From assembly GCF_020010925.1 (NCBI RefSeq), contig NZ_JAGJBZ010000002.1, positions 620,001 to 684,000 on the forward strand: a stretch of DNA of 64,000 nucleotides, read 5' to 3'. A model generated the notes under the pieces. It was not told the DNA's origin. It was given only the letters and a program-made list of their open reading frames with translations, and did not search any database. Below, one piece after another: positions 1 to 64,000 of this stretch. This DNA comes from Streptomyces griseiscabiei (GTDB lineage: Bacteria; Actinomycetota; Actinomycetes; Streptomycetales; Streptomycetaceae). Within the stretch, counting starts at the first letter, position 1; every line of letters begins with the position of its first letter. Position numbers and translations under genes: made by a program.

Positions 1-2124
<2,124 letters not shown>

Positions 2125-2135
2125 GGGTTGAAGGT

Positions 2136-2169
2136 CACCCGTTCGGCGCATACCAGATGCATACGGGTG
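2136..2169 (+). terminator. possible weak ligA terminator hairpin
   Basis: CACCCGT (2136-2142) and ACGGGTG (2163-2169) are inverted, and inside them GCAT pairs with ATGC. No T-run follows. The position just after the ligA stop suggests a terminator, but the hairpin is interrupted by an asymmetric internal loop. Confidence 0.35.
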
Positions 2170-2352
2170 GCTGGTCGCATTCGGGCAACCGCCGTCGACC
2201 GCTGCCCGTGGAAGCCCTGTGCGGCCTACTGTTGAGGTTGTGCGCCTGCCGTGCCCGGACGCGTGGTGGGTTCTCGGACGCGGTGCCGTTGAGGGTTGTC
2301 GGGAGCAACGGGCCGCGTGGCGTGGGCACCGCCGGCTGTGAGAGGGACGGGA

Positions 2353-4737
2353 ATGGAACCGACCGAGAGCGTCGCCCCGGACTCACGGCTGCGCCTGCGC
2401 CGGGTCGCCGGGGCCTGGCGCTGGGGACGCTCCCTGCTCATGGGAGGACGCCCGTTCGAGGGAAGCCCGGAGCAGACCGGCCGGGAGGGCGGTCCCGGGC
2501 GGACGACGGAGGCGGAGTCCAGGATCGGGGCGGCCCGGCCGCCGGGCCGTGCCGGCGCGCACGGCGCCCATGTACCCGGCCCGGCACAGCTCACCGCCGG
2601 CACCGCGACCGGCACCGGCGGGGCTCCCTCCCTCACCGGCGCGCTCGGCGCGAGCCGCGGTCATGAACTGCCCGGCCACGACGGAGACCGGCAGATGTCC
2701 TGGCCGGCACTGCCCGCCGTGATCGTGGGCCTTGCCGGCGCCATCCTCGGCGCCGGCTTCTACCGGGGCTTCACCGGACAGCACGCGCTCTTCCCGGCCG
2801 GCGCGGTCGGCTGGTCCCTCGCCCTGCTCACCGGCATCATCGTCGGCCATCTCGTCGCCATGGGCCGCGCCCGCTGGTGGGGCGGCACCGGCTCCGGCGC
2901 CGCCCTGACCCTCGCCGTCCTGCTGCTGTACGGCTGGGTCGCCGCCGGGATGGTCAGCCTCACCGTCGTCGTCCTCGTCGGCGTCGCCCGCCGGGGCCGC
3001 TGGCGGCAGGGCGTGCTGCACGGCGCGGTCGACATCCTCGGCATCGGCGCCGCCGCGCTCGTCCTCAGGGTGTTCGGCCGCGTCCCCTCGGTGGAGCGGC
3101 CCTGGGACCCCGACAGCTGGACCTTCTACTCGGCGCCCCAGGTGGCCCTGGTCGCCATCGCCTACCTCGTGGTCAGCCGCGTCCTGCTGTGGTACCTGGC
3201 GGCGCCGCGCGGCGGACTGCCCACGGTCGCGCGCACCGCCCTGGTCAGACAGGGCCTCGTCGCCGTCGCGCTGCTGGGCATCGCCCCGCTCGTCTGCGTC
3301 GTCGCCCTCGCCCAGCCACTGCTGCTGCCGCTCTTCGCCATCCCCCTCATCGCGCTCGACTCCACCCTGTGGATAGCCCGCGCCCGTGCCGAGGAGCAGC
3401 TGCGCGACCCGCTCACCGGACTGCCGAACCGTCAGTGGCTGCTGGAACGCACCTGGACCGCCCTGGACGACGCCGAACGCATCGGAGCGAGGTCGGCACT
3501 GATGCTGATCGACCTCGACCGTTTCCGGTCCGTCAATGACACGCTGGGGCATCTCGCGGGCGACCGGCTGCTGTTGCAGATAGCCGATCGCCTGCGGGTC
3601 GCCCTGCCGCGCGGAGCGGAGGCCGCGCGGCTCGGCGGTGACGAGTTCGCCGTCCTGCTGCCCGTCGCCGACTCCACCACGTCCGCGTCCCGGGTCGCCC
3701 GCAACCTCGTCGCCGCCCTCGGCTCACCGCTCGACCTCGACGGACTCACCCTCGTCCTGGAGGCCAGCGCCGGGCTCGCCGTCTTCCCCGACCACGCGCT
3801 CGACGCGGAGGGGCTGCTGCGACGGGCGGACGTGGCGATGTACCAGGCCAAGCGCGACCGCACGGGCGTCGAGGTCTACGAGTCCAAGCGGGACTCCAAC
3901 ACCCCCGACCGGCTCGGACTGCTGGGCGATCTGCGGCGCGCGCTCGACGCGCACGAGGTCGAGCTGCACTACCAGCCGAAGGTCCGCTTCGACGGCCAGG
4001 TCGCCGGTCTGGAGGCGCTGGTGCGCTGGGTGCACCCCGAGCGGGGGAAGGTGCCGCCGGACGAGTTCATAGCGATCGCCGAGTCCTCCGGGCTGATGCC
4101 GCATCTCACGGAGTACGTCCTGGAGACCGCGCTCGGACAGGTGGCGCGCTGGCGGGCACAGGGGCTGCACGTCCCGGTCGCCGTCAATGTCTCCCCGCGC
4201 GATGTCCACACCCCCGGCTTCGCCGGCGCGGTGGCCGCGCGGCTCGCCCGGCACGGGGTCCCGGCGGGGGCGCTCCAGCTGGAGATAACGGAACACGTGC
4301 TCCTGGAGGACCCCCAGCGGGCCGCGGACACGCTCGCCGGACTGACCGGGCACGGCGTGAAGATGTCCCTCGACGACTTCGGGACCGGTTACTCCTCGCT
4401 GGTCCACCTGCGGCGACTGCCGGTCAGCGAGCTGAAGATCGACCGGTCCTTCGTGGCCCGGCTCGCCATCGACAACGAGGACGCGGAGATCGTGCGCTGC
4501 ACGGTCGATCTCGCGCACTCGCTCGGGCTGCTCGTCGTCGCGGAGGGCGTCGAGGACGACGAGACCTGGGAGCGGCTGCGGGACCTCGGGTGCGACGCCG
4601 TCCAGGGCTGGCTCGTCGCCGCGGCGATGCCTCCCGAGGAGGCGACCGCCTGGCTGCGGGCTCGGGGGTCACGGGGGTGGCAGCGGCCCACCGCCGCGCT
4701 GCCGCCCGCCGCCGCGGATGTGCAGCCGGGCGCCTAG
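2353..4737 (+). CDS. rmdB: Membrane GGDEF-EAL protein, RmdB-like cyclic-di-GMP phosphodiesterase
   Basis: Cyclic-di-GMP turnover protein of about 794 residues. After a Pro/Gly/Ala-rich N-terminus there are about seven hydrophobic segments (roughly residues 115-345). A GGDEF domain follows with an intact GGDEF motif near residue 428, then an EAL domain with LEALVRW near residue 554 and DDFGTGYSS near residue 674. No RxxD inhibitory site precedes GGDEF. The EAL motifs look catalytically competent. From memory, the S. coelicolor gene next to ligA is rmdB, a phosphodiesterase affecting development, and the context matches, so the symbol rests on synteny. The ATG at 2353 follows GAGAGGGACGG. An in-frame GTG at 2296 would add 19 residues but lacks a ribosome site. 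Net synthase versus hydrolase activity cannot be told from sequence. Confidence 0.85.
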   Translation: MEPTESVAPDSRLRLRRVAGAWRWGRSLLMGGRPFEGSPEQTGREGGPGRTTEAESRIGAARPPGRAGAHGAHVPGPAQLTAGTATGTGGAPSLTGALGASRGHELPGHDGDRQMSWPALPAVIVGLAGAILGAGFYRGFTGQHALFPAGAVGWSLALLTGIIVGHLVAMGRARWWGGTGSGAALTLAVLLLYGWVAAGMVSLTVVVLVGVARRGRWRQGVLHGAVDILGIGAAALVLRVFGRVPSVERPWDPDSWTFYSAPQVALVAIAYLVVSRVLLWYLAAPRGGLPTVARTALVRQGLVAVALLGIAPLVCVVALAQPLLLPLFAIPLIALDSTLWIARARAEEQLRDPLTGLPNRQWLLERTWTALDDAERIGARSALMLIDLDRFRSVNDTLGHLAGDRLLLQIADRLRVALPRGAEAARLGGDEFAVLLPVADSTTSASRVARNLVAALGSPLDLDGLTLVLEASAGLAVFPDHALDAEGLLRRADVAMYQAKRDRTGVEVYESKRDSNTPDRLGLLGDLRRALDAHEVELHYQPKVRFDGQVAGLEALVRWVHPERGKVPPDEFIAIAESSGLMPHLTEYVLETALGQVARWRAQGLHVPVAVNVSPRDVHTPGFAGAVAARLARHGVPAGALQLEITEHVLLEDPQRAADTLAGLTGHGVKMSLDDFGTGYSSLVHLRRLPVSELKIDRSFVARLAIDNEDAEIVRCTVDLAHSLGLLVVAEGVEDDETWERLRDLGCDAVQGWLVAAAMPPEEATAWLRARGSRGWQRPTAALPPAAADVQPGA

Positions 4738-4772
4738 TGGTTCGGGGGGTGCGGGTTCGCTTGCGGGTGCGG

Positions 4773-4920
4773 GTCCGGTGGGGGCTTCTCGCGCAGTTCC
4801 CCGCGCCCCTGGAAGCACCAGGGCCCCGCGGCCCTGAAAGGCGACCGGTGGCGCGGGCCTGAGAAGCACGGGGCGCAGCCTCTGCTTTTCAGGGGCGCGG
4901 GGAACTGCGCGAGAAGCCCC
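4773..4920. repeat. Dispersed intergenic palindromic element, copy 1
   Basis: Two perfectly inverted 30-base arms (4781-4810 and 4891-4920) flank an 80-base centre. The arms begin GGGGCTTCTCGCGCAG and contain the core GTTCCCCGCGCCCC. The centre holds one copy of the module CTGAAAGGCGACCGGTGGC that is tandemly expanded in copy 2. It fills most of the gap between the GGDEF-EAL gene and gatC. Such elements are common between Streptomyces genes; a terminator-like role is inference. Confidence 0.85.
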
Positions 4921-5003
4921 ATGCACCCGCACCCGCCCGACTACAGTGCACCCCGAGCCATCAGGCGCCCGGCCCAGCGGCGCGGCCGACGCCGCGCGCC
5001 CCA

Positions 5004-5009
5004 TAGGAT
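5004..5009 (+). promoter_or_regulatory. possible -10 box of the gat operon
   Basis: TAGGAT lies 40 bases before the gatC start and fits a vegetative actinomycete -10 box. No convincing -35 is present 17-18 bases upstream, so this is tentative. Confidence 0.3.
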
Positions 5010-5049
5010 TGGCGCCAAACCACACACACTCACCCCAGAGGATCGCTGC

Positions 5050-5346
5050 ATGCCTGGCATTACGCGCGAGGAGGTCGCCCACCTCGCCCGGCTGGCGCGT
5101 CTGGAGCTGAAGCCCGAAGAGCTAGAGCACTTCGCGGGCCAGCTGGACGACATCATCGGCGCGGTCGCCCGCGTCAGCGAGGTCGCCGACCAAGATGTAC
5201 CGCCGACCTCGCACCCGCTGCCGCTGACCAACGTCATGCGCGCGGACGAGGTCCGTCCCTCGCTCACCCCCGAGCAGGCGCTTTCCGCCGCCCCGGCCCA
5301 GGAGCAGCAGCGTTTCAAGGTGCCGCAGATCCTGGGGGAGGACTGA
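5050..5346 (+). CDS. gatC: Asp/Glu-tRNA amidotransferase subunit GatC
   Basis: GatC is the small linker subunit of GatCAB, which converts misacylated Glu-tRNA(Gln) and Asp-tRNA(Asn) to Gln- and Asn-tRNA in the cytoplasm. The 98-residue product starts [20 protein letters not shown], the typical family N-terminus, and ends with the QFKVPQIL-like tail seen here as [11 protein letters not shown]. The ATG at 5050 is preceded by CCAGAGGATCGC, a weak but usable ribosome site; the frame is open back to 4921 but runs into the upstream repeat. gatA begins seven bases after the stop, so the two are cotranscribed. Confidence 0.96.
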
Positions 5347-5353
5347 TCACGTC

Positions 5354-6846
<1,493 letters not shown>

Positions 6847-6850
<4 letters not shown>

Positions 6851-7089
6851 GCAACGCGCTGTCCAAGGCCAAGGACTTCCAGAAGTCCAAGTCCGGTACG
6901 TACGTGTCCATCGCCTCCACCGCCTTCGGCGCGTGGGGCATCGCCAAGCGGATCAAGAAGGCCCGCGCCGAACAGGACACGCTCCGGCTGATCGACGCGT
7001 CCGTGGCCGCCGTCGGCATCGTCACCGGTCTCGCCATCCTGTACCGCGAACTGAAGCGGCTGGGCGACGACGACGTCCTGCTGGGCTGA
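6847..7089 (+). CDS. Small basic membrane protein between gatA and gatB
   Basis: I do not recognise a named family. The 80-residue product starts [20 protein letters not shown], is rich in Lys/Arg in its first half and has one hydrophobic stretch ([15 protein letters not shown], about residues 52-66), then a charged tail ending GDDDVLLG. It begins at GTG overlapping the gatA stop and ends 16 bases before gatB, so it is embedded in the gat operon. Codon use matches its neighbours. A role in tRNA amidation is possible from position only. Confidence 0.82.
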
Positions 7090-7105
7090 GAGGGAAGTTT
7101 CCACC

Positions 7106-8620
7106 GTGACCACCACGACCGACCTGGTGTCGTACGAGGACGCGCTGGCGTCGTACGACCCCGTCATGGGCCTCGAGGTCCATGTCGAACTCGGCACCAG
7201 GACCAAGATGTTCTGCGGCTGCTCGACCGAACTCGGTCAGGGCGCCAACACGCAGACCTGCCCCACCTGCCTCGGCCTGCCCGGCGCGCTCCCGGTCGTC
7301 AACGCGATCGGCGTCGAGTCGGCGATCAAGATCGGTCTCGCGCTCAACTGCGAGATCGCCGAGTGGTGCCGCTTCGCCCGGAAGAACTACTTCTATCCGG
7401 ACATGCCGAAGAACTTCCAGACCTCCCAGTACGACGAGCCGATCGCCTTCAACGGCTACCTCGACGTCCAACTGGAGGACGGCGAGATCTTCCGTGTGGA
7501 GATCGAGCGCGCCCACATGGAGGAGGACACCGGCAAGTCGACGCACGTCGGCGGTGCGACGGGCCGAATCCACGGTGCCTCGCACTCGCTGCTCGACTAC
7601 AACCGCGCGGGCATCCCCCTCATCGAGATCGTCACCAAGCCGATCGAGGGCGCGGGCGAGCGCGCTCCCGAGGTCGCCAAGGCGTACGTCCGTGAGCTGC
7701 GCGAGGTCATCAAGGCGCTCGGCGTCTCGGAGGCCCGCATGGAGATGGGCCAGATGCGCTGCGACGTGAACCTGTCGCTGCGCCCGCACGGCCGTGAGAA
7801 GTTCGGCACGCGCTCCGAGACCAAGAACGTGAACTCGCTGCGCAGCGTCGAGCGCGCCGCCCGCTTCGAGATCCAGCGGCACGCGGCCGTTCTCGACGGC
7901 GGCGGGACGATCATCCAGGAGACCCGGCACTTCCACGAGGACACGGGGTCCACGACCTCGGGCCGCGTGAAGGAGGAGGCCGAGGACTACCGGTACTTCC
8001 CCGAGCCGGACCTCGTGCCGGTGGCCCCCTCCCGCGAGTGGGTCGAGGAACTGCGGGCAGGGCTTCCGGAGCTGCCGCGGGTCCGCCGCAACCGGCTGCT
8101 CGACGAGTGGGGCATCGGCGCCACCGACATGCAGTCGATCACCAACGCCGGCGCGCTGGACCTCATCGTCGCCACCATCGAGGCCGGGGCGGACGCCGCC
8201 TCCGCCCGCAAGTGGTGGATGGGCGAGCTGGCCCGCAGCGCCAACGAGTCGGGCAAGGCGCTCGACGAGCTGGCGATCACGCCGGAGCAGGTCGCCCGGG
8301 TCACCGCGCTGGTGACGAACGGCGATCTGAACGACAAGCTGGCCCGTCAGGTCATCGAGGGCGTCCTCGCGGGCGAGGGCACCCCGGACGAGGTCGTCGA
8401 CAAGCGCGGTCTGAAGGTCGTCTCCGACGAGGGCGCCCTGACCACGGCCGTCGAGGAGGCGATCGCCGGCAACCCGGGCATCGCCGACAAGATCCGCGGC
8501 GGCAAGGTCGCCGCGGCCGGTGCCCTGGTCGGCGCGGTCATGAAGGCCACGCGCGGTCAGGCGGACGCGGCCCGCGTCAAGGAGCTGATCCTGGAGAAGC
8601 TGGGCGTCGGCGAGGGCTGA
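7106..8620 (+). CDS. gatB: Asp/Glu-tRNA amidotransferase subunit GatB
   Basis: GatB binds the misacylated tRNA, activates the carboxylate with ATP and adds the ammonia delivered by GatA. The 504-residue product carries the family N-terminus [19 protein letters not shown], the [13 protein letters not shown] zinc-type segment, [30 protein letters not shown] and the [13 protein letters not shown] signature, then a C-terminal Yqey-like helical domain with the EILEKLG-type end. The GTG at 7106 is preceded by GAGAGGGAAG. It is the last gene of the gatC-gatA-orf-gatB operon and is followed by a clear hairpin terminator. Confidence 0.97.
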
Positions 8621-8646
8621 ACGCGACAGCGGCTTCCCGCGTACCC

Positions 8647-8683
8647 CTGAGGGCGGCACATCCCCGCGATGAGCCGCCCTCAG
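8647..8683 (+). terminator. gat operon terminator
   Basis: CTGAGGGCGGC (8647-8657) and GCCGCCCTCAG (8673-8683) form a perfect 11-bp stem with a 15-base loop, starting 26 bases after the gatB stop. There is no T-run, as is usual for actinomycete terminators. Confidence 0.8.
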
Positions 8684-8684
8684 G

Positions 8685-8704
8685 CGTGTCACCGCGGTGA
8701 CACG
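8685..8704. promoter_or_regulatory. 20-bp perfect palindrome, candidate operator
   Basis: GTGTCACCGCGGTGACAC with one further C/G pair outside is a perfect 20-bp palindrome with no loop, which suits a dimeric DNA-binding protein better than an RNA hairpin. It lies two bases beyond the gat terminator and 140 bases before the MMPL transporter start. The regulator is unknown. Confidence 0.5.
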
Positions 8705-8844
8705 GGGCGACAGAGTGCCGCCGTTTGTCCTGTGAGGTGCCTCCCATCCCATGTGAGGAGACCCTCAAAGGGGCCAAACGATCACATTGTGGTGCAACAG
8801 TTGCCGGGAATTGTTCATGTCTCCCCTCCCCAGGAGCACGATCC

Positions 8845-11082
8845 GTGGCAGCCCTCGCGCGCTGGTGTGTCCGGCACCGTCTTGTCGCCGTCCTTCTGTG
8901 GCTTCTCGCCTTCGCCGGCACGGCTGCCGGCGCGACCGTCGCGGGAGCCGCGTACTCGAACGACTACAAGACCCCCGGAACCGAGTCCAGCCGCGCCACC
9001 GACCTCCTGAACGAGGGCTTCCCCGGCGTCGGCGGCGACAGCGCCACCGTCGTCTGGCACACCGACGACGGGTCCGTCCGGGCCGCCGCCGTCGAGCAGA
9101 CGATGACCCGGACCCTCGACGAGATCGCCGACCTGCCGGGCGTCGCCGCCGTGACCGACCCGTACGACGGCGCCGACGGCGGCCGGATCAGCCAGGACGG
9201 CCGTACCGCGTACGCCACCGTCACCTTCGACCGGCCGGCCGAGGACGTCGACAAGGCGCAGGCCGAGGCCGTCGTCGACACCGCGAAGGCCGCCGGGAGC
9301 AAGGCGCTCCAGGTGGAGCTGGGCGGCACCTCGATCGGGCTCACCGAGTCCTCCGGCGGGCATCTCGCCGAGATCGTCGGCGTGCTCGTCGCCGCCGTGG
9401 TCCTCTTCCTGGCGTTCGGCTCGCTCGCCGCCAGCCTGCTGCCGATCGCGACCGCCCTGGTCAGCGTGGGCACCGCCTACGCGGGGATCACCCTGCTCGG
9501 GCACGCCATGACGGTCGCCGACTTCGCGCCGATGCTGGGCACCCTGATCGGTCTCGGTGTCGGCATCGACTACGCGCTGTTCATCGTGACCCGGCACCGG
9601 CGCGGTCTGAAACGGGGCCTGTCCGTCGAGGAGGCCGCGCGGGGCGCCGTCGCGACCACCGGACGGGCCGTCGTCTTCGCCGGTGCCACGGTCTGCATAG
9701 CCCTGCTCGGCATGCTGATCCTGCGGCTCGGCTTCCTCAACGGCGTCGCGATAGCCGCCTCGCTCACCGTGGTCCTCACCGTCGCCGCGTCCGTGACGCT
9801 GCTGCCCGCCCTGCTGTCGTTCATCGGCATGCGCGCGCTGAGCCGCCGCGAACGCCGCCGTCTCGCCGAGCACGGCCCCGAACCCGAGCTGCCCACCGGC
9901 TTCGCCGCCCGCTGGTCCGCCTTCGTGGAGCGGCACCCCAAGAAGCTCGGCGCGATCGCCCTCGTCGTCATGACCCTGCTCGCCCTGCCCACCCTCGGAC
10001 TGCGCCTCGGCACCTCCGACCAGGGCAACGACCCCAGGGCGACGACCACCCGCCAGGCCTACGACCTCCTCGCGGAGGGCTTCGGGCCCGGGGTGAACGG
10101 CCCCCTCACCCTCGTCACCAAGGTCGACGGCGCCGCAGACAAGCTCGCCCTCGACAACCTCGACACCACGCTCCGGACCACCGAGGGCGTCTCGACGGTG
10201 ACCCCGGTGACGTACAACACCGGCGGCGACACCGCCTACCTCACCGTCGTACCCGACTCCTCCCCGCAGTCCGCGAGGACCAGCGAGCTGGTCGAACGGC
10301 TGCGCGACGAGGTACTGCCGCGCGCCGAGACGGACACCTCGCTCGATCTGCACGTCGGTGGCGTGACCGCCGGTTACGACGACTTCGCGGACGTCATCGT
10401 CGGCAAGCTGCCGCTGTTCGTCGGCGTCGTCATCGGGCTCGGCTGTCTGCTGCTCCTGCTCGCCTTCCGGTCCATCGGGATACCGCTCAAGGCCGCCGCG
10501 ATGAACGTGGCCGCCGTCGCCGCCGCGTTCGGTGTCGTCGTCGCGATCTTCCAGTGGGGCTGGGGGAGCGAGCTGCTGGGCCTCGGCCGCGCCGGGCCGA
10601 TCGAACCCTTCCTCCCCGTGATCATGGTCTCGGTCCTCTTCGGCCTCTCCATGGACTACCAGGTCTTCCTGGTCAGCCGGATGTACGAGGAGTGGCTGGA
10701 GACCGGCGACAACCGGCGCGCGGTCCGCGTCGGCCTCGCCGAGACCAGCCGGGTGATCAACTCCGCGGCGGTCATCATGATCTCCGTCTTCCTCGCCTTC
10801 GTGCTCAGCGGCGACCGGGTGATCGCCATGTTCGGCATCGCGCTGGCCGCCGCCGTCGCCCTGGACGCCTTCGTCCTGCGTACGCTCCTCGTCCCCGCCC
10901 TGATGCATCTGCTCGGCGGCGCCAACTGGTGGCTGCCCCGCTGGCTCGACCGCCGGATGCCCCGGATCAGCATCGAACCGCCCGAGTCCCGCGCCGCCCA
11001 TGAGAGGCTCGCGGACGTCGTGGTGGAAGAGCTGGAACGGGAACAGGAGCGGCCGAAGGATGTACGCGATATCCCTGGGTGA
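8845..11082 (+). CDS. MMPL-family (RND-type) membrane transporter
   Basis: Proton-driven exporter of the MMPL class, which in actinobacteria moves lipids, metabolites or drugs. The product has 745 residues from the GTG at 8845 (MAALARWCVRHRLVAVLLWL), which follows CCAGGAGCACGATCC; the frame is open upstream to 8725 but without a ribosome site. Two repeats each have one N-terminal helix, a large periplasmic loop and a five-helix bundle. GIDYALFIVTRHR in the first bundle and GLSMDYQVFLVSRMYEEW in the second are the conserved Asp-Tyr relay motifs. The length is typical of drug-type MMPL proteins. Substrate is not predictable. Its 3' end overlaps the acetyltransferase gene by 23 bases. Confidence 0.93.
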   Translation: MAALARWCVRHRLVAVLLWLLAFAGTAAGATVAGAAYSNDYKTPGTESSRATDLLNEGFPGVGGDSATVVWHTDDGSVRAAAVEQTMTRTLDEIADLPGVAAVTDPYDGADGGRISQDGRTAYATVTFDRPAEDVDKAQAEAVVDTAKAAGSKALQVELGGTSIGLTESSGGHLAEIVGVLVAAVVLFLAFGSLAASLLPIATALVSVGTAYAGITLLGHAMTVADFAPMLGTLIGLGVGIDYALFIVTRHRRGLKRGLSVEEAARGAVATTGRAVVFAGATVCIALLGMLILRLGFLNGVAIAASLTVVLTVAASVTLLPALLSFIGMRALSRRERRRLAEHGPEPELPTGFAARWSAFVERHPKKLGAIALVVMTLLALPTLGLRLGTSDQGNDPRATTTRQAYDLLAEGFGPGVNGPLTLVTKVDGAADKLALDNLDTTLRTTEGVSTVTPVTYNTGGDTAYLTVVPDSSPQSARTSELVERLRDEVLPRAETDTSLDLHVGGVTAGYDDFADVIVGKLPLFVGVVIGLGCLLLLLAFRSIGIPLKAAAMNVAAVAAAFGVVVAIFQWGWGSELLGLGRAGPIEPFLPVIMVSVLFGLSMDYQVFLVSRMYEEWLETGDNRRAVRVGLAETSRVINSAAVIMISVFLAFVLSGDRVIAMFGIALAAAVALDAFVLRTLLVPALMHLLGGANWWLPRWLDRRMPRISIEPPESRAAHERLADVVVEELEREQERPKDVRDIPG

Positions 11083-11635
11083 CGACGGGGCCGAACTGCG
11101 GCCGCTGGAACCCTGGTACGCCGAGGAGTTCCTCGCGCACCTGGAGCGGGGGCGGGACTTCATCAACCAGTACGTCCCCTTCGGCCAGTCCGCCACGGAC
11201 GCCGACGGGGCCCGCGCGGTCCTCCAGCGGTACGCCGACATGCGCGCCGCCGACACCGGCTCCCTGCACGGCATCTGGCTCGACGGCAAGCTCGTCGGCG
11301 GGGTCCTCTTCCTCAACTTCGACGCGGAGAACGCCAACTGCGAGGTCGGCTGCTGGCTGGAGCCCGCCGCCACCGGACGGGGGCTCGTCACCCGCGCGAT
11401 GCGGATCCTCATCGACTGGGCCGTCGACGTCCGCGCCGTCCACCGCGTCGAGTGGATCGCGGCCTCCGGCAACACACCGAGCCTCGACGTGGCCCGGCGG
11501 CTCGGCATGGTCAGGGACGGTGTGCAGCGCGAGAGATATCCCCACCGGGGTGTCCGGCACGACGTGGAGATATGGTCCGTCCTGGCGCCCGAATGGCGTG
11601 CGGCACGCGCTCGCGGCGGTCACAGCGAGCGTTAA
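11060..11635 (+). CDS. GNAT acetyltransferase, RimJ/RimL type
   Basis: Acetyl-CoA-dependent N-acetyltransferase of 191 residues, starting MYAISLGDDGAELRPLEPW. The RimL-like pattern is visible: a FINQYVPFG substrate segment, EVGCWLEPAATGRGLVTRAM with the acetyl-CoA loop (ATGRGLV), and the C-terminal HRVEWIAASGNTPSLDVARRLGM motif. Such enzymes acetylate protein N-termini or small amines. The start lies inside the 3' end of the MMPL transporter gene, so the two are translationally coupled. A joint function, for example modification plus export of one compound, is inference. Confidence 0.9.
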   Translation: MYAISLGDDGAELRPLEPWYAEEFLAHLERGRDFINQYVPFGQSATDADGARAVLQRYADMRAADTGSLHGIWLDGKLVGGVLFLNFDAENANCEVGCWLEPAATGRGLVTRAMRILIDWAVDVRAVHRVEWIAASGNTPSLDVARRLGMVRDGVQRERYPHRGVRHDVEIWSVLAPEWRAARARGGHSER

Positions 11636-11670
11636 GAAACCTCTCAGACAACATTCGTACGGTGCGAGGT

Positions 11671-12309
11671 ATGGGAACCAAGACAGCTGACGAGACCGGG
11701 GCCGACACGGGCGCCGAGGCCAGGAACGACGACGAGTCGGTGAAGGGCACCGACCTCACCAAGGGGGACGCCGCCGAGGAGGGCGCCACGACGGAAGCCG
11801 TGGCGGACGCCGGTGGCGCGGCCGAGGCCGACGGCTCCGGTGACGCCGCCGACGACCCCGGCGAGGCCGGGGAGTTCGACGAGGAGTTCCCGCCGGCCGC
11901 CGCGAAGGCGACGCCGGGTGTGGGGCAGGGTGCCGCCGGCATCGTGTCCGTGGTGCTGGGCCTGGTCTCGCTGACCGGCGGCTGGGTCGGCACGGTCGCC
12001 TCCGCGCGCCAGGAGATCACCGGCCAGATCGAGATGCAGGCCGCGACGAACGCGACCGTCGCCACCCAGCTCCAGGCCGTCTACGGCGACGCCTGGCAGG
12101 CCAACGCGCTCTGGGGCGGCGTCTTCGCGCTCGTCGGCCTGCTCGTCGGTGTCGCCGTGCTGGTGCGGCCCGCGTTCGGCGACCCCGACCAGGTGCAGGC
12201 ACCGTGGATCAAGTCGGTGGCCTGGGCGGGTGTCGCGGTCGGCTTCATCGGGCTGGTGCTCGCCGCCCTGAAGTACTCCGACCTCCTGCTGGCACTGCCG
12301 AGCACCTGA
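11671..12309 (+). CDS. Small membrane protein with acidic N-terminus
   Basis: Not assigned to a named family. The 212 residues begin with about 80 acidic, Ala/Gly/Glu/Asp-rich, probably disordered residues. Three hydrophobic segments follow (about 85-105, 145-165 and 180-200). Between the first two lies a polar stretch that includes SARQEITGQIEMQAATNA. The ATG at 11671 follows GTGCGAGGT. It lies 35 bases after the acetyltransferase and ends just before a strong terminator, so it may be the last gene of that transcript. Confidence 0.8.
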   Translation: MGTKTADETGADTGAEARNDDESVKGTDLTKGDAAEEGATTEAVADAGGAAEADGSGDAADDPGEAGEFDEEFPPAAAKATPGVGQGAAGIVSVVLGLVSLTGGWVGTVASARQEITGQIEMQAATNATVATQLQAVYGDAWQANALWGGVFALVGLLVGVAVLVRPAFGDPDQVQAPWIKSVAWAGVAVGFIGLVLAALKYSDLLLALPST

Positions 12310-12351
12310 CGCACCCGCCCCGCCCCGGACAGGGCGGCGGACGCGGCTTCT

Positions 12352-12403
12352 GAGGGGCCTTAGGCCCGCCGTGGGCATCCCTACGGCGGGCCTAAGGCCC
12401 CTC
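12352..12403. terminator. Strong 21-bp stem terminator
   Basis: Arms at 12352-12372 and 12383-12403 are perfectly complementary over 21 bases around a 10-base loop (GGGCATCCCT). It starts 42 bases after the membrane protein stop. It carries no T-run on either strand, so it could act in both directions. Confidence 0.85.
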
Positions 12404-12514
12404 CCACGTGTGAAGATGCGGAACTCTCCCGATGTGGCGGACCCCCCTGGCGGACGAAGGTTGAGGCATCGCGACAACGCGATCCGAGACCGACTCTTCA
12501 CCAGGGGTTACGAG

Positions 12515-12730
12515 ATGTTCGAGCACGAGCTGCACCAGATCCGTTCCGCCGAACTGATCCGTGAGGCGGAGCACTACCGTCAGGTCCGCGAGGCCCGCCG
12601 CGCCCGCCGCGAGGCCGCACACGACTCCAGGACCGCACGGAGGTCCGCGTCGGGAGGGGGCGACAAGGACGCCGAGGGGCGGGTCCTCGGCGAACGCCTG
12701 CGCCGCCTCCGCTTCCCCCGCGCCGCGTGA
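12515..12730 (+). CDS. 71-residue basic conserved-type small protein
   Basis: Function unknown. The product begins MFEHELHQIRSAELIREAEH, is rich in Arg, Glu and His, and is probably helical in its first half. The tail RLRRLRFPRAA is strongly basic. The ATG at 12515 is preceded by CCAGGGGTTACGAG. Its TGA overlaps a GTG of the following LuxR-type gene, though that gene more likely starts at 12805. The compact size and high GC3 support coding. Confidence 0.68.
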   Translation: MFEHELHQIRSAELIREAEHYRQVREARRARREAAHDSRTARRSASGGGDKDAEGRVLGERLRRLRFPRAA

Positions 12731-12804
12731 GCGCGGGGCCGGCGACGGGTCCGGCTCCCCGGGCACTGCGGATAATCGGTGCCGCGGTGTCCGAGGGTCG
12801 TGCG

Positions 12805-15800
12805 ATGCTCGGCGATGTGGAGACCAGGTCCGTCAGTCCGGTGTTCGTCGGTCGAGTCGGCGAACTGGAGGTGTTGCGTGAGGCGTTGACCCGCGCCGGC
12901 GGAGGCACCGCGCGCGGGACGGAGAACGGGGGAGCGGCCGACGGGCCGCAGGCGCTGCTGCTCGGCGGGGAGGCCGGGGTCGGCAAGACCCGTCTGGTCG
13001 AGGAGTTCACCGGTGAGGCCGCGCGCGGGGGCGCGGTCGTCGCCCTCGGCGGCTGCGTCGAGATCGGCGCCGACGGCCTGCCCTTCGCCCCCTTCTCCAC
13101 CGCGCTGCGCGCCCTGCGCCGCCGGCTGCCCGACGAACTGGCCGCCGCGTCCGCCGGACAGGAACAGGAACTGGCCCGGCTGCTCCCCGAGTTGGGCCAG
13201 GCCGAGACCGGACGCCACGACGAGGAGGGCACCGCCCGCCTCTTCGAACTCACCGCCCGCCTGCTGGAGCGCCTCGCCGCCGACCGCACGATCGTCCTCG
13301 TCCTGGAGGATCTGCACTGGGCCGACGCCTCCACCCGCCACCTCCTCTCCTACCTCCTGCGCACGCTGCGCACCGGCCGCCTCGTCGTCCTCGCCACCTA
13401 CCGCTCCGACGACATCCACCGCCGCCACCCGCTGCGCCCCCTCCTCGCCGAACTCGACCGGCTCCGCACGGTCCGCCGCGTCGAACTGCCCCGCTTCAAC
13501 CACGCCGAGGTCGGCCGCCAGCTCGCCGGCATCCTCGCCGCCGAACCCGCGCCGGAGCGCGTGGACGAGATCTTCGACCGCTCCGACGGCAACGCCTTCT
13601 TCGTCGAGGAACTCGCCGTGGCCGCCCATGACGGCGGCTGCCCCGGCCTCACCGACACCCTGCGCGATCTGCTCCTCGTCCGGGTCGAGCGGCTCTCCGA
13701 GGACGCCCAGCGGGTCGTCCGCATCGTCGCCGAGGGCGGCTCCACCGTGGAGTACGCCCTGCTCGCGGCCGTGGCCCGGCTCCCCGAGGACGACCTCATC
13801 GCCGCCCTGCGGGCCGCCGTCGGCGCCAACATCCTGCTCGCCGCACCCAGCGGCGACGGCTACCGCTTCCGTCACTCCCTGGTCCGCGAGGCCGTCGGCG
13901 ACGACCTGCTCCCCGGCGAACGCTCCCGCCTCAACCGCCGCTACGCCGAGGCCCTGGAGGCCGAGCCCACCCTCGTCCCCGCCGACGGCCGAGCCACCCG
14001 ACTGGCCAGCTACTGGTACCACGCCCATGACGCCGCCAAGGCCCTGCCCGCCGTCCTCGTCGCCTCCGCCGAGGCCCGCTCCCGGCACGCCCACGCCGAG
14101 CAACTACGCCTCCTGGAGCGGGCGATGGAGCTGTGGGACGCCGTCCCCGACGCCGTCCGCGCCACGCTGCGCCCCGTCGACTACACCGAGGTCTACCCGC
14201 CCTGCGGCTGCGCCCCCGGCACCCATCCGCTGCGCTATCTCGACCTGATGGCCGAGGCGGCGGTCGCGGGACGGCTGTGCGGGGAGCGGGAGCGGGCCCT
14301 CAGGATCACCCGCCGGGCCCTCGACCGGCTCGCCGACGGCAGCAGCCCGCTGCGCGCCGCCTGGTTCTGGGTCCAGCGCTCCCTGCTGACCGAAGGCCTG
14401 TCCCGGGGCGACGGCTGGAAGGAACTCGCCACCGCCCAGGAACTCGTCCGCGGCCTGCCGCCCTCCGAGGTGCACGCCGAGGTCCTCTCCCGCGTCGCCT
14501 GCTGGTCCATGCTCCACGCCCCCGGCCCCGACGCGCTCAGTGACGCCCAGCGCGCCGTCGAGTACGCGCGCATGGTGGGCGCCGAGGACATCGAACTGAA
14601 CGCCCGCATCACCCTCGGCGGTCTGCTCGTCGAAGCCGGTGACGTCGAGGCGGGCATCGCGGAGATGGAGGACGCCCGCCGCCGCACCCTGGAGCGCGGC
14701 CCCGCCGCCGTCACGGGACGCGCCTATGTGAACGTCCCATCCTGTCTGGAGAGCGTCGGCCGCTCGCAGGAAGCGGTGCAGATGCTGCGCGAGGGCGTCG
14801 AGGTCATCCGGAGCAGGGGCCTGTCGACGTCCGAGTCCTGGATCTGGTGCAACCTCGCCGAGTCGCTGATCTCCCTGGGCCGCTGGGACGAGGCGAGGGA
14901 AGCCGCCAGGCAGGGCCGGGCCACCGGACCGAGCCCCAAGCCGGGCGGCCTCAGCGCCCTGTGCACCGGCACCGTCGCGCTCGCCCGGGGCGACCTCGCC
15001 GAGGCCCGGCACCAGCTCGCCACCGCCCGCGACCTCTACGGCCGCCACAACCCCATGCCGCAGAACGACCTGCCCCTGTCCACCCTCACCATCGGCGTCG
15101 CCGCCGCCGACGGCCGCCTCCCCGACGCCCGCGCCGAACTGGCCCACGTCCTCGACACCGGCTTCCCCGTCGGCACCCAGCGCTACGCCTGGCCCCTGCT
15201 GCTCGCCGCCGTCACCGCCGAGGCCGACGCCCGCGCCCTGCCGATCGCCGGGCCCGGTCGCGCCGAGATCCTCGACCGGATCCTCACCGTGGCCAAGAGC
15301 CTCACCACCGGCGCACCGATCTGGCTCGCCCACGAACACTGGGTCCGCGCCGAACTCCAGCGCGCCGAGGGCGTGATGGCCCCGGACACCTGGTCCGACG
15401 TCGTCACCGCCTTCGAGCCCCTGGACCGGCCCTACGACCTCGCCCGCGTCCGGCACCGCCTCGCCGAGGCACTGCTGTCGGGCGGCCCCGACGACGAGGC
15501 CCGGGACCGCGCGACCGAGCTGCTGCGGCTGGCCGCCGCCGTCGCCGACCACCTCGGCGCCCGCCCGCTCGCCGACGAGGTCACCCAGCTCGCCCGCCGC
15601 GCCCGCCTCGGGCTGAACCGCGCCCCCGAGCCCGCCCTCGCCCCGGCCGACCCGGTCGCCGCACTCGGCCTCACCGACCGCGAACACGACGTGCTCCGCC
15701 TGGTCGCCGCCGGCCGCACCAACCGCCAGATAGCCGAGGCACTCTTCATCTCCCCCAAGACCGCCAGCGTGCACGTCTCCAACATCCTCGCCAAGCTCGG

Positions 15801-15888
15801 CGTCTCCGGCCGGGGCGAGGCGGCGGCGGTGGCGCATCGGGTCGGCCTGTCTCCGGCGGGGGAGGGGGAACGGCTCGTCGCGGGATAG
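12805..15888 (+). CDS. Large ATPase LuxR-family (LAL) transcription regulator
   Basis: ATP-binding regulator of the LAL type, about 1027 residues. Near the N-terminus VFVGRVGELEVL leads into an AAA domain with Walker A GGEAGVGKTRL and Walker B VLVLEDLHWADAS. A long middle of TPR-like helical repeats follows. The C-terminal LuxR helix-turn-helix is TDREHDVLRLVAAGRTNRQI through SPKTASVHVSNILAKLG. LAL proteins are usually activators that sense a ligand and use ATP. The ATG at 12805 has GAGGGTC upstream; an in-frame GTG at 12727 would overlap the previous stop and add 26 residues. Targets are unknown. A second LAL gene lies at 29.4 kb in the same window. Confidence 0.92.
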   Translation: MLGDVETRSVSPVFVGRVGELEVLREALTRAGGGTARGTENGGAADGPQALLLGGEAGVGKTRLVEEFTGEAARGGAVVALGGCVEIGADGLPFAPFSTALRALRRRLPDELAAASAGQEQELARLLPELGQAETGRHDEEGTARLFELTARLLERLAADRTIVLVLEDLHWADASTRHLLSYLLRTLRTGRLVVLATYRSDDIHRRHPLRPLLAELDRLRTVRRVELPRFNHAEVGRQLAGILAAEPAPERVDEIFDRSDGNAFFVEELAVAAHDGGCPGLTDTLRDLLLVRVERLSEDAQRVVRIVAEGGSTVEYALLAAVARLPEDDLIAALRAAVGANILLAAPSGDGYRFRHSLVREAVGDDLLPGERSRLNRRYAEALEAEPTLVPADGRATRLASYWYHAHDAAKALPAVLVASAEARSRHAHAEQLRLLERAMELWDAVPDAVRATLRPVDYTEVYPPCGCAPGTHPLRYLDLMAEAAVAGRLCGERERALRITRRALDRLADGSSPLRAAWFWVQRSLLTEGLSRGDGWKELATAQELVRGLPPSEVHAEVLSRVACWSMLHAPGPDALSDAQRAVEYARMVGAEDIELNARITLGGLLVEAGDVEAGIAEMEDARRRTLERGPAAVTGRAYVNVPSCLESVGRSQEAVQMLREGVEVIRSRGLSTSESWIWCNLAESLISLGRWDEAREAARQGRATGPSPKPGGLSALCTGTVALARGDLAEARHQLATARDLYGRHNPMPQNDLPLSTLTIGVAAADGRLPDARAELAHVLDTGFPVGTQRYAWPLLLAAVTAEADARALPIAGPGRAEILDRILTVAKSLTTGAPIWLAHEHWVRAELQRAEGVMAPDTWSDVVTAFEPLDRPYDLARVRHRLAEALLSGGPDDEARDRATELLRLAAAVADHLGARPLADEVTQLARRARLGLNRAPEPALAPADPVAALGLTDREHDVLRLVAAGRTNRQIAEALFISPKTASVHVSNILAKLGVSGRGEAAAVAHRVGLSPAGEGERLVAG

Positions 15889-15901
15889 TGGAGGCAGGGC
15901 C

Positions 15902-16180
15902 ATGAATCCCGGAGGAGCCGTGTCGTACCAGATCGAGTTCACGGAGCGGGCTGCCGCACAGAGGGACGCGCTGCCCGAGGACAGGCGCAAGCTTTTGGAG
16001 CGGGGGCTTCACAAGCTGGCCGAGGACCCCTTCACTCCGGTGTCCCAGGCCGTGAGCGGTGAGGACATCCGCGTGGTGTCCGTGGCCCCAGGACTGACCG
16101 TCGGCTACATGATCCACCGAGCGTTCCTGATCCTGGTGTCGGTGGCGATCCTCGACCGGTCGCTGATCGACGACGAGTGA
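15902..16180 (+). CDS. RelE/ParE-like toxin without adjacent antitoxin
   Basis: 92 residues with the RelE-superfamily layout: YQIEFTERAAAQRDALPED (strand then helices), KLAEDPF, DIRVVSVAPGLTVGYMI and a C-terminal strand FLILVSVAILDRSLI. RelE-like toxins cleave mRNA in the ribosome; ParE-like ones poison gyrase. The antitoxin normally sits immediately next to the toxin, but none is visible here: the LAL regulator lies upstream and a convergent gene downstream. The ATG at 15902 has GTGGAGGCAG seven bases before it; a GTG at 15920 behind GGAGGA is an alternative. Activity is unproven. Confidence 0.72.
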   Translation: MNPGGAVSYQIEFTERAAAQRDALPEDRRKLLERGLHKLAEDPFTPVSQAVSGEDIRVVSVAPGLTVGYMIHRAFLILVSVAILDRSLIDDE

Positions 16181-16189
16181 CCCGGCCGG

Positions 16190-17359
16190 CTACGTCACCC
16201 TCAGCTCCAGGATCTTGTCGTCGCCCTTCTCCGGGCTGCCCCGGCCGTCCGTCTCGCTGGTGACCAGCCAGAGCTTGTCACCGCCGGCGGAGAGGACCGT
16301 ACGGAGGCGGCCGTGGTCGCCCTCCAGGAAGGCCTCGGGGTCGGCTGCGGTTTCGGTGCCGTCGAGCGGGACGCGCCACAGGCGCTGCCCCCTGAGGCCC
16401 GCCATCCACACCGAGCCCTCCGCGATGGCGATGCCACTGGGGGAGGCCTCGTCCGTGGTCCAGACGGCCACCGGGTCGATGAAACCGGACCTGCCCTCCT
16501 TGCCCTCGACCTCGGGCCAGCCGTAGTTCCCGCCGGGCTCGATGAGGTTCAGCTCGTCCCAGGTGTTCTGGCCGAACTCCGAGGCCCACAGCCGCTGTTT
16601 GCCGTCCCAGGCCAGACCCTGGACGTTGCGGTGGCCGTACGAGTACACGACGGAGTCGTCGAAGGGGTTGCCCGGGGCCGGCTCGCCGTCCGGGGTCATC
16701 CGGAGGATCTTGCCGCCGAGGGAGTCCTTGTCCTGGGCGAGGGGGCCTTCGTACCGCTCGCCCGTGCTCGCGTACAGCATCTTGTCGGGGCCGAAGGCGA
16801 GACGGCCGCCGTTGTGGTTGGTGCCCTTGGGGATGCCCCGCAGGACGGTGTCGGGGGCGCCGAGCTGCTCGCCCGCGGGCTTCTCGGGGTCGTACAGCAT
16901 CCGTACGATCCGGTTGTCGGACTCCGAGGTGAAGTACGCGTAGATCATGTGGTCCGAGGCGTACTCCGGGGAGACCGCGATACCCATCAGTCCGCCCTCG
17001 CCCGCCGGGGCGACACCGGGGACCTCACCGAGCACGGTCTTCTTGCCGGACTCCTCGTCGATTCTGCTGATCGTGGCCCCGTCACGGGACGACACCAGCA
17101 GTCCGCCCTCGGGGAGGGCCGCGAGGCCCCAGGGGGTGTCGAGGCCCTCGGCGACGGTGCGGACCACCTTCACCGAGCCCTTCGCGGGGGGCACCGGGTC
17201 CGCCGTCCCCCGGTCGGGCGGGGACGACCCGGCACTGCTGCTGCTCGGGGGTGAGCTGCCGGCCGCGTCCGTACCCTCCCCGTCGTCGGAGGAGCAGCCG
17301 GTCGTCACCAGAAGCACGGCTGCGGCCAACACGGCCGTCACCACTCGACGTTGCACCAT
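16190..17359 (-). CDS. PQQ-type soluble sugar dehydrogenase lipoprotein
   Basis: Secreted beta-propeller of the glucose/sorbosone (aldose sugar) dehydrogenase family, about 389 residues. The N-terminus MVQRRVVTAVLAAAVLLVTTGC ends in a lipobox cysteine, so it is a membrane-anchored lipoprotein. A Ser/Pro linker precedes the propeller. GLDTPWGLAALPEGGLLVS, GTNHNGGRLAFGPD with the catalytic histidine, YSYGHRNVQGLAWD and NYGWPEVEG are family motifs. Such enzymes oxidise sugars using PQQ. I chose ATG 17359 over the GTG three bases upstream because AAGGG then has better spacing. It converges with the RelE-like gene with only nine bases between. Confidence 0.9.
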   Translation of the reverse strand: MVQRRVVTAVLAAAVLLVTTGCSSDDGEGTDAAGSSPPSSSSAGSSPPDRGTADPVPPAKGSVKVVRTVAEGLDTPWGLAALPEGGLLVSSRDGATISRIDEESGKKTVLGEVPGVAPAGEGGLMGIAVSPEYASDHMIYAYFTSESDNRIVRMLYDPEKPAGEQLGAPDTVLRGIPKGTNHNGGRLAFGPDKMLYASTGERYEGPLAQDKDSLGGKILRMTPDGEPAPGNPFDDSVVYSYGHRNVQGLAWDGKQRLWASEFGQNTWDELNLIEPGGNYGWPEVEGKEGRSGFIDPVAVWTTDEASPSGIAIAEGSVWMAGLRGQRLWRVPLDGTETAADPEAFLEGDHGRLRTVLSAGGDKLWLVTSETDGRGSPEKGDDKILELRVT

Positions 17360-17507
17360 CACGATCCCTTCGGCGTGGAACTTCTCCTTGTCTTACACCG
17401 CGGGTGCCCCACAAGTTCCGCCTCCGCCCGATCACGAGGAATTTCCGCCGAAGAGGCGGCCCGCCGTCGATGCCGCCGGCCGCCGTCCCCTCGGTCCGGG
17501 ACCGCCC

Positions 17508-18506
17508 TCAGTCCCAGGATCCCCGCGCCGGCGGCAGCCCCGCCACCTCCGCCAGATCCCCGGCCGTGAGCCGTAGCGCGTGGGCCGCCGCGTTCTCCGT
17601 CACCCACCGCGCCTGCTTGGCGCCCGGCACCGGGACCACCTGCGGGCCGAGGGACAGGATCCAGGCCAGGGCGACCTGGGCCGGGGTCACCGCAGCCCCG
17701 TGCCGGGCGGCGATCCGGCGCAGCCCGACGACGAGGGGCTGGTTGGCGGCCATCATCTCGGAGGTGAAACGGGGATGACGGGCGCGGAGGTCGTCGGGCT
17801 CGAAGCCCCCGCCCGGAGTCAGGGTCCCGGTGAGGAAACCGTTCCCCAGGGGCATGGCGGCGAGAAAACCGATTCCGCGGGCCACACACCAGGGGAGGAG
17901 GGAGCCCAGCGCCTCCCGCGACCAGACCGACAGCTCGGCCTGCACGGCGCTCACCGGGAAGACCTGCTGGACCCGCTGGAGCTGGCGGAGCGTGGTGTCG
18001 TACATGCCCGCGCCCGGCCGTCGCCCGGCCCGCGCGCCCACCGCGCAGAGGCCCAACGCCCGTACCTTCCCGGCCTGCACCAGCTCCGCCATCGCGCCCC
18101 ACGTCTCCTCGACGGGGACCTCGGGATCCGCCCGGTGCAGCTGGTAGAGGTCGATGACATCGGTCTGGAGCCGGCGCAGCGAGGCGTCACAGGCCCGCCG
18201 TACATAGCCGGGGCGGCCGTTGGCCACGATGTGCTGCTCGCCCACCAGCAGCCCCACCTTGGTGGAGACGAAGGCCTCCGCGCGCCGCTCCTTCAGCACC
18301 CGGCCCACCAGCAGCTCGTTGGTGAAGGGGCCGTACATGTCGGCCGTGTCCAGCAGCGTGGTGCCGAGATCGAGCGCCCGGTGCACGGTCCGCATCGACT
18401 CGTCGCCCCGTTGCCGCGACCCGGTGTACGCCCAGCTCATCGGCATGCACCCGAGTCCTACGGCCCCCACCTCGAGCGTCGCCGCGCCGATCGTCCTGCG
18501 CTCCAC
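17508..18506 (-). CDS. Aldo/keto reductase
   Basis: NADPH-dependent oxidoreductase of the aldo/keto reductase superfamily, about 332 residues. It starts VERRTIGAATLEVGAVGLGCM; the GTG at 18506 has GGAGGGTCACG upstream, whereas the open frame to 18683 runs into the divergent gene. The catalytic tetrad is visible: Asp and Tyr in LDTADMYGP, Lys in VSTKVG and His in YQLHRADP. The C-terminal VPVPGAKQ region binds the cofactor phosphate. It is divergent from the hydroxyacid dehydrogenase gene with 76 bases between the starts. Substrate unknown. Confidence 0.92.
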   Translation of the reverse strand: MERRTIGAATLEVGAVGLGCMPMSWAYTGSRQRGDESMRTVHRALDLGTTLLDTADMYGPFTNELLVGRVLKERRAEAFVSTKVGLLVGEQHIVANGRPGYVRRACDASLRRLQTDVIDLYQLHRADPEVPVEETWGAMAELVQAGKVRALGLCAVGARAGRRPGAGMYDTTLRQLQRVQQVFPVSAVQAELSVWSREALGSLLPWCVARGIGFLAAMPLGNGFLTGTLTPGGGFEPDDLRARHPRFTSEMMAANQPLVVGLRRIAARHGAAVTPAQVALAWILSLGPQVVPVPGAKQARWVTENAAAHALRLTAGDLAEVAGLPPARGSWD

Positions 18507-18582
18507 CTGGTCGTGACCCTCCCTCTCCCGAACCCCCAACCTAACCTCTGCCGTACCGCGTACCTGACATAGCCTCCGGAGC

Positions 18583-19584
18583 ATGACTGCTGACGCGACT
18601 GGCGACCCGACCGCGGACGTGACCGGTGAGGTGTGGCTCTCCATCCCGCCGGACGAGATCGAGGGGCTCCCGCAGGGCCCCACCTACCTCTTCTGGGACG
18701 GGGGCGAGGACGGCACCCAGCCCTATCCCGGTGATCCCGCGGACTGTGTCCTGTACGTGGTCCCCTACATGAAGAGCCGGTCGATGACCGTGGCCCCGCT
18801 GGAGTCCATGCGCAGCCTGCAAGTCGTCCAGACCCTCACGGCGGGCGTCGACGACGTCCTGGGCCGGCTGTCCGCACTCGCCCCCGGGGTGCGGCTGTGC
18901 AACGCGCGCGGAGTGCACGAGGCCAGCACCGCCGAACTCGCGCTCACCCTGACCCTCGCCTCGCTGCGCGGCGTCCCCGACTTCGTACGGGCCCAGCAAC
19001 AGGAGCACTGGCAGGGCGACTTCCGGCCCGCGCTCGCCGACAGGTCCGTCCTGATCGTCGGCTACGGCGCGATCGGCGCCGCCATCGAGGACCGGCTCGT
19101 GCCCTTCGAGGTGGCGCGGGTGGCGCGCGTCGCGCGCTCTGAGCGCACCACGGCGCGCGGACCGGTGCATTCGTTCACCGAACTGCCCTCCCTGCTGCCG
19201 CAGGCCGACGTCGTGATCCTGTCCACTCCGCTCACAGAACAGACGAAAGGCCTGGTCGGCGCCGATTTCCTGGCCCATATGAAGGACGGCGCCCTCTTGG
19301 TGAATGTTGCCCGCGGAGGCGTCGTCGACACCAAGGCGCTGCTGGCGGAACTGGACGCCGGGCGCATCACCGCCGCACTCGACGTCACCGACCCCGAGCC
19401 GCTGCCGCCGGGGCACCCGCTCTGGCGCGCGCCCGGCGTGCTCATCAGCCCTCACGTCGGCGGCCCCACGTCGGCCTTCCTGCCGCGTGCCAAAAGGCTG
19501 CTGGTGGACCAGTTGGGGCGATTCGTGAACCGGGAGCCCCTGCGCAACGTGGTCCTTACGACGGGCGAGACGGACGACGCGTAA
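18583..19584 (+). CDS. D-isomer 2-hydroxyacid dehydrogenase
   Basis: NAD(P)-dependent dehydrogenase of the D-2-hydroxyacid family, 333 residues. The Rossmann motif is VGYGAIGAAI (G-x-G-x-x-G). The catalytic Arg lies in NVARGGVVD, Glu in VTDPEPLPPGHPLW and His in LISPHVGGPTSAF. The N-terminal substrate domain is divergent from SerA, and there is no ACT domain. The closest functional guess is a glyoxylate/hydroxypyruvate or phosphonate-type reductase. The ATG at 18583 has CTCCGGAGC upstream. The long gap after it holds no further large gene until the leader of the PAS-GGDEF gene. Confidence 0.9.
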   Translation: MTADATGDPTADVTGEVWLSIPPDEIEGLPQGPTYLFWDGGEDGTQPYPGDPADCVLYVVPYMKSRSMTVAPLESMRSLQVVQTLTAGVDDVLGRLSALAPGVRLCNARGVHEASTAELALTLTLASLRGVPDFVRAQQQEHWQGDFRPALADRSVLIVGYGAIGAAIEDRLVPFEVARVARVARSERTTARGPVHSFTELPSLLPQADVVILSTPLTEQTKGLVGADFLAHMKDGALLVNVARGGVVDTKALLAELDAGRITAALDVTDPEPLPPGHPLWRAPGVLISPHVGGPTSAFLPRAKRLLVDQLGRFVNREPLRNVVLTTGETDDA

Positions 19585-19770
19585 TCCACTTCGGGCACCC
19601 TCCGCGTTCCTTCGGAAGCGGACCGTGCTCGTGTTGCCAGAGGTGGTCACTGAGCGTAGAGGAACTATGTCCCTGAGTGACGAGACTGGTGTATCGTCCC
19701 GACAGGGGCTGCGCCGCGCACCGTTCGGCGCCGGGGACGGGACTTGAGACAGCGAGGGGGGCGACGGGCG

Positions 19771-19980
19771 ATGCACGGCCTATGGACGAACGATCCGACG
19801 CGGCGGAGCCGCCGACGGCGGCCCTGGCGCGCCGCGACGCCGAGGCACCCGCACGGGAGTCACGGCGGCCCCGGCGGTCACGGTCATCACCGCAGGCACA
19901 GCAACCGCAGAAAGCACACCCACCCGACGCACCGCGACCGGCGGGACACCGCGGCGGCGCTCACCGGGGAGATCCGGTGA
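19771..19980 (+). CDS. Possible 69-residue His/Arg-rich leader ORF
   Basis: An ATG at 19771 sits behind a strong GCGAGGGGGGCG site and opens a 69-codon frame (MHGLWTNDPTRRSRRRRPWR...) whose TGA overlaps the GTG chosen for the next gene (GTGA at 19977). Third-position GC in this frame is visibly higher than in the overlapping frame that would extend the PAS-GGDEF protein upstream. The peptide is very rich in His and Arg. It may be a coupled leader or just a chance frame. The surrounding gap (19585-19976) also holds a 26-codon ATG frame at 19667-19747 behind AGAGGAA. Confidence 0.35.
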   Translation: MHGLWTNDPTRRSRRRRPWRAATPRHPHGSHGGPGGHGHHRRHSNRRKHTHPTHRDRRDTAAALTGEIR

Positions 19981-22900
19981 GTGCCCGCCCGTCCGCCGCC
20001 TCCACGCTGAGCCCCACGCTCCGGGCCGCCAAGCCGTCGGCCGGGCCGCTGACGCCCGGCGGGCAGGCGCCCGACCGAGGGGGCGCGAGCCTACGGGCCC
20101 AGCTCGTCCTCGCCCTGCTCTGCGCGGCCTACGCCGTCGGTGCCGCGCTCGGCTGGGGCAATGAGCAAGTCGCGCTCGTCATGGGCGACTTCGGGCTCAG
20201 CGCGGCCGCCGCCGCGGCCGCCGTCTCCTGCTTCCGCTACGCGCGCAGCCGCCGCAGCCGCTTTCGACCCGCCTGGCTGCTGTTCGCCCTCTCCTCCGCC
20301 ATGGCGGCCCTGGGCAACGGCGTCTGGGGGTGGTACGAGGTCGTCCTGGAGCGGCCCGTGCCCGAGCCGAGCTACGCGGACCTGTTCTTCCTCTGCTTCG
20401 CGCCACCCGCCATCGTCGGTCTGCTGGTGCTGGCCAAGAGGCCCGTGACCAAGGCCGGCTGGATCTGCCTCGCGCTGGACTCCTGGCTCATCGGCGGCTC
20501 CCTGGTCACCCTCTCCTGGAGCCTCGCCCTGGCGCAGAACGCCCAGCTCGACGACTCCGACACCGCGCACACCGCGCTCTCCCTGGCGTATCCGCTGCTC
20601 GACATCGCCCTGGTCAGCATGGTGCTCGCCCTGCACTTCCGCCGCTCCTCGATGCACCGCTCCGCGGTCAACACCGCGATCGGGGCCCTCGCGCTCACCG
20701 TGATGTGCGACGCCCTGTTCACCTCGCCCCTGCTGCACACCAGCTACCAGTCCGGTCAGCTCCTCGACGCCGGCTGGTTCGCGGGATCCCTGCTCCTCGC
20801 CTACGCCCCCTGGGCCGGCCAGCGGCACGGACAGCCGGACGAGGGCGGGCACGCACGCGTGGTGCACGAACACATCCCGGGCCAGCGGCACGACCTGAAG
20901 CCGGGCCGCCGCCACGAGGTCCAGCCCGGCCACCGGCACGACGGCCCCCAGGCAGGACACGTGCATGTGCTCCTCCAGGGAGGAGGTCACAGTCGGTATC
21001 CGGCCACCCGCCCGATCGCCGGATCCCTGGCCGCGCTCACCCCCTACCTGGCCGCCGCCGTCTGCACCCTGGGCATCCTCTACAACGTGCTCAACGGCCG
21101 CAGCGTCGACCGCGTGGTGCTCATCACCGCCTGCACGGTAGTGCTCGCCCTCGTCGTCCGCCAGGGCATCATGCTCCTCGACAACATCACCCTCACCCAG
21201 GAACTGGCCCAGAAGGAGAACCACTTCCGCTCCCTGGTGCAGAGCTCCAGCGACGTCATCATGATCGCCGCACCGAACGGCATCCTCCGCTACGTCAGCC
21301 CGGCCGCCGCCGGGGTCTACGGACGCCCCGCGGAGGACCTCGTCGGCAAGGAGCTGGCCTCGATCATCCACCCCGAGGACCTCGGCTGCGTCGTCCACGA
21401 GGTGCGCCGCTTCCTCGCCGCCAGCCCCGCCGACGAGCCCACCACCCGCATCGAGTGCCGCTTCAAGTCCGGCGGCGGGGGAGGCTGGCTGAACGTCGAG
21501 TCCACGGTCAACCGCCACCACGGCGGCCTCATCTTCAACAGCCGGGACGTCACCGAGAGAGTGCGCCTGCAGGCCCAGCTCCAGCACAACGCCGAGCACG
21601 ACCCGCTCACCGACCTGCCCAACCGTGCCCTGTTCACCAAGCGGGTCCAGCAGGCGCTCTCCGGCCGCCGCTCCTCCGACCGGGGCGTCGCCCTGCGCAA
21701 CACGGCGGTCCTCTTCATCGACCTCGACGGCTTCAAGGCCGTCAACGACACCATCGGGCACCAGGCCGGGGACGAACTGCTCGTCCAGGCCGCCCGCAGA
21801 CTCCAGGACGCCGTCCGGCAGGGGGACACCGCCTCCCGTCTCGGCGGCGACGAGTTCGCGGCCCTCATCGTCGGGGACGGCTCCCGCGACCGCACGGCCC
21901 GGGAGCAGCACATCCTGGAGCTGGCCGACCGGCTCCGGATCGCCCTGTCCCAGCCGTACACCATCGACGGCAACGATGTCCGGGTCGCCGCCTCCATCGG
22001 GGTCTCCTTCGCCGAGCCCGGTCTCGGCGCGGGCGAGCTGCTGCGCAACGCCGACCTGGCCATGTACCGGGCGAAGGCGTCCGGCAAGGGCCGCGTCGAG
22101 CTGTACAAGCCGCAGATGCAGCAGGACGTCGTACGCAAGGCCGAGCTGGCCACCCGGCTGCGGGCCGCGCTGCACGACGGCGAGTTCATGCTGCTGAACC
22201 AGCCCGTGGTGGAGCTGGAGACCGGCCGGATCTCATCGGTCGCCACCGCGGCCCGCTGGCGCTCGTCCCAGGGGGTGCTGTTCACGCCCGCCGAGTTCCT
22301 GCGGGTCTCCGAGGACAGCGAGAAGACCGCCGAGCTGGGCCGCTGGATGCTGGAACAGGCCGTCGAGCAGGCCGCCGACCGCCTCACCGGCGGCCTGAAC
22401 GTCCCGGTCTCGGTCCGGATGAGCGCCCGGCGTCTGCTGGACCGCTCCCTGCCCCCGGGCTCGATCGAGACGCTTCTGACCCGCCACGGGCTGCCCTCCG
22501 GTTCGCTGGTCGTCGAGCTGTCCGACACCGAGCTGAAGTGCCCCCTGGACGAGTTGGAGCGCCGGCTGAACCAACTGCGGCGCCTCGGTGTCCGGATCGC
22601 CCTGGACGGCCTCGGCAGCGGCCACGCGGCCATCACGGCGCTGCGCCGGCTCCCCGTCGACGTCCTGAAGCTGGACCGCGGCCTGATCGAGGGGGTCGTG
22701 GAGTCGACCCGGCTGCAGAAGATCACCCGAGGGCTGCTGCGGATCGCCGACGACCTCGGGCTGCAGTCCGTGGCCGACGGGGTGGATCTGCCCGAGCAGG
22801 TCGTCGCCCTGCGCGCGATGGGCTGCACCCACGGCCAGGGCGCCGCCTTCTCCGGACCGCTGGACGAGTACCGGCTCCGCCGGGCCCTGTCCCTCGGGCA

Positions 22901-23051
22901 CTACCCGGTGCCCAGCGGACCGGCGGAACCCGCCTTCGCGGGCGGCGCGCGCGAGCCCGAAGGACGCGTCGGCGCCGAGAGCGGCGGAGTGCGGAGGTCC
23001 GAGGCGCTGAGCGCGGTCGTGGCGTCGCCACCCCTGACACCTCGGAGGTGA
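19977..23051 (+). CDS. Membrane PAS-GGDEF protein with degenerate EAL domain
   Basis: Cyclic-di-GMP synthase candidate of about 1024 residues. Seven or more hydrophobic segments (about residues 40-280 and 345-400) are interrupted by a histidine-rich loop (about 280-341). A PAS domain follows (about 410-525), then GGDEF with an intact motif near residue 623 and an RxxD inhibitory site (RQGD) five residues before it. The last domain is EAL-like but reads VATAARW where EAL is expected and LDGLGSGHAAI where DDFGTGYSS is expected, so hydrolysis is unlikely. GTG 19977 follows GGGGAGATCCG; an in-frame ATG at 19782 would add 65 low-complexity residues. From memory its S. coelicolor counterpart precedes ilvB (SCO5511). 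Confidence 0.85.
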   Translation: MSARPSAASTLSPTLRAAKPSAGPLTPGGQAPDRGGASLRAQLVLALLCAAYAVGAALGWGNEQVALVMGDFGLSAAAAAAAVSCFRYARSRRSRFRPAWLLFALSSAMAALGNGVWGWYEVVLERPVPEPSYADLFFLCFAPPAIVGLLVLAKRPVTKAGWICLALDSWLIGGSLVTLSWSLALAQNAQLDDSDTAHTALSLAYPLLDIALVSMVLALHFRRSSMHRSAVNTAIGALALTVMCDALFTSPLLHTSYQSGQLLDAGWFAGSLLLAYAPWAGQRHGQPDEGGHARVVHEHIPGQRHDLKPGRRHEVQPGHRHDGPQAGHVHVLLQGGGHSRYPATRPIAGSLAALTPYLAAAVCTLGILYNVLNGRSVDRVVLITACTVVLALVVRQGIMLLDNITLTQELAQKENHFRSLVQSSSDVIMIAAPNGILRYVSPAAAGVYGRPAEDLVGKELASIIHPEDLGCVVHEVRRFLAASPADEPTTRIECRFKSGGGGGWLNVESTVNRHHGGLIFNSRDVTERVRLQAQLQHNAEHDPLTDLPNRALFTKRVQQALSGRRSSDRGVALRNTAVLFIDLDGFKAVNDTIGHQAGDELLVQAARRLQDAVRQGDTASRLGGDEFAALIVGDGSRDRTAREQHILELADRLRIALSQPYTIDGNDVRVAASIGVSFAEPGLGAGELLRNADLAMYRAKASGKGRVELYKPQMQQDVVRKAELATRLRAALHDGEFMLLNQPVVELETGRISSVATAARWRSSQGVLFTPAEFLRVSEDSEKTAELGRWMLEQAVEQAADRLTGGLNVPVSVRMSARRLLDRSLPPGSIETLLTRHGLPSGSLVVELSDTELKCPLDELERRLNQLRRLGVRIALDGLGSGHAAITALRRLPVDVLKLDRGLIEGVVESTRLQKITRGLLRIADDLGLQSVADGVDLPEQVVALRAMGCTHGQGAAFSGPLDEYRLRRALSLGHYPVPSGPAEPAFAGGAREPEGRVGAESGGVRRSEALSAVVASPPLTPRR

Positions 23052-23190
23052 GCGGGCATCGACGGGCTCGGGGGTGTACACAAGGGGGGTATTCGCTGTC
23101 GACGGAGGCAGACGTGCCCATCGCTCACATATTGAGACTCCCGTCCCACGCGCTTGACACGCGGTGCGCGCCGGGGGGAGGGTCAGTGCC

Positions 23191-23232
23191 ATGCGCACCC
23201 GAATCCTCGTACTTGGAAAGCGCGTCGGCTGA
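23191..23232 (+). CDS. ilvB leader peptide MRTRILVLGKRVG
   Basis: A 13-residue ORF starting at 23191 behind GGGGGGAGGG. It contains consecutive Ile-Leu-Val-Leu codons plus a later Val, followed 57 bases downstream by an intrinsic terminator. This is the expected form of a branched-chain amino-acid attenuator: ribosome stalling at these codons when charged tRNAs are scarce would favour read-through into ilvB. Leader peptides before actinobacterial ilvB have been predicted before. Confidence 0.85.
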   Translation: MRTRILVLGKRVG

Positions 23233-23244
23233 AGCTGGGACCCA

Positions 23245-23323
23245 CCGGACCATGTTCCGGAATCCCCGGCGACCGTACCCGGCGCGCTCCCCTCGCTTGC
23301 CTCGTGGCAAGGAGGGGTTTTTT
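23245..23323 (+). terminator. ilvB attenuator: pause hairpin and intrinsic terminator
   Basis: CCGGA/TCCGG form a small hairpin at 23245-23260. The terminator has arms 23289-23301 and 23306-23317 (CCCCTCGCTTGCC with GGCAAGGAGGGG, one bulged G) and a six-T run at 23318-23323, rare in this GC-rich DNA. It lies 75 bases before the ilvB start and so must act by attenuation rather than ending an upstream gene. Confidence 0.88.
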
Positions 23324-23397
23324 GTTGCACGGGCACCAGTCGGCGTGAGCCGCACACCGCACGAACCTCGCAAAACACCCTCAGCATCGAGAAGAGA

Positions 23398-25251
23398 ATG
23401 CCGATGACCGAGCAGGCCACCGGGGCCCACCATCCGCAGCCGCGGCCCCGATCCGGAGGACCGTCCACCCCTGTCGAGCACGTCACGGGTGCGCAGTCCC
23501 TCATCCGCTCGCTTGAGGAGGTCGGGGCCGACACCGTATTCGGCATCCCCGGGGGCACCATCCTGCCGGCGTACGACCCGATGATGGACTCCAAGCGGGT
23601 GCGCCACGTGCTGGTCCGCCACGAGCAGGGCGCCGGCCACGCGGCCACCGGCTACGCGCAGGCCACCGGCAAGGTCGGGGTGTGCATGGCGACGTCCGGG
23701 CCGGGCGCCACCAACCTGGTCACCCCGATCGCGGACGCGCACATGGACTCCGTGCCGCTCGTCGCGATCACCGGTCAAGTCGTGTCCAAGGCGATCGGTA
23801 CGGACGCCTTCCAGGAGGCGGACATCGTCGGCATCACCATGCCGATCACCAAGCACAGCTTCCTGGTCACCAAGCCGGAGGACATCCCCAAGGCCATCGC
23901 GCAGGCGTTCCACATCGCCTCCACCGGCCGCCCCGGCCCGGTCCTGGTGGACATCCCCAAGGACATCCTCCAGGCCAAGACCACCTTCAGCTGGCCGCCC
24001 GCCATGGACCTGCCCGGCTACCGGCCCGTCACCAAGCCGCACGCCAAGCAGATCCGCGAGGCCGCCAAGCTGATCACCGCCGCCAAGCGGCCCGTCCTGT
24101 ACGTCGGCGGCGGCGTCCTCAAGGCGCACGCGACCGCCGAGCTGAAGGTGCTGGCCGAGCTGACCGGCGCGCCCGTCACCACCACGCTGATGGCGCTCGG
24201 CGCGTTCCCCGACAGCCACCCGCAGCACCTGGGCATGCCGGGCATGCACGGCTCGGTGGCCGCCGTCACCGGACTGCAGAAGGCCGACCTGATCGTCGCC
24301 CTCGGCGCCCGCTTCGACGACCGGGTCACCGGCAAGCTGGACAGCTTCGCGCCGTTCGCCAAGATCGTCCACGCGGACATCGACCCGGCGGAGATCGGCA
24401 AGAACCGCGCCGCGGACGTGCCGATCGTCGGTGACGCCCGCGAGGTCATCGCCGATCTGATCCAGGCCGTGCAGAAGGAGCACAGCGAGGGCGTCCGGGG
24501 CGACTACAGCGCCTGGTGGAAGGACCTCGACCGCTGGCGCGAGACCTACCCCCTCGGCTACGACCAGCCGGCCGACGGCTCGCTCTCCCCGCAGGCGGTC
24601 ATCGAGCGCATCGGACAGCTCGCCCCCGAGGGCACGATCTTCACGGCGGGCGTCGGCCAGCACCAGATGTGGGCCGCCCACTTCATCCAGTACGAGAAGC
24701 CCGCCACCTGGCTGAACTCGGGCGGCGCCGGAACGATGGGCTACGCGGTCCCGGCCGCCATGGGCGCCAAGGCCGGTGCCCCGGACCGGACCGTCTGGGC
24801 GGTCGACGGCGACGGCTGCTTCCAGATGACCAACCAGGAACTGACCACCTGCGCCCTGAACAACATCCCGATCAAGGTCGCCATCATCAACAACGGCGCC
24901 CTCGGCATGGTCCGCCAGTGGCAGACGCTGTTCTACAACCAGCGCTACTCCAACACCGTCCTGCACAGCGGCCCGGACGACGTGAACCCCAACGCCCGCG
25001 GCACCCGCGTCCCCGACTTCGTGAAGCTGTCGGAGGCCATGGGCTGTTACGCGATCCGCTGCGAGTCCCCGGACGACCTCGACAAGGTCATCGAGGAGGC
25101 GAACTCGGTCAACGACCGCCCGGTCGTCATCGACTTCGTCGTCCACGAGGACGCGATGGTGTGGCCGATGGTCGCCGCCGGCACCTCCAACGACACGATC
25201 ATGGCCGCCCGGGACGTCCGCCCCGACTTCGGCGACAACGAAGACGACTGA
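23398..25251 (+). CDS. ilvB: Acetolactate synthase large (catalytic) subunit
   Basis: Acetohydroxyacid synthase catalytic subunit. It condenses pyruvate with pyruvate or 2-oxobutyrate, the first common step of valine, leucine and isoleucine synthesis. The product has 617 residues: an N-terminal PYR domain with [17 protein letters not shown] and the essential Glu in [15 protein letters not shown], a central FAD-binding domain, and a C-terminal ThDP domain with [19 protein letters not shown]. Start choice is between ATG 23398 and ATG 23404; both share the AGAAGAGA site. It is followed by ilvN after 24 bases and controlled by the attenuator upstream. Confidence 0.97.
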
Positions 25252-25275
25252 GAGCCGTAGGTAAAGGAACCGACC

Positions 25276-25803
25276 ATGTCCAAGCACACGCTCTCCGTCC
25301 TGGTGGAGAACACCCCCGGCATCCTGGCCCGGATCGCCGCCCTGTTCTCCCGTCGCGGCTTCAACATCGACTCCCTCGCGGTCGGTGTCACCGAGCACCC
25401 CGAGATCTCCCGGATCACCATCGTGGTGACGGTGGTCGAGGAACTGCCGCTGGAGCAGGTGACGAAGCAGCTCAACAAGCTCGTCAACGTCCTGAAGATC
25501 GTCGAACTGGAGCCGGGCTCCGCCGTTCAGCGGGAACTCGTTCTGGTGAAGGTGCGCGCCGACAACGAGACGCGCTCCCAGATCGTCGAGATCGTCCAGC
25601 TGTTCCGCGCGAAGACCGTCGACGTCTCCCCGGAGGCCGTCACCATCGAGGCGACCGGCTCCAACGACAAGCTGACCGCCATGCTCAAGATGCTGGAGCC
25701 CTTCGGCATCAAGGAGCTGGTCCAGTCCGGCACGATCGCGATCGGCCGCGGCGCCCGTTCCATCACGGACCGCTCGCTGCGCGCGCTCGACCGCTCGGCC
25801 TGA
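25276..25803 (+). CDS. ilvN: Acetolactate synthase small (regulatory) subunit
   Basis: Regulatory partner of IlvB that raises its activity and gives valine feedback inhibition. The 175-residue product opens with an ACT domain, MSKHTLSVLVENTPGILARI through RGFNIDSLAVG, followed by the ALS_ss C-terminal domain (VKVRADNETRSQIVEIVQLF). The ATG at 25276 follows GTAAAGGAACCGACC. It is cotranscribed with ilvB. A long hairpin separates it from ilvC. Confidence 0.97.
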   Translation: MSKHTLSVLVENTPGILARIAALFSRRGFNIDSLAVGVTEHPEISRITIVVTVVEELPLEQVTKQLNKLVNVLKIVELEPGSAVQRELVLVKVRADNETRSQIVEIVQLFRAKTVDVSPEAVTIEATGSNDKLTAMLKMLEPFGIKELVQSGTIAIGRGARSITDRSLRALDRSA

Positions 25804-26934
<1,131 letters not shown>

Positions 26935-26942
26935 TCCTGTGA

Positions 26943-26988
26943 GGCCGGCCGTGGCGGGGTTCACCCGGTGCCACGGCCGGCCTTGTTT
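26943..26988 (+). terminator. ilvC terminator
   Basis: GGCCGGCCGTGGC (26943-26955) and GCCACGGCCGGCC (26970-26982) form a perfect 13-bp stem with a 14-base loop, followed by TTGTTT. It starts nine bases after the ilvC stop, so serA is likely transcribed from its own promoter. Confidence 0.88.
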
Positions 26989-27113
26989 CACGTCCGGGTG
27001 ATCCTTCCGCAGTGGCGTGAGGCGACGCCCCCGGCGCCACTACACTGCTGCACTACATACGCGTCGGGCCCACAGCGTCGTGCGTCTTCCACGCGGACAC
27101 CACCCTCCACCGC

Positions 27114-27141
27114 CTGCGGCCGTCGGGACGGCCGTCCGCAG
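27114..27141 (+). promoter_or_regulatory. Hairpin in the serA leader
   Basis: CTGCGG (27114-27119) pairs with CCGCAG (27136-27141), and CCGTC/GACGG pair inside. The structure ends 23 bases before the serA GTG, just upstream of its ribosome site. Whether it regulates serA is unknown. The rest of the 26989-27163 gap shows only a possible TACACT -10 box near 27046. Confidence 0.3.
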
Positions 27142-27163
27142 CATTGGACTTGTGAGGACTCAC

Positions 27164-28753
27164 GTGAGCTCGAAACCAGTCGTACTGATCGCTGAAGAGC
27201 TGTCGCCCGCCACCGTCGACGCGCTGGGCCCGGACTTCGAGATCCGGAACGTCAACGGAGCGGACCGAGCCGAACTGCTTCCGGCCATCGCCGACGTCGA
27301 CGCGATCCTGATCCGCTCGGCCACCAAGGTCGACGCCGAGGCGATCGCCGCCGCGAAGAAGCTGAAGGTCGTCGCGCGTGCCGGCGTCGGCCTGGACAAC
27401 GTGGACGTCTCCGCCGCCACCAAGGCCGGCGTGATGGTCGTCAACGCCCCCACCTCGAACATCGTGACCGCCGCCGAGCTGGCCTGCGGTCTGCTGCTCG
27501 CCACCGCCCGCCACATCCCGCAGGCGAACACGGCGCTGAAGAACGGCGAGTGGAAGCGCAGCAAGTACACGGGCGTGGAGCTGGCCGAGAAGACCCTCGG
27601 TGTCGTGGGTCTCGGCCGCATCGGCGCGCTGGTCGCCCAGCGCATGTCCGCGTTCGGCATGAAGGTCGTCGCCTACGACCCCTATGTGCAGCCCGCGCGG
27701 GCCGCGCAGATGGGCGTGAAGGTCCTCTCGCTGGACGAGCTGCTGGAGGTCTCCGACTTCATCACCGTCCACCTGCCGAAGACCCCCGAGACGGTCGGTC
27801 TGATCGGCTCCGAGGCGCTGCAGAAGGTCAAGCCGTCGGTGCGGATCGTCAACGCCGCGCGTGGCGGGATCGTCGACGAGGCCGCGCTGTACTCGGCGCT
27901 CAAGGAGGGCCGGGTCGCCGGCGCCGGCCTCGACGTGTACGCGAAGGAGCCCTGCACCGACTCGCCGCTCTTCGAGCTGGACGAGGTCGTCTGCACCCCG
28001 CACCTGGGCGCGTCCACCGACGAGGCGCAGGAGAAGGCCGGTATCGCGGTCGCCCGTTCCGTGCGTCTCGCCCTCGCCGGTGAGCTGGTCCCGGACGCGG
28101 TGAACGTCCAGGGCGGTGTCATCGCCGAGGACGTCAAGCCGGGCCTGCCGCTCGCCGAGCGCCTCGGCCGGATCTTCACCGCGCTCGCCGGTGAGGTCGC
28201 GGTCCGCCTCGACGTCGAGGTGTACGGCGAGATCACCCAGCACGATGTGAAGGTGCTGGAGCTGTCCGCGCTCAAGGGTGTCTTCGAGGACGTCGTCGAC
28301 GAGACGGTGTCGTACGTCAACGCTCCGCTGTTCGCGCAGGAGCGGGGTGTCGAGGTGCGGCTGACGACCTCGTCCGAGTCGCCCGACCACCGCAATGTCG
28401 TCACCGTGCGCGGCACGCTCGGCAGCGGCGAGGAGGTGTCGGTCTCCGGCACGCTTGCCGGGCCGAAGCACCACCAGAAGATCGTCGCGGTCGGTGAGTA
28501 CGACGTGGATCTGGCGCTCGCCGATCACATGGTCGTCTTCCGGTACGTCGACCGGCCCGGCGTCGTCGGCACGGTGGGGCGGATCTTCGGCGAGGCCGGG
28601 ATCAACATCGCCGGAATGCAGGTGGCGCGGTCCGCGGCGGGCGGGGAGGCGCTGGCCGTGCTGACCGTCGACGACACGGTGCCGCAGCCGGTGCTCGTGG
28701 AGGTCGCGGAGGAGATCGGCGCGACGTCCGCGCGGTCGGTGAACCTGGTCTGA
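27164..28753 (+). CDS. serA: D-3-phosphoglycerate dehydrogenase
   Basis: First enzyme of serine biosynthesis, oxidising 3-phosphoglycerate to 3-phosphohydroxypyruvate with NAD+. The product has 529 residues, the long form. The Rossmann motif is VVGLGRIGALVAQRM; catalytic Arg lies in NAARGGIVDE, Glu in DVYAKEPCTDSPLFE and His in TPHLGASTDEAQEKAG. An allosteric substrate-binding domain and a C-terminal ACT domain (VVFRYVDRPGVVGTVGRIFG) follow, consistent with serine feedback control. The GTG at 27164 is preceded by TGAGGACTCAC; the open frame extends to 27017 without a ribosome site. A terminator follows within 25 bases. Confidence 0.96.
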   Translation: MSSKPVVLIAEELSPATVDALGPDFEIRNVNGADRAELLPAIADVDAILIRSATKVDAEAIAAAKKLKVVARAGVGLDNVDVSAATKAGVMVVNAPTSNIVTAAELACGLLLATARHIPQANTALKNGEWKRSKYTGVELAEKTLGVVGLGRIGALVAQRMSAFGMKVVAYDPYVQPARAAQMGVKVLSLDELLEVSDFITVHLPKTPETVGLIGSEALQKVKPSVRIVNAARGGIVDEAALYSALKEGRVAGAGLDVYAKEPCTDSPLFELDEVVCTPHLGASTDEAQEKAGIAVARSVRLALAGELVPDAVNVQGGVIAEDVKPGLPLAERLGRIFTALAGEVAVRLDVEVYGEITQHDVKVLELSALKGVFEDVVDETVSYVNAPLFAQERGVEVRLTTSSESPDHRNVVTVRGTLGSGEEVSVSGTLAGPKHHQKIVAVGEYDVDLALADHMVVFRYVDRPGVVGTVGRIFGEAGINIAGMQVARSAAGGEALAVLTVDDTVPQPVLVEVAEEIGATSARSVNLV

Positions 28754-28776
28754 GGTTCGGTCTGTCGTTTTCGGGT

Positions 28777-28815
28777 GGGGCCTGGTCGCCGGGGGCGACC
28801 GGGCCCCTTCCTTTT
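28777..28815 (+). terminator. serA terminator
   Basis: Arms at 28777-28790 and 28794-28807 pair over 14 positions with one wobble (GGGGCCTGGTCGCC with GGCGACCGGGCCCC), followed by TTCCTTTT. It begins 23 bases after the serA stop. Confidence 0.88.
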
Positions 28816-28850
28816 CGCTGCGCGGACGGGGTGCGTTGTCGGGCGCGGGT

Positions 28851-29272
28851 CCGGTGGGGCTTCTCGCGCAGTTCCCCGCGCCCCTAAAAGCTTCAGGCCC
28901 CTGCGGGCCTGAAAAGACCAGCCCTCCACGGCCTGAAAGGCGAGCGGTGGCGGGGCCGAAAGGCGAGCGGTGGCGGGGCTGAAAGGCGAGCGGTGGCAGG
29001 GCTGAAGGCGACCGGCGGCTGGGCTGAAAGGCGGTCGGTGGCGGGCCTGAAAAGTGACCGGCGGCGGGGCCGAAAGGCGAGCGGTGACGGGGCTGAAAGG
29101 CGAGCGGTGGCAGGGCTGAAGGCGACCGGCGGCTGGACTGAAAGGCGGTCGGCGGGGGCCTGGAAAGTGACCGGCGGCGGGTCTGAAAGGTGACCGGTGG
29201 CGGGGCTGAAAGGCACGGGGCGTAGCCCCTGCTTTTCAGGGGCGCGGGGAACTGCGCGACCAGCCCCCACCG
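28851..29272. repeat. Dispersed palindromic element, copy 2, expanded
   Basis: The left arm (28851-28885, starting CCGGTGGGGCTTCTCGCGC) and right arm (29238-29272) are the same inverted arms as in the other copies, with a few changes at the outer end of the right arm. Instead of the usual short centre they enclose about 350 bases, most of it the tandem array described separately. This element fills most of the 649-base gap between serA and the second LAL gene. The remainder, 29273-29402, holds no gene that I can support. Confidence 0.85.
28932..29213. repeat. Tandem array of about twelve 22-23 bp modules
   Basis: Variants of CTGAAAGGCGAGCGGTGGCGGGG are repeated head to tail about twelve times without spacers. 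Modules 2-6 (from 28956) and 7-11 (from 29070) are near-identical in order, giving a 114-base higher-order period. The single-copy form of this module occurs in copy 1 of the element near 4840. Confidence 0.85.
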
Positions 29273-29402
29273 GACGCGCGCGTACCCACCCACCCCCGCG
29301 CGGAGCGCGAAAATGGGGGGGCGAAGGGGCGCAGCCCCTGGGGCATGGGACGGGTAGGGGCGGCGGGGGCGAGGAAAACCCGGTGCGTGCCAGGATGGCC
29401 GG

Positions 29403-32327
29403 GTGGCTCAGAACATCGTTTACGCGCCGTTCGTCGGGCGAAATGCCGAGATGGCTCGGCTGAGAGACGTGGTGGACCGGGCAGGCCGCGGAGAACCGCG
29501 GGCCGTACTGGTGGCAGGCGACGCGGGGGTCGGAAAGAGCCGCACGCTGACGGAGGCCGCGGCGTACGCGACCGCCAGGGGGACCGTCGTCTTCACCGGG
29601 CACTGCGTGGACCTAGGCGACGTAGGTCTGCCCTATCTCCCGTTCACCGAGATCCTCGGCGCCCTCGCCGCGGACGACCGGTTCGCACCGCTGCTGGAGG
29701 CCCACCCCGCCGCGGCCCGCCTCCTCGGCGGCGGAGCCGACGGCGGCGACCGGCTCCAGCTCTTCGAGGGCGTCGCCGCGCTGCTGACCGACCTCACCGC
29801 GACGACTCCCGCCCTGCTCGTGCTGGAGGACCTGCACTGGGCCGACCAGTCCTCACGGGACCTGCTGCGTTTCCTGCTCAGCCGGGGCGTCCTCCAGCGC
29901 CCCACCCCCGGCACCCCCGTCCACCGCCTCGCCGTCTTCGCCTCGTACCGCGCCGACGACCTGCACCGCCGCCACCCCCTGCGCCCCCTGCTCGCCGAGC
30001 TGGTGCGGCTGCCCGCCGTGGAACGGCTGGAGCTGCGGCCGATGCCGGACCAGGAGGTCGCCCGGCTGGTGCGTTCGCTGCGTGCCGAGCCGCTGCCCGA
30101 GGCCACGGTCGGCCGGATCGTCGAACGGGCCGAGGGCAACGCCTTCTACGCGGAGGAACTGCTGGCGGCGACCGCGGACGAGCCGGAGGCGGTCCTGCCG
30201 AGCGGGCTGGCCGACGTCCTGCTGATCCGGATCGAGCAACTGCCCCCCGCCGCCCAGCAGGTGCTGCGCACGGCGGCCGTGGCGGGCCGCCGGGTCGGGC
30301 ACGACCTGCTGCGGGAGGCCGTGCAACTCTCCGACGACGAGCTGGAGTCCGCGCTGCGGGAGGCGGTCGGCCGCCAACTGCTGGTGCCGGGCCGGGAGTC
30401 GACGTACGAGTTCCGGCACGCCCTCACCCGGGAAGCGGTCTACGCGGATCTGCTGCCGGGCGAACGGGTGCGCCTGCACGGGGTGTTCGCGAAGCTGCTG
30501 GCCCGCCGGGGCCGGGCGGCGGAGAGCGCCGAGCGGGCGCACCACTCGCGTGAGAGCCATGACCTCGCCGACGCGCTGACCGCGTCCGTGGAGGCCGCCG
30601 ACCACGCGCACGGGATCGGCGCGCCCGCCGAGGAGTTGCGGCATCTGGAGGGCGCCCTCGATCTGTGGTCGTCCGTGGAGTGCGGGGCCCGGCCCCGGGA
30701 CCTCGACACGGTCACCCTCACCCTGCGGGCCTCGTCCGCCGCCGCGCGCGCCGGGGAGAACCACCGCGCGGTCTCGCTCTCCCGCTCGGCGCTCGCCGGA
30801 GCGAGCCCGGACGCCGACTCCGAACTCGCCGCCCGGGTGCGCTACACCCTCGCCGGTGACCTGATGCGCGTGGACAGCCTGCAGGCCGCGTTCCGGTACA
30901 GCAGCGAGGCGCTGGCGATGATCCCCGCCGAACCCCCGTCCCGTACCTGGGTGTGGGCGGCGGCGACCCATGTGATGGCGGCGCGGTACGTGGGGGAGGA
31001 CGAGGAGGCCGGGCGGGTCGCGCGACAGGCGCTGGGCGTCGCCGGGCGGCTCGCGCTGGCCGACGCGGAGGCCGACCTGACCATCTCCGTCGTCGGTCTC
31101 GACCCCGGGAGCAACCGGCGCTCCCGGGAGGGCCGGGCCCGGCTGAAGGACGCCCGGGAACTGGCCCGGCGGGCGGGCAACGTCCCGGTGGAGATGCGCG
31201 CCCTGTTCAACCTCGCCGTCGGCTGCTTCGAGTCCGGCGACCTGGACGACTGCCTCGGCTGGCTCTCCGAGGGGCTGGAGCGGGCGGGCAGCACCGGGCT
31301 GCTCTCCTCCCCGTACCCGGTGGAGATGCGCTACCTCCACTCCCTGTGCCTGTACACGCTGGGCCGCTGGGACGAGTGCGTCCGTTCGGCCGCCGACGCC
31401 GACCGGCTGCCCGCGACCGCCGGTTACGCGGTCGGCCCCGCCCTGTACGTCGCCCTCGCACGCGGCGACGAGAGCGCGGTGGAGAGGGCGCGGGCGCTCC
31501 TGGACGGGCCGTACGACTTCATGGCCGCCCTCGTCGCGGGGATCACCCTCACCGAGGCGGCCGTCCTGCGGCACGACCCGGAGGGCGCCGTCGCACAGTT
31601 CCGTACGAGTGTCGCCGTCCTCACCGAGCAGGCCGGGGCGCGGCCCGACGCGACCGTACGGCTCGCCGCGCTCACCCTCGGGGCCGTCGCGGACGCGGTG
31701 GCGGAGCGGCGGTCGGCCGGGGACGAGACGGGGGTACGGCACTGGGTCCCCACGGGCGAGGAGCTGGTGGAGGCCGCGCGGATCACCGCGGCCGAGGGGG
31801 AGGACGGGGGCCGGCAGGGTCCGGAGGGGCTGGCCTGGCTGGCGCGGGCCGAGGCCGAGTGGACGCGGATGACGACCGGCCCCGATGTGCGGGCCTGGCG
31901 CAGGGCGGTGGACGCGTTCGCGTTCGGTGATCCGTACGAGCGGGCGCGGTGCCGGCTGCGACTGGCGGAGGCGCTGCTGGGCGCGGGCGCGCGGGAGGAG
32001 GCCGGGGCCGAGGCGCGGGCGGTGGGGGAGGCCGCCGACCGGCTGGGGGCGGTGGCGCTGCGCGCCGACCTGGACGCGCTGGTCCGTCGGGGACGGCTCG
32101 CGGAGGCGTCGGCGGCCGGGGACCTGCCCGCGCTCACCGCGCGGGAGAGCGATGTCCTGCGGCTGCTCGCCCTCGGGCGCACCAACCGGCAGATCGGCGA
32201 CGAACTGTTCATCACCGGGAAGACGGCGAGCGTCCACGTGTCCAACATCCTGGCCAAGCTCGGGGCGGCGAGCCGTACGGAGGCGGTGGCCATCGCGTAC
32301 CGGGAGGGGCTGATCACGGCGGGCTGA
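29403..32327 (+). CDS. Second large ATPase LuxR-family (LAL) regulator
   Basis: 974-residue regulator of the same architecture as the 12.8-kb gene. It starts MAQNIVYAPFVGRNAEMARL, then Walker A VAGDAGVGKSRTL, Walker B LLVLEDLHWADQSS, a DDLHRRHPLRPLLAEL segment shared with the other LAL, TPR-like repeats, and a C-terminal LuxR domain (LTARESDVLRLLALGRTNRQ through KTASVHVSNILAKLG). The GTG at 29403 follows GCCAGGATGGCCGG. It converges on the kinase gene with 40 bases between. The shared core motifs make the two LAL proteins paralogues; the target genes are unknown. Confidence 0.92.
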   Translation: MAQNIVYAPFVGRNAEMARLRDVVDRAGRGEPRAVLVAGDAGVGKSRTLTEAAAYATARGTVVFTGHCVDLGDVGLPYLPFTEILGALAADDRFAPLLEAHPAAARLLGGGADGGDRLQLFEGVAALLTDLTATTPALLVLEDLHWADQSSRDLLRFLLSRGVLQRPTPGTPVHRLAVFASYRADDLHRRHPLRPLLAELVRLPAVERLELRPMPDQEVARLVRSLRAEPLPEATVGRIVERAEGNAFYAEELLAATADEPEAVLPSGLADVLLIRIEQLPPAAQQVLRTAAVAGRRVGHDLLREAVQLSDDELESALREAVGRQLLVPGRESTYEFRHALTREAVYADLLPGERVRLHGVFAKLLARRGRAAESAERAHHSRESHDLADALTASVEAADHAHGIGAPAEELRHLEGALDLWSSVECGARPRDLDTVTLTLRASSAAARAGENHRAVSLSRSALAGASPDADSELAARVRYTLAGDLMRVDSLQAAFRYSSEALAMIPAEPPSRTWVWAAATHVMAARYVGEDEEAGRVARQALGVAGRLALADAEADLTISVVGLDPGSNRRSREGRARLKDARELARRAGNVPVEMRALFNLAVGCFESGDLDDCLGWLSEGLERAGSTGLLSSPYPVEMRYLHSLCLYTLGRWDECVRSAADADRLPATAGYAVGPALYVALARGDESAVERARALLDGPYDFMAALVAGITLTEAAVLRHDPEGAVAQFRTSVAVLTEQAGARPDATVRLAALTLGAVADAVAERRSAGDETGVRHWVPTGEELVEAARITAAEGEDGGRQGPEGLAWLARAEAEWTRMTTGPDVRAWRRAVDAFAFGDPYERARCRLRLAEALLGAGAREEAGAEARAVGEAADRLGAVALRADLDALVRRGRLAEASAAGDLPALTARESDVLRLLALGRTNRQIGDELFITGKTASVHVSNILAKLGAASRTEAVAIAYREGLITAG

Positions 32328-32367
32328 TCACGGCGGGCCGGCCCTGGGGCCCTTGCGGGTCCTGGTC

Positions 32368-34080
32368 CTAGTCCGTCGGCCAGACCGTCATGTCGCCGTT
32401 GACGAAGCTGACGCCGCTGTCCGGCAGCGCGGTGGACTTCACCTGGACCACGAACAGGGCGATGTCCCCGGCGGGGGTCTTGAAGCACAGCTCGCTGCCG
32501 GCCGCCGCCGCGGCCAGCGGGAAGCGGTGGCTCGTGGCCCCGGTGAGGGCGATGCGGCACGATTCGAGCGTGGCGCCCGGCTCGGCGTACAGCATGGTGA
32601 GCACGCTCTTCTCGCTCTCCAGAGCGCAGCTGTCCTGCGCGCAGGTGAAGCGGATGTCGCCCTTGCGGTCGTCACGGACGTTCTTGTAGAGCGGTGCCCT
32701 GATGTCGAGGGAGTTCTTCTGGTTCAGGAACACCAGAGGGTTGGCGATGCCGCGGGGCTCGGCGGACCCGGTCGGGGAGGAGCCGGACGCCTCGGACGTG
32801 CCGCTGTCGGCCCCCTGAGATCCCGTGGTCCCCTCGGATTCCTTGGTTCCTCGGGATTCCTCGGTTTCCTTGGCCGACGAGGACGAGGACGAGGACGACG
32901 AGGAGGTCGTCACCCGGTCGCGGATCCGGTCCACCCCCTGCGCGACCGTCCAGACCAGGCCCGACAGCAGCAGGGAGCCGCCGACGACGGCCACGGCCGT
33001 GATCAGCGCGGTCCGGCGGCGTCGGGCGCGCCGCTGCTGAGGCCCCTCCGGTCTCGCGGGCCCGTGCGGACCCGTCACCGTCATGGGCCCGTGCAGCACC
33101 AGCGGCCCGTGCGGACCGAAGGACCGGGTCGGCGACAGCGGCGGCACCGGGTGGGCGACGGTGGGCCGTTGGGACGCCGCCGGGGGCGGTACCGGGACCT
33201 CCGGGCCCGTGACCTCACGCCAGACGGCCGGGCCGCCGCCCGTCCCGGTGTCCGGGCCCAGCTGGTCACGGCACCACGCGACGATCTCCGCCGGGCCGGG
33301 CCGCCGCGCCGGGTCGACGGCGAGACACCGGGCCATCATCGGGCGGAGCCGCTCCGGCAGCAGGGAGAGGTCGGGGGCCGAGTGCACGATCCGGTACAGC
33401 ACGCCGACCGAGGGCCCGTCGCCGTACAGCGGTTCGCCGAGCGCCGCGAACGCCGCCGTCTGCCCCAGCGCGAAGACATCGGTCGCCGTCGTGACGTCAC
33501 CCCCGGTCGCCTGTTCGGGGGCCATGAACTGGGGGGTGCCGACCGCGGTGCCGGTGGCCGTGTGCGAGGTGAGGTCGGCGGCCACCGAGATACCGAAGTC
33601 GATCACCCGGGGCCCGTCGGCGGCCAGCAGCACGTTCGACGGCTTCAGGTCGCGGTGCACGATGCCCTCGTCGTGGATGGCCTGCAGCGCCTCGGCCACC
33701 CCCGCCATCAGCCAGAGCACGGCGGGCACCGGCAGCGGGCCGCGTCTGCCGACGGCCTCCGCCAGGGAGGGGCCGGGCACGTAGAGCGTGGCCAGCCAGG
33801 GCGGTACGCCGTCCGCGTCGGCGTCGATCAGCTCGGCGGTGTACGCGCCCCGGACCCGCCGGGCCGCCTTGATCTCCCGGCCGAACCGCCGCCGGAAGGC
33901 CGGATCGTCGGCCAGCTCCGGGCGGACCACCTTGATCGCCACCGGTCTGCCGCCCTGTGTGTGCGACAGATAGACCCGGCCCATGCCACCCGCCCCGAGC
34001 CGGGCGGCGAGACGGTAGCCCGCCACCTGTGACGGGTCGTCCGACTGGAGCGGCTGGAACACCTCGGTCGCGTTGTTCAA
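32368..34080 (-). CDS. Membrane Ser/Thr protein kinase with extracellular domain
   Basis: Hanks-type kinase, about 570 residues. The kinase domain (about 20-290) has the glycine loop LGAGGMGRVYL, the ATP-binding Lys in VAIKVV, HRDLKPSN, DFGIS and GTPQFMAPEQ. A Pro-rich linker leads to one transmembrane segment (ALITAVAVVGGSLLLSGLVW), then a long serine run and Glu/Gly-rich stalk, then an outer domain with cysteine pairs (FTCAQDSCAL, ESCRIAL, ELCFKT). The outer domain resembles no family I recognise and may sense a ligand. The start is TTG 34080, with AGGGGGACG at proper spacing; no ATG or GTG fits better. The frame stays open through the next gene, but that extension is antisense noise. Confidence 0.9.
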   Translation of the reverse strand: MNNATEVFQPLQSDDPSQVAGYRLAARLGAGGMGRVYLSHTQGGRPVAIKVVRPELADDPAFRRRFGREIKAARRVRGAYTAELIDADADGVPPWLATLYVPGPSLAEAVGRRGPLPVPAVLWLMAGVAEALQAIHDEGIVHRDLKPSNVLLAADGPRVIDFGISVAADLTSHTATGTAVGTPQFMAPEQATGGDVTTATDVFALGQTAAFAALGEPLYGDGPSVGVLYRIVHSAPDLSLLPERLRPMMARCLAVDPARRPGPAEIVAWCRDQLGPDTGTGGGPAVWREVTGPEVPVPPPAASQRPTVAHPVPPLSPTRSFGPHGPLVLHGPMTVTGPHGPARPEGPQQRRARRRRTALITAVAVVGGSLLLSGLVWTVAQGVDRIRDRVTTSSSSSSSSSSAKETEESRGTKESEGTTGSQGADSGTSEASGSSPTGSAEPRGIANPLVFLNQKNSLDIRAPLYKNVRDDRKGDIRFTCAQDSCALESEKSVLTMLYAEPGATLESCRIALTGATSHRFPLAAAAAGSELCFKTPAGDIALFVVQVKSTALPDSGVSFVNGDMTVWPTD

Positions 34081-34220
34081 CGGTGTACGTCCCCCTGCTG
34101 TCCTGATCTCCCCCGAAGCATCGGTCCGATGATCCGACCGACAGGAGCAGCCTAAAGGTTGTTGTGTGCACGCTGATCCGAGTTGCGTCGGAAGGGGACC
34201 GAGGCCGGCCCGACCGGACG

Positions 34221-35405
34221 TCAGAGCCGCGCTCCCTTGAGCGCCATGTGCAGCAGCAGCCGGTCCTCGCCGTCCGTCAGGCGCAGCCCGGTGAGCGCTT
34301 CGACGCGGGAGAGGCGGTAGTAGAGCGTCTGACGGTGGATACCCAGCTCGGCGGCGGTGTGCCCCGCCCGGCCCGCGTGGTCGAGGAACGCCTCGGCGGT
34401 GCGGGCGAGTTCGCGGTGGGCGGGGGCCAGGAGGGCGCGGACGGACGGGTCCTGCGGGGTGTCGCGGGGGAGCGCGGTGAGCAGGCGGTACGGGCCGATG
34501 GAACGCCACTGGGCGACCGGGCCGAGCCGTGGCTCCGCCAGCGCCGCGCGGGCCGCCGCCGAGGCCTCCCGCCAGTCGGTGCCCAGTTCGGAGAGCCCGG
34601 CGCGAGCGCCCGAGACACCCGCCGCCGCGTGCGCGCCCGCGCGCTCCAGGAGCCGGGCCGCCGCCGTGAGCGCCGGGGCAGGAACGTCCGCCGAGCGGAG
34701 CCGCACCAGCAGGGCCAGGCCCTGGCCCGCCGCACCCCACGGCACCGTGCACAGCGCGGTCGCCCCCGGCACCGTACGGAACGACGGGGCGTCGTCCGGG
34801 TCGGCGGACGGCCAGGGGGCGACGCACACCATCGTGTGGACGCCGTCGGCGCGGGGGCCGAGGGCCGCGCGCAGCTCCGCCACCGCCATGTCGTGCTCCC
34901 AGTCGCGCTCCGCGGTGAGCACCGCGCGCAGCTCGCGGGTGAGGTCCGCGCCGGCCTGGGCCTCGTCCGCGAGGAGGGCGCCGATCCGGGAGGCGACCGC
35001 CATCGCGGCTTCCAGCTGGGCGTGGGTCGGGCCCGGGTCGCCGTCCAGGAGCCAGACGTAGCCGAGGACGACACCCCGGTGGCGTACGGGGAGGCAGACG
35101 CGGCCCCGGAGCACCCCGGCCTCCGGGGTCGGCGGGATACGGACCGGGGCCGTCGCCCGGGTGATGCCGAAGCCCTCGAACCACTCCCGGACCGCCGCCG
35201 TCGAGCGGCGGGTCAGGATCGAGCGGGTGCGGACCGGGTCCAGGGCCGACGGATCGAGATCGCCCTCGCTGTCGTACGCGCCGAAGGCGATCAGCTCGAA
35301 GTCGCGGTTCTCCAGCGTCGCCGGGGCGCCGAGCAGCCCGGAGATCTCGTCGACGAGGTCCTGGTAGGCACCCACGGGGTGGGGCGAGGGGCTTTCGGGC
35401 GTCAC
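34221..35405 (-). CDS. PucR-family regulator, probable proline catabolism activator
   Basis: About 394 residues. The N-terminal and middle part resembles GAF-type sensing domains ([21 protein letters not shown]). The C-terminal HTH_30 helix-turn-helix, [20 protein letters not shown], is the PucR/CdaR hallmark. It is divergent from proline dehydrogenase and pruA, and PucR-type proteins control proline use in actinobacteria, so it probably regulates them. The GTG at 35405 is chosen; an ATG at 35444 would add 13 residues and neither has a clear ribosome site. Confidence 0.85.
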
Positions 35406-35427
35406 CCGGGCATTGTCGCGTACTCCC

Positions 35428-35508
35428 GGGGATCCTTCATACATCTGTCTGAGATCTGCGGCACGGATACGTGACAGCTGTCGATGGCCGCCGTACGGGG
35501 GGATCCTT
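35428..35508. promoter_or_regulatory. Direct repeats and palindrome in the proline divergon
   Basis: GGGGATCCTT occurs at 35428-35437 and again at 35499-35508. Between them lies the perfect palindrome GACAGCTGTC (35473-35482). The sites span the gap between the regulator and the proline dehydrogenase start and are candidate operator half-sites. Confidence 0.4.
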
Positions 35509-35551
35509 AGGTTTCACGGTGGTTCTATCTGCTGGTCTGTGGAGGTGCCCC

Positions 35552-36478
35552 GTGCTGGGTCCCGTGATTCTCGCCGCGTCGCGCAGCGACCGGATGCGAC
35601 GCCTGATCTCGGCGGCGCCCGTCACCAAGCAGGTCGTCGACCGCTTCATCCCCGGTGAACGGGTCGACGACATCGTCCCGGTCGTCCGGGACCTCACGGG
35701 CAGGGGCCTGGAGGTGACGCTGGACGTCGTCGGCGAGGACATCACCCGTCCGGAGCAGGCCGCCGCCGCCCGTGACGCCTATCTGGAGCTGATCGACCGG
35801 CTGAAGGAACTGGAGCTGGGCGAGCGCGCCGAGATGTCGGTCAAGCTCTCCCTCTTCGGCCAGGCGCTGGAGCGCGGTCACGAGCTGGCCCTCGCCAACG
35901 TCCGCCCGGTCGTCGAGGCCGCCGCGGCGATCGGGACCACGGTCACGCTCGACGCCGAGGACCACACCACCCTCGACTCGATGTTCGCCATCCACGACGA
36001 GCTGCGCCGGGACTTCCCGCAGACGGGGTGCGTCATCCAGGCCTACCTGTTCCGCACCGAGGCCGACGCCCGCCGCCTCGCCGAGAACGGCAGCCGGGTG
36101 CGGCTGGTCAAGGGCGCCTACAAGGAGCCCGTCTCCGTCGCCTTCCAGCAGAAGGCCGAGATCGACAAGGCGTACGTCCGCGTCCTGAAGATCCTGATGG
36201 ACGGGGAGGGGTACCCGATGATCGGGTCCCACGACCCGCGCCTGATCTCCATCGCCCAGGAACTCGCCCGCCGGGCCGGGCGCAAGCCCGACGAGTACGA
36301 GTTCCAGATGCTGTACGGCATCCGCGGCGACGAGCATCTGCGGCTCGCCGCCGAGGGACACCGGATGCGGGTCTACACCGCGTACGGCACCGACTGGTAC
36401 GGCTATTTCATGCGCCGCCTCGCGGAGAAGCCGGCGAACCTGCGCTTCTTCGCCCGCTCGATGGTCAGCAAGGGCTGA
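35552..36478 (+). CDS. Proline dehydrogenase
   Basis: FAD enzyme oxidising L-proline to pyrroline-5-carboxylate, here as a separate protein rather than a PutA fusion. The 308-residue product has the PRODH barrel. Visible motifs are KLSLFGQAL, TVTLDAEDHTTLDS, FRTEADARRL, RLVKGAYKEP with the conserved Lys, IGSHDPRLI and EYEFQMLYGIR. The GTG at 35552 is preceded by TGTGGAGGTGCCCC at ideal spacing. pruA follows 77 bases later. Together they form the proline-to-glutamate pathway. Confidence 0.95.
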   Translation: MLGPVILAASRSDRMRRLISAAPVTKQVVDRFIPGERVDDIVPVVRDLTGRGLEVTLDVVGEDITRPEQAAAARDAYLELIDRLKELELGERAEMSVKLSLFGQALERGHELALANVRPVVEAAAAIGTTVTLDAEDHTTLDSMFAIHDELRRDFPQTGCVIQAYLFRTEADARRLAENGSRVRLVKGAYKEPVSVAFQQKAEIDKAYVRVLKILMDGEGYPMIGSHDPRLISIAQELARRAGRKPDEYEFQMLYGIRGDEHLRLAAEGHRMRVYTAYGTDWYGYFMRRLAEKPANLRFFARSMVSKG

Positions 36479-36555
36479 GCCGCCGCTCGCCGAGGACACC
36501 ACCCGGCACACGACACCGCTCACGACACCGCTCACGTCAAGGAGACATGGAAACC

Positions 36556-38187
36556 ATGGACGCTGTGACCCAGGTCCCCACCCCCGTCAACGAGCCGGTG
36601 CACGGCTACGCCCCCGGCTCGCCCGAGCGGGCCCGGCTGGAGGCCAGGCTGAAGGAGCTGGCCGAGAACCCGGTCGAGCTGCCGATGACCATCGGCGGGG
36701 AGAAGCGGATGGGCGGCGGCGACCGCTTCGACGTCGTCCAGCCGCACAACCACAAGGCCCGCCTCGGCACCTACGCCAACGCCACCCGGCAGGACGCCCG
36801 GGACGCCATCGACGCGGCCCTCGCCGCCGCGCCCGCCTGGCGCGCGATGTCCTTCGACGACCGCGCCGCGATCATCCTGCGCGCCGCCGAACTGCTCGCC
36901 GGCCCCTGGCGCGAGACGCTGGCCGCCTCCACCATGCTGGGCCAGTCGAAGACCGCCCAGCAGGCCGAGATCGACTGCCCCTGCGAACTGGTCGACTTCT
37001 GGCGCTTCAACGTCAAGTACGCCCGTGACCTGCTCGCCGAGCAGCCGCCGGCGAACTCCCCGGGCGTCTGGAACCGCCTCGACCACCGCCCCCTCGAAGG
37101 CTTCGTCTACGCGATCACGCCCTTCAACTTCAGCGCGATCGCGGGCAATCTGCCGACCGCCCCGGCCCTGATGGGCAATGTCGTCGTCTGGAAGCCGTCG
37201 CCGACCCAGACCCACGCCGCCGTGCTGCTGATGCGGCTGCTGGAGGAGGCGGGGCTGCCCAAGGGCGTCATCAACCTCGTCACCGGCGACGGCATCGAGG
37301 TCTCCGAGGTCGCCCTCGAACACCGTGACCTCGCCGGCATCCACTTCACCGGCTCGACCAAGACCTTCCAGTACCTGTGGAAGACGGTCGGCGCGAACAT
37401 CGAGAAGTACCGCTCCTACCCGCGCCTGGTCGGCGAGACCGGCGGCAAGGACTTCGTGGTCGCCCACCCGAGCGCCGACCGCGCGGTGCTCAAGACCGCG
37501 CTCACCCGGGGCGCCTTCGAGTACCAGGGCCAGAAGTGCAGCGCGACCTCCCGGGCGTACATCCCGGCGTCGATCTGGAACTCCGGCTTCAAGGAGGAGT
37601 TCGCCGCCGAGGTCGACTACCTGACCATGGGCGATGTCACCGACCTCGCCAACTTCGTCGGCGCCGTCATCGACGAGCGCGCCTTCGCCAAGAACAAGGC
37701 GGCCATCGACCGCGCCAAGGCCGACCCGACCTGCACGATCGTCGCGGGCGGCTCCTACGACGACTCGGTCGGCTACTTCGTCCGCCCGACCGTCGTGGAG
37801 TGCACCGACCCGGCCAACGAGGTCTTCACCACCGAGTACTTCGGCCCGTTCCTCGCCGTGCACGTGTACGAGGACGACGAGTACGACGCCATGCTGGCCC
37901 AGATGGAGTCGGTCTCCGACTACGCCCTGACCGGCGCGGTCATCTCCGGGGACCGCGCGGCGGCGGCGTACACGATGGAGAAGCTGCGCTACGCGGCCGG
38001 CAACTTCTACATCAACGACAAGTCCACCGGTGCGGTCGTCGGGCAGCAGCCCTTCGGCGGCGGGCGGGCCTCCGGCACCAACGACAAGGCCGGGGCCCCG
38101 CAGAACCTGATGCGCTGGACCCTGACCCGCGCGATCAAGGAGACCCTGGTGGCGCCGACGGACTACACGTACCCGCACATGGGCTGA
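36556..38187 (+). CDS. pruA: L-glutamate gamma-semialdehyde (P5C) dehydrogenase
   Basis: NAD-dependent aldehyde dehydrogenase that converts P5C/glutamate semialdehyde to glutamate, completing proline breakdown. The 543 residues show the cofactor-binding region ITPFNFSAIAGNLPTAPALM, GIHFTGSTKTFQYLW, the catalytic Glu in LVGETGGKDFV and the nucleophile Cys in FEYQGQKCSATSRAY, and the C-terminal QPFGGGRASGTNDKAG signature of the PutA/PruA branch. ATG 36556 is about 11 bases from AAGGAG; ATG 36547 is also in frame but too close. A terminator follows. Confidence 0.96.
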   Translation: MDAVTQVPTPVNEPVHGYAPGSPERARLEARLKELAENPVELPMTIGGEKRMGGGDRFDVVQPHNHKARLGTYANATRQDARDAIDAALAAAPAWRAMSFDDRAAIILRAAELLAGPWRETLAASTMLGQSKTAQQAEIDCPCELVDFWRFNVKYARDLLAEQPPANSPGVWNRLDHRPLEGFVYAITPFNFSAIAGNLPTAPALMGNVVVWKPSPTQTHAAVLLMRLLEEAGLPKGVINLVTGDGIEVSEVALEHRDLAGIHFTGSTKTFQYLWKTVGANIEKYRSYPRLVGETGGKDFVVAHPSADRAVLKTALTRGAFEYQGQKCSATSRAYIPASIWNSGFKEEFAAEVDYLTMGDVTDLANFVGAVIDERAFAKNKAAIDRAKADPTCTIVAGGSYDDSVGYFVRPTVVECTDPANEVFTTEYFGPFLAVHVYEDDEYDAMLAQMESVSDYALTGAVISGDRAAAAYTMEKLRYAAGNFYINDKSTGAVVGQQPFGGGRASGTNDKAGAPQNLMRWTLTRAIKETLVAPTDYTYPHMG

Positions 38188-38210
38188 GATCGGCCACGCC
38201 CCTCTTCCGT

Positions 38211-38242
38211 GACCCCCTGAGCGCGTTCCGGCTCGGGGGGTC
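38211..38242 (+). terminator. pruA terminator
   Basis: GACCCCCTGAGC (38211-38222) and GCTCGGGGGGTC (38231-38242) form a 12-bp stem with one wobble and an eight-base loop, 23 bases after the pruA stop. Confidence 0.8.
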
Positions 38243-38263
38243 CGGTGCGTGGGCGGCTGCGGG

Positions 38264-38297
38264 TGCGCGAGAAGCCCCCACCGGACCCGCACCCGAC
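38264..38297. repeat. Solitary half of the dispersed palindromic element
   Basis: TGCGCGAGAAGCCCCCACCG and the next bases to 38297 match the right-hand outer arm of the other copies, but no left arm or core is present, so this looks like a decayed or half element. It sits between the pruA terminator and the dyad upstream of the 43-residue gene. Confidence 0.6.
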
Positions 38298-38314
38298 ATG
38301 TGACGCAACCCGCC

Positions 38315-38351
38315 GTCTCAGATAGTAGGAAGTCCGACTACTTGTAGAGAC
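38315..38351. promoter_or_regulatory. Two-layer dyad upstream of the 43-residue gene
   Basis: GTCTC-N4-AGTAG-N9-CTACT-N4-GAGAC is symmetrical at both distances over 37 bases and is much AT-richer than its surroundings. It lies about 180 bases before the small gene. It could be an operator or part of a promoter region; the rest of the 38352-38520 stretch holds no gene I can support. Confidence 0.4.
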
Positions 38352-38530
38352 AGACGCGCGCCTCTCGCCTAGCTTTGTAGGAGCCGAACGTCTCGCTCGA
38401 TCCAGCGAATGGCGGTCGTGAGCCGGAGCCCGAGGCAGGCAACCCCTGCGGCCCCGCTCCCCGCCCCACCCGGCGTCTCGTACCCCTCCCGTTTCCGTAC
38501 TCCGGAATGCCTCGAAGGAGTCGATTCCCC

Positions 38531-38662
38531 ATGGCCGAGACGACCGTCCGCCGCCGAGTCCGTCACATCTCCCGGACCACCGAGTCCGACCGCAAGAACG
38601 CCGCCGCCGCCCTTCAGCGCGCCCTCGACCGCAGGGACAACGGCGGTTCGACCGGGCACTGA
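38531..38662 (+). CDS. 43-residue basic small protein
   Basis: Function unknown. Product starts MAETTVRRRVRHISRTTESD and ends RRDNGGSTGH; it is Arg-rich and probably helical in the middle (KNAAAALQRALDRR). The ATG at 38531 has a strong site, CTCGAAGGAGTC, ten bases upstream. It stands alone between pruA and the convergent phosphoesterase, with a long leader carrying the 38315-38351 dyad. Size and ribosome site support a real gene, although it is too short for codon statistics. Confidence 0.65.
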   Translation: MAETTVRRRVRHISRTTESDRKNAAAALQRALDRRDNGGSTGH

Positions 38663-38750
38663 GCGCCCCCGTCAGCCGGGAGCCGCACCCCTTCGGCGTG
38701 CGGCGCGGCCACGGGTGGACGCCCGCGCCGCGCCGTACCCCGAAGCGGAC

Positions 38751-40334
38751 TCACGCCCCGCGCCGCACCTCGAAGTGGTCCACGCGCTCGCCGTCCTGGG
38801 CCAGCGCCGACACCTTCAGGACCGGGCGCGCGCCGCTCTCCACCTCCACGGAGAGCAGGGAGAAGCCCCGGTAGCGCACCCGTGACCACTCCACCGTCTC
38901 CGCCTTCGACCTGCGCGACTTCGTCCACTCGAAGGTCTCGACGGCGTCGTGGCGGGTGACGTGCCCCTCGTAGCTCTCCTTCACGCCCGACGGGAAGCCG
39001 TACAGGTCGCGCCCGCCGCCGCCCGCCGTGACGTACACGATCCCGTCCCGGGTCGGGTCGGTCGACGCGCCGATCGGGACCGCCCTGCCGACCTCGCCGT
39101 CCTTGACGGCGTCGGTCCGCTCGTAGACATGGTTGTGGCCGTTGACCACCAGATCCACCTGGTGCTTGGTGAACAGCGGCAGCCAGGTGTCGCGGACACC
39201 GCCGTCGGAGGCGTGCGCGGACGTCGAGTAGGCGCAGTGGTGGAAGAAGACGACGATGAAGTCGACGCCCTTCGCCGCCCGCAGCTCGCCGAGCTTCCGG
39301 TCCAGCCACGCGGTCTGCCGGCCGCCGGAGTAGCCGAAGTTGGCGGGGATCTCGTACGAGACGTCGTTCGCGTCCAGCGCCACGAAGCCGACGTTGCCGT
39401 AGGTGAACGCGTACACCCCCGGGGACGAGCGCGGGTCGAAGCCGTTGTCCGGGAGGGACCAGCGGGCGAGCTGGCCGCCGTAGCCGTCCGGCGAGTACCA
39501 GGCCTCCATGTCGTGGTTGCCGGTGGTCACCATCCACGGCACGGACCGGGCCACCGACTCGTTCTGCTTGAGGAACAGGTCCCAGAACGCGGGGTCGTAG
39601 CCGTCCGACTCCACCCCCTTGCCGTTGCCGTTCGCGTAGCAGATGTCGCCCGCGTGGAGATGGAAGGCGGGCTTCTGGCGGACGATCAGGTTGTCGTTGG
39701 CCGCCGCGGCCTTGCCGACGCCCTGGTCGCCGAACGCGGTGAACACGAACGTCCCGGGCGCGGCCGGCGCGGTGCGGAAGCTGCCGATCGTCGAGCGGCG
39801 CTCCGGGGAGGCCGGGTCGAAGCCCTCGTGCCCGACGCCGTAGTAGTACGTCGTGCCGGGGCGCAGCCCGTCCAGCGCCGCGTGCAGGTAGTACTGCTCC
39901 AGTTCCAGGCGTACGCCCTCGACGCCCGGCGTGTGCAGGGCGCGGACCTCGGCCTCGATCCTCCGGGTCAGCTCCTCCGGCTTCAGACCCACCCGGAGGT
40001 ACGGCTTCCTCACCGCGAGCGGTACCTGCCAGGAGATCCGCATCTGGGTCTTCGGGTCGCCGCCGAAGGCCAGATGGCGGCCGAAGGGGGTGACGGCGGA
40101 GCCGGGGAGCCCGGACGTGGCGGGCGACGGGGACGAGGACGACGAGGTCGTCGCGTTCGGCGAGGCCGACGATCCGGAGCCGCCGCAGCCGGTCAGCAGC
40201 CCGCCCGCCGCGAGCGAGCCGGCCGTCACCAGCGTGCGGCGGCGCGTCAGCTTCGTACGCAGGTACTCGTGCTGCTCGGCCATGCTCATCCGGCGCGCGA
40301 GCTGCGGCGGGATGCCGAAGTCGGGTATATCCAT
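38751..40334 (-). CDS. Secreted purple-acid-phosphatase-like metallophosphoesterase
   Basis: About 527 residues. A twin-arginine motif (LTRRRTLVTAGSLAAGGLL) lies near residue 30 and ends in LTGC, so export by Tat and lipid anchoring are likely. A Ser-rich linker precedes an N-terminal fibronectin-like domain (TQMRISWQVP ... GTTYYYGVG) and the metallophosphoesterase domain. Metal-ligand motifs are FTAFGDQG, HAGDICYANG, VTTGNHDME, VVFFHHCAYS and VNGHNHVYER. Phosphate scavenging from organic esters is the usual role. The ATG at 40334 starts MDIPDFGIPPQLARRMS; the preceding frame is open but unconvincing. No regulator is nearby. Confidence 0.92.
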   Translation of the reverse strand: MDIPDFGIPPQLARRMSMAEQHEYLRTKLTRRRTLVTAGSLAAGGLLTGCGGSGSSASPNATTSSSSSPSPATSGLPGSAVTPFGRHLAFGGDPKTQMRISWQVPLAVRKPYLRVGLKPEELTRRIEAEVRALHTPGVEGVRLELEQYYLHAALDGLRPGTTYYYGVGHEGFDPASPERRSTIGSFRTAPAAPGTFVFTAFGDQGVGKAAAANDNLIVRQKPAFHLHAGDICYANGNGKGVESDGYDPAFWDLFLKQNESVARSVPWMVTTGNHDMEAWYSPDGYGGQLARWSLPDNGFDPRSSPGVYAFTYGNVGFVALDANDVSYEIPANFGYSGGRQTAWLDRKLGELRAAKGVDFIVVFFHHCAYSTSAHASDGGVRDTWLPLFTKHQVDLVVNGHNHVYERTDAVKDGEVGRAVPIGASTDPTRDGIVYVTAGGGGRDLYGFPSGVKESYEGHVTRHDAVETFEWTKSRRSKAETVEWSRVRYRGFSLLSVEVESGARPVLKVSALAQDGERVDHFEVRRGA

Positions 40335-40500
40335 GCAGTCGAAGTTCCCAGCGAATCCCAACACCCGCCCCCCGTACGGGTGAACGCGGGGTGACGTGTG
40401 GGCACCGTCACCCTCCGCCGCCGCCCTCCGGTCACCCCTTCGCGCGTCCGTATCGCGGACACCCCATGTCATCCCCTGGGACAAGGAGTACGGTGCCGTC

Positions 40501-41544
40501 ATGTCTCGCAGCCTGAATCTCGCAGTGATCCCCGGTGACGGCATCGGTCAGGAAGTCGTGGCGCAGGGGCTCAAGGTCCTCTCCGCCGTCCTTCCGCAGG
40601 ACGTGAAGCTGGAGACCAAGGAGTTCGACTTCGGCGCCCGGCGCTACCACGCCACCGGTGAGACCCTCACCGACGCCGACCTCGACGCGCTGAAGAAGCA
40701 CGACGCGATCCTGCTCGGCGCCATCGGCGACCCGAGCGTCCCCTCCGGGGTCCTGGAGCGCGGCTTCCTGCTCAAGCTCCGCTTCGCCTTCGACCACCAC
40801 GTGAACCTGCGTCCGTCGAAGCTGCTCCCCGGTGTCGCCACCCCGCTCGCCGGTCAGCCCGAGATCGACTTCGTCGTGGTCCGCGAGGGCACCGAGGGCC
40901 CGTACACGGGCAACGGCGGCACCATCAGGAAGGGCACCGAGCACGAGGTCGCCACCGAGGTCTCCGTGAACACGGCCTTCGGTGTGGAGCGCGTGGTCCG
41001 CGACGCGTTCGCCCGCGCCCAGGCCCGCCCGCGCAAGAAGCTCACCCTCGTCCACAAGAACAACGTGCTGACCTTCGCCGGTCACCTGTGGACGAACATC
41101 TTCAACAAGGTGGCCGAGGAGTTCCCCGAGGTCACCACCGACTACATCCACGTCGACGCGGCCACCATCTACCTGGTCACCGACCCGGCCCGGTTCGACG
41201 TGATCGTCACCGACAACCTCTTCGGCGACATCATCACCGACCTCGCCGCGGCCGTCTCCGGCGGCATCGGCGTCGCCGCCAGCGGGAACATCAACCCGTC
41301 CGGCGAGTACCCCTCGATGTTCGAGCCGGTGCACGGCTCCGCGCCCGACATCGCCGGCCAGGGCAAGGCCGACCCCTCCGCCACGGTCCTGTCCGTCGCC
41401 CTGCTCCTGCGCCACCTCGGCTACGAGACCGAGGCCGCGCGGATCGAGGAGGCCGTCTCCACCGACCTCGCGGAGCGCGTGGGCAAGCCCGCCCGTTCGA
41501 CGGACGAGATCGGCGACGCGCTCGCCGTACGAGTAGCCGGCTGA
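40501..41544 (+). CDS. leuB: 3-isopropylmalate dehydrogenase
   Basis: NAD-dependent oxidative decarboxylase of leucine synthesis, which also acts on 3-methylmalate (erythro-beta-methylmalate) in the citramalate route to isoleucine. The 347-residue product starts [20 protein letters not shown], and has [15 protein letters not shown] with substrate-binding residues, KNNVLTF, the metal-binding [20 protein letters not shown] and [22 protein letters not shown] 40501 follows CAAGGAGTACGG. A terminator ends the transcript before ilvE. Confidence 0.95.
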
Positions 41545-41570
41545 CCCGCCGCGCCACTCGAAGTTCTTTC

Positions 41571-41605
41571 GAAGCCGCCGGGTCGCACCAGCACCCGGCG
41601 GCTTC
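41571..41605 (+). terminator. leuB terminator
   Basis: GAAGCCGCCGGGT (41571-41583) and ACCCGGCGGCTTC (41593-41605) form a perfect 13-bp stem with a nine-base loop, 26 bases after leuB. Confidence 0.88.
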
Positions 41606-41688
41606 CGTATGACTTCCCCATGGTCCCGCCGGGTGTCACCATCATCCCTGGGTCGCATTCACGCCGTTTTCGTCCGCCGACTCCGCTT

Positions 41689-41696
41689 GCGATAAT
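41689..41696 (+). promoter_or_regulatory. Extended -10 promoter element of ilvE
   Basis: The extended -10 TGCGATAAT ends at 41696. The -35 region is weak. A start near 41703 would put a 31-codon leader ORF (41715-41810) first in the transcript. Confidence 0.5.
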
Positions 41697-41714
41697 CGAA
41701 CGCGGAGCCGCCGA

Positions 41715-41810
41715 ATGAGGCAATGCTCGGACGTCCTAGCAGTCGCCACCGGCAGTGCGGACGTGAGCGCGGCCCGTCACACACAACCGGTGAAGGACAA
41801 CCACTCATGA
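41715..41810 (+). CDS. Possible 31-residue ilvE leader ORF
   Basis: ATG 41715, seven bases after GGAG, opens [20 protein letters not shown] and ends in a TGA that overlaps the ilvE start (ATGA). It contains several Val and Ala codons and one Leu. Translational coupling to ilvE is possible, but no attenuator-like terminator lies between, so it may be incidental. Confidence 0.35.
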
Positions 41811-42895
41811 CGACGCCCACGATCGAGCTCAAGCCCTCGGCCTCGCCACTTTCCGACGCGCAGCGCGACGCGGTCCTGGCCGACCCCGGCTTCGGCCGCC
41901 ACTTCACCGACCACATGGTCGTCATCAAGTGGACCGAGGGCCGCGGCTGGCACGACGGCCAGCTCGTTCCGTACGCGCCGCTCTCCCTCGACCCGGCCAC
42001 CATGGTCCTGCACTACGCGCAGGAGATCTTCGAGGGCCTGAAGGCCTACCGGCAGCCCGACGGCTCCGTCGCCACCTTCCGCCCGGAGAAGAACGCGGCG
42101 CGCTTCCAGGCCTCCGCCCGCCGCCTCGGCATGCCGGAGCTGCCGGTCGAGACGTTCATCGAGGCCTGTGACGCGCTGGTCCGGCAGGACCAGGCCTGGG
42201 TTCCGGCCCATGGCGGCGAGGAATCCCTCTACCTGCGCCCCTTCATGATCGCCACCGAGGTCGGCCTGGGCGTCAAGCCCGCCAACGAGTACCTGTTCCT
42301 GGTCATCGCCTCCCCGGCCGGCGCCTACTTCCCCGGCGGCGTGAAGCCGGTCTCCATCTGGGTCTCCGAGGACCACGTCCGCGCCGTCCCCGGCGGCATG
42401 GGCGACGCGAAGACCGGCGGCAACTACGCGGCCTCCCTGCTCGCCCAGGCCGAGGCGGCGGCCGAGGGCTGCGCCCAGGTCTGCTACCTCGACGCGGTCG
42501 AGCGCACCTGGGTCGAGGAGCTGGGCGGGATGAACCTGTACTTCGTGTACGGCGACCGCATCGTCACCCCCTCGCTCACCGGCTCCATCCTGGAGGGCGT
42601 CACCCGTGACTCCCTGCTGACCGTCGCCGCCGACCTCGGGTACACCGCCGAGGAGGGCCGGATCTCCGTCGACCAGTGGCAGGCCGACGCCGAGAGCGGT
42701 GCCCTCACCGAGGTGTTCGCCTGCGGTACGGCCGCCGTCATCACCCCCGTCGGCACGGTCAAGCGCACCGGCGCCGCCTGGCAGCAGTCCGCCGGCGAGC
42801 CCGGCCCCGTCACCCTCAAGCTCCGCGAGGCGCTGCTGAACATCCAGCGCGGCACGGTCGAGGACAAGCACGGCTGGATGCACGAGCTGGGCTGA
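41807..42895 (+). CDS. ilvE: Branched-chain amino-acid aminotransferase
   Basis: PLP enzyme of fold type IV that makes the last step of valine, leucine and isoleucine synthesis. The 362-residue product shows [20 protein letters not shown], the [17 protein letters not shown] region, the PLP Lys in [15 protein letters not shown] and the [14 protein letters not shown] and [13 protein letters not shown] motifs of the family. The ATG at 41807 has GAAGGACAACC upstream. It is a single-gene transcript: leuB ends in a terminator before it and a strong hairpin follows it. Confidence 0.96.
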
Positions 42896-42918
42896 CCCCG
42901 GCCGCACCACTTCCTCGT

Positions 42919-42955
42919 CAGGGCCGCCACGGACGCCTCGTCCGCGGCGGCCCTG
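42919..42955. terminator. ilvE terminator
   Basis: CAGGGCCGCC pairs with GGCGGCCCTG; inside, CGGACG pairs with CGTCCG around a three-base loop, with one A/C mismatch between the stems. It begins 23 bases after the ilvE stop. Confidence 0.85.
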
Positions 42956-43056
42956 CCGTGTTCGGGCCCGCTTCTCCTGGCGCCCGCCTCTTAGAGCGTT
43001 GCTCAATCGAGAGCCGCCCTTGCATCTCGCACCCTTCCCTGCTCGGGTTCCCTCTG

Positions 43057-43075
43057 CTTAGAGTGGCGTTCTAAG
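43057..43075. promoter_or_regulatory. Candidate operator of the urease-like operon
   Basis: CTTAGA (43057-43062) and TCTAAG (43070-43075) are inverted around GTGGCGT, 36 bases before the ureAB start. A related CTTAGAGCGTT occurs near 42989. The size and symmetry suit the TetR protein encoded at the end of the same operon, but that link is inference. Confidence 0.4.
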
Positions 43076-43110
43076 ACATGGTGAACGAGGGCGCAAGGAG
43101 GTGTCGCCGT

Positions 43111-43794
43111 ATGCGACTCACCCCCACCGAACGCGACCGGCTGCTCCTCTTCGGCGCCGCCGAGCTGGCCAGGGCCCGCCGGGCGCGGGGCCTGCGGCTG
43201 AACGTGCCCGAGGCGACCGCCCTGATCGCGGACACGGTGTGCGAGGCGGCCCGGGACGGGGTGCGGCTCGCCGAGGCGATCACGCGGGCGCGGAGCGTGC
43301 TCGGCCCCGACGACGTCCTGCCGGGTGTCGCGGACATCGTCACCGAGGTCCAGGTCGAGGCCGTCTTCGACGACGGGTCACGGCTGGCGGTGGTCTCCGA
43401 CCCCCTCGCCGCCGCGGGGCTCGGGTCCGGCGCGCCCGGCGCACTCCTGCCGGGTCCGGCACACACCGAACCCGAGGCGGTCGTCCGGCTCACGGTCACC
43501 AACACCGCCGGTGTGCCGGTCTCCGTCACCTCCCACTTCCACTTCTTCGAGGCCAACCCCCGGCTCGACTTCGCGCGGGCGGCGGCGTACGGGATGCGGC
43601 TCGCCGTCCCCGCCGGGTCGTCGGTGCGGTTCGGGCCGGGGGAGAGCGCGGAGGTCGGGCTCGTGCCGATCGGGGGCGCCCGGACCGCGATCGGCTTCGC
43701 CGGTCTCGTCGACGGGGAGCTGGACGCGCCCGGCGCCAAGGAGGAGGCCCTGCGCCGGGCCGCCGCCTGCGGCTACCTGGGGGCGGACCGATGA
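43111..43794 (+). CDS. ureAB: Fused urease gamma-beta subunit (UreAB)
   Basis: 227-residue fusion of the two small urease subunits, as in Helicobacter-type ureases. Residues 1-100 match UreA (MRLTPTERDRLLLFGAAELA, ARGLRLNVPEATALIAD, VQVEAVFDDGSRL). Residues about 110-205 match UreB (VRLTVTNTAGVPVSVTSHFHFFEANPRLDF, then RLAVPAGSSVRFGPG). A C-terminal extension ends AAACGYLGADR. ATG 43111 has AAGGAGGTG at ideal spacing; an ATG at 43078 is upstream of that site. The stop overlaps the ureC ATG. No ureD, ureE, ureF or ureG lies in the operon. Confidence 0.92.
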   Translation: MRLTPTERDRLLLFGAAELARARRARGLRLNVPEATALIADTVCEAARDGVRLAEAITRARSVLGPDDVLPGVADIVTEVQVEAVFDDGSRLAVVSDPLAAAGLGSGAPGALLPGPAHTEPEAVVRLTVTNTAGVPVSVTSHFHFFEANPRLDFARAAAYGMRLAVPAGSSVRFGPGESAEVGLVPIGGARTAIGFAGLVDGELDAPGAKEEALRRAAACGYLGADR

Positions 43795-45470
43795 GCGCCG
43801 ATCCCCATGCCTACGCGGCCACCCACGGCCCCCGCGCCGGCGACCGCCTCCGGCTCGGGGACTCGGGGCTCGTGATCCGCGTCGAGTCGGACTCCCAGCG
43901 GTACGGCGACGAGTTCCTGGCCGGCTTCGGGAAGACCGCGCGGGACGGGCTGCACCTCAGGGCGGCGGCCGTCCGGGAGACCTGTGACGTCGTGATCAGC
44001 AATGTCGTGGTGATCGACGCGGTGCAGGGCGTCCGGAAGGTGTCCATCGGCATCCGCGAGGGGCGGATCAGCGCGATCGGGCGGGCCGGGAACCCCGACA
44101 CCCTCGACGGGGTCGAGGTCGTCGTCGGCACGGGCACCTCCATCGTCTCCGGCGAGGGGCTGATCGCCACCGCCGGGGCCGTCGACACCCATGTCCATCT
44201 GCTGTCGCCGCGGATCATGGAGGCCTCGCTCGCCTCCGGGGTGACCACGATCATCGGGCAGGAGTTCGGGCCGGTGTGGGGCGTCGGGGTCAACTCGCCC
44301 TGGGCGCTGCGGCACACCTTCAACGCCTTCGACGCCTGGCCGGTCAACATCGGCTTTCTGGGCCGGGGTTCGTCGTCCCACCCGGCACCCCTGGTCGAGG
44401 CCCTCGCCGAGGGCGGCGCCTCCGGTTTCAAGGTGCACGAGGACATGGGCGCCCACACCCGGGCGCTGGACACGGCCCTGCGGGTCGCCGAGGAGCACGA
44501 CGTCCAGGTCGCCCTGCACAGCGACGGGCTGAACGAGTGCCTGTCGGTCGAGGACACCCTGCGGGTGCTGGAGGGCCGGACCGTCCACGCCTTCCACATC
44601 GAGGGCTGCGGCGGCGGCCATGTACCGAACGTCCTGAAGATGGCCGGGGTCCCGAACGTCATCGGCTCCTCCACCAACCCGACCCTCCCCTTCGGCCGGG
44701 ACGCCGTCGCCGAGCACCACGGGATGATCGTCTCCGTCCACGGCCTCAAGACCGACCTGCCCGGCGACGCGGCGCTGGCCCGCGACCGCATCCGCGCCGG
44801 GACGATGGGCGCCGAGGACGTCCTGCACGACCTGGGCGCCATCGGCATCACCTCCTCGGACGCGCAGGGCATGGGCCGCGCGGGGGAGACCGTCCGGCGG
44901 ACCTTCGCGATGGCCGGGAAGATGAAGGCCGAGTTCGGCTCCCCGGACGACGGCGACGACAACGAGCGCGTCCTGCGCTACATCGCCAAGCTGACCGTCA
45001 ACCCGGCCGTCGCCCACGGCCTTTCGCACGAGATCGGCTCCATCGAGGTCGGCAAGCTGGCCGACCTCGTGCTGTGGCGGCCCGAGTACTTCGGCGCCAA
45101 GCCCCAGCTCGTGCTGAAGTCCGGCTTCCCGGCGTACGGCGTGGTCGGCGACCCGAACGCGGCGACGGACGTCTGTGAACCCCTGGTCCTGGGGCCGCAG
45201 TTCGGGGCGTACGGCGCCACGCCCGCCGACCTCTCCGTGGCCTTCGTCGCACGGGCCGCCCTCGACCAGGGCGGTGACACGCTGCCGACCCGGCGCCGCA
45301 GGGTCGCCGTGCACGGCACCCGGGGGATCGGCCCGGCCGATCTGCGCCTCAACTCCCGTACCGGATCGGTCGACGTGGACCAGCGCACCGGACTGGTCAC
45401 CCTCGACGGCGAACCGCTGCGCTCCGCGCCGGCCGAGTCCGTCTCCCTCAACCGCCTCTACTTCCTCTGA
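43791..45470 (+). CDS. ureC: Urease-like alpha subunit with altered flap
   Basis: 559-residue Ni-amidohydrolase subunit. The expected metal ligands are visible: His134 and His136 in DTHVH, the carbamylated Lys214 in GFKVHEDMG, His243 in ALHSDGLNE, His269 in FHIEGCGGGH and the Asp in TSSDAQGMGR. The mobile flap is changed: the canonical V-C-H-H reads S-V-H-G, so the flap Cys becomes Val316 and the second His becomes Gly318, while the catalytic His317 stays. The start overlaps the ureAB stop (ATGA). Agmatine deiminase follows after eight bases. It may hydrolyse urea or another ureido compound; the maturation genes must be elsewhere. Confidence 0.9.
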   Translation: MSADPHAYAATHGPRAGDRLRLGDSGLVIRVESDSQRYGDEFLAGFGKTARDGLHLRAAAVRETCDVVISNVVVIDAVQGVRKVSIGIREGRISAIGRAGNPDTLDGVEVVVGTGTSIVSGEGLIATAGAVDTHVHLLSPRIMEASLASGVTTIIGQEFGPVWGVGVNSPWALRHTFNAFDAWPVNIGFLGRGSSSHPAPLVEALAEGGASGFKVHEDMGAHTRALDTALRVAEEHDVQVALHSDGLNECLSVEDTLRVLEGRTVHAFHIEGCGGGHVPNVLKMAGVPNVIGSSTNPTLPFGRDAVAEHHGMIVSVHGLKTDLPGDAALARDRIRAGTMGAEDVLHDLGAIGITSSDAQGMGRAGETVRRTFAMAGKMKAEFGSPDDGDDNERVLRYIAKLTVNPAVAHGLSHEIGSIEVGKLADLVLWRPEYFGAKPQLVLKSGFPAYGVVGDPNAATDVCEPLVLGPQFGAYGATPADLSVAFVARAALDQGGDTLPTRRRRVAVHGTRGIGPADLRLNSRTGSVDVDQRTGLVTLDGEPLRSAPAESVSLNRLYFL

Positions 45471-45478
45471 GGACCGCC

Positions 45479-46543
45479 ATGTCCGCTGCCGCCGACGGTT
45501 TCCGTATGCCCCCCGAGTGGGCCCCGCACGAGCGCACCTGGATGGCGTGGCCGGGGCCGAACCCGACCTTCGAGGACCCGGACGACCTGGCGGAGGCCCG
45601 GCGGGCCTGGGCGTCCGTCGCCCGTGCCGTGCGCCGGTTCGAACCGGTGACCGTGGTGTGCGGGCCGGGGCAGTCGAGGCAGGCGCGCACCCTGCTGGGC
45701 GAGGACGTCGACACCGTGGAACGGGAACTGGACGACGCCTGGATGCGGGACATCGGGCCCACCTTCCTCACCGACGGAAGTGAACTGGCCGCCGTCGACT
45801 GGACGTTCAACGGCTGGGGCGCCCAGCCCTGGGCCCGCTGGGAGCACGACGCGCGGATCGCCGGGCAGGTCGCCGAGCTGGCGGGCGCCCGGACGTACAC
45901 CTCGAAGCTGGTCAACGAGGGCGGGGCGATCCATGTCGACGGCGAGGGGACGGTCCTGCTCACGGAGACCGTGCAGCTCGGCCCGGAGCGCAACCCCGGC
46001 TGGAGCCGCGAGCAGGCGGAGGCGGAGGTGCACGCCCTGCTCGGCACCCGCAAGGCGATCTGGCTGCCGTGCGGCCTCACCGGCGACTATCCGCCCCACG
46101 GCTACGGCACCCTCGGCCATGTCGACATCGTGGCGGCCTTCGCCCGGCCCGGCGTGGTCGTGGCCCACTCCCAGCCGGACCCGGCCCACCCCGACCACCG
46201 GATCACCCGGGAGATCATCGGCCTGCTGCGGGCCGAGACCGACGCGTGCGGGCGGCGCCTGGAGGTCGTCGAGGTCCCCGCGCCGACCGTGCTGGAGGCG
46301 GACGGCCGCTGGGCCGACTACTCCTACATCAACCACTACCTCGTCAACGGCGGAGTCGTCCTGTGCGGCTTCGACGATCCGCGCGACGAGATCGCCGCCG
46401 GGATCTTCCGCCGCCTCTTCCCGGAGCGGACGGTCACGCTCGTCGACGCCCGCACCGTCTTCGCGGGCGGCGGCGGCATCCACTGCGTCACCCAGCAGCA
46501 GCCGAGGACAGCCCCCCGGCGTCAGGTAGAAACGTACGGATGA
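45479..46543 (+). CDS. aguA: Agmatine deiminase
   Basis: Converts agmatine to N-carbamoylputrescine and ammonia. The 354-residue product of the PAD_porph family has RTWMAWPGPNPTF at the N-terminus, the Asp motif WMRDIGPTF, GGAIHVDGEGTVLLTE, GHVD with the catalytic His, and the nucleophile Cys336 in GGGGIHCVTQQQP. The ATG at 45479 follows GAGGACCGCC. It shares an operon with the urease-like genes and its stop overlaps the TetR start. Its product is a substituted urea, which links it chemically to the preceding genes. No N-carbamoylputrescine amidase (aguB) is seen nearby. Confidence 0.9.
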   Translation: MSAAADGFRMPPEWAPHERTWMAWPGPNPTFEDPDDLAEARRAWASVARAVRRFEPVTVVCGPGQSRQARTLLGEDVDTVERELDDAWMRDIGPTFLTDGSELAAVDWTFNGWGAQPWARWEHDARIAGQVAELAGARTYTSKLVNEGGAIHVDGEGTVLLTETVQLGPERNPGWSREQAEAEVHALLGTRKAIWLPCGLTGDYPPHGYGTLGHVDIVAAFARPGVVVAHSQPDPAHPDHRITREIIGLLRAETDACGRRLEVVEVPAPTVLEADGRWADYSYINHYLVNGGVVLCGFDDPRDEIAAGIFRRLFPERTVTLVDARTVFAGGGGIHCVTQQQPRTAPRRQVETYG

Positions 46544-47169
46544 CCACGCCACCGCCCCCGCCGCAGCCGCCGCTCACCACGGCCCGGCGCCGCAACACCG
46601 CCCCGCCCCGCGAGGACGTCCTGGCCGCCGCCATGGGCATGATCGCCGAACGGGGTCTGGAGAAGCTGACCATGGCGGCGCTCGGCCGCGAGGTCGGCAT
46701 GAGCAGTGGCCATCTCCTCTACTACTTCCACTCCAAGGACGAACTCCTGCTGCGGACCCTGGAGTGGAGCGAGGGCCGGCTCGGCGCCGAACGCGCCCGG
46801 CTGCTCACCCGTACGGACACCGCCCGCGAACGGCTGGAAGCGTACGTGGACCTGTATGTCCCGGACGGCCACCGCGACCCGCACTGGACGCTCTGGCTGG
46901 AGGTCTGGAACCGCTCGCAGAACGCCGACGACGACGCCCGCGACCGGCAGGCCGCCATCGAGGGCGCCTGGCACCGCGACCTGGTGGCCCTGCTCGCGGA
47001 GGGTGTGTCGAAGGGGGAGTTCCGCGAGGTCGACCCGGACCGGGTCGCCGCCCGGCTGCGGGCCCTGCTCGACGGCTTCTCCATCCATGTGGCCATCGGG
47101 CTGCGCGGGACGGACCGTGGCCAGATCCTGTCCCACGTAGGGGAGTTCCTCGACGAGTCACTCGGCTGA
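46540..47169 (+). CDS. TetR-family regulator of the urease-like operon
   Basis: 209 residues. After a Pro-rich start (MTTPPPPPQPPLTTARRRNT), the HTH is REDVLAAAMGMIAERGLEKLTMAALGREVGMSSGHLLYYF, followed by a helical ligand-binding domain with VDLYVPDGHRDPHWTLWLEVW. It begins at ATG 46540, overlapping the agmatine deiminase stop, so it is coupled to the operon. It probably autoregulates the operon from the palindrome near 43057 and may sense a polyamine-related ligand; both points are inference. The domain resembles BetI-like TetR proteins. Confidence 0.9.
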   Translation: MTTPPPPPQPPLTTARRRNTAPPREDVLAAAMGMIAERGLEKLTMAALGREVGMSSGHLLYYFHSKDELLLRTLEWSEGRLGAERARLLTRTDTARERLEAYVDLYVPDGHRDPHWTLWLEVWNRSQNADDDARDRQAAIEGAWHRDLVALLAEGVSKGEFREVDPDRVAARLRALLDGFSIHVAIGLRGTDRGQILSHVGEFLDESLG

Positions 47170-47323
47170 GCGCACCGGTCATGGCGCGTGCGGTGTTCGC
47201 GGACAGGCGATCAGCCGCCCGGGTTGTACGTAATCGAGCGCATTGACCCGGGGTGGGTGATGCGTTTGTATCGCCGTGAGCCCTCGGCGAAGGGCCGGGG
47301 GACGACAAGGTTTCGGGGGAGCC

Positions 47324-48493
47324 GTGTCCAGAGCCGCACAAGTGTCCAAGCACCGCGACGCCCGCTCAGGTGCCGTGTCACCGGTCTCCTTGGCCTCGGC
47401 GCTGCTGCTCGCGCTCACCGCCGCCCCGAGCGCCACCGCGGCGACGCCGCACCCCTCACCCGACGGGCACGCCCCGCGCGTCGAACGCGTCAGCACCGCC
47501 CCCGACGGCGGCCAGCTGCCCGGCGCCTCCTCCGGCGCGGCCGTCAGTGCCGACGGCCGGTACGCGGTGTTCGCCACGGCCGACCCCGGCGGCGGCTCCG
47601 ACCAGCTCCTGTACGTCAAGGACCTGCGCACCGGACGGCTCACGCAGGTCCCCGAGGACCTGCAGTACACCGGCGGCCCGATGATCGGCGCCGACGGCCG
47701 CCGTATCGCCTACAACAACAGCAACCGCTTCCCGCGCCCGTACGTGTACGACCGCGCGACCGGCCGGACACAGGCGCTGTGGCCCGCGCGGGAGCCGGAC
47801 GGCAGCTCCTACGAACTGGGCACGGTGAGCGCGATCAGCGCCGACGGCCGGCCCGTCGCCTACACGATCGGCAACCGCCACGGTGACCAGTTCGCCCGGG
47901 TGCTGTACGTCCGCGACCTGGTCACCGGCACCGACGAGCAGATCACCGCGCTGCCGCCCGAGGGCATGATCACCCACGCCCGGCTGAGCGCGGACGGCCG
48001 TACCGTCGCCTACGGTGTCCTGGTGCGCACCGCCTCGGGCCCGCTCGGCCGGGTCTACGTCAAGGACCGGCGGACGGGCACGACCCACCGGGTGGACCCC
48101 GACCCGGCCGCCGGCTCCACCCTCGCCCAGCTCTCCGACGACGGCCGCCGGGTCCTCCTCACCACGACACCGGCCACGTCACCGACCCCGGGCACGCCCC
48201 AGCCGTACGTCCACGACCGGCGCACCGGCCGCACCGAACCGGTGGGACCCGCGGGCAGTACGGCGGTCGCCGGCGACGCCACCGGCCGGTACGCCCTGCT
48301 CGGCCGGGACGGCGCACTGACCCTCCTCGATCTGCGCACCGGCGCGCACCGGCCCGTGACCACGACCGGTACCGCGCTCCCGGGCGCGGTCACCCGTCAC
48401 GGCCGCGCCGTGGTGTTCACCTCCACGGCTGACGACCTGGTCCCGGACGACACCAACGGCGTCGCGGACGTGTTCATCCGGTGGGGCCGCTGA
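47324..48493 (+). CDS. Secreted TolB/PD40-like beta-propeller protein A
   Basis: About 389 residues. A signal peptide is visible (SPVSLASALLLALTAAPSATAA). The rest consists of repeated blade motifs such as GAAVSADGRYAVFATADPGG, GAISADGRPVAYTIGN-like units and YVKDLRTGRLTQV, the PD40/TolB pattern 'S.DGR.va..s ... v...d..tg.t..v'. It probably forms an extracellular propeller that binds ligands or proteins. GTG 47324 follows TTTCGGGGGAGCC. A paralogue follows 50 bases later. The gap before it (47170-47323) holds no gene. Confidence 0.83.
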   Translation: MSRAAQVSKHRDARSGAVSPVSLASALLLALTAAPSATAATPHPSPDGHAPRVERVSTAPDGGQLPGASSGAAVSADGRYAVFATADPGGGSDQLLYVKDLRTGRLTQVPEDLQYTGGPMIGADGRRIAYNNSNRFPRPYVYDRATGRTQALWPAREPDGSSYELGTVSAISADGRPVAYTIGNRHGDQFARVLYVRDLVTGTDEQITALPPEGMITHARLSADGRTVAYGVLVRTASGPLGRVYVKDRRTGTTHRVDPDPAAGSTLAQLSDDGRRVLLTTTPATSPTPGTPQPYVHDRRTGRTEPVGPAGSTAVAGDATGRYALLGRDGALTLLDLRTGAHRPVTTTGTALPGAVTRHGRAVVFTSTADDLVPDDTNGVADVFIRWGR

Positions 48494-48543
48494 ACCGGCC
48501 CTCCACACACCGGAGTTCACCGGGCACACAGGGGGAACGGATC

Positions 48544-49746
48544 TTGTACGCCAGCACACGCATCGCACTCGGCGCCGCGTTCGTCGCGGTCGCGGTGGCG
48601 CTCACCGGGCTTCCGGCCGGTGCCGCGCCCACCGCTCGGGCCGCGGCACCGCACACCGAACCGATCAGCGTCACACCCGGCGGGAAGGCGGGCGGCGGCG
48701 ACTCCGGGCACGCGGTGATCAGCCGCGACGGCCGGTACACGGCCTTCTCCTCGACCGCCACGGACCTCGTACCGGGCAAGCCCGGCGGTGTCTTCGTCCG
48801 CGATCTGCGCACCGGGAAACTGGAGCGCGTGGCGGCCGGCCTCGCCCCGTCGATCAGCGCCGACGGCCGGTACGTCGCCGTCGGCAGCACCTTCAGGCTG
48901 CACGACCGGCGCACCGGCCGCACCGAACGGCTCGACACCGGCCTCCCGAAGGGCTTCACCCCCTCCGGCGAGATCTCCCTCGGCGCCGACGCCCGCCACG
49001 CCGTCTACGTCGCCTCCAGCGAGGAGGAGGGCTACGTCGTCTTCCTGCGCGACCGCGCCAAGGGCACCACCGAGCGGATCAGCCACCCGAAGCCGACCTG
49101 GGAGACCCGCAACGCCTTCGCCCCGACCGTCAGCGACGACGGCAACCGGGTCGTCTACCAGTACACGTACGCGGGCGGACCGCGCGGCGACGACTGGGGC
49201 GACATCTGGATGCTCGACCGCGCCACGGGTAAGCGCACCCTGATCGACCGCTCGTACGACGGCTCCCCGACCGAACGGGAGTCCCTGGAACCCTCGATCA
49301 GCGGCGACGGACGCACGGTCGTCTTCGAGTCCCGCGACACCCACCTGGTCCCCGGCGACGACGACGGCAGCTGGAACGTGTTCGCGCACACCGTCGCCAC
49401 CGGCAAGAACCGCCGTCTGCACGCCACCCACGGCGGACCGCACGCCGCCCACACCCGCAACCCGGCGGTCGGCGCCGACGGCCGTTTCGTCACCTTCACG
49501 TCCTGGGTGGAGGAGGCGGGCAGCCAGGACGGCGCCGAGTACCCGGTGTACCTCCGGGACCTGAAGAAGGGCACCACCGTCCTGCTCACCCCGGACACCA
49601 CCGGCGGCACGGCCACGGCGTACGTCGAGCCCGGCATGATCGCGGACGGCGCCGCCCGGATCGCCTTCGAGTCCCAGGACCCGTCCCTGGTCCCGGGCGG
49701 CGACACCAACGACGCCCGGGACGTCTTCGTACGCCACACGCGGTGA
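48544..49746 (+). CDS. Secreted TolB/PD40-like beta-propeller protein B
   Basis: 400 residues, paralogue of the preceding gene. The N-terminus YASTRIALGAAFVAVAVAL is a signal sequence ending near GAAPTARAA. Blade motifs recur, for example SRDGRYTAFSSTATDLVPGK, SADGRYVAVGS, GDGRTVVFESRDTHLVPGD and ADGAARIAFESQDPSLVPGG, with the conserved 'L.pgd.n...DvF..' element. Start is TTG 48544 with GGGGGAACGG upstream; the frame is open to 48481 but those codons overlap the previous gene's end. Function unknown. Confidence 0.83.
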   Translation: MYASTRIALGAAFVAVAVALTGLPAGAAPTARAAAPHTEPISVTPGGKAGGGDSGHAVISRDGRYTAFSSTATDLVPGKPGGVFVRDLRTGKLERVAAGLAPSISADGRYVAVGSTFRLHDRRTGRTERLDTGLPKGFTPSGEISLGADARHAVYVASSEEEGYVVFLRDRAKGTTERISHPKPTWETRNAFAPTVSDDGNRVVYQYTYAGGPRGDDWGDIWMLDRATGKRTLIDRSYDGSPTERESLEPSISGDGRTVVFESRDTHLVPGDDDGSWNVFAHTVATGKNRRLHATHGGPHAAHTRNPAVGADGRFVTFTSWVEEAGSQDGAEYPVYLRDLKKGTTVLLTPDTTGGTATAYVEPGMIADGAARIAFESQDPSLVPGGDTNDARDVFVRHTR

Positions 49747-49798
49747 CGGGGTGCCCATGAGGTGATCGGCGCGCTGTTCGCATCCTGAGACGGACGGT

Positions 49799-49837
49799 GA
49801 GCACGGGGGCGGTCTGTGCCAGACTGCCCCCGTGCTC
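49799..49837. terminator. 18-bp stem hairpin before the cimA leader
   Basis: GAGCACGGGGGC pairs with GCCCCCGTGCTC and the stem continues through one G-T wobble into GTCTG/CAGAC around a TGC triloop. It lies 52 bases after the second propeller gene, so it probably ends that transcript; its 3' arm contains the GTG of the putative cimA leader peptide. Confidence 0.7.
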
Positions 49838-49882
49838 TCGTTCGCCACGATTATTGGCAGCAGGCGCGCCGGTCCGCAGTGA
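49832..49882 (+). CDS. Probable cimA leader peptide with Ile-Ile codons
   Basis: A 16-residue ORF from GTG 49832 reads (M)LSFATIIGSRRAGPQ, with adjacent ATT-ATT isoleucine codons; both are rare in this genome. It is followed at once by a hairpin (49883-49909) and then an intrinsic terminator (49938-49962). The start codon is uncertain because there is no ribosome site and it lies in a hairpin arm. Confidence 0.6.
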   Translation: MLSFATIIGSRRAGPQ

Positions 49883-49962
49883 CCGCCACGTACGACCAGG
49901 TACGGGCGGACACCGTCGTCCTCGACCCGCGCGCAGACCTCTCGCACCCGCGAGGGGTTTTT
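49883..49962 (+). terminator. cimA attenuator: pause hairpin and intrinsic terminator
   Basis: CCGCC-A-CGTAC pairs with GTACG-GGCGG (49883-49909, one bulged A) immediately after the leader stop. CCTCTCG (49938-49944) pairs with CGAGGGG (49951-49957, one wobble), followed by five T (49958-49962) and a second TTTT after TTCGC. The terminator lies about 120 bases before the cimA ATG. Confidence 0.75.
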
Positions 49963-50082
49963 CGCTTTTCTGGCCCATCTTCAGCCGGGAGCGCAGCGCG
50001 AGGGACCATTGGGGGCGGTGGAGCCGGTCATTCCGGTACAGACCGAGATCCAGCGGGATCCAACAGCAGGAGCCTTGACACC

Positions 50083-51684
50083 ATGACGGACACCAGCGAA
50101 CTCGACGACTCGTTCCACGTCTTCGACACCACCCTGCGCGACGGCGCCCAGCGTGAGGGCATCAACCTCACGGTCGCGGACAAGCTGGCCATCGCACGGC
50201 ACCTGGACGACTTCGGCGTCGGTTTCATCGAGGGCGGCTGGCCCGGCGCGAACCCGCGGGACACCGAGTTCTTCGCCCGCGCGCTGAAGGAGATCGACTT
50301 CAAGCACGCCCAGCTGGTCGCGTTCGGCGCCACCCGCCGCGCGAACGCCAAGGCGAGCGAGGACCCGCAGGTCAAGGCCCTGGTCGCGTCCGGTGCGCCC
50401 GTCGTCACGCTCGTCGCCAAGTCCCACGACCGCCATGTGGAGCTGGCGCTGCGCACCACCCTGGACGAGAACCTGGAGATGGTCCGCGACACGGTGTCCT
50501 ACCTCCGGTCCCAGGACCGCCGGGTCTTCGTCGACTGCGAGCACTTCTTCGACGGCTACCGCGCCAACCCCGAGTACGCCAAGGCCGTCGTCCGCGCCGC
50601 CTCGGAGGCCGGCGCCGACGTGGTGATCCTCTGCGACACCAACGGCGGCATGCTCCCCGCCCAGGTCCAGGCCGTCGTCGCCACCGTCCTCGCCGACACG
50701 GGCGCCCGCCTCGGCATCCACGCCCAGGACGACACCGGCTGCGCGGTCGCCAACACCCTCGCCGCCGTCGACGCGGGCGCGACCCACGTCCAGTGCACCG
50801 CCAACGGCTACGGCGAGCGCGTCGGCAACTCCAACCTCTTCCCGGTCGTCGCCGCGCTGGAGCTGAAGTACGGCAAGCAGGTCCTCCCCGAGGGCGCGCT
50901 GCGCGAGATGACCCGTATCTCCCACGCCATCGCCGAGGTCGTCAACCTCACGCCCTCGACCCACCAGCCGTACGTCGGTGTCTCCGCCTTCGCGCACAAG
51001 GCGGGCCTGCACGCCTCCGCGATCAAGGTCGACCCGGACCTGTACCAGCACATCGACCCCGAGCAGGTCGGCAACACCATGCGGATGCTGGTCTCCGACA
51101 TGGCCGGCCGCGCCTCCATCGAGCTCAAGGGCAAGGAGCTGGGCGTCGACCTCGGCGGCGACCGCGAGCTGGTCGGCCGGGTCGTCGAGCGGGTCAAGGA
51201 GCGCGAGCTGAAGGGCTACACCTACGAGGCCGCCGACGCCAGCTTCGAGATCCTGCTGCGCGACGAGGTCGCGGGCGAGCCGCGGCGGTACTTCCGCACG
51301 GAGTCCTGGCGGGCGATCGTCGAGGACCGCCCCGACGGCAGCCACGCCAACGAGGCCACGGTCAAGCTGTGGGCCAAGGACGAGCGCATCGTCGCCACGG
51401 CGGAGGGCAACGGGCCGGTGAACGCGCTCGACCGCGCCCTCCGGGTCGCCCTGGAGAAGATCTACCCCCAGCTCGCCAAGCTGGAGCTCGTCGACTACAA
51501 GGTCCGCATCCTGGAGGGCAAGCACGGCACGAACTCCACGACGCGGGTGCTGATCTCCACGACGGACGGGACGGGCGAGTGGTCCACGGTGGGGGTCGCC
51601 GACAACGTGATCGCCGCGTCGTGGCAGGCGCTGGAGGACGCCTACACGTACGGGTTGCTGCGGGCGGGTGTCGAGCCGGAGTAG
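50083..51684 (+). CDS. cimA: Citramalate synthase
   Basis: DRE-TIM enzyme making (R)-citramalate from pyruvate and acetyl-CoA, the entry to threonine-independent isoleucine synthesis. The 533 residues start MTDTSELDDSFHVFDTTLRDG, with the DTTLRDGAQREG signature, the metal ligands in GIHAQDDTGCAVANTLA and the second family motif VQCTANGYGERVGNSNLFPV, then the C-terminal LeuA-type regulatory domain (about residues 410-533) that usually gives isoleucine feedback. The family (CimA/2-isopropylmalate synthase-like) is sometimes annotated leuA2; the DTTLRDGAQ and GY-GERVGN variants favour CimA. ATG 50083 is 12 bases from AGCAGGAG. Confidence 0.92.
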   Translation: MTDTSELDDSFHVFDTTLRDGAQREGINLTVADKLAIARHLDDFGVGFIEGGWPGANPRDTEFFARALKEIDFKHAQLVAFGATRRANAKASEDPQVKALVASGAPVVTLVAKSHDRHVELALRTTLDENLEMVRDTVSYLRSQDRRVFVDCEHFFDGYRANPEYAKAVVRAASEAGADVVILCDTNGGMLPAQVQAVVATVLADTGARLGIHAQDDTGCAVANTLAAVDAGATHVQCTANGYGERVGNSNLFPVVAALELKYGKQVLPEGALREMTRISHAIAEVVNLTPSTHQPYVGVSAFAHKAGLHASAIKVDPDLYQHIDPEQVGNTMRMLVSDMAGRASIELKGKELGVDLGGDRELVGRVVERVKERELKGYTYEAADASFEILLRDEVAGEPRRYFRTESWRAIVEDRPDGSHANEATVKLWAKDERIVATAEGNGPVNALDRALRVALEKIYPQLAKLELVDYKVRILEGKHGTNSTTRVLISTTDGTGEWSTVGVADNVIAASWQALEDAYTYGLLRAGVEPE

Positions 51685-51732
51685 CAGGGCGCCCGACAGC
51701 TCGGGGGTGCGGGTTCTTCGGCGGGTGCGGGT

Positions 51733-51903
51733 CCGGTGGGGCTTCTCGCGCAGTTCCCCGCGCCCCTGAGAAGCAGGGGCTGCGCCCCGTGCTTCTCAGG
51801 CCCGCCGCCGGTGGTCTTTCAGGCCGCGGAGGGCTGGTCTTCCAGGCCCGCAGGGGCCTGGGCTCCCAGGGGCGCGGGGAACTGCGTGACCAGCCCCCAC
51901 CGG
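51733..51903. repeat. Dispersed palindromic element, copy 3
   Basis: Left arm 51733-51767 and right arm 51868-51903 are inverted copies of the shared sequence (core CAGTTCCCCGCGCCCCT); the right arm has a change to TGCGTGACCAG. The centre contains further GGCC-rich modules. It lies between cimA and the convergent lipoprotein gene, as expected of a bidirectional terminator. Confidence 0.8.
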
Positions 51904-51947
51904 ACCCGCACCCGACAACCACCCACCCACCCCGCCCGGCGGAGCCC

Positions 51948-52445
51948 TCAGCACGAGTCCGACGCCAGTTCCTCGAACTCCGCCACACTCATCGCCCGGT
52001 AGTCCGCCCACACCTGCCCGCTCGCCAGCCGCCCCAGATCCTCCGTGGTGAAGACGACCGCCCCGTTCGCGTAGTCGTCCGTCTGCCCGTAGAAGACGAA
52101 CCGGTACGCGTGGCCGGACCGAAGCCGCCGCTCCCCCCTCACCTCGGCCTTCCACGCACCCGGCGGCGAGAAGAGCGGGAACTCCCGGTCCCCCGACCAC
52201 TCACCGTCCGCCGCCCAGAGCGTCGTGTCCGTCTCGTCGTCACTCGGCTCGTCCTCGTACGCGCCGGCCCAGCCGGAGAGGGCCGGCGCCTCGTAGGAGT
52301 CGTCGTCGCACGGCCGCATCAGCACCCGGGGTGTCCCGTCCGCGTCCACGGTCACGGCCGCCAGCGGCAGATCCTCCGCCGAGCAGCCGCTCAACAGCAC
52401 CGCCCCGGCCACCGCGCCCACCACCGCGAGAACCCTTCGCCGCAT
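51948..52445 (-). CDS. Small secreted lipoprotein
   Basis: 165 residues with no family that I recognise. A lipoprotein signal MRRRVLAVVGAVAGAVLLSGC is clear. The mature part has one Cys near the start (MRPCDDD) and one at the C-terminal end (ASDSC), perhaps a disulfide. GHAYRFVFYGQTDDYANGAVVFTTEDL suggests a small beta domain. The ATG at 52445 follows ACGGGGGCGGACAGG. It is divergent from the Gly-rich membrane protein gene (142 bases between). The very long open frame extending upstream is shadow of that neighbour. Confidence 0.82.
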   Translation of the reverse strand: MRRRVLAVVGAVAGAVLLSGCSAEDLPLAAVTVDADGTPRVLMRPCDDDSYEAPALSGWAGAYEDEPSDDETDTTLWAADGEWSGDREFPLFSPPGAWKAEVRGERRLRSGHAYRFVFYGQTDDYANGAVVFTTEDLGRLASGQVWADYRAMSVAEFEELASDSC

Positions 52446-52586
52446 CCTGTCCGCCCCCGTCCACATCCCCGTCGTGCCGGATGACCCGCACCCTCTCGAA
52501 CGGTTGTACAGCCGTCCCGCACCCTCCCGCAGCCCCGCCACCGATCGGATCGTCCTTTTCGCGCCGATCGAGGTAGCTTCGAAGGT

Positions 52587-53951
52587 ATGAAGGGCGCATC
52601 GGTCCGACGTCTGCTCCGCCTCCTCATGCTGCCGCTCGCCGCGACGGCACTCGCGACCCTGGCGGTGCTGTCGGCCGGTGCGCCGGGCGCGCACGCGGCC
52701 ACCGATCTCTCGACGGTGGCCGCGGCCCTGCGCGAGAGCCCCGTCTATGTCGATCCGGACGCCTCCGGTCTGCTCTCCTCGGCGGACGCCGAGGCCCTCG
52801 CCGACAAGATCGAGGACGCCGACGAGCCGATCTTCGTCGCGGTCCTCCCGGCCGATCAGCCGACCGCGAACCTCTTCCAGAACCTCCGCACGGAGACGGG
52901 CGTCACCGGTCTCTACGCCGTCCGCCTGGGCGACCGCTTCGACGCCCGCGCCGACAGCGGAGTCCTGAGCCGCGAGGCCGTACGGAACCTGGTCACCTCG
53001 GTCCAGGGCGCCGGGGACCCGAAGGCCCAGCTCAACGACTTCGTGGACGACGCCCTGCGCAGCAACCCCGGCGGCACGGCCCCGGCCGGCTGGAGCGACG
53101 GCGGCGACACGGGCGTGGACGCGGGCGCCCTGGCCGTGGCGGGCGCGGTGGTGGCCGCGGGCGGCGTGGGAGCGTACGCGCTGGTCCGCCGGAACCGGCG
53201 CAAGAAGGAGGAGGAGCGCCGCGAGGCGCTGGCCAGGCTCGCCGTGGTGGTGGACGAGGACATCACGGCCTTCGGCGAGGAACTGGACCGGCTGGACTTC
53301 CATCCCGCCGAGGCGGGCGCCGACGACGCGATGCGCGCCGACTACGAACGGGCTCTGGACGCCTACGAGAAGGCCAAGTCGCTCATGGCGGCGGCCACCC
53401 GCCCCGAGGAGGTCCGCGCGGTCACCCAGACCCTGGAGGACGGCCGTTTCTCCCTCACCCAGCTCGCCGCCCGCAGACAGGGCCTCCCCCTCCCCGAACG
53501 CCGCGCCCCCTGCTTCTTCGACCCCCGCCACGGCCCCTCCGTCGCGGACGTCCCGTGGACCCCGGGCACCGGCACCGAACGCGAGGTCCCGGTCTGCGCC
53601 GCCGACCGGGCCCGGCTCGCCGACGGTCAGGACCCCATGATCCGCGAGGTGGAGACGGTCTCCGGCGGACGCCGCCCCTACTGGGACGCGGGCCCGGCCT
53701 ACGGCCCCTGGGCGGGCGGCTACTACGGCGGCGCGCTCCTCCCCGGCCTCCTCGTCGGCACCCTGCTCGGCAGCATGATGGCCACCCCGTCCTACGCTGC
53801 CATGTACGGCTCCGGCTACGGCGACTTCGGCGCGGCCTCCGGCTACGGCGGCGGAGACGTCTCGGGCGGCGACTTCGACACCGGCGACTTCACCGGCGGT
53901 TTCGGCGGCGGTGACTTCGGTGGCGGCGGGGACTTCGGCGGCGGCTTCTGA
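52587..53951 (+). CDS. Secreted/membrane protein with glycine-rich tail
   Basis: 454 residues. A signal peptide (MKGASVRRLLRLLMLPLAAT ... GAHA) is followed by a domain of about 125 residues resembling the TPM/YgcG repair fold (PVYVDPDASGLLSSADAEAL ... IFVAVLPADQ). A transmembrane segment (ALAVAGAVVAAGGVGAYALV, about 175-195) and a basic KKEEERREAL stretch come next, then a helical cytoplasmic region with a Cys pair (PCFFDPRHG, PVCAADR). A second hydrophobic stretch (about 385-415) leads into a Gly/Asp/Phe-rich tail ending GGGDFGGGGDFGGGF. Start ATG 52587 is preceded by CTTCGAAGGT. The role is unknown. Confidence 0.83.
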   Translation: MKGASVRRLLRLLMLPLAATALATLAVLSAGAPGAHAATDLSTVAAALRESPVYVDPDASGLLSSADAEALADKIEDADEPIFVAVLPADQPTANLFQNLRTETGVTGLYAVRLGDRFDARADSGVLSREAVRNLVTSVQGAGDPKAQLNDFVDDALRSNPGGTAPAGWSDGGDTGVDAGALAVAGAVVAAGGVGAYALVRRNRRKKEEERREALARLAVVVDEDITAFGEELDRLDFHPAEAGADDAMRADYERALDAYEKAKSLMAAATRPEEVRAVTQTLEDGRFSLTQLAARRQGLPLPERRAPCFFDPRHGPSVADVPWTPGTGTEREVPVCAADRARLADGQDPMIREVETVSGGRRPYWDAGPAYGPWAGGYYGGALLPGLLVGTLLGSMMATPSYAAMYGSGYGDFGAASGYGGGDVSGGDFDTGDFTGGFGGGDFGGGGDFGGGF

Positions 53952-54063
53952 GCACGCGGCCGGCGCGCCCCGCCGAGAGAACGGGCACAGGAACGGGCAC
54001 GGGCCCGGCGCTGGGAGCCGCCGGACCCGTGGACGTCGTACGAGAGCTGGTGCGGGACTCCGC

Positions 54064-54948
<885 letters not shown>

Positions 54949-55109
54949 TCACCCTTGATGGCATGCCCAGGTCAATTTCTGTTGCAGGATTATGAGAACG
55001 CCGAAAGCCCCCACACAAGAGGCGTGAACCAGCCAGCTTCCGAAGATCGGCGGAAGGGACACCGCCCCGGCGGTGGCGAGGCCGGAACGGCCCGGCCCTC
55101 CTGAAACGC

Positions 55110-55155
55110 CGAGCACCCGCCCTCCCGGCACGGGGCCGGGGAGCGGGTGTGCTCG
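55110..55155. terminator. Terminator of the YceI gene
   Basis: CGAGCACCCGC (55110-55120) pairs with GCGGGTGTGCTCG (55143-55155, one bulge), and CTCCCGGC pairs with GCCGGGGAG inside. It lies 37 bases beyond the leftward YceI stop. Confidence 0.75.
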
Positions 55156-55192
55156 ACAGGGGTCGGAACGGCGGGGTGCCGCCGCCGACGGA

Positions 55193-55798
55193 TCACGCGT
55201 TGCGGATCGCCGAGATGTCGAAGCTCAGCTTGATCTTGTCCGAGACCAGGACGCCACCGGTCTCCAGCGCCGCGTTCCAGGTGAGGCCCCACTCGGAGCG
55301 CAGGATCTCCGCCTTGCCCTCGAAGCCGACGCGCTCGTTGCCGAACGGGTCCTTGGCGGAGCCGTTGAACTCCAGGTCGATGGTGAGCGGCCTGGTGGTG
55401 CCGAGGATGGAGAGGTCGCCGGTGATGCGGTAGTCGTCGCCGCCCAGGGCCTCCGCCCCGGTCGAGCGGAAGGTCATCGTCGGGAACTCGTCCGTCCTGA
55501 AGAAGTCCGCGCTCTTCAGGTGACCGTCACGGTCGGCGTTGCCGGTGTCGATGCTCTCCATCTTGACGTCGATGGAGGCGGTGGACCGGGACGGGTCCGA
55601 GCCGTCCAGGTGCAGGCTGCCGGAGAAGTCGAGGAAGCCGCCCTTGACGTTGGTGACCATGGCGTGCCGGGCCGTGAAGCCGATCGTGGTGTGGGACGCG
55701 TCGATCGCGTAGTCACCGGTCAGCGCGGCCAGCTCCGGGTTCACCGCGGCGACGGTGGCGGTGTCGGTGGTCGTGGTGCTGCGGCCGAAGATGCCCAT
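55193..55798 (-). CDS. YceI-family polyisoprenoid-binding-type protein
   Basis: 201-residue member of the YceI-like lipocalin family, which binds long isoprenoid or similar lipids. Family motifs: GDYAIDASHTTIGFTARHAM, KGGFLDFSGSLHLDG, STASIDVKMESIDTGNADRD, HLKSADFFRTDEFPTMTFRS and a C-terminal SDKIKLSFDISAIRNA. The N-terminus (MGIFGRSTTTTDTATVAAV) is not a signal peptide, so the protein is probably cytoplasmic. ATG 55798 follows CTCAAGGAGCACGTC on the minus strand. It is divergent from the PL8 lyase. Confidence 0.93.
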   Translation of the reverse strand: MGIFGRSTTTTDTATVAAVNPELAALTGDYAIDASHTTIGFTARHAMVTNVKGGFLDFSGSLHLDGSDPSRSTASIDVKMESIDTGNADRDGHLKSADFFRTDEFPTMTFRSTGAEALGGDDYRITGDLSILGTTRPLTIDLEFNGSAKDPFGNERVGFEGKAEILRSEWGLTWNAALETGGVLVSDKIKLSFDISAIRNA

Positions 55799-55951
55799 GA
55801 CGTGCTCCTTGAGTGATGTTGTTCAACGTTCAACGAACTGAACACGGCCTACCGTAGACCTATTCCGTTCAAGTTTCAACCGTGTCGATCCAGTGATCAT
55901 TGTGTCACGCATTGTTGATCCCGCGGCACTCAGGTGATACACGGCAGGGGC

Positions 55952-58294
55952 ATGACCCCCACGCGCCGTACCGTCCTGCTCCTCGCCGCGACCCTCGCCG
56001 CGGCGACCGCACCCACCCCCGTCGCGCACGCGGCCGACGACGAGTACGACACCCTCCGCCGCCGCTGGTCGGCCCTCGCGCTCGGCACCGGCTACGACCC
56101 CGCCGCCGAGCCCTACGCGAGCCGGCTGCGCGAGACCGGCGACCTCGCCCACGCGTTCCGCGCGGCCATGGCCCCCACCGCCGGCTCCCTCTGGCCGGGC
56201 CACCCCTTCGACCCGCCCGCCGGGATCACCCAGAGCTACAGCCGTCTGTGGACGATGACCCAGGCCTACGCACAGCCGGGCACCGGCTCGACCGGCGACC
56301 CCGGCCTCCTCGCGGACATCGTGCGCGGCCTCGACCACCTCACCGCGACCGTCTACCACCCCGCCACCACCCGCTACGGCAACTGGTGGGAGTGGCAGAT
56401 CGGCAGCCCCCGCCTCCTGCTGGACATCGTCACCGCCCTCCACGACGACCTGACCCCCGACCGCCGCGCCGCCGCCTGCGCCGCCATCGACCACTTCATC
56501 CCCGACGACCTGCTCCGCGACTACACCGGCACCTCCACCGGTGCCAACCGCGTCGACCTCTGCCGCTCCGTGGCCCTGCGCGGCATCCTCGGCCGCGCCC
56601 CCGAGAAGATCGCCCTCGCCCGGGACGCCCTCTCGCCCGTCTTCCCGTACGTCACCCGGGGCGACGGCCTCTACGCCGACGGCTCCTTCGTGCAGCACAC
56701 CTGGGTCGCCTACCCGGGGACGTACGGGCAGGTCCTGCTCGACGGCCTCGGGCGGCTCTTCGCGCTGCTGGCCGGGTCGACCTGGGCGGTGACCGATCCG
56801 AACCGGCAGATCGTCCTCGACTCCGTGGAGCGGGCGTACGCCCCCCTCATCCACGACGGGCTGGTGATGGACAGCGTCAACGGCCGTGCCATCAGCCGGG
56901 GTTACCTGAGGGGCGACGACCGCCACATCCTGCGGAGCGACCACTTCCACGGCCAGGGCATCATCGCCGCCATCGCCCTGCTCGCGCTCGGCGCCACCGC
57001 CGCCGAGCGCGAGCGGTGGCACGGGCGGATCAAGGGCTGGATCGCACGCGACACGGTGACACCGATCCTCACAGCACGGCAGTTCGGCGTCGCGGATCTC
57101 GCCCGGCTGCACGCCGTCGCCGCCTCCCCGGTCGCCGCCGCGCCCGAGCCCGTCGGGCACCGGCTCTTCCCCGCCATGGACCGGGCCGTCCACCGCCGCC
57201 CGGACTTCACCGTCAACATCGCCATGGCCTCCGACCGCATCGCCCACTACGAGTGCGGCAACGGCGAGAACCCGCGCGGCTGGCACACGGGCGCGGGCCT
57301 GACCCTCTGGTGGGCCGAGGGCCACGGCGGCCGGGCCGATCAGTACACGGACTGGTTCTGGCCCACCGTCGACTGGTACCGCCTCCCCGGCACCACCGTC
57401 TCGACGCGACGGCTCGCCGACCGGGAGGGCGGCGAATGGGGAGCGCCGAAACCCGACGTCCGCTGGGTCGGCGGCACCACGGACGGCGAGTACGCGGCGA
57501 TCGGCCAGCACCTCAAGGGGCTCGGCTCCACGCTCGCCGCCCGCAAGTCGTGGTTCTGCGTCGCGGACGCCGTCATCTGCCTGGGAGCGGGCATCAGCTG
57601 CGCGGACGGCGTGCCGGTGGAGACGGTCGTCGACAACCGGAACCTGGGCGAGCCGGGGAGTACGGCGGCTCTCCGGCCGCTCGCCCGGGGCCGCCGCTGG
57701 GCGCATCTGGCGGGCCACGGCGGCTGGGTCTTCGACGACGCGACGGAAGCCGCCCTGCGCACCCTCCGCGAGGACCGCACCGGCGCCTGGTCCGACATCA
57801 ACACCGGCAGTACGACCGAGCGCCGCACCCGGCGCCGGCAGACCCTCTGGCTGGACCACGGCACCGATCCGGTGAACGCCCGCTACGCCTATCTGCTCAT
57901 GCCCGGAGCCTCCCGCCACGCCGTCGAGGCCCGTGCCGCCGACCGCCGCTGGTTGTCGATCCCCGCCAACGACAGCACCTGTCAGGCCGTCCACGTCCCC
58001 TCGCTGGGGCTGATCGCCGCCAACTTCTGGCAGCCCGGTACGGTGGGCCCGCTGACCGCCTCCGCCGGAGCGAGCGCGCTGGTCCGCTTCCGGGGGAGGA
58101 CCGCTACCCTCTGCGTGAGCGAACCTCCGCGCACCGGCGAGCCGATGGAGATCATCTGGAATGGCCCGTTCCGCGAGGTGGTCCGGGCGGACGACCCGGT
58201 CGAGGTGCTGGAGGCGGCCCCCGGTCGGCTACGGCTCCGCGTCACCCCGGGCACGGCCTGCGCCACCCACACCTGTGAGCTGACTCTCCCCTGA
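55952..58294 (+). CDS. Polysaccharide lyase family 8 (hyaluronate/chondroitin/xanthan lyase type)
   Basis: 780 residues. A twin-arginine signal, MTPTRRTVLLLAATLAAATA, directs export by Tat. The alpha/alpha toroid domain carries the catalytic Asn in NWWEWQIGSPRLLL, His and Tyr in QHTWVAYPGTYGQVLL and the Arg in NGRAISRGYL, followed by the large central beta domain (MASDRIAHYECGNGENPRGW) and the C-terminal small beta domain. These enzymes cleave uronic-acid glycans by beta-elimination. The natural substrate is not certain. The ATG at 55952 has AGGGGC immediately before it; a GTG at 55934 is also in frame. Confidence 0.93.
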   Translation: MTPTRRTVLLLAATLAAATAPTPVAHAADDEYDTLRRRWSALALGTGYDPAAEPYASRLRETGDLAHAFRAAMAPTAGSLWPGHPFDPPAGITQSYSRLWTMTQAYAQPGTGSTGDPGLLADIVRGLDHLTATVYHPATTRYGNWWEWQIGSPRLLLDIVTALHDDLTPDRRAAACAAIDHFIPDDLLRDYTGTSTGANRVDLCRSVALRGILGRAPEKIALARDALSPVFPYVTRGDGLYADGSFVQHTWVAYPGTYGQVLLDGLGRLFALLAGSTWAVTDPNRQIVLDSVERAYAPLIHDGLVMDSVNGRAISRGYLRGDDRHILRSDHFHGQGIIAAIALLALGATAAERERWHGRIKGWIARDTVTPILTARQFGVADLARLHAVAASPVAAAPEPVGHRLFPAMDRAVHRRPDFTVNIAMASDRIAHYECGNGENPRGWHTGAGLTLWWAEGHGGRADQYTDWFWPTVDWYRLPGTTVSTRRLADREGGEWGAPKPDVRWVGGTTDGEYAAIGQHLKGLGSTLAARKSWFCVADAVICLGAGISCADGVPVETVVDNRNLGEPGSTAALRPLARGRRWAHLAGHGGWVFDDATEAALRTLREDRTGAWSDINTGSTTERRTRRRQTLWLDHGTDPVNARYAYLLMPGASRHAVEARAADRRWLSIPANDSTCQAVHVPSLGLIAANFWQPGTVGPLTASAGASALVRFRGRTATLCVSEPPRTGEPMEIIWNGPFREVVRADDPVEVLEAAPGRLRLRVTPGTACATHTCELTLP

Positions 58295-58459
58295 GCGACC
58301 CGACCCGCCTTTGTGTGACCTCTACAAGCCCCACACCCCCTGAGCAGTCGGTTCGGCTGCATGCCGACCGGGTTCTGTTCAGGGGTACCAGGAAAACACG
58401 CCGGAGACTGTACGGAGTCGACGGACCGCTTTCCTCGCTCGGCTTCGTATGGTCGCTAC

Positions 58460-60043
58460 ATGACCGTTTTGGATGAGGCACCGGGTGAGCCGACGGACGC
58501 GCGCGGGCGAGTGGCCGAACTGCACGAGATCCGTGCCCAGGCGTTGGCCGGCCCCAGCGAGAAGGCGACCGAGGCGCAGCACGCCAAGGGCAAGCTGACC
58601 TCCCGGGAGCGCATCGAGCTGCTGCTGGACCCGGGCTCCTTCAACGAGGTCGAGCAGCTGCGCCGGCACCGGGCCACCGGATTCGGTCTGGAGGCCAAGA
58701 AGCCGTACACCGACGGTGTCGTCACCGGCTGGGGCACGGTGGAGGGCCGCACGGTCTTCGTCTACGCCCATGACTTCCGCATCTTCGGCGGCGCGCTGGG
58801 CGAGGCCCACGCCACCAAGATCCACAAGATCATGGACATGGCCATCGCGGCCGGTGCCCCGCTGGTCTCGCTGAACGACGGCGCGGGCGCCCGTATCCAG
58901 GAGGGCGTCTCGGCGCTGGCCGGCTACGGCGGCATCTTCCAGCGCAACACCCGGGCGTCGGGCGTCATCCCGCAGATCTCGGTCATGCTGGGCCCCTGCG
59001 CGGGCGGCGCGGCCTACAGCCCCGCCCTCACCGACTTCGTCTTCATGGTCCGCGAGACCTCGCAGATGTTCATCACCGGCCCGGACGTCGTCAAGGCGGT
59101 CACCGGCGAGGAGATCACCCAGAACGGCCTCGGCGGCGCCGACGTGCACGCCGAGACCTCCGGCGTCGCGCACTTCGCGTACGACGACGAGGAGACCTGC
59201 ATCGCCGAGGTGCGCTACCTCCTGTCGATGCTGCCGCAGAACAACCGCGAGAACCCGCCGCGCGTGGAGGCCTCCGACGCCGCCGACCGCCGCAGCGACG
59301 TCCTGCTCGACCTGGTCCCGGCCGACGGCAACCGGCCGTACGACATGGCCAAGGTCATCGAGGAGATCGTCGACGACGGCGACTACCTGGAGGTCCACGA
59401 GCGCTGGGCCCGCAACATCATCTGCGCCCTGGGCCGGCTCGACGGCCAGGTGGTGGGCATCGTCGCCAACCAGCCGCAGTCCCTCGCGGGTGTCCTGGAC
59501 ATCGAGGCCTCCGAAAAAGCTGCACGCTTTGTCCAGATGTGTGATGCTTTTAACATCCCGATCATCACGCTGCTGGATGTGCCCGGGTTCCTCCCGGGAG
59601 TCGACCAGGAGCACGGCGGAATCATCCGCCACGGCGCGAAGCTGCTCTACGCCTACTGCAACGCGACCGTTCCCCGGATCTCCCTGATCCTGCGCAAGGC
59701 GTACGGAGGTGCCTACATCGTCATGGACAGCCAGTCCATCGGCGCGGACCTCACGTACGCGTGGCCGACCAACGAGATCGCCGTCATGGGCGCCGAGGGT
59801 GCCGCCAACGTCATCTTCCGGCGGCAGATCGCCGAGGCCGAGGACCCCGAGGCGATGCGGGTCCGGATGGTCAAGGAGTACAAGGCCGAGCTGATGCACC
59901 CGTACTACGCGGCCGAGCGCGGCCTCGTGGACGACGTGATCGACCCCGCGGACACCCGCGCGGTCCTCATCCGCTCCCTCGCGATGCTCCACACCAAGCA
60001 CGCGGACCTGCCGTCCCGCAAGCACGGCAACCCGCCGCAGTAA
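58460..60043 (+). CDS. accB: Acyl-CoA carboxylase beta (carboxyltransferase) subunit AccB
   Basis: 527-residue carboxyltransferase that moves CO2 from biotin to acetyl- or propionyl-CoA, supplying malonyl-CoA and methylmalonyl-CoA. Crotonase-fold motifs: GGALGEAHATKIHKIMDMA, ARIQEGVSALAGYGGIFQRN, GPCAGGAAYSPALTDF and the second-half KLLYAYCNATVPRISLILRKAYGGAYIVM. The ATG at 58460 lacks a strong ribosome site. accE follows after 57 bases, which matches the S. coelicolor accB-accE pair (SCO5535-5536, from memory). Codons near 59512-59560 are unusually AT-rich (see findings). It has its own biotin partner elsewhere. Confidence 0.95.
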   Translation: MTVLDEAPGEPTDARGRVAELHEIRAQALAGPSEKATEAQHAKGKLTSRERIELLLDPGSFNEVEQLRRHRATGFGLEAKKPYTDGVVTGWGTVEGRTVFVYAHDFRIFGGALGEAHATKIHKIMDMAIAAGAPLVSLNDGAGARIQEGVSALAGYGGIFQRNTRASGVIPQISVMLGPCAGGAAYSPALTDFVFMVRETSQMFITGPDVVKAVTGEEITQNGLGGADVHAETSGVAHFAYDDEETCIAEVRYLLSMLPQNNRENPPRVEASDAADRRSDVLLDLVPADGNRPYDMAKVIEEIVDDGDYLEVHERWARNIICALGRLDGQVVGIVANQPQSLAGVLDIEASEKAARFVQMCDAFNIPIITLLDVPGFLPGVDQEHGGIIRHGAKLLYAYCNATVPRISLILRKAYGGAYIVMDSQSIGADLTYAWPTNEIAVMGAEGAANVIFRRQIAEAEDPEAMRVRMVKEYKAELMHPYYAAERGLVDDVIDPADTRAVLIRSLAMLHTKHADLPSRKHGNPPQ

Positions 60044-60100
60044 CCCGACGGTTCCTTCGCGGTTCCGCTGCGGAAACCTCATCCACGGAGACTGACACCC

Positions 60101-60295
60101 ATGAAGCTGCCTGATATTCGCGTCGAGAAGGGCCACGCCGAGCCCGAGGAAGTGGCCGCGATCACTGCCCTCCTCCTGGCCCGCGCCGCCGCCCAGCCCG
60201 CCGAGACCGTCCCGGTCCACCGAGGCCGCCTCCGCGCGGGGTGGCGCCGCCTGGAGCGCGAGCCGGGATTCCGGGCGCCGCACAGCTGGCGCTGA
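60101..60295 (+). CDS. accE: Acyl-CoA carboxylase epsilon subunit AccE
   Basis: 64-residue epsilon subunit that stimulates and stabilises the actinobacterial carboxylase complex. It starts MKLPDIRVEKGHAEPEEVAA and has the family core PEEVAAITALLLARAA and the Trp-containing C-terminal half GWRRLEREPGFRAPHSWR. ATG 60101 follows CCACGGAGACTGAC. It is cotranscribed with accB. A strong terminator follows. Confidence 0.93.
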   Translation: MKLPDIRVEKGHAEPEEVAAITALLLARAAAQPAETVPVHRGRLRAGWRRLEREPGFRAPHSWR

Positions 60296-60310
60296 GCCCA
60301 AGTTCGTCGC

Positions 60311-60342
60311 AAGGGCCCCCTTCCGCATGGGAGGGGGCCCTT
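60311..60342 (+). terminator. accBE terminator
   Basis: AAGGGCCCCCTTCC (60311-60324) and GGGAGGGGGCCCTT (60329-60342) form a 14-bp stem with one wobble and a GCAT loop, 15 bases after accE. Confidence 0.88.
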
Positions 60343-60364
60343 CGCGTGCGTCGTCGGCTGGCGG

Positions 60365-60489
60365 CCGGTGGGGCTTCTCGCGCAGTTCCCCGCGCCCCTT
60401 AAGGGCCTACGGCCCTTTCGGGACGAAAAGCACGGGGCGCAGCCCCTGCTTTTCAGGGGCGCGGGGAACTGCGCGAGAAGCCCCACCGG
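60365..60489. repeat. Dispersed palindromic element, copy 4
   Basis: Arms 60365-60399 and 60455-60489 are inverted over 35 bases, starting CCGGTGGGGCTTCTCGCGC. The centre is short (55 bases) and itself contains AAGGGCC/GGCCCTT hairpins. It lies between two convergent transcripts. Confidence 0.85.
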
Positions 60490-60506
60490 ACCCGCACCCG
60501 ACAACG

Positions 60507-60543
60507 AACAAGGACCCCTCCCACGAAGGAAGAGGTCCCTGTT
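60507..60543 (-). terminator. Terminator of the conservon operon
   Basis: On the minus strand AACAGGGACCTC pairs with GAGGGGTCCTTGTT with one bulge. It begins 14 bases after the cvnD stop. Confidence 0.75.
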
Positions 60544-60556
60544 CAAGGCTCGGTGG

Positions 60557-61138
60557 CTAGCGGAGCCGCGCCATCAGCGCGTGCTCGACCAGCGTGATCA
60601 GCGCCGACTTCGCGTCCGACCGGTGCCGCGCGTCCGTCGTGATGATCGGAGTGTCCGGACCGATCTGCAGCGCTTCCCGGACCTCGTCCGGGTTGTACGG
60701 CTGCTGGCCGTCGAAGCCGTTGAGCGCGATCACGAACGGCAGGCCGCTGTTCTCGAAGTAGTCGACGGCCGGGAAGCAGTCGGCGAGACGCCGGGTGTCC
60801 ACCAGCACGATCGCGCCGATCGCGCCACGCACCAGGTCGTCCCACATGAACCAGAAGCGGTCCTGACCGGGGGTGCCGAACAGGTACAGGATCAGGTCCT
60901 GGTCGAGGGTGATGCGGCCGAAGTCCATGGCGACCGTGGTGGTCGTCTTGTCCCCGGTGTGGGTGAGGTCGTCGATGCCCGCGGACGCGGACGTCATCAC
61001 GGCCTCGGTACGCAGCGGGTTGATCTCCGAGACGGCCCCGACGAACGTGGTCTTGCCCACGCCGAAGCCACCCGCCACCACGATCTTCGCCGAGGTGGTG
61101 GAGCGGGAAGGACCGCCGCTAGAGCTTGCGAAGTCCAC
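60557..61138 (-). CDS. cvnD: Conservon small GTPase CvnD
   Basis: 193-residue Ras-like GTPase of the conservon (Cvn/Mgl-like) family. P-loop: VVAGGFGVGKTTFVGAV. Switch II Gly: LYLFGTPGQDRFWFMWDDL. The base-specificity motif is ALNGFD instead of NKxD, typical of this branch. The start at 61138 overlaps the cvnC end by 20 bases, so it is coupled. CvnA-D complexes sit at the membrane and resemble eukaryotic GPCR-type switches. From memory this position corresponds to conservon 1 of S. coelicolor, which is inference from synteny. Confidence 0.95.
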   Translation of the reverse strand: MDFASSSGGPSRSTTSAKIVVAGGFGVGKTTFVGAVSEINPLRTEAVMTSASAGIDDLTHTGDKTTTTVAMDFGRITLDQDLILYLFGTPGQDRFWFMWDDLVRGAIGAIVLVDTRRLADCFPAVDYFENSGLPFVIALNGFDGQQPYNPDEVREALQIGPDTPIITTDARHRSDAKSALITLVEHALMARLR

Positions 61139-61688
61139 TGAGCACCCTTTCGAGCAGTGTCACGTCTGGCTGGCCGCCGGCGCTCTCGTCGCCGCCGGGC
61201 TGATGAATGGCGACCAGGCCCGCCTCCGCCAAGTCGGCGACGAGGATCCTGGCCACGCCGAGGGGGATGGTCAGGAGCGCCGAGATCTCGGCGACCGACT
61301 TGATCTCTCGGCAGAGGTTGCAGATCCGCTGATGCTCGGGCAACTGGCCCTGCATCTGGTGCGGCTGCGCGGTGGTGTGCACCAGCGCCTCGATGGCTAG
61401 CTGGTAACGCGGCCTGGTGCGTCCGCCCGTCATGGCGTACGGGCGCACCAGGGGGTTGTGCGCGCCCCCGGAGGGGGAAGGGTCAGGAGTGCGGCGCTGC
61501 GGCTGCACGGGCTGGATGCGCGGCGCCGGAGGCTGGTCGTACGGCGAAGGGCCGGGGCCCTGCGGTGCGTACGGCTGCTGGCGGCTCGGTGCGGAGGGGA
61601 AGTTGTACCGGTTCTGGTCACCCTGGCCCGGCCCCTGGCCAGGGTAGGACCAGTTGCCCGACGATGAACCGCCTGGGGGTGTTGCCAC
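61119..61688 (-). CDS. cvnC: Conservon DUF742 protein CvnC
   Basis: 189-residue conservon component. A Pro/Gln/Tyr-rich N-terminus (VATPPGGSSSGNWSYPGQGP ...) precedes the DUF742 winged-helix-like domain, VRPYAMTGGRTRPRYQLAIE through EHQRICNLCREIKSVAEISALLTIPLGVARILVADLAEAGLV. The Cys pair in ICNLC is a family feature. The GTG at 61688 follows GGAGGAGGAGAGAAC, much better than the ATG at 61721. It lies between cvnB and cvnD; a GCGTCCC/GGGACGC hairpin is present in the cvnB-cvnC gap (61737-61766). Confidence 0.94.
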   Translation of the reverse strand: MATPPGGSSSGNWSYPGQGPGQGDQNRYNFPSAPSRQQPYAPQGPGPSPYDQPPAPRIQPVQPQRRTPDPSPSGGAHNPLVRPYAMTGGRTRPRYQLAIEALVHTTAQPHQMQGQLPEHQRICNLCREIKSVAEISALLTIPLGVARILVADLAEAGLVAIHQPGGDESAGGQPDVTLLERVLSGLRKL

Positions 61689-61786
61689 GTTCTCTCCTCC
61701 TCCGACTGTGCTGGCATCCATGGCTCATTGGAAGCCGCGTCCCGAAACCTTACGGCCCCGGGACGCCAAAACGCACCGTCTGACTG

Positions 61787-62200
61787 TTAGTTGAGCAGGC
61801 TGCCCTGGAGCTCCGCACGAAGATCGGGCGTCAGGACCGAACCGGCACGGTCCACCAGAAGCGCCATCTCGTACCCGATGAGGCCGATGTCGGCTTCCGG
61901 ATGTGCGAGAACGGCGAGCGACGAACCGTCGGATACGGACATGATGAACAGGAATCCCCGCTCCATCTCCACAACCGTCTGATTGACGCTGCCACCTTCG
62001 AAGATGCGGGAGGCACCCGCGGTCAGGGAGGTCAGACCCGACGCGACGGCCGCCAGCTGGTCGGCACGGTCGCGGGGAAACCCTTCGGACATCGCCAGAA
62101 GGAGTCCGTCGGCGGAGACCACCACCGTGTGCGACACCCCGGGGGTGTTGTCCACGAAATTGGTGATCAACCAGTTCAGGTTCTGTGCCGCCTGGCTCAT
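61787..62200 (-). CDS. cvnB: Conservon Roadblock/LC7 protein CvnB
   Basis: 137-residue Roadblock/LC7-fold protein, a probable GTPase partner of CvnD. It starts MSQAAQNLNWLITNFVDNTP and has GVSHTVVVSADGLLLAMSEG and VVEMERGFLFIMSVSDGSSLAVL, hallmarks of the family. The ATG at 62200 fits the family's N-terminus; the frame extends to 62308 but the extra residues are not homologous. It starts 10 bases after the cvnA TAG. Confidence 0.95.
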   Translation of the reverse strand: MSQAAQNLNWLITNFVDNTPGVSHTVVVSADGLLLAMSEGFPRDRADQLAAVASGLTSLTAGASRIFEGGSVNQTVVEMERGFLFIMSVSDGSSLAVLAHPEADIGLIGYEMALLVDRAGSVLTPDLRAELQGSLLN

Positions 62201-62210
62201 CGGGCTCACA

Positions 62211-62645
62211 CTAACGCTCCTGGTTGTAGGTGCTGTCAGGACCACTGTGCTGATTTCTAGTGGCCTGGCCGTTCGTTTCACTGCCTGCGTTGCGCCCACG
62301 CTGGACACCCCGGCGCAGGTTGCTCAGCCTGCCCCGGACGTCCTCGGGAGCACGGGAGATCTGTGGACCTCCCTGCGGGGTCGTCGTGGCCGCGCCCTCG
62401 ACCAGGTTGGCCTTGGGCACCCGCCGCGGCAGGCCGGAGGAGGTGACCCCGCCCGCCTTGGGCTTCTTCAGCTGGGAGGCCTGCTGCCAGCGCTCGTCGT
62501 TGGCCGAGCGCCAGTCGCCGTTCGGTCCCCCGGCCGTCGGCTGGTCCTGGGCCACTTCCTGCCGTCCGTTCACGGCGCCCGCGCTCGTGCCGCCCGCACT
62601 CGCGGTGGAACCGCGACGGGGCAGACCGGCGTCGGTCAGCGCGTG
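62211..62645 (-). pseudogene. Out-of-frame C-terminal tail of cvnA
   Basis: This frame encodes the expected end of the conservon kinase (ALTDAGLPRRGSTASAGG, then GLPRRVPKANLVEGAA, PEDVRGRLSNLRRGVQRGR and YNQER before TAG), but it lies in another frame from the catalytic part. Restoring one G near 62644-62646 (plus strand GTGGCGGCGG) would join the two frames as ...PSAAHALTDAGLPRRG. It is either a true frameshift or an assembly error. Confidence 0.75.
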
Positions 62646-64000
62646 GCGGCGGAAGGGGTGGGTCCCGGACGGTCGAAGCCTACGCGGTCCGGCTCCTTCA
62701 CGTCAGCGGCCTGCGCAGATTCCGGTTCCGGAGCGTACTCGGAGCGGTACGAGCCCTGGTACTCCTGCTGCTGCGGCCAGTCGTCCTGATAGGACTGCTC
62801 TTCGAAGCCCGGGTACGTCTCCGGGGCGTTCGCGGCGGCCGCCGTGTGGTCCTCCTGCACGGGCTCCGCATAGGCGGGCTCGGGGTAACCGCCGGTAGCG
62901 GTGAACGTGTCGTTCCCGCCCGGGAGGTGCCCGTTGCCGTTCGCCACGCCGTTGCCCTGGCCGAAGTACGCCTCGTCGTACGACGGCTGCCGCGGCTCCT
63001 CGTACGCCGTCTGCTGGTCGAACGACCGCTGCGGGTCCACATAGGCCGTCGCGCCGTTGTCGTAGGACGGCTCGGGCGACTGGAAGTCGTCGCCGTAGCG
63101 CGGCGCCTCGCCGGCGGGCAGCTGCGGGTTCTGGTGGGTCTGGGACTCCAGGGCCGCGCGGCGCTCCTCGCGGATCAGGGAGCGGCCCACGGGGTCCAGG
63201 TCCCGGATGTCGTCCGGCACCTCGTAGCGGCTGTCGTCGAAGCCCAGTTCGGCGGCGGTCCGCATCGGGGCGAGGCCCGGCTGCTGGAAGGAGTGCTGCT
63301 GCTCGGGGATGATCTGCGAGACCGTGAACTGGTCGGCCTGCGGCTGCTGCTGCTCGCCACCGCCACCATGGGTGATGACATCCGGGAGCATGACCAGCGA
63401 GGTCGTACCGGCCTGCTCGCCCGAGGGGCGGAGCTGGACGCGGATACCGTGCCGGTCGGACAGCCGGCCGACCACGAACAGACCCATGCGCTGGGAGATC
63501 GCGGCGTCCACGGTCGGCGGGTTGGCCAGCTTGTGGTTGATGTCCGCGAAGTCCTCGGCGGTGAGGCCGATGCCCTTGTCGTGGATCTCGATCATCACGC
63601 GGCCGTCGGGGAGACGGGTCGCGGTGACGCGGACCTTGGTCTGCGGGGAGGAGAACGTGGTGGCGTTCTCCAGGAGCTCGGCGAGCAGGTGCACGAGGTC
63701 GGTCACGGCACGGCCGTGGATCTCGGCCTCCGGGACACCGGACAGCTCGATGCGCTCGTACTGCTCCACCTCGGAGGAGGCGGCGCGCAGCACGTCGATC
63801 AGCGGGACCGGCTGGTCCCAGCGGCGGCCGGGCTCCTCGCCGGCGAGGACCAGGAGGTTCTCGCCGTTGCGGCGCATACGGGTCGCCAGGTGGTCCAGCT
63901 TGAAGAGGTTCTCCAGCTGGTCCGGGTCGGCCTCGTTGTTCTCCAGGTCGGTGATCAGGGTCAGCTGGCCCTCGATCAGCGACTGGTTGCGGCGCGAGAG
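62636..64000 (-). CDS. cvnA: Conservon histidine-kinase-like protein CvnA, 5' end beyond window, early stop
   Basis: Membrane-associated sensor of the conservon. The visible part contains the dimerisation region KLDHLATRMRRNGENLLVL and an ATPase domain with N-box ELLENATTFSSPQTKV, G1 HDKGIGLTAEDF and G2 MGLFVVGRLSDRHGI. A long low-complexity Gln/Tyr/Glu tail follows, ending ...GFDRPGPTPSAATR at a TGA (62636-62638). That stop is premature: the normal tail continues in another frame. The ATPase domain is untouched by it. The N-terminal sensor, membrane segments and start lie beyond base 64000. cvnB-C-D follow in the same direction. Confidence 0.88.
   Translation of the reverse strand, partial: LSRRNQSLIEGQLTLITDLENNEADPDQLENLFKLDHLATRMRRNGENLLVLAGEEPGRRWDQPVPLIDVLRAASSEVEQYERIELSGVPEAEIHGRAVTDLVHLLAELLENATTFSSPQTKVRVTATRLPDGRVMIEIHDKGIGLTAEDFADINHKLANPPTVDAAISQRMGLFVVGRLSDRHGIRVQLRPSGEQAGTTSLVMLPDVITHGGGGEQQQPQADQFTVSQIIPEQQHSFQQPGLAPMRTAAELGFDDSRYEVPDDIRDLDPVGRSLIREERRAALESQTHQNPQLPAGEAPRYGDDFQSPEPSYDNGATAYVDPQRSFDQQTAYEEPRQPSYDEAYFGQGNGVANGNGHLPGGNDTFTATGGYPEPAYAEPVQEDHTAAAANAPETYPGFEEQSYQDDWPQQQEYQGSYRSEYAPEPESAQAADVKEPDRVGFDRPGPTPSAATR

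Follow-up and report, generated by a model that had tools for sequence, protein, structure and literature searches.

A urease-like enzyme with an altered pocket, encoded beside an AguA-family deiminase, as a candidate second step of a guanidino-to-amine pathway in Streptomyces

Urease is the textbook case of a narrow nickel enzyme; as reference structures of nickel urease UreABC we take those from S. pasteurii and K. aerogenes (PDB 1s3t and 1ejw). In the AguA–AguB agmatine pathway of Pseudomonas and plants, a deiminase and a nitrilase-family amidase carry out two hydrolyses that give an amine, and the fermentative agmatine deiminase pathway comprises agmatine deiminase, putrescine carbamoyltransferase, carbamate kinase and an antiporter. 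Helicobacter mustelae has a second urease set, the iron urease UreA2B2, for which we know of no link to a deiminase. According to the available part of PMC6737895, UreA2B2 needs no accessory proteins and B. subtilis lacks urease accessory genes.

The DNA analysed here, referred to as the window, is a stretch of 64,000 nt from Streptomyces griseiscabiei, and all coordinates are positions within it. Four ORFs on one strand were confirmed by an ORF check, and two operator-like palindromes precede them:

42991..43007, + strand: operator-like palindrome 1, TTAGAG-N5-CTCTAA with 2 mismatches (relatives carry this motif ahead of ureAB or aguA)
43058..43074, + strand: operator-like palindrome 2, 1 mismatch, starting ~54 bases before the ureAB start (motif in relatives)
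43111..43794, + strand: ureAB, urease gamma and beta fused, 227 aa (family profiles)
43791..45470, + strand: ureC2, urease-alpha-like metallohydrolase, 559 aa (family profiles, alignment)
45479..46543, + strand: aguA-family guanidino deiminase gene, 354 aa (family profiles, alignment)
46540..47169, + strand: tetR, with a BetI-type C-terminal domain, 209 aa, the likely operon regulator (family profiles, palindromes)

An AGGAGG lies 5′ of the ureAB start. The ureAB/ureC junction is an ATGA overlap that places the ureC start inside ureAB, a gap of 8 bases separates ureC from the aguA-family gene, and the latter joins tetR through another ATGA overlap, bearing out the first-pass annotation's description of four genes that overlap or nearly touch. 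Its family assignments stand for the ureAB fusion, urease alpha, AguA family and TetR, but the cut-offs of the two narrower equivalog profiles were missed. The ureAB product, scanned from an in-frame start at 43078, scored 319 bits against NF009671 (urease gamma/beta fusion, cut-off 243). UreC2, scanned without its first codon, passed NF009686 (urease alpha subfamily) with 734 bits (cut-off 354) and reached 626 bits against the equivalog TIGR01792, under its cut-off of 680; the deiminase scored 360 bits against PF04371 (PAD_porph) and 296 bits against the agmatine deiminase equivalog TIGR03380, under the cut-off of 381.8. By family profiles the operon encodes all three urease subunits, gamma, beta and alpha.

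The set resembles nickel urease UreABC in family and in subunit make-up, gamma and beta being fused in the operon, but differs from it in that UreC2 occurs in genomes without detected UreF or UreG and is partnered with a deiminase. As a second urease set without its own accessory genes, UreABC2 is like H. mustelae UreA2B2 as described in the same part of PMC6737895, although UreA2B2, unlike UreABC2, is reported as a true urease. With AguA–AguB it shares the deiminase family and would share two hydrolyses giving an amine; in contrast to that pathway, the second step would fall to a urease-family metallohydrolase rather than a nitrilase-family amidase, and the operon's deiminase appears to have altered tail recognition.

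On the evidence of sequence, the operon probably encodes a two-step pathway of deiminase and UreABC2 under TetR control that does not need UreF or UreG. The AguA-family deiminase would act on a small guanidino compound, turning its guanidino group into a ureido group with release of ammonia, and UreABC2, working without UreF or UreG, would hydrolyse the mono-substituted urea to an amine, ammonia and CO2. TetR would control the operon by way of the two palindromes that precede ureAB, and substrate or product would probably relieve this control. We infer the reactions, their order and the substrate. Chances are about even for the broader proposal that a UreFG-independent branch of the urease family in Streptomycetaceae, Streptosporangiaceae and Thermoleophilia hydrolyses N-substituted ureas supplied by partner deiminases.

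Judging by gene numbers, SCO5525–SCO5526 with SCO5527 is presumably the same operon. These Streptomyces genes are named in PMC2492869 and PMC3293853, and ure(AB)C clusters of Streptomyces in PMC5489568; the accessible parts of all three count ure(AB)C as urea genes and say nothing of the pairing or the pocket. UreC of Pseudomonas syringae and Bradyrhizobium groups with that of S. coelicolor in the portion of PMC2492869 seen. PMC5489568, again in the part available, reports 15 of 31 isolates as urease-positive, though most carry urease genes, a count that does not decide the UreABC2 question. Our search of the open-access literature found no paper on UreC2–AguA pairing.

Four segments of UreC2 carry the comparison with urease, all placed by alignment and numbered as in S. 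pasteurii except where the residues are those of UreC2:

44256..44303, + strand: UreC2 residues 156-171, GQEFGPVWGVGVNSPW, replacing the urease Ala170 loop and 4 residues shorter
44430..44444, + strand: KVHED, with the kept lysine (which bridges the metals in urease) and the kept catalytic His
44730..44747, + strand: flap VSVHGL versus urease MVCHHL, with His323 kept and Cys322 and His324 changed
44853..44876, + strand: SSDAQGMG, with metal ligand Asp363 kept and Ala366 changed to Gly

Residues H137, H139, K220, H222, H249, H275, H323, R339, D363, D224 and G280 are invariant in all 154 aligned UreC sequences, canonical and UreC2. UreC2 is thus like nickel urease in having all metal ligands, the bridging-lysine position and the catalytic His222 and His323. 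It is unlike nickel urease in the parts that enclose urea (the Ala170 loop, the Cys322-His323-His324 flap and Ala366), of which His323 is the sole one kept in the window. All UreC2 rows of the alignment have a QE/QD-type loop, a residue other than His at 324 and Gly at 366, and they fall together on one side of a split that has support of 100/99 (46 of 67 rows). Single pocket changes are not diagnostic, because Gly366 also occurs in other UreC groups (L070, L075, L082, L084, L085) and Val322 in L074 and L086 outside the UreC2 clade, and Cys322 is kept in L157 and L158 inside it. The alignment indicates that UreC2 combines a changed substrate pocket with an intact catalytic core, which is what a substituted-urea substrate would lead one to expect and agrees with the modified urease-family enzyme envisaged earlier.

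Among 150 Streptomyces genomes, 88 carry UreC2, with 97 copies listed (at least 691 bits, three partial, all above the first canonical row at 518 bits; contig-cut copies in G039 and G042 lie outside this set). An AguA-family gene, counting matches down to 241.6 bits, lies within 2.5 kb of every one of the 97 listed copies, downstream in 95 and upstream in 2, always on the same strand. This linkage is far beyond chance. Being related, the copies cannot be counted as independent cases; more independent evidence comes from the recurrence of the pair in different gene orders and contexts. In the other direction, an AguA-family match occurs in 107 genomes, of which 19 are without a listed UreC2 (a contig-cut UreC2 fragment is present in two of these); nine of the 19 hold a close AguA (at least 73%), at the same site where visible. 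This asymmetry in the genus sample (no listed UreC2 lacks AguA, whereas 19 genomes have AguA but no listed UreC2) is expected if UreC2 acts on the product of AguA.

The spread beyond Streptomyces is a lower bound, as the scan of named genome contigs took the best 80 of 567 relatives. Among these, AguA is paired in 55 of 55 Streptomyces-type loci, and the pairing recurs in Streptosporangiaceae (L163, L210) and Solirubrobacter. Thermoleophilia show the order aguA-ureAB-ureC in L137, L138, L139, L140 and L142 and ureAB-ureC-aguA in L136. We rejected the idea that AguA is a partner in one inherited locus only, since gene orders and contexts differ. Outside Streptomycetaceae, within the same best 80, AguA adjoins 8 of 21 called UreC2 loci and is not nearby in 13, of which L145, L149 and L154 are cut close to the gene; L146, L147, L148 and L150 are left out of the 21 because no UreC2 was called there by a gene caller trained on Streptomyces codons. 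Frequent separation of the two genes in relatives had been named as evidence against their joint function: UreC2 is never apart from AguA among the 97 listed Streptomyces copies, but AguA does occur alone within the genus and most of the called loci outside the family lack it. At L141, ureAB-ureC2 runs divergently from a putrescine-carbamoyltransferase-like gene (455 bits against TIGR04384, cut-off 500), an APC-family transporter and a carbamate kinase; the WWVD loop of the carbamoyltransferase-like product fits the motif in the available part of PMC4581275. This neighbourhood is like the fermentative agmatine deiminase pathway, although hydrolysis would, unlike that pathway, waste the carbamoyl group and yield no ATP.

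Two segments of the deiminase carry the comparison with agmatine deiminases, both placed by alignment, with Asp220 in Medicago numbering:

46100..46126, + strand: AguA GYGTLGHVD, catalytic His and Asp kept, Gly at the position of the amine-anchoring Asp220
46466..46486, + strand: AguA GGGGIHC, with the catalytic Cys

In the alignment the window AguA keeps the catalytic Cys, His and Asp, the guanidine-binding Asp and Asp89, which makes a water-mediated contact. In solved agmatine deiminases an acidic residue anchors the amine of agmatine (in Medicago AIH, Asp220 binds the terminal amine), whereas the window AguA has Gly there and a lid region of 16 residues versus 29. Most AguA-type proteins aligned, including the paired ones of Thermoleophilia and Streptosporangiaceae, likewise have no acidic anchor and a short lid; the Dpp-linked kind of AguA has Glu at the anchor position. 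Because of the Gly and the short lid, agmatine is a doubtful substrate, which weakens the earlier view of an agmatine deiminase making N-carbamoylputrescine. Next to second copies lie Dpp/Opp-type ABC genes, which were considered as a nickel transporter and rejected as such; they also accompany an AguA-type gene without UreC2 (L053, L054), so import of the substrate is more likely.

Of the candidate substrates of UreABC2 the best known is N-carbamoylputrescine derived from agmatine, to be named tentatively; the odds are equal or better for a different ureido compound. The corresponding special case of the two-step pathway, in which AguA makes N-carbamoylputrescine and UreABC2 takes it to putrescine in place of AguB, is possible though doubtful. 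It draws on the AguA family membership of the deiminase, its retained catalytic residues, the carbamoyltransferase-like, APC-family and carbamate-kinase genes at L141, and the failure to find AguB above the curated cut-off in any of 150 Streptomyces genomes, whether or not they carry UreC2. Against it stand the loss of Asp220, the short lid and an AguB-like amidase (up to 268 bits) in 144 of the 150 genomes, again with or without UreC2, so the suggestion that UreABC2 replaces a missing aguB is not supported. SCO6414, which the list order in the accessible part of PMC3293853 lets us read as the AguB homologue, is moreover among the homologues of ADC pathway genes there.

Neither ureG nor ureF was found in the 64-kb window, in line with the absence of nearby maturation genes observed at the outset; matches above cut-off in the same genome lie only on another contig, beside a canonical ureC, so the maturation genes are present, just away from the operon. 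It is nevertheless very unlikely that UreABC2 is an ordinary isoform of nickel urease that the canonical cluster's UreDFG matures in trans. UreG does accompany UreC2 in 126 of 140 UreC2-positive family genomes, but it is not significantly commoner there than in UreC2-negative ones (50 of 60; Fisher p 0.23), and neither UreG nor UreF was found in 14 genomes where UreC2 is the sole urease alpha subunit. These 14 are the 18 UreC2 genomes without UreG that were examined further, minus 4 with another urease alpha gene (G088, G547, G619, G658), where the missing UreG of G619 is probably an assembly gap; of the 24 genomes without UreG, 4 (G672, G686, G706, G724) were deduced from gaps in the positive rows. 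Improbable above all is a catalytically inactive UreABC2, whether relic or structural partner, for which the missing maturation genes speak and nothing else: the ligands and catalytic residues compared are all invariant, and the listed Streptomyces copies are 77–94% identical to the window UreC2. A second urease acting on urea, matured without UreF and UreG and perhaps using another metal such as iron, as a counterpart of UreA2B2, is rather unlikely. The metal ligands are fully conserved, SCO5525–5526 are called urea-utilising genes in the part of PMC3293853 available, and, because UreA2B2 reportedly needs no accessory proteins and B. subtilis is reported to lack the accessory genes, missing UreF and UreG is compatible with urea hydrolysis. 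However, most urea-enclosing residues are replaced across the clade (with Cys322 retained in L157 and L158), deimination of an N-substituted guanidine yields no urea, and we recognised no urea transporter or urea-making gene among the labelled neighbours, most neighbours being unlabelled.

Were the two-step pathway correct, the urease core would be retargetable, and perhaps remetalled, without a need for UreF or UreG; a gene set counted as urea utilisation in Streptomyces (PMC3293853, PMC5489568) would be reassigned; and bacteria would have a guanidino-to-amine route in which a urease-type metalloenzyme takes the part otherwise played by a nitrilase-type amidase or a carbamoyltransferase. Thanks to the partner deiminase, the substrate of UreABC2 can be put directly to the test with two purified enzymes.

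Within the window alone, the 3 palindromes found compare with 2.74 expected (up to 3 mismatches), which is no more than chance, so the case for an operator rests on position and conservation. Allowing up to 2 mismatches, 130 palindromes occur in 2,584,650 bases; the 400 bases ahead of ureAB account for 100 of them and those ahead of aguA for 12, all 12 in 8 AguA-only loci. TetR would be the protein that binds them.

The four genes placed in one operon by the first-pass annotation were borne out at their positions, and form a single same-strand run flanked by ilvE and two beta-propeller-like genes:

42991 and 43058: two copies of the palindrome TTAGAG-N5-CTCTAA, upstream of ureAB
43111-43794, + strand: ureAB, fused urease gamma/beta subunit
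43791-45470, + strand: ureC2, urease-alpha-like subunit (UreC2; UreABC2 together with UreAB)
45479-46543, + strand: AguA-family deiminase
46540-47169, + strand: tetR
47390-49746: tandem beta-propeller-like pair, between tetR and cimA

ATGA overlaps join ureAB to ureC and aguA to tetR, and an 8-base gap separates ureC from aguA. The first beta-propeller-like protein, the one scanned, matches PD40; the pair is missing from several related loci and therefore lies outside the conserved unit. Another contig of this 10.6 Mb genome carries a canonical urease (ureC at G000:C1:2472859-2474556) with ureF and ureG nearby, which makes the set in the window an additional one, lacking maturation genes of its own.

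The window's urease set is a new form inside the urease family. Among the matches listed, identity to the window's protein is 77-94% for UreC2 and 46-50% for canonical UreC; the UreC2 matches amount to 97 copies (three partial) from 88 of 150 Streptomyces genomes. The Streptomycetaceae sample gave UreC2 in 140 of 200 genomes and 14 of 17 genera. Matches at this level in a 396-genome phylum sample came from the same genus only, with weaker matches carrying an altered motif of the same kind in genomes G350 and G360. A scan of named contigs for UreC relatives (best 80 of 567) added Solirubrobacter, Conexibacter, Gaiellales, other Thermoleophilia and Streptosporangiaceae. A supported split (100/99) places 46 of 67 aligned rows on the UreC2 side, apart from the other 21 UreC rows.

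With S. pasteurii urease as reference, the metal ligands, bridging lysine, His222, His323, Arg339, Asp224 and Gly280 are identical in all 154 aligned UreC proteins, canonical and UreC2. The parts of urease that enclose urea are the Ala170 loop, the flap and Ala366. S. pasteurii GGGTGPAEGSKATTVTPGPW aligns with UreC2 GQEFGPVWGVGVNSPW, which is four residues shorter, removing the Ala170 segment; the CHH flap becomes VHG in the window's protein and VHD, AHD or similar in other UreC2 (Cys322 is retained at loci L157 and L158); and Ala366 is Gly. Outside the UreC2 clade, Gly366 is also found at L070, L075, L082, L084 and L085, and Val322 at L074 and L086. Judged from the alignment, the pocket changes suggest room for a substituent. 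In the phylum sample, L082, L084 and L085 stand apart as a long-branch UreC group whose loop is altered further still (TAGFEEP) and whose flap is VHE or VHG; ureAB precedes ureC, as L094 and L095 show, and no AguA is labelled near. L070 and L075 hold a UreC variant with GGGLGPVTVGITSSG at the Ala170 loop position, a retained CHH flap and Gly at 366.

An AguA-family gene lies within 2.5 kb of UreC2 in all 97 Streptomyces copies among the matches listed (95 downstream on the same strand, two upstream, in G002 and G073) and in 55 of 55 Streptomyces-type loci that the scan of named contigs gave (best 80 of 567 relatives). Within Streptomycetaceae the conserved ureABC-aguA pairing is stronger than the first reading could know. 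The pair sits in several chromosomal contexts and not at a single inherited site: besides the ilvE-cimA location, a second location usually carries a Dpp/Opp-type ABC transporter together with an AguA that is more distant (42-45%), further Streptomycetaceae genera show other contexts, and L041 and L042 have an aguA-first order. Loci L044-L051, second copies in Streptomyces, combine ureAB-ureC2 and this more distant AguA with genes that look TetR-like by eye, additional AguA paralogues (32-39%) and, L049 excepted, the transporter (family scan on L044). One genome, G098, has nine AguA-family matches. At L121:7848-10433, in draft genome G658, a Dpp-linked AguA is in frame with a solute-binding protein in a single 861-residue ORF, either a true fusion or an assembly error.

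Of the 21 loci outside Streptomycetaceae where a UreC2 was called (best 80 of 567 relatives; four further loci are left out of the count), 8 have AguA next to it: L136, L137, L138, the near-identical L139, L140, L142, L163 and L210. The other 13 show no AguA, L145, L149 and L154 being cut near the gene. At L157 (by scan) and L158 (by likeness), an Amidohydro_3-type protein follows UreC2 in AguA's place, and L158 also has an APC permease. L149, L151, L152 and L153 share a Gaiellales-type UreC2 neighbourhood without AguA, its genes taken by eye as housekeeping. At L137:9548-12174, aguA-ureAB-ureC2 is followed downstream by an MgtE_N/CBS protein and by a metal transporter of the Nramp family, which may hint at the metal.

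In the other direction, an AguA-family match occurs in 107 of 150 Streptomyces genomes, of which 19 have no UreC2 among the matches listed (including G039 and G042, each with a contig-cut UreC2 fragment). Nine of the 19 have a close AguA: G005, G015, G036, G048, G066, G115, G126 and G127 retain ilvE-aguA-tetR but lack ureABC2, and in G056 the locus is cut at a contig end. The dependence is one-sided, as expected if UreC2 acts on AguA's product.

UreG was found in 126 of 140 UreC2-positive and 50 of 60 UreC2-negative Streptomycetaceae genomes, with no significant association (Fisher p 0.23; 200 genomes). Among 18 UreC2 genomes without UreG (14 from this sample plus G094, G112, G148 and G350), UreF was found only in G619, at a contig edge. 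UreC2 is the sole urease alpha in 14 of the 18, with an AguA-family gene adjoining in all 14, and therefore persists without detectable UreF or UreG. That absence alone does not exclude urea hydrolysis, because, according to PMC6737895, UreA2B2 of H. mustelae and kin does not need accessory proteins and B. subtilis lacks accessory genes.

The preferred mechanism, which is reasonably probable, is a deiminase followed by a ureide hydrolase of the urease type: the AguA-family enzyme would act first, and UreABC2 would then hydrolyse the ureide. The more specific proposal, agmatine to N-carbamoylputrescine to putrescine, is plausible but rather unlikely, and the deiminase sequence speaks against it. 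Asp89, Trp91, Asp94, Trp125, His224, Asp226, Gly361 and Cys366 (Medicago numbering; catalytic and neighbouring) are kept in the aligned AguA-type proteins, one protein cut at its locus end excepted. According to PMC6447857, Asp220 directly contacts agmatine's amine and loop 291-314 forms the lid. The Asp220 position is Asp, Asp and Glu in three solved enzymes, Glu in the Dpp-linked AguA, and Gly in the window's protein and in the majority of those aligned, the UreC2-paired AguA of Solirubrobacter and Streptosporangiaceae among them; the lid region has 16 residues versus 29. With this altered anchor and short lid, the window's deiminase may thus take a guanidino substrate other than agmatine, or hold the tail differently. 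The suggestion that UreABC2 replaces a missing aguB found no support. No AguB exceeded the curated cut-off (410 bits) in 150 Streptomyces genomes, but an AguB-like amidase, scoring at most 268 bits, is present in 144 irrespective of UreC2, which gives no hint that one substitutes for the other. The window's genome has two within ~5 kb, which look like pyrimidine breakdown genes because of their aminotransferase and dihydropyrimidinase neighbours.

One further locus hints at a tie between UreC2 and ureido compounds, on a single contig. L141, an 8.5 kb Solirubrobacteraceae metagenome contig, has ureAB-ureC2 divergent from a carbamoyltransferase, followed by an APC-family transporter and carbamate kinase. 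The carbamoyltransferase's top model is putrescine carbamoyltransferase (455 bits, under the cut-off of 500), and it also scores above the cut-off of the ornithine model (358 against 281 bits). Its WWVD loop, with no DxxxSMG seen, agrees with the putrescine motif proposed in PMC4581275; in FxExSxRT, Glu stands at the third position, where Gln is expected.

The upstream palindrome, a putative operator probably bound by TetR, recurs at 130 sites (up to two mismatches) in 2,584,650 fetched bases, a count favoured by loci centred on ureABC2/aguA genes and in which some loci overlap or repeat one place. Assigned to the closest gene start within 400 bases, 100 sites fall to ureAB, 12 to aguA, 5 to an NCS1-like permease, 2 to ureC2, 1 to tetR, 8 to others and 2 to none. 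The palindrome precedes aguA in the AguA-only loci L030, L031, L032, L033, L035, L037, L038 and L040, and sits between ureAB and a divergent tetR at L163 and L210. At L040, L120, L121 and L134, the region with the palindrome is common to ureAB or aguA and a divergently oriented NCS1-like permease; among these four loci, L121 alone matches the NCS1 model, weakly.
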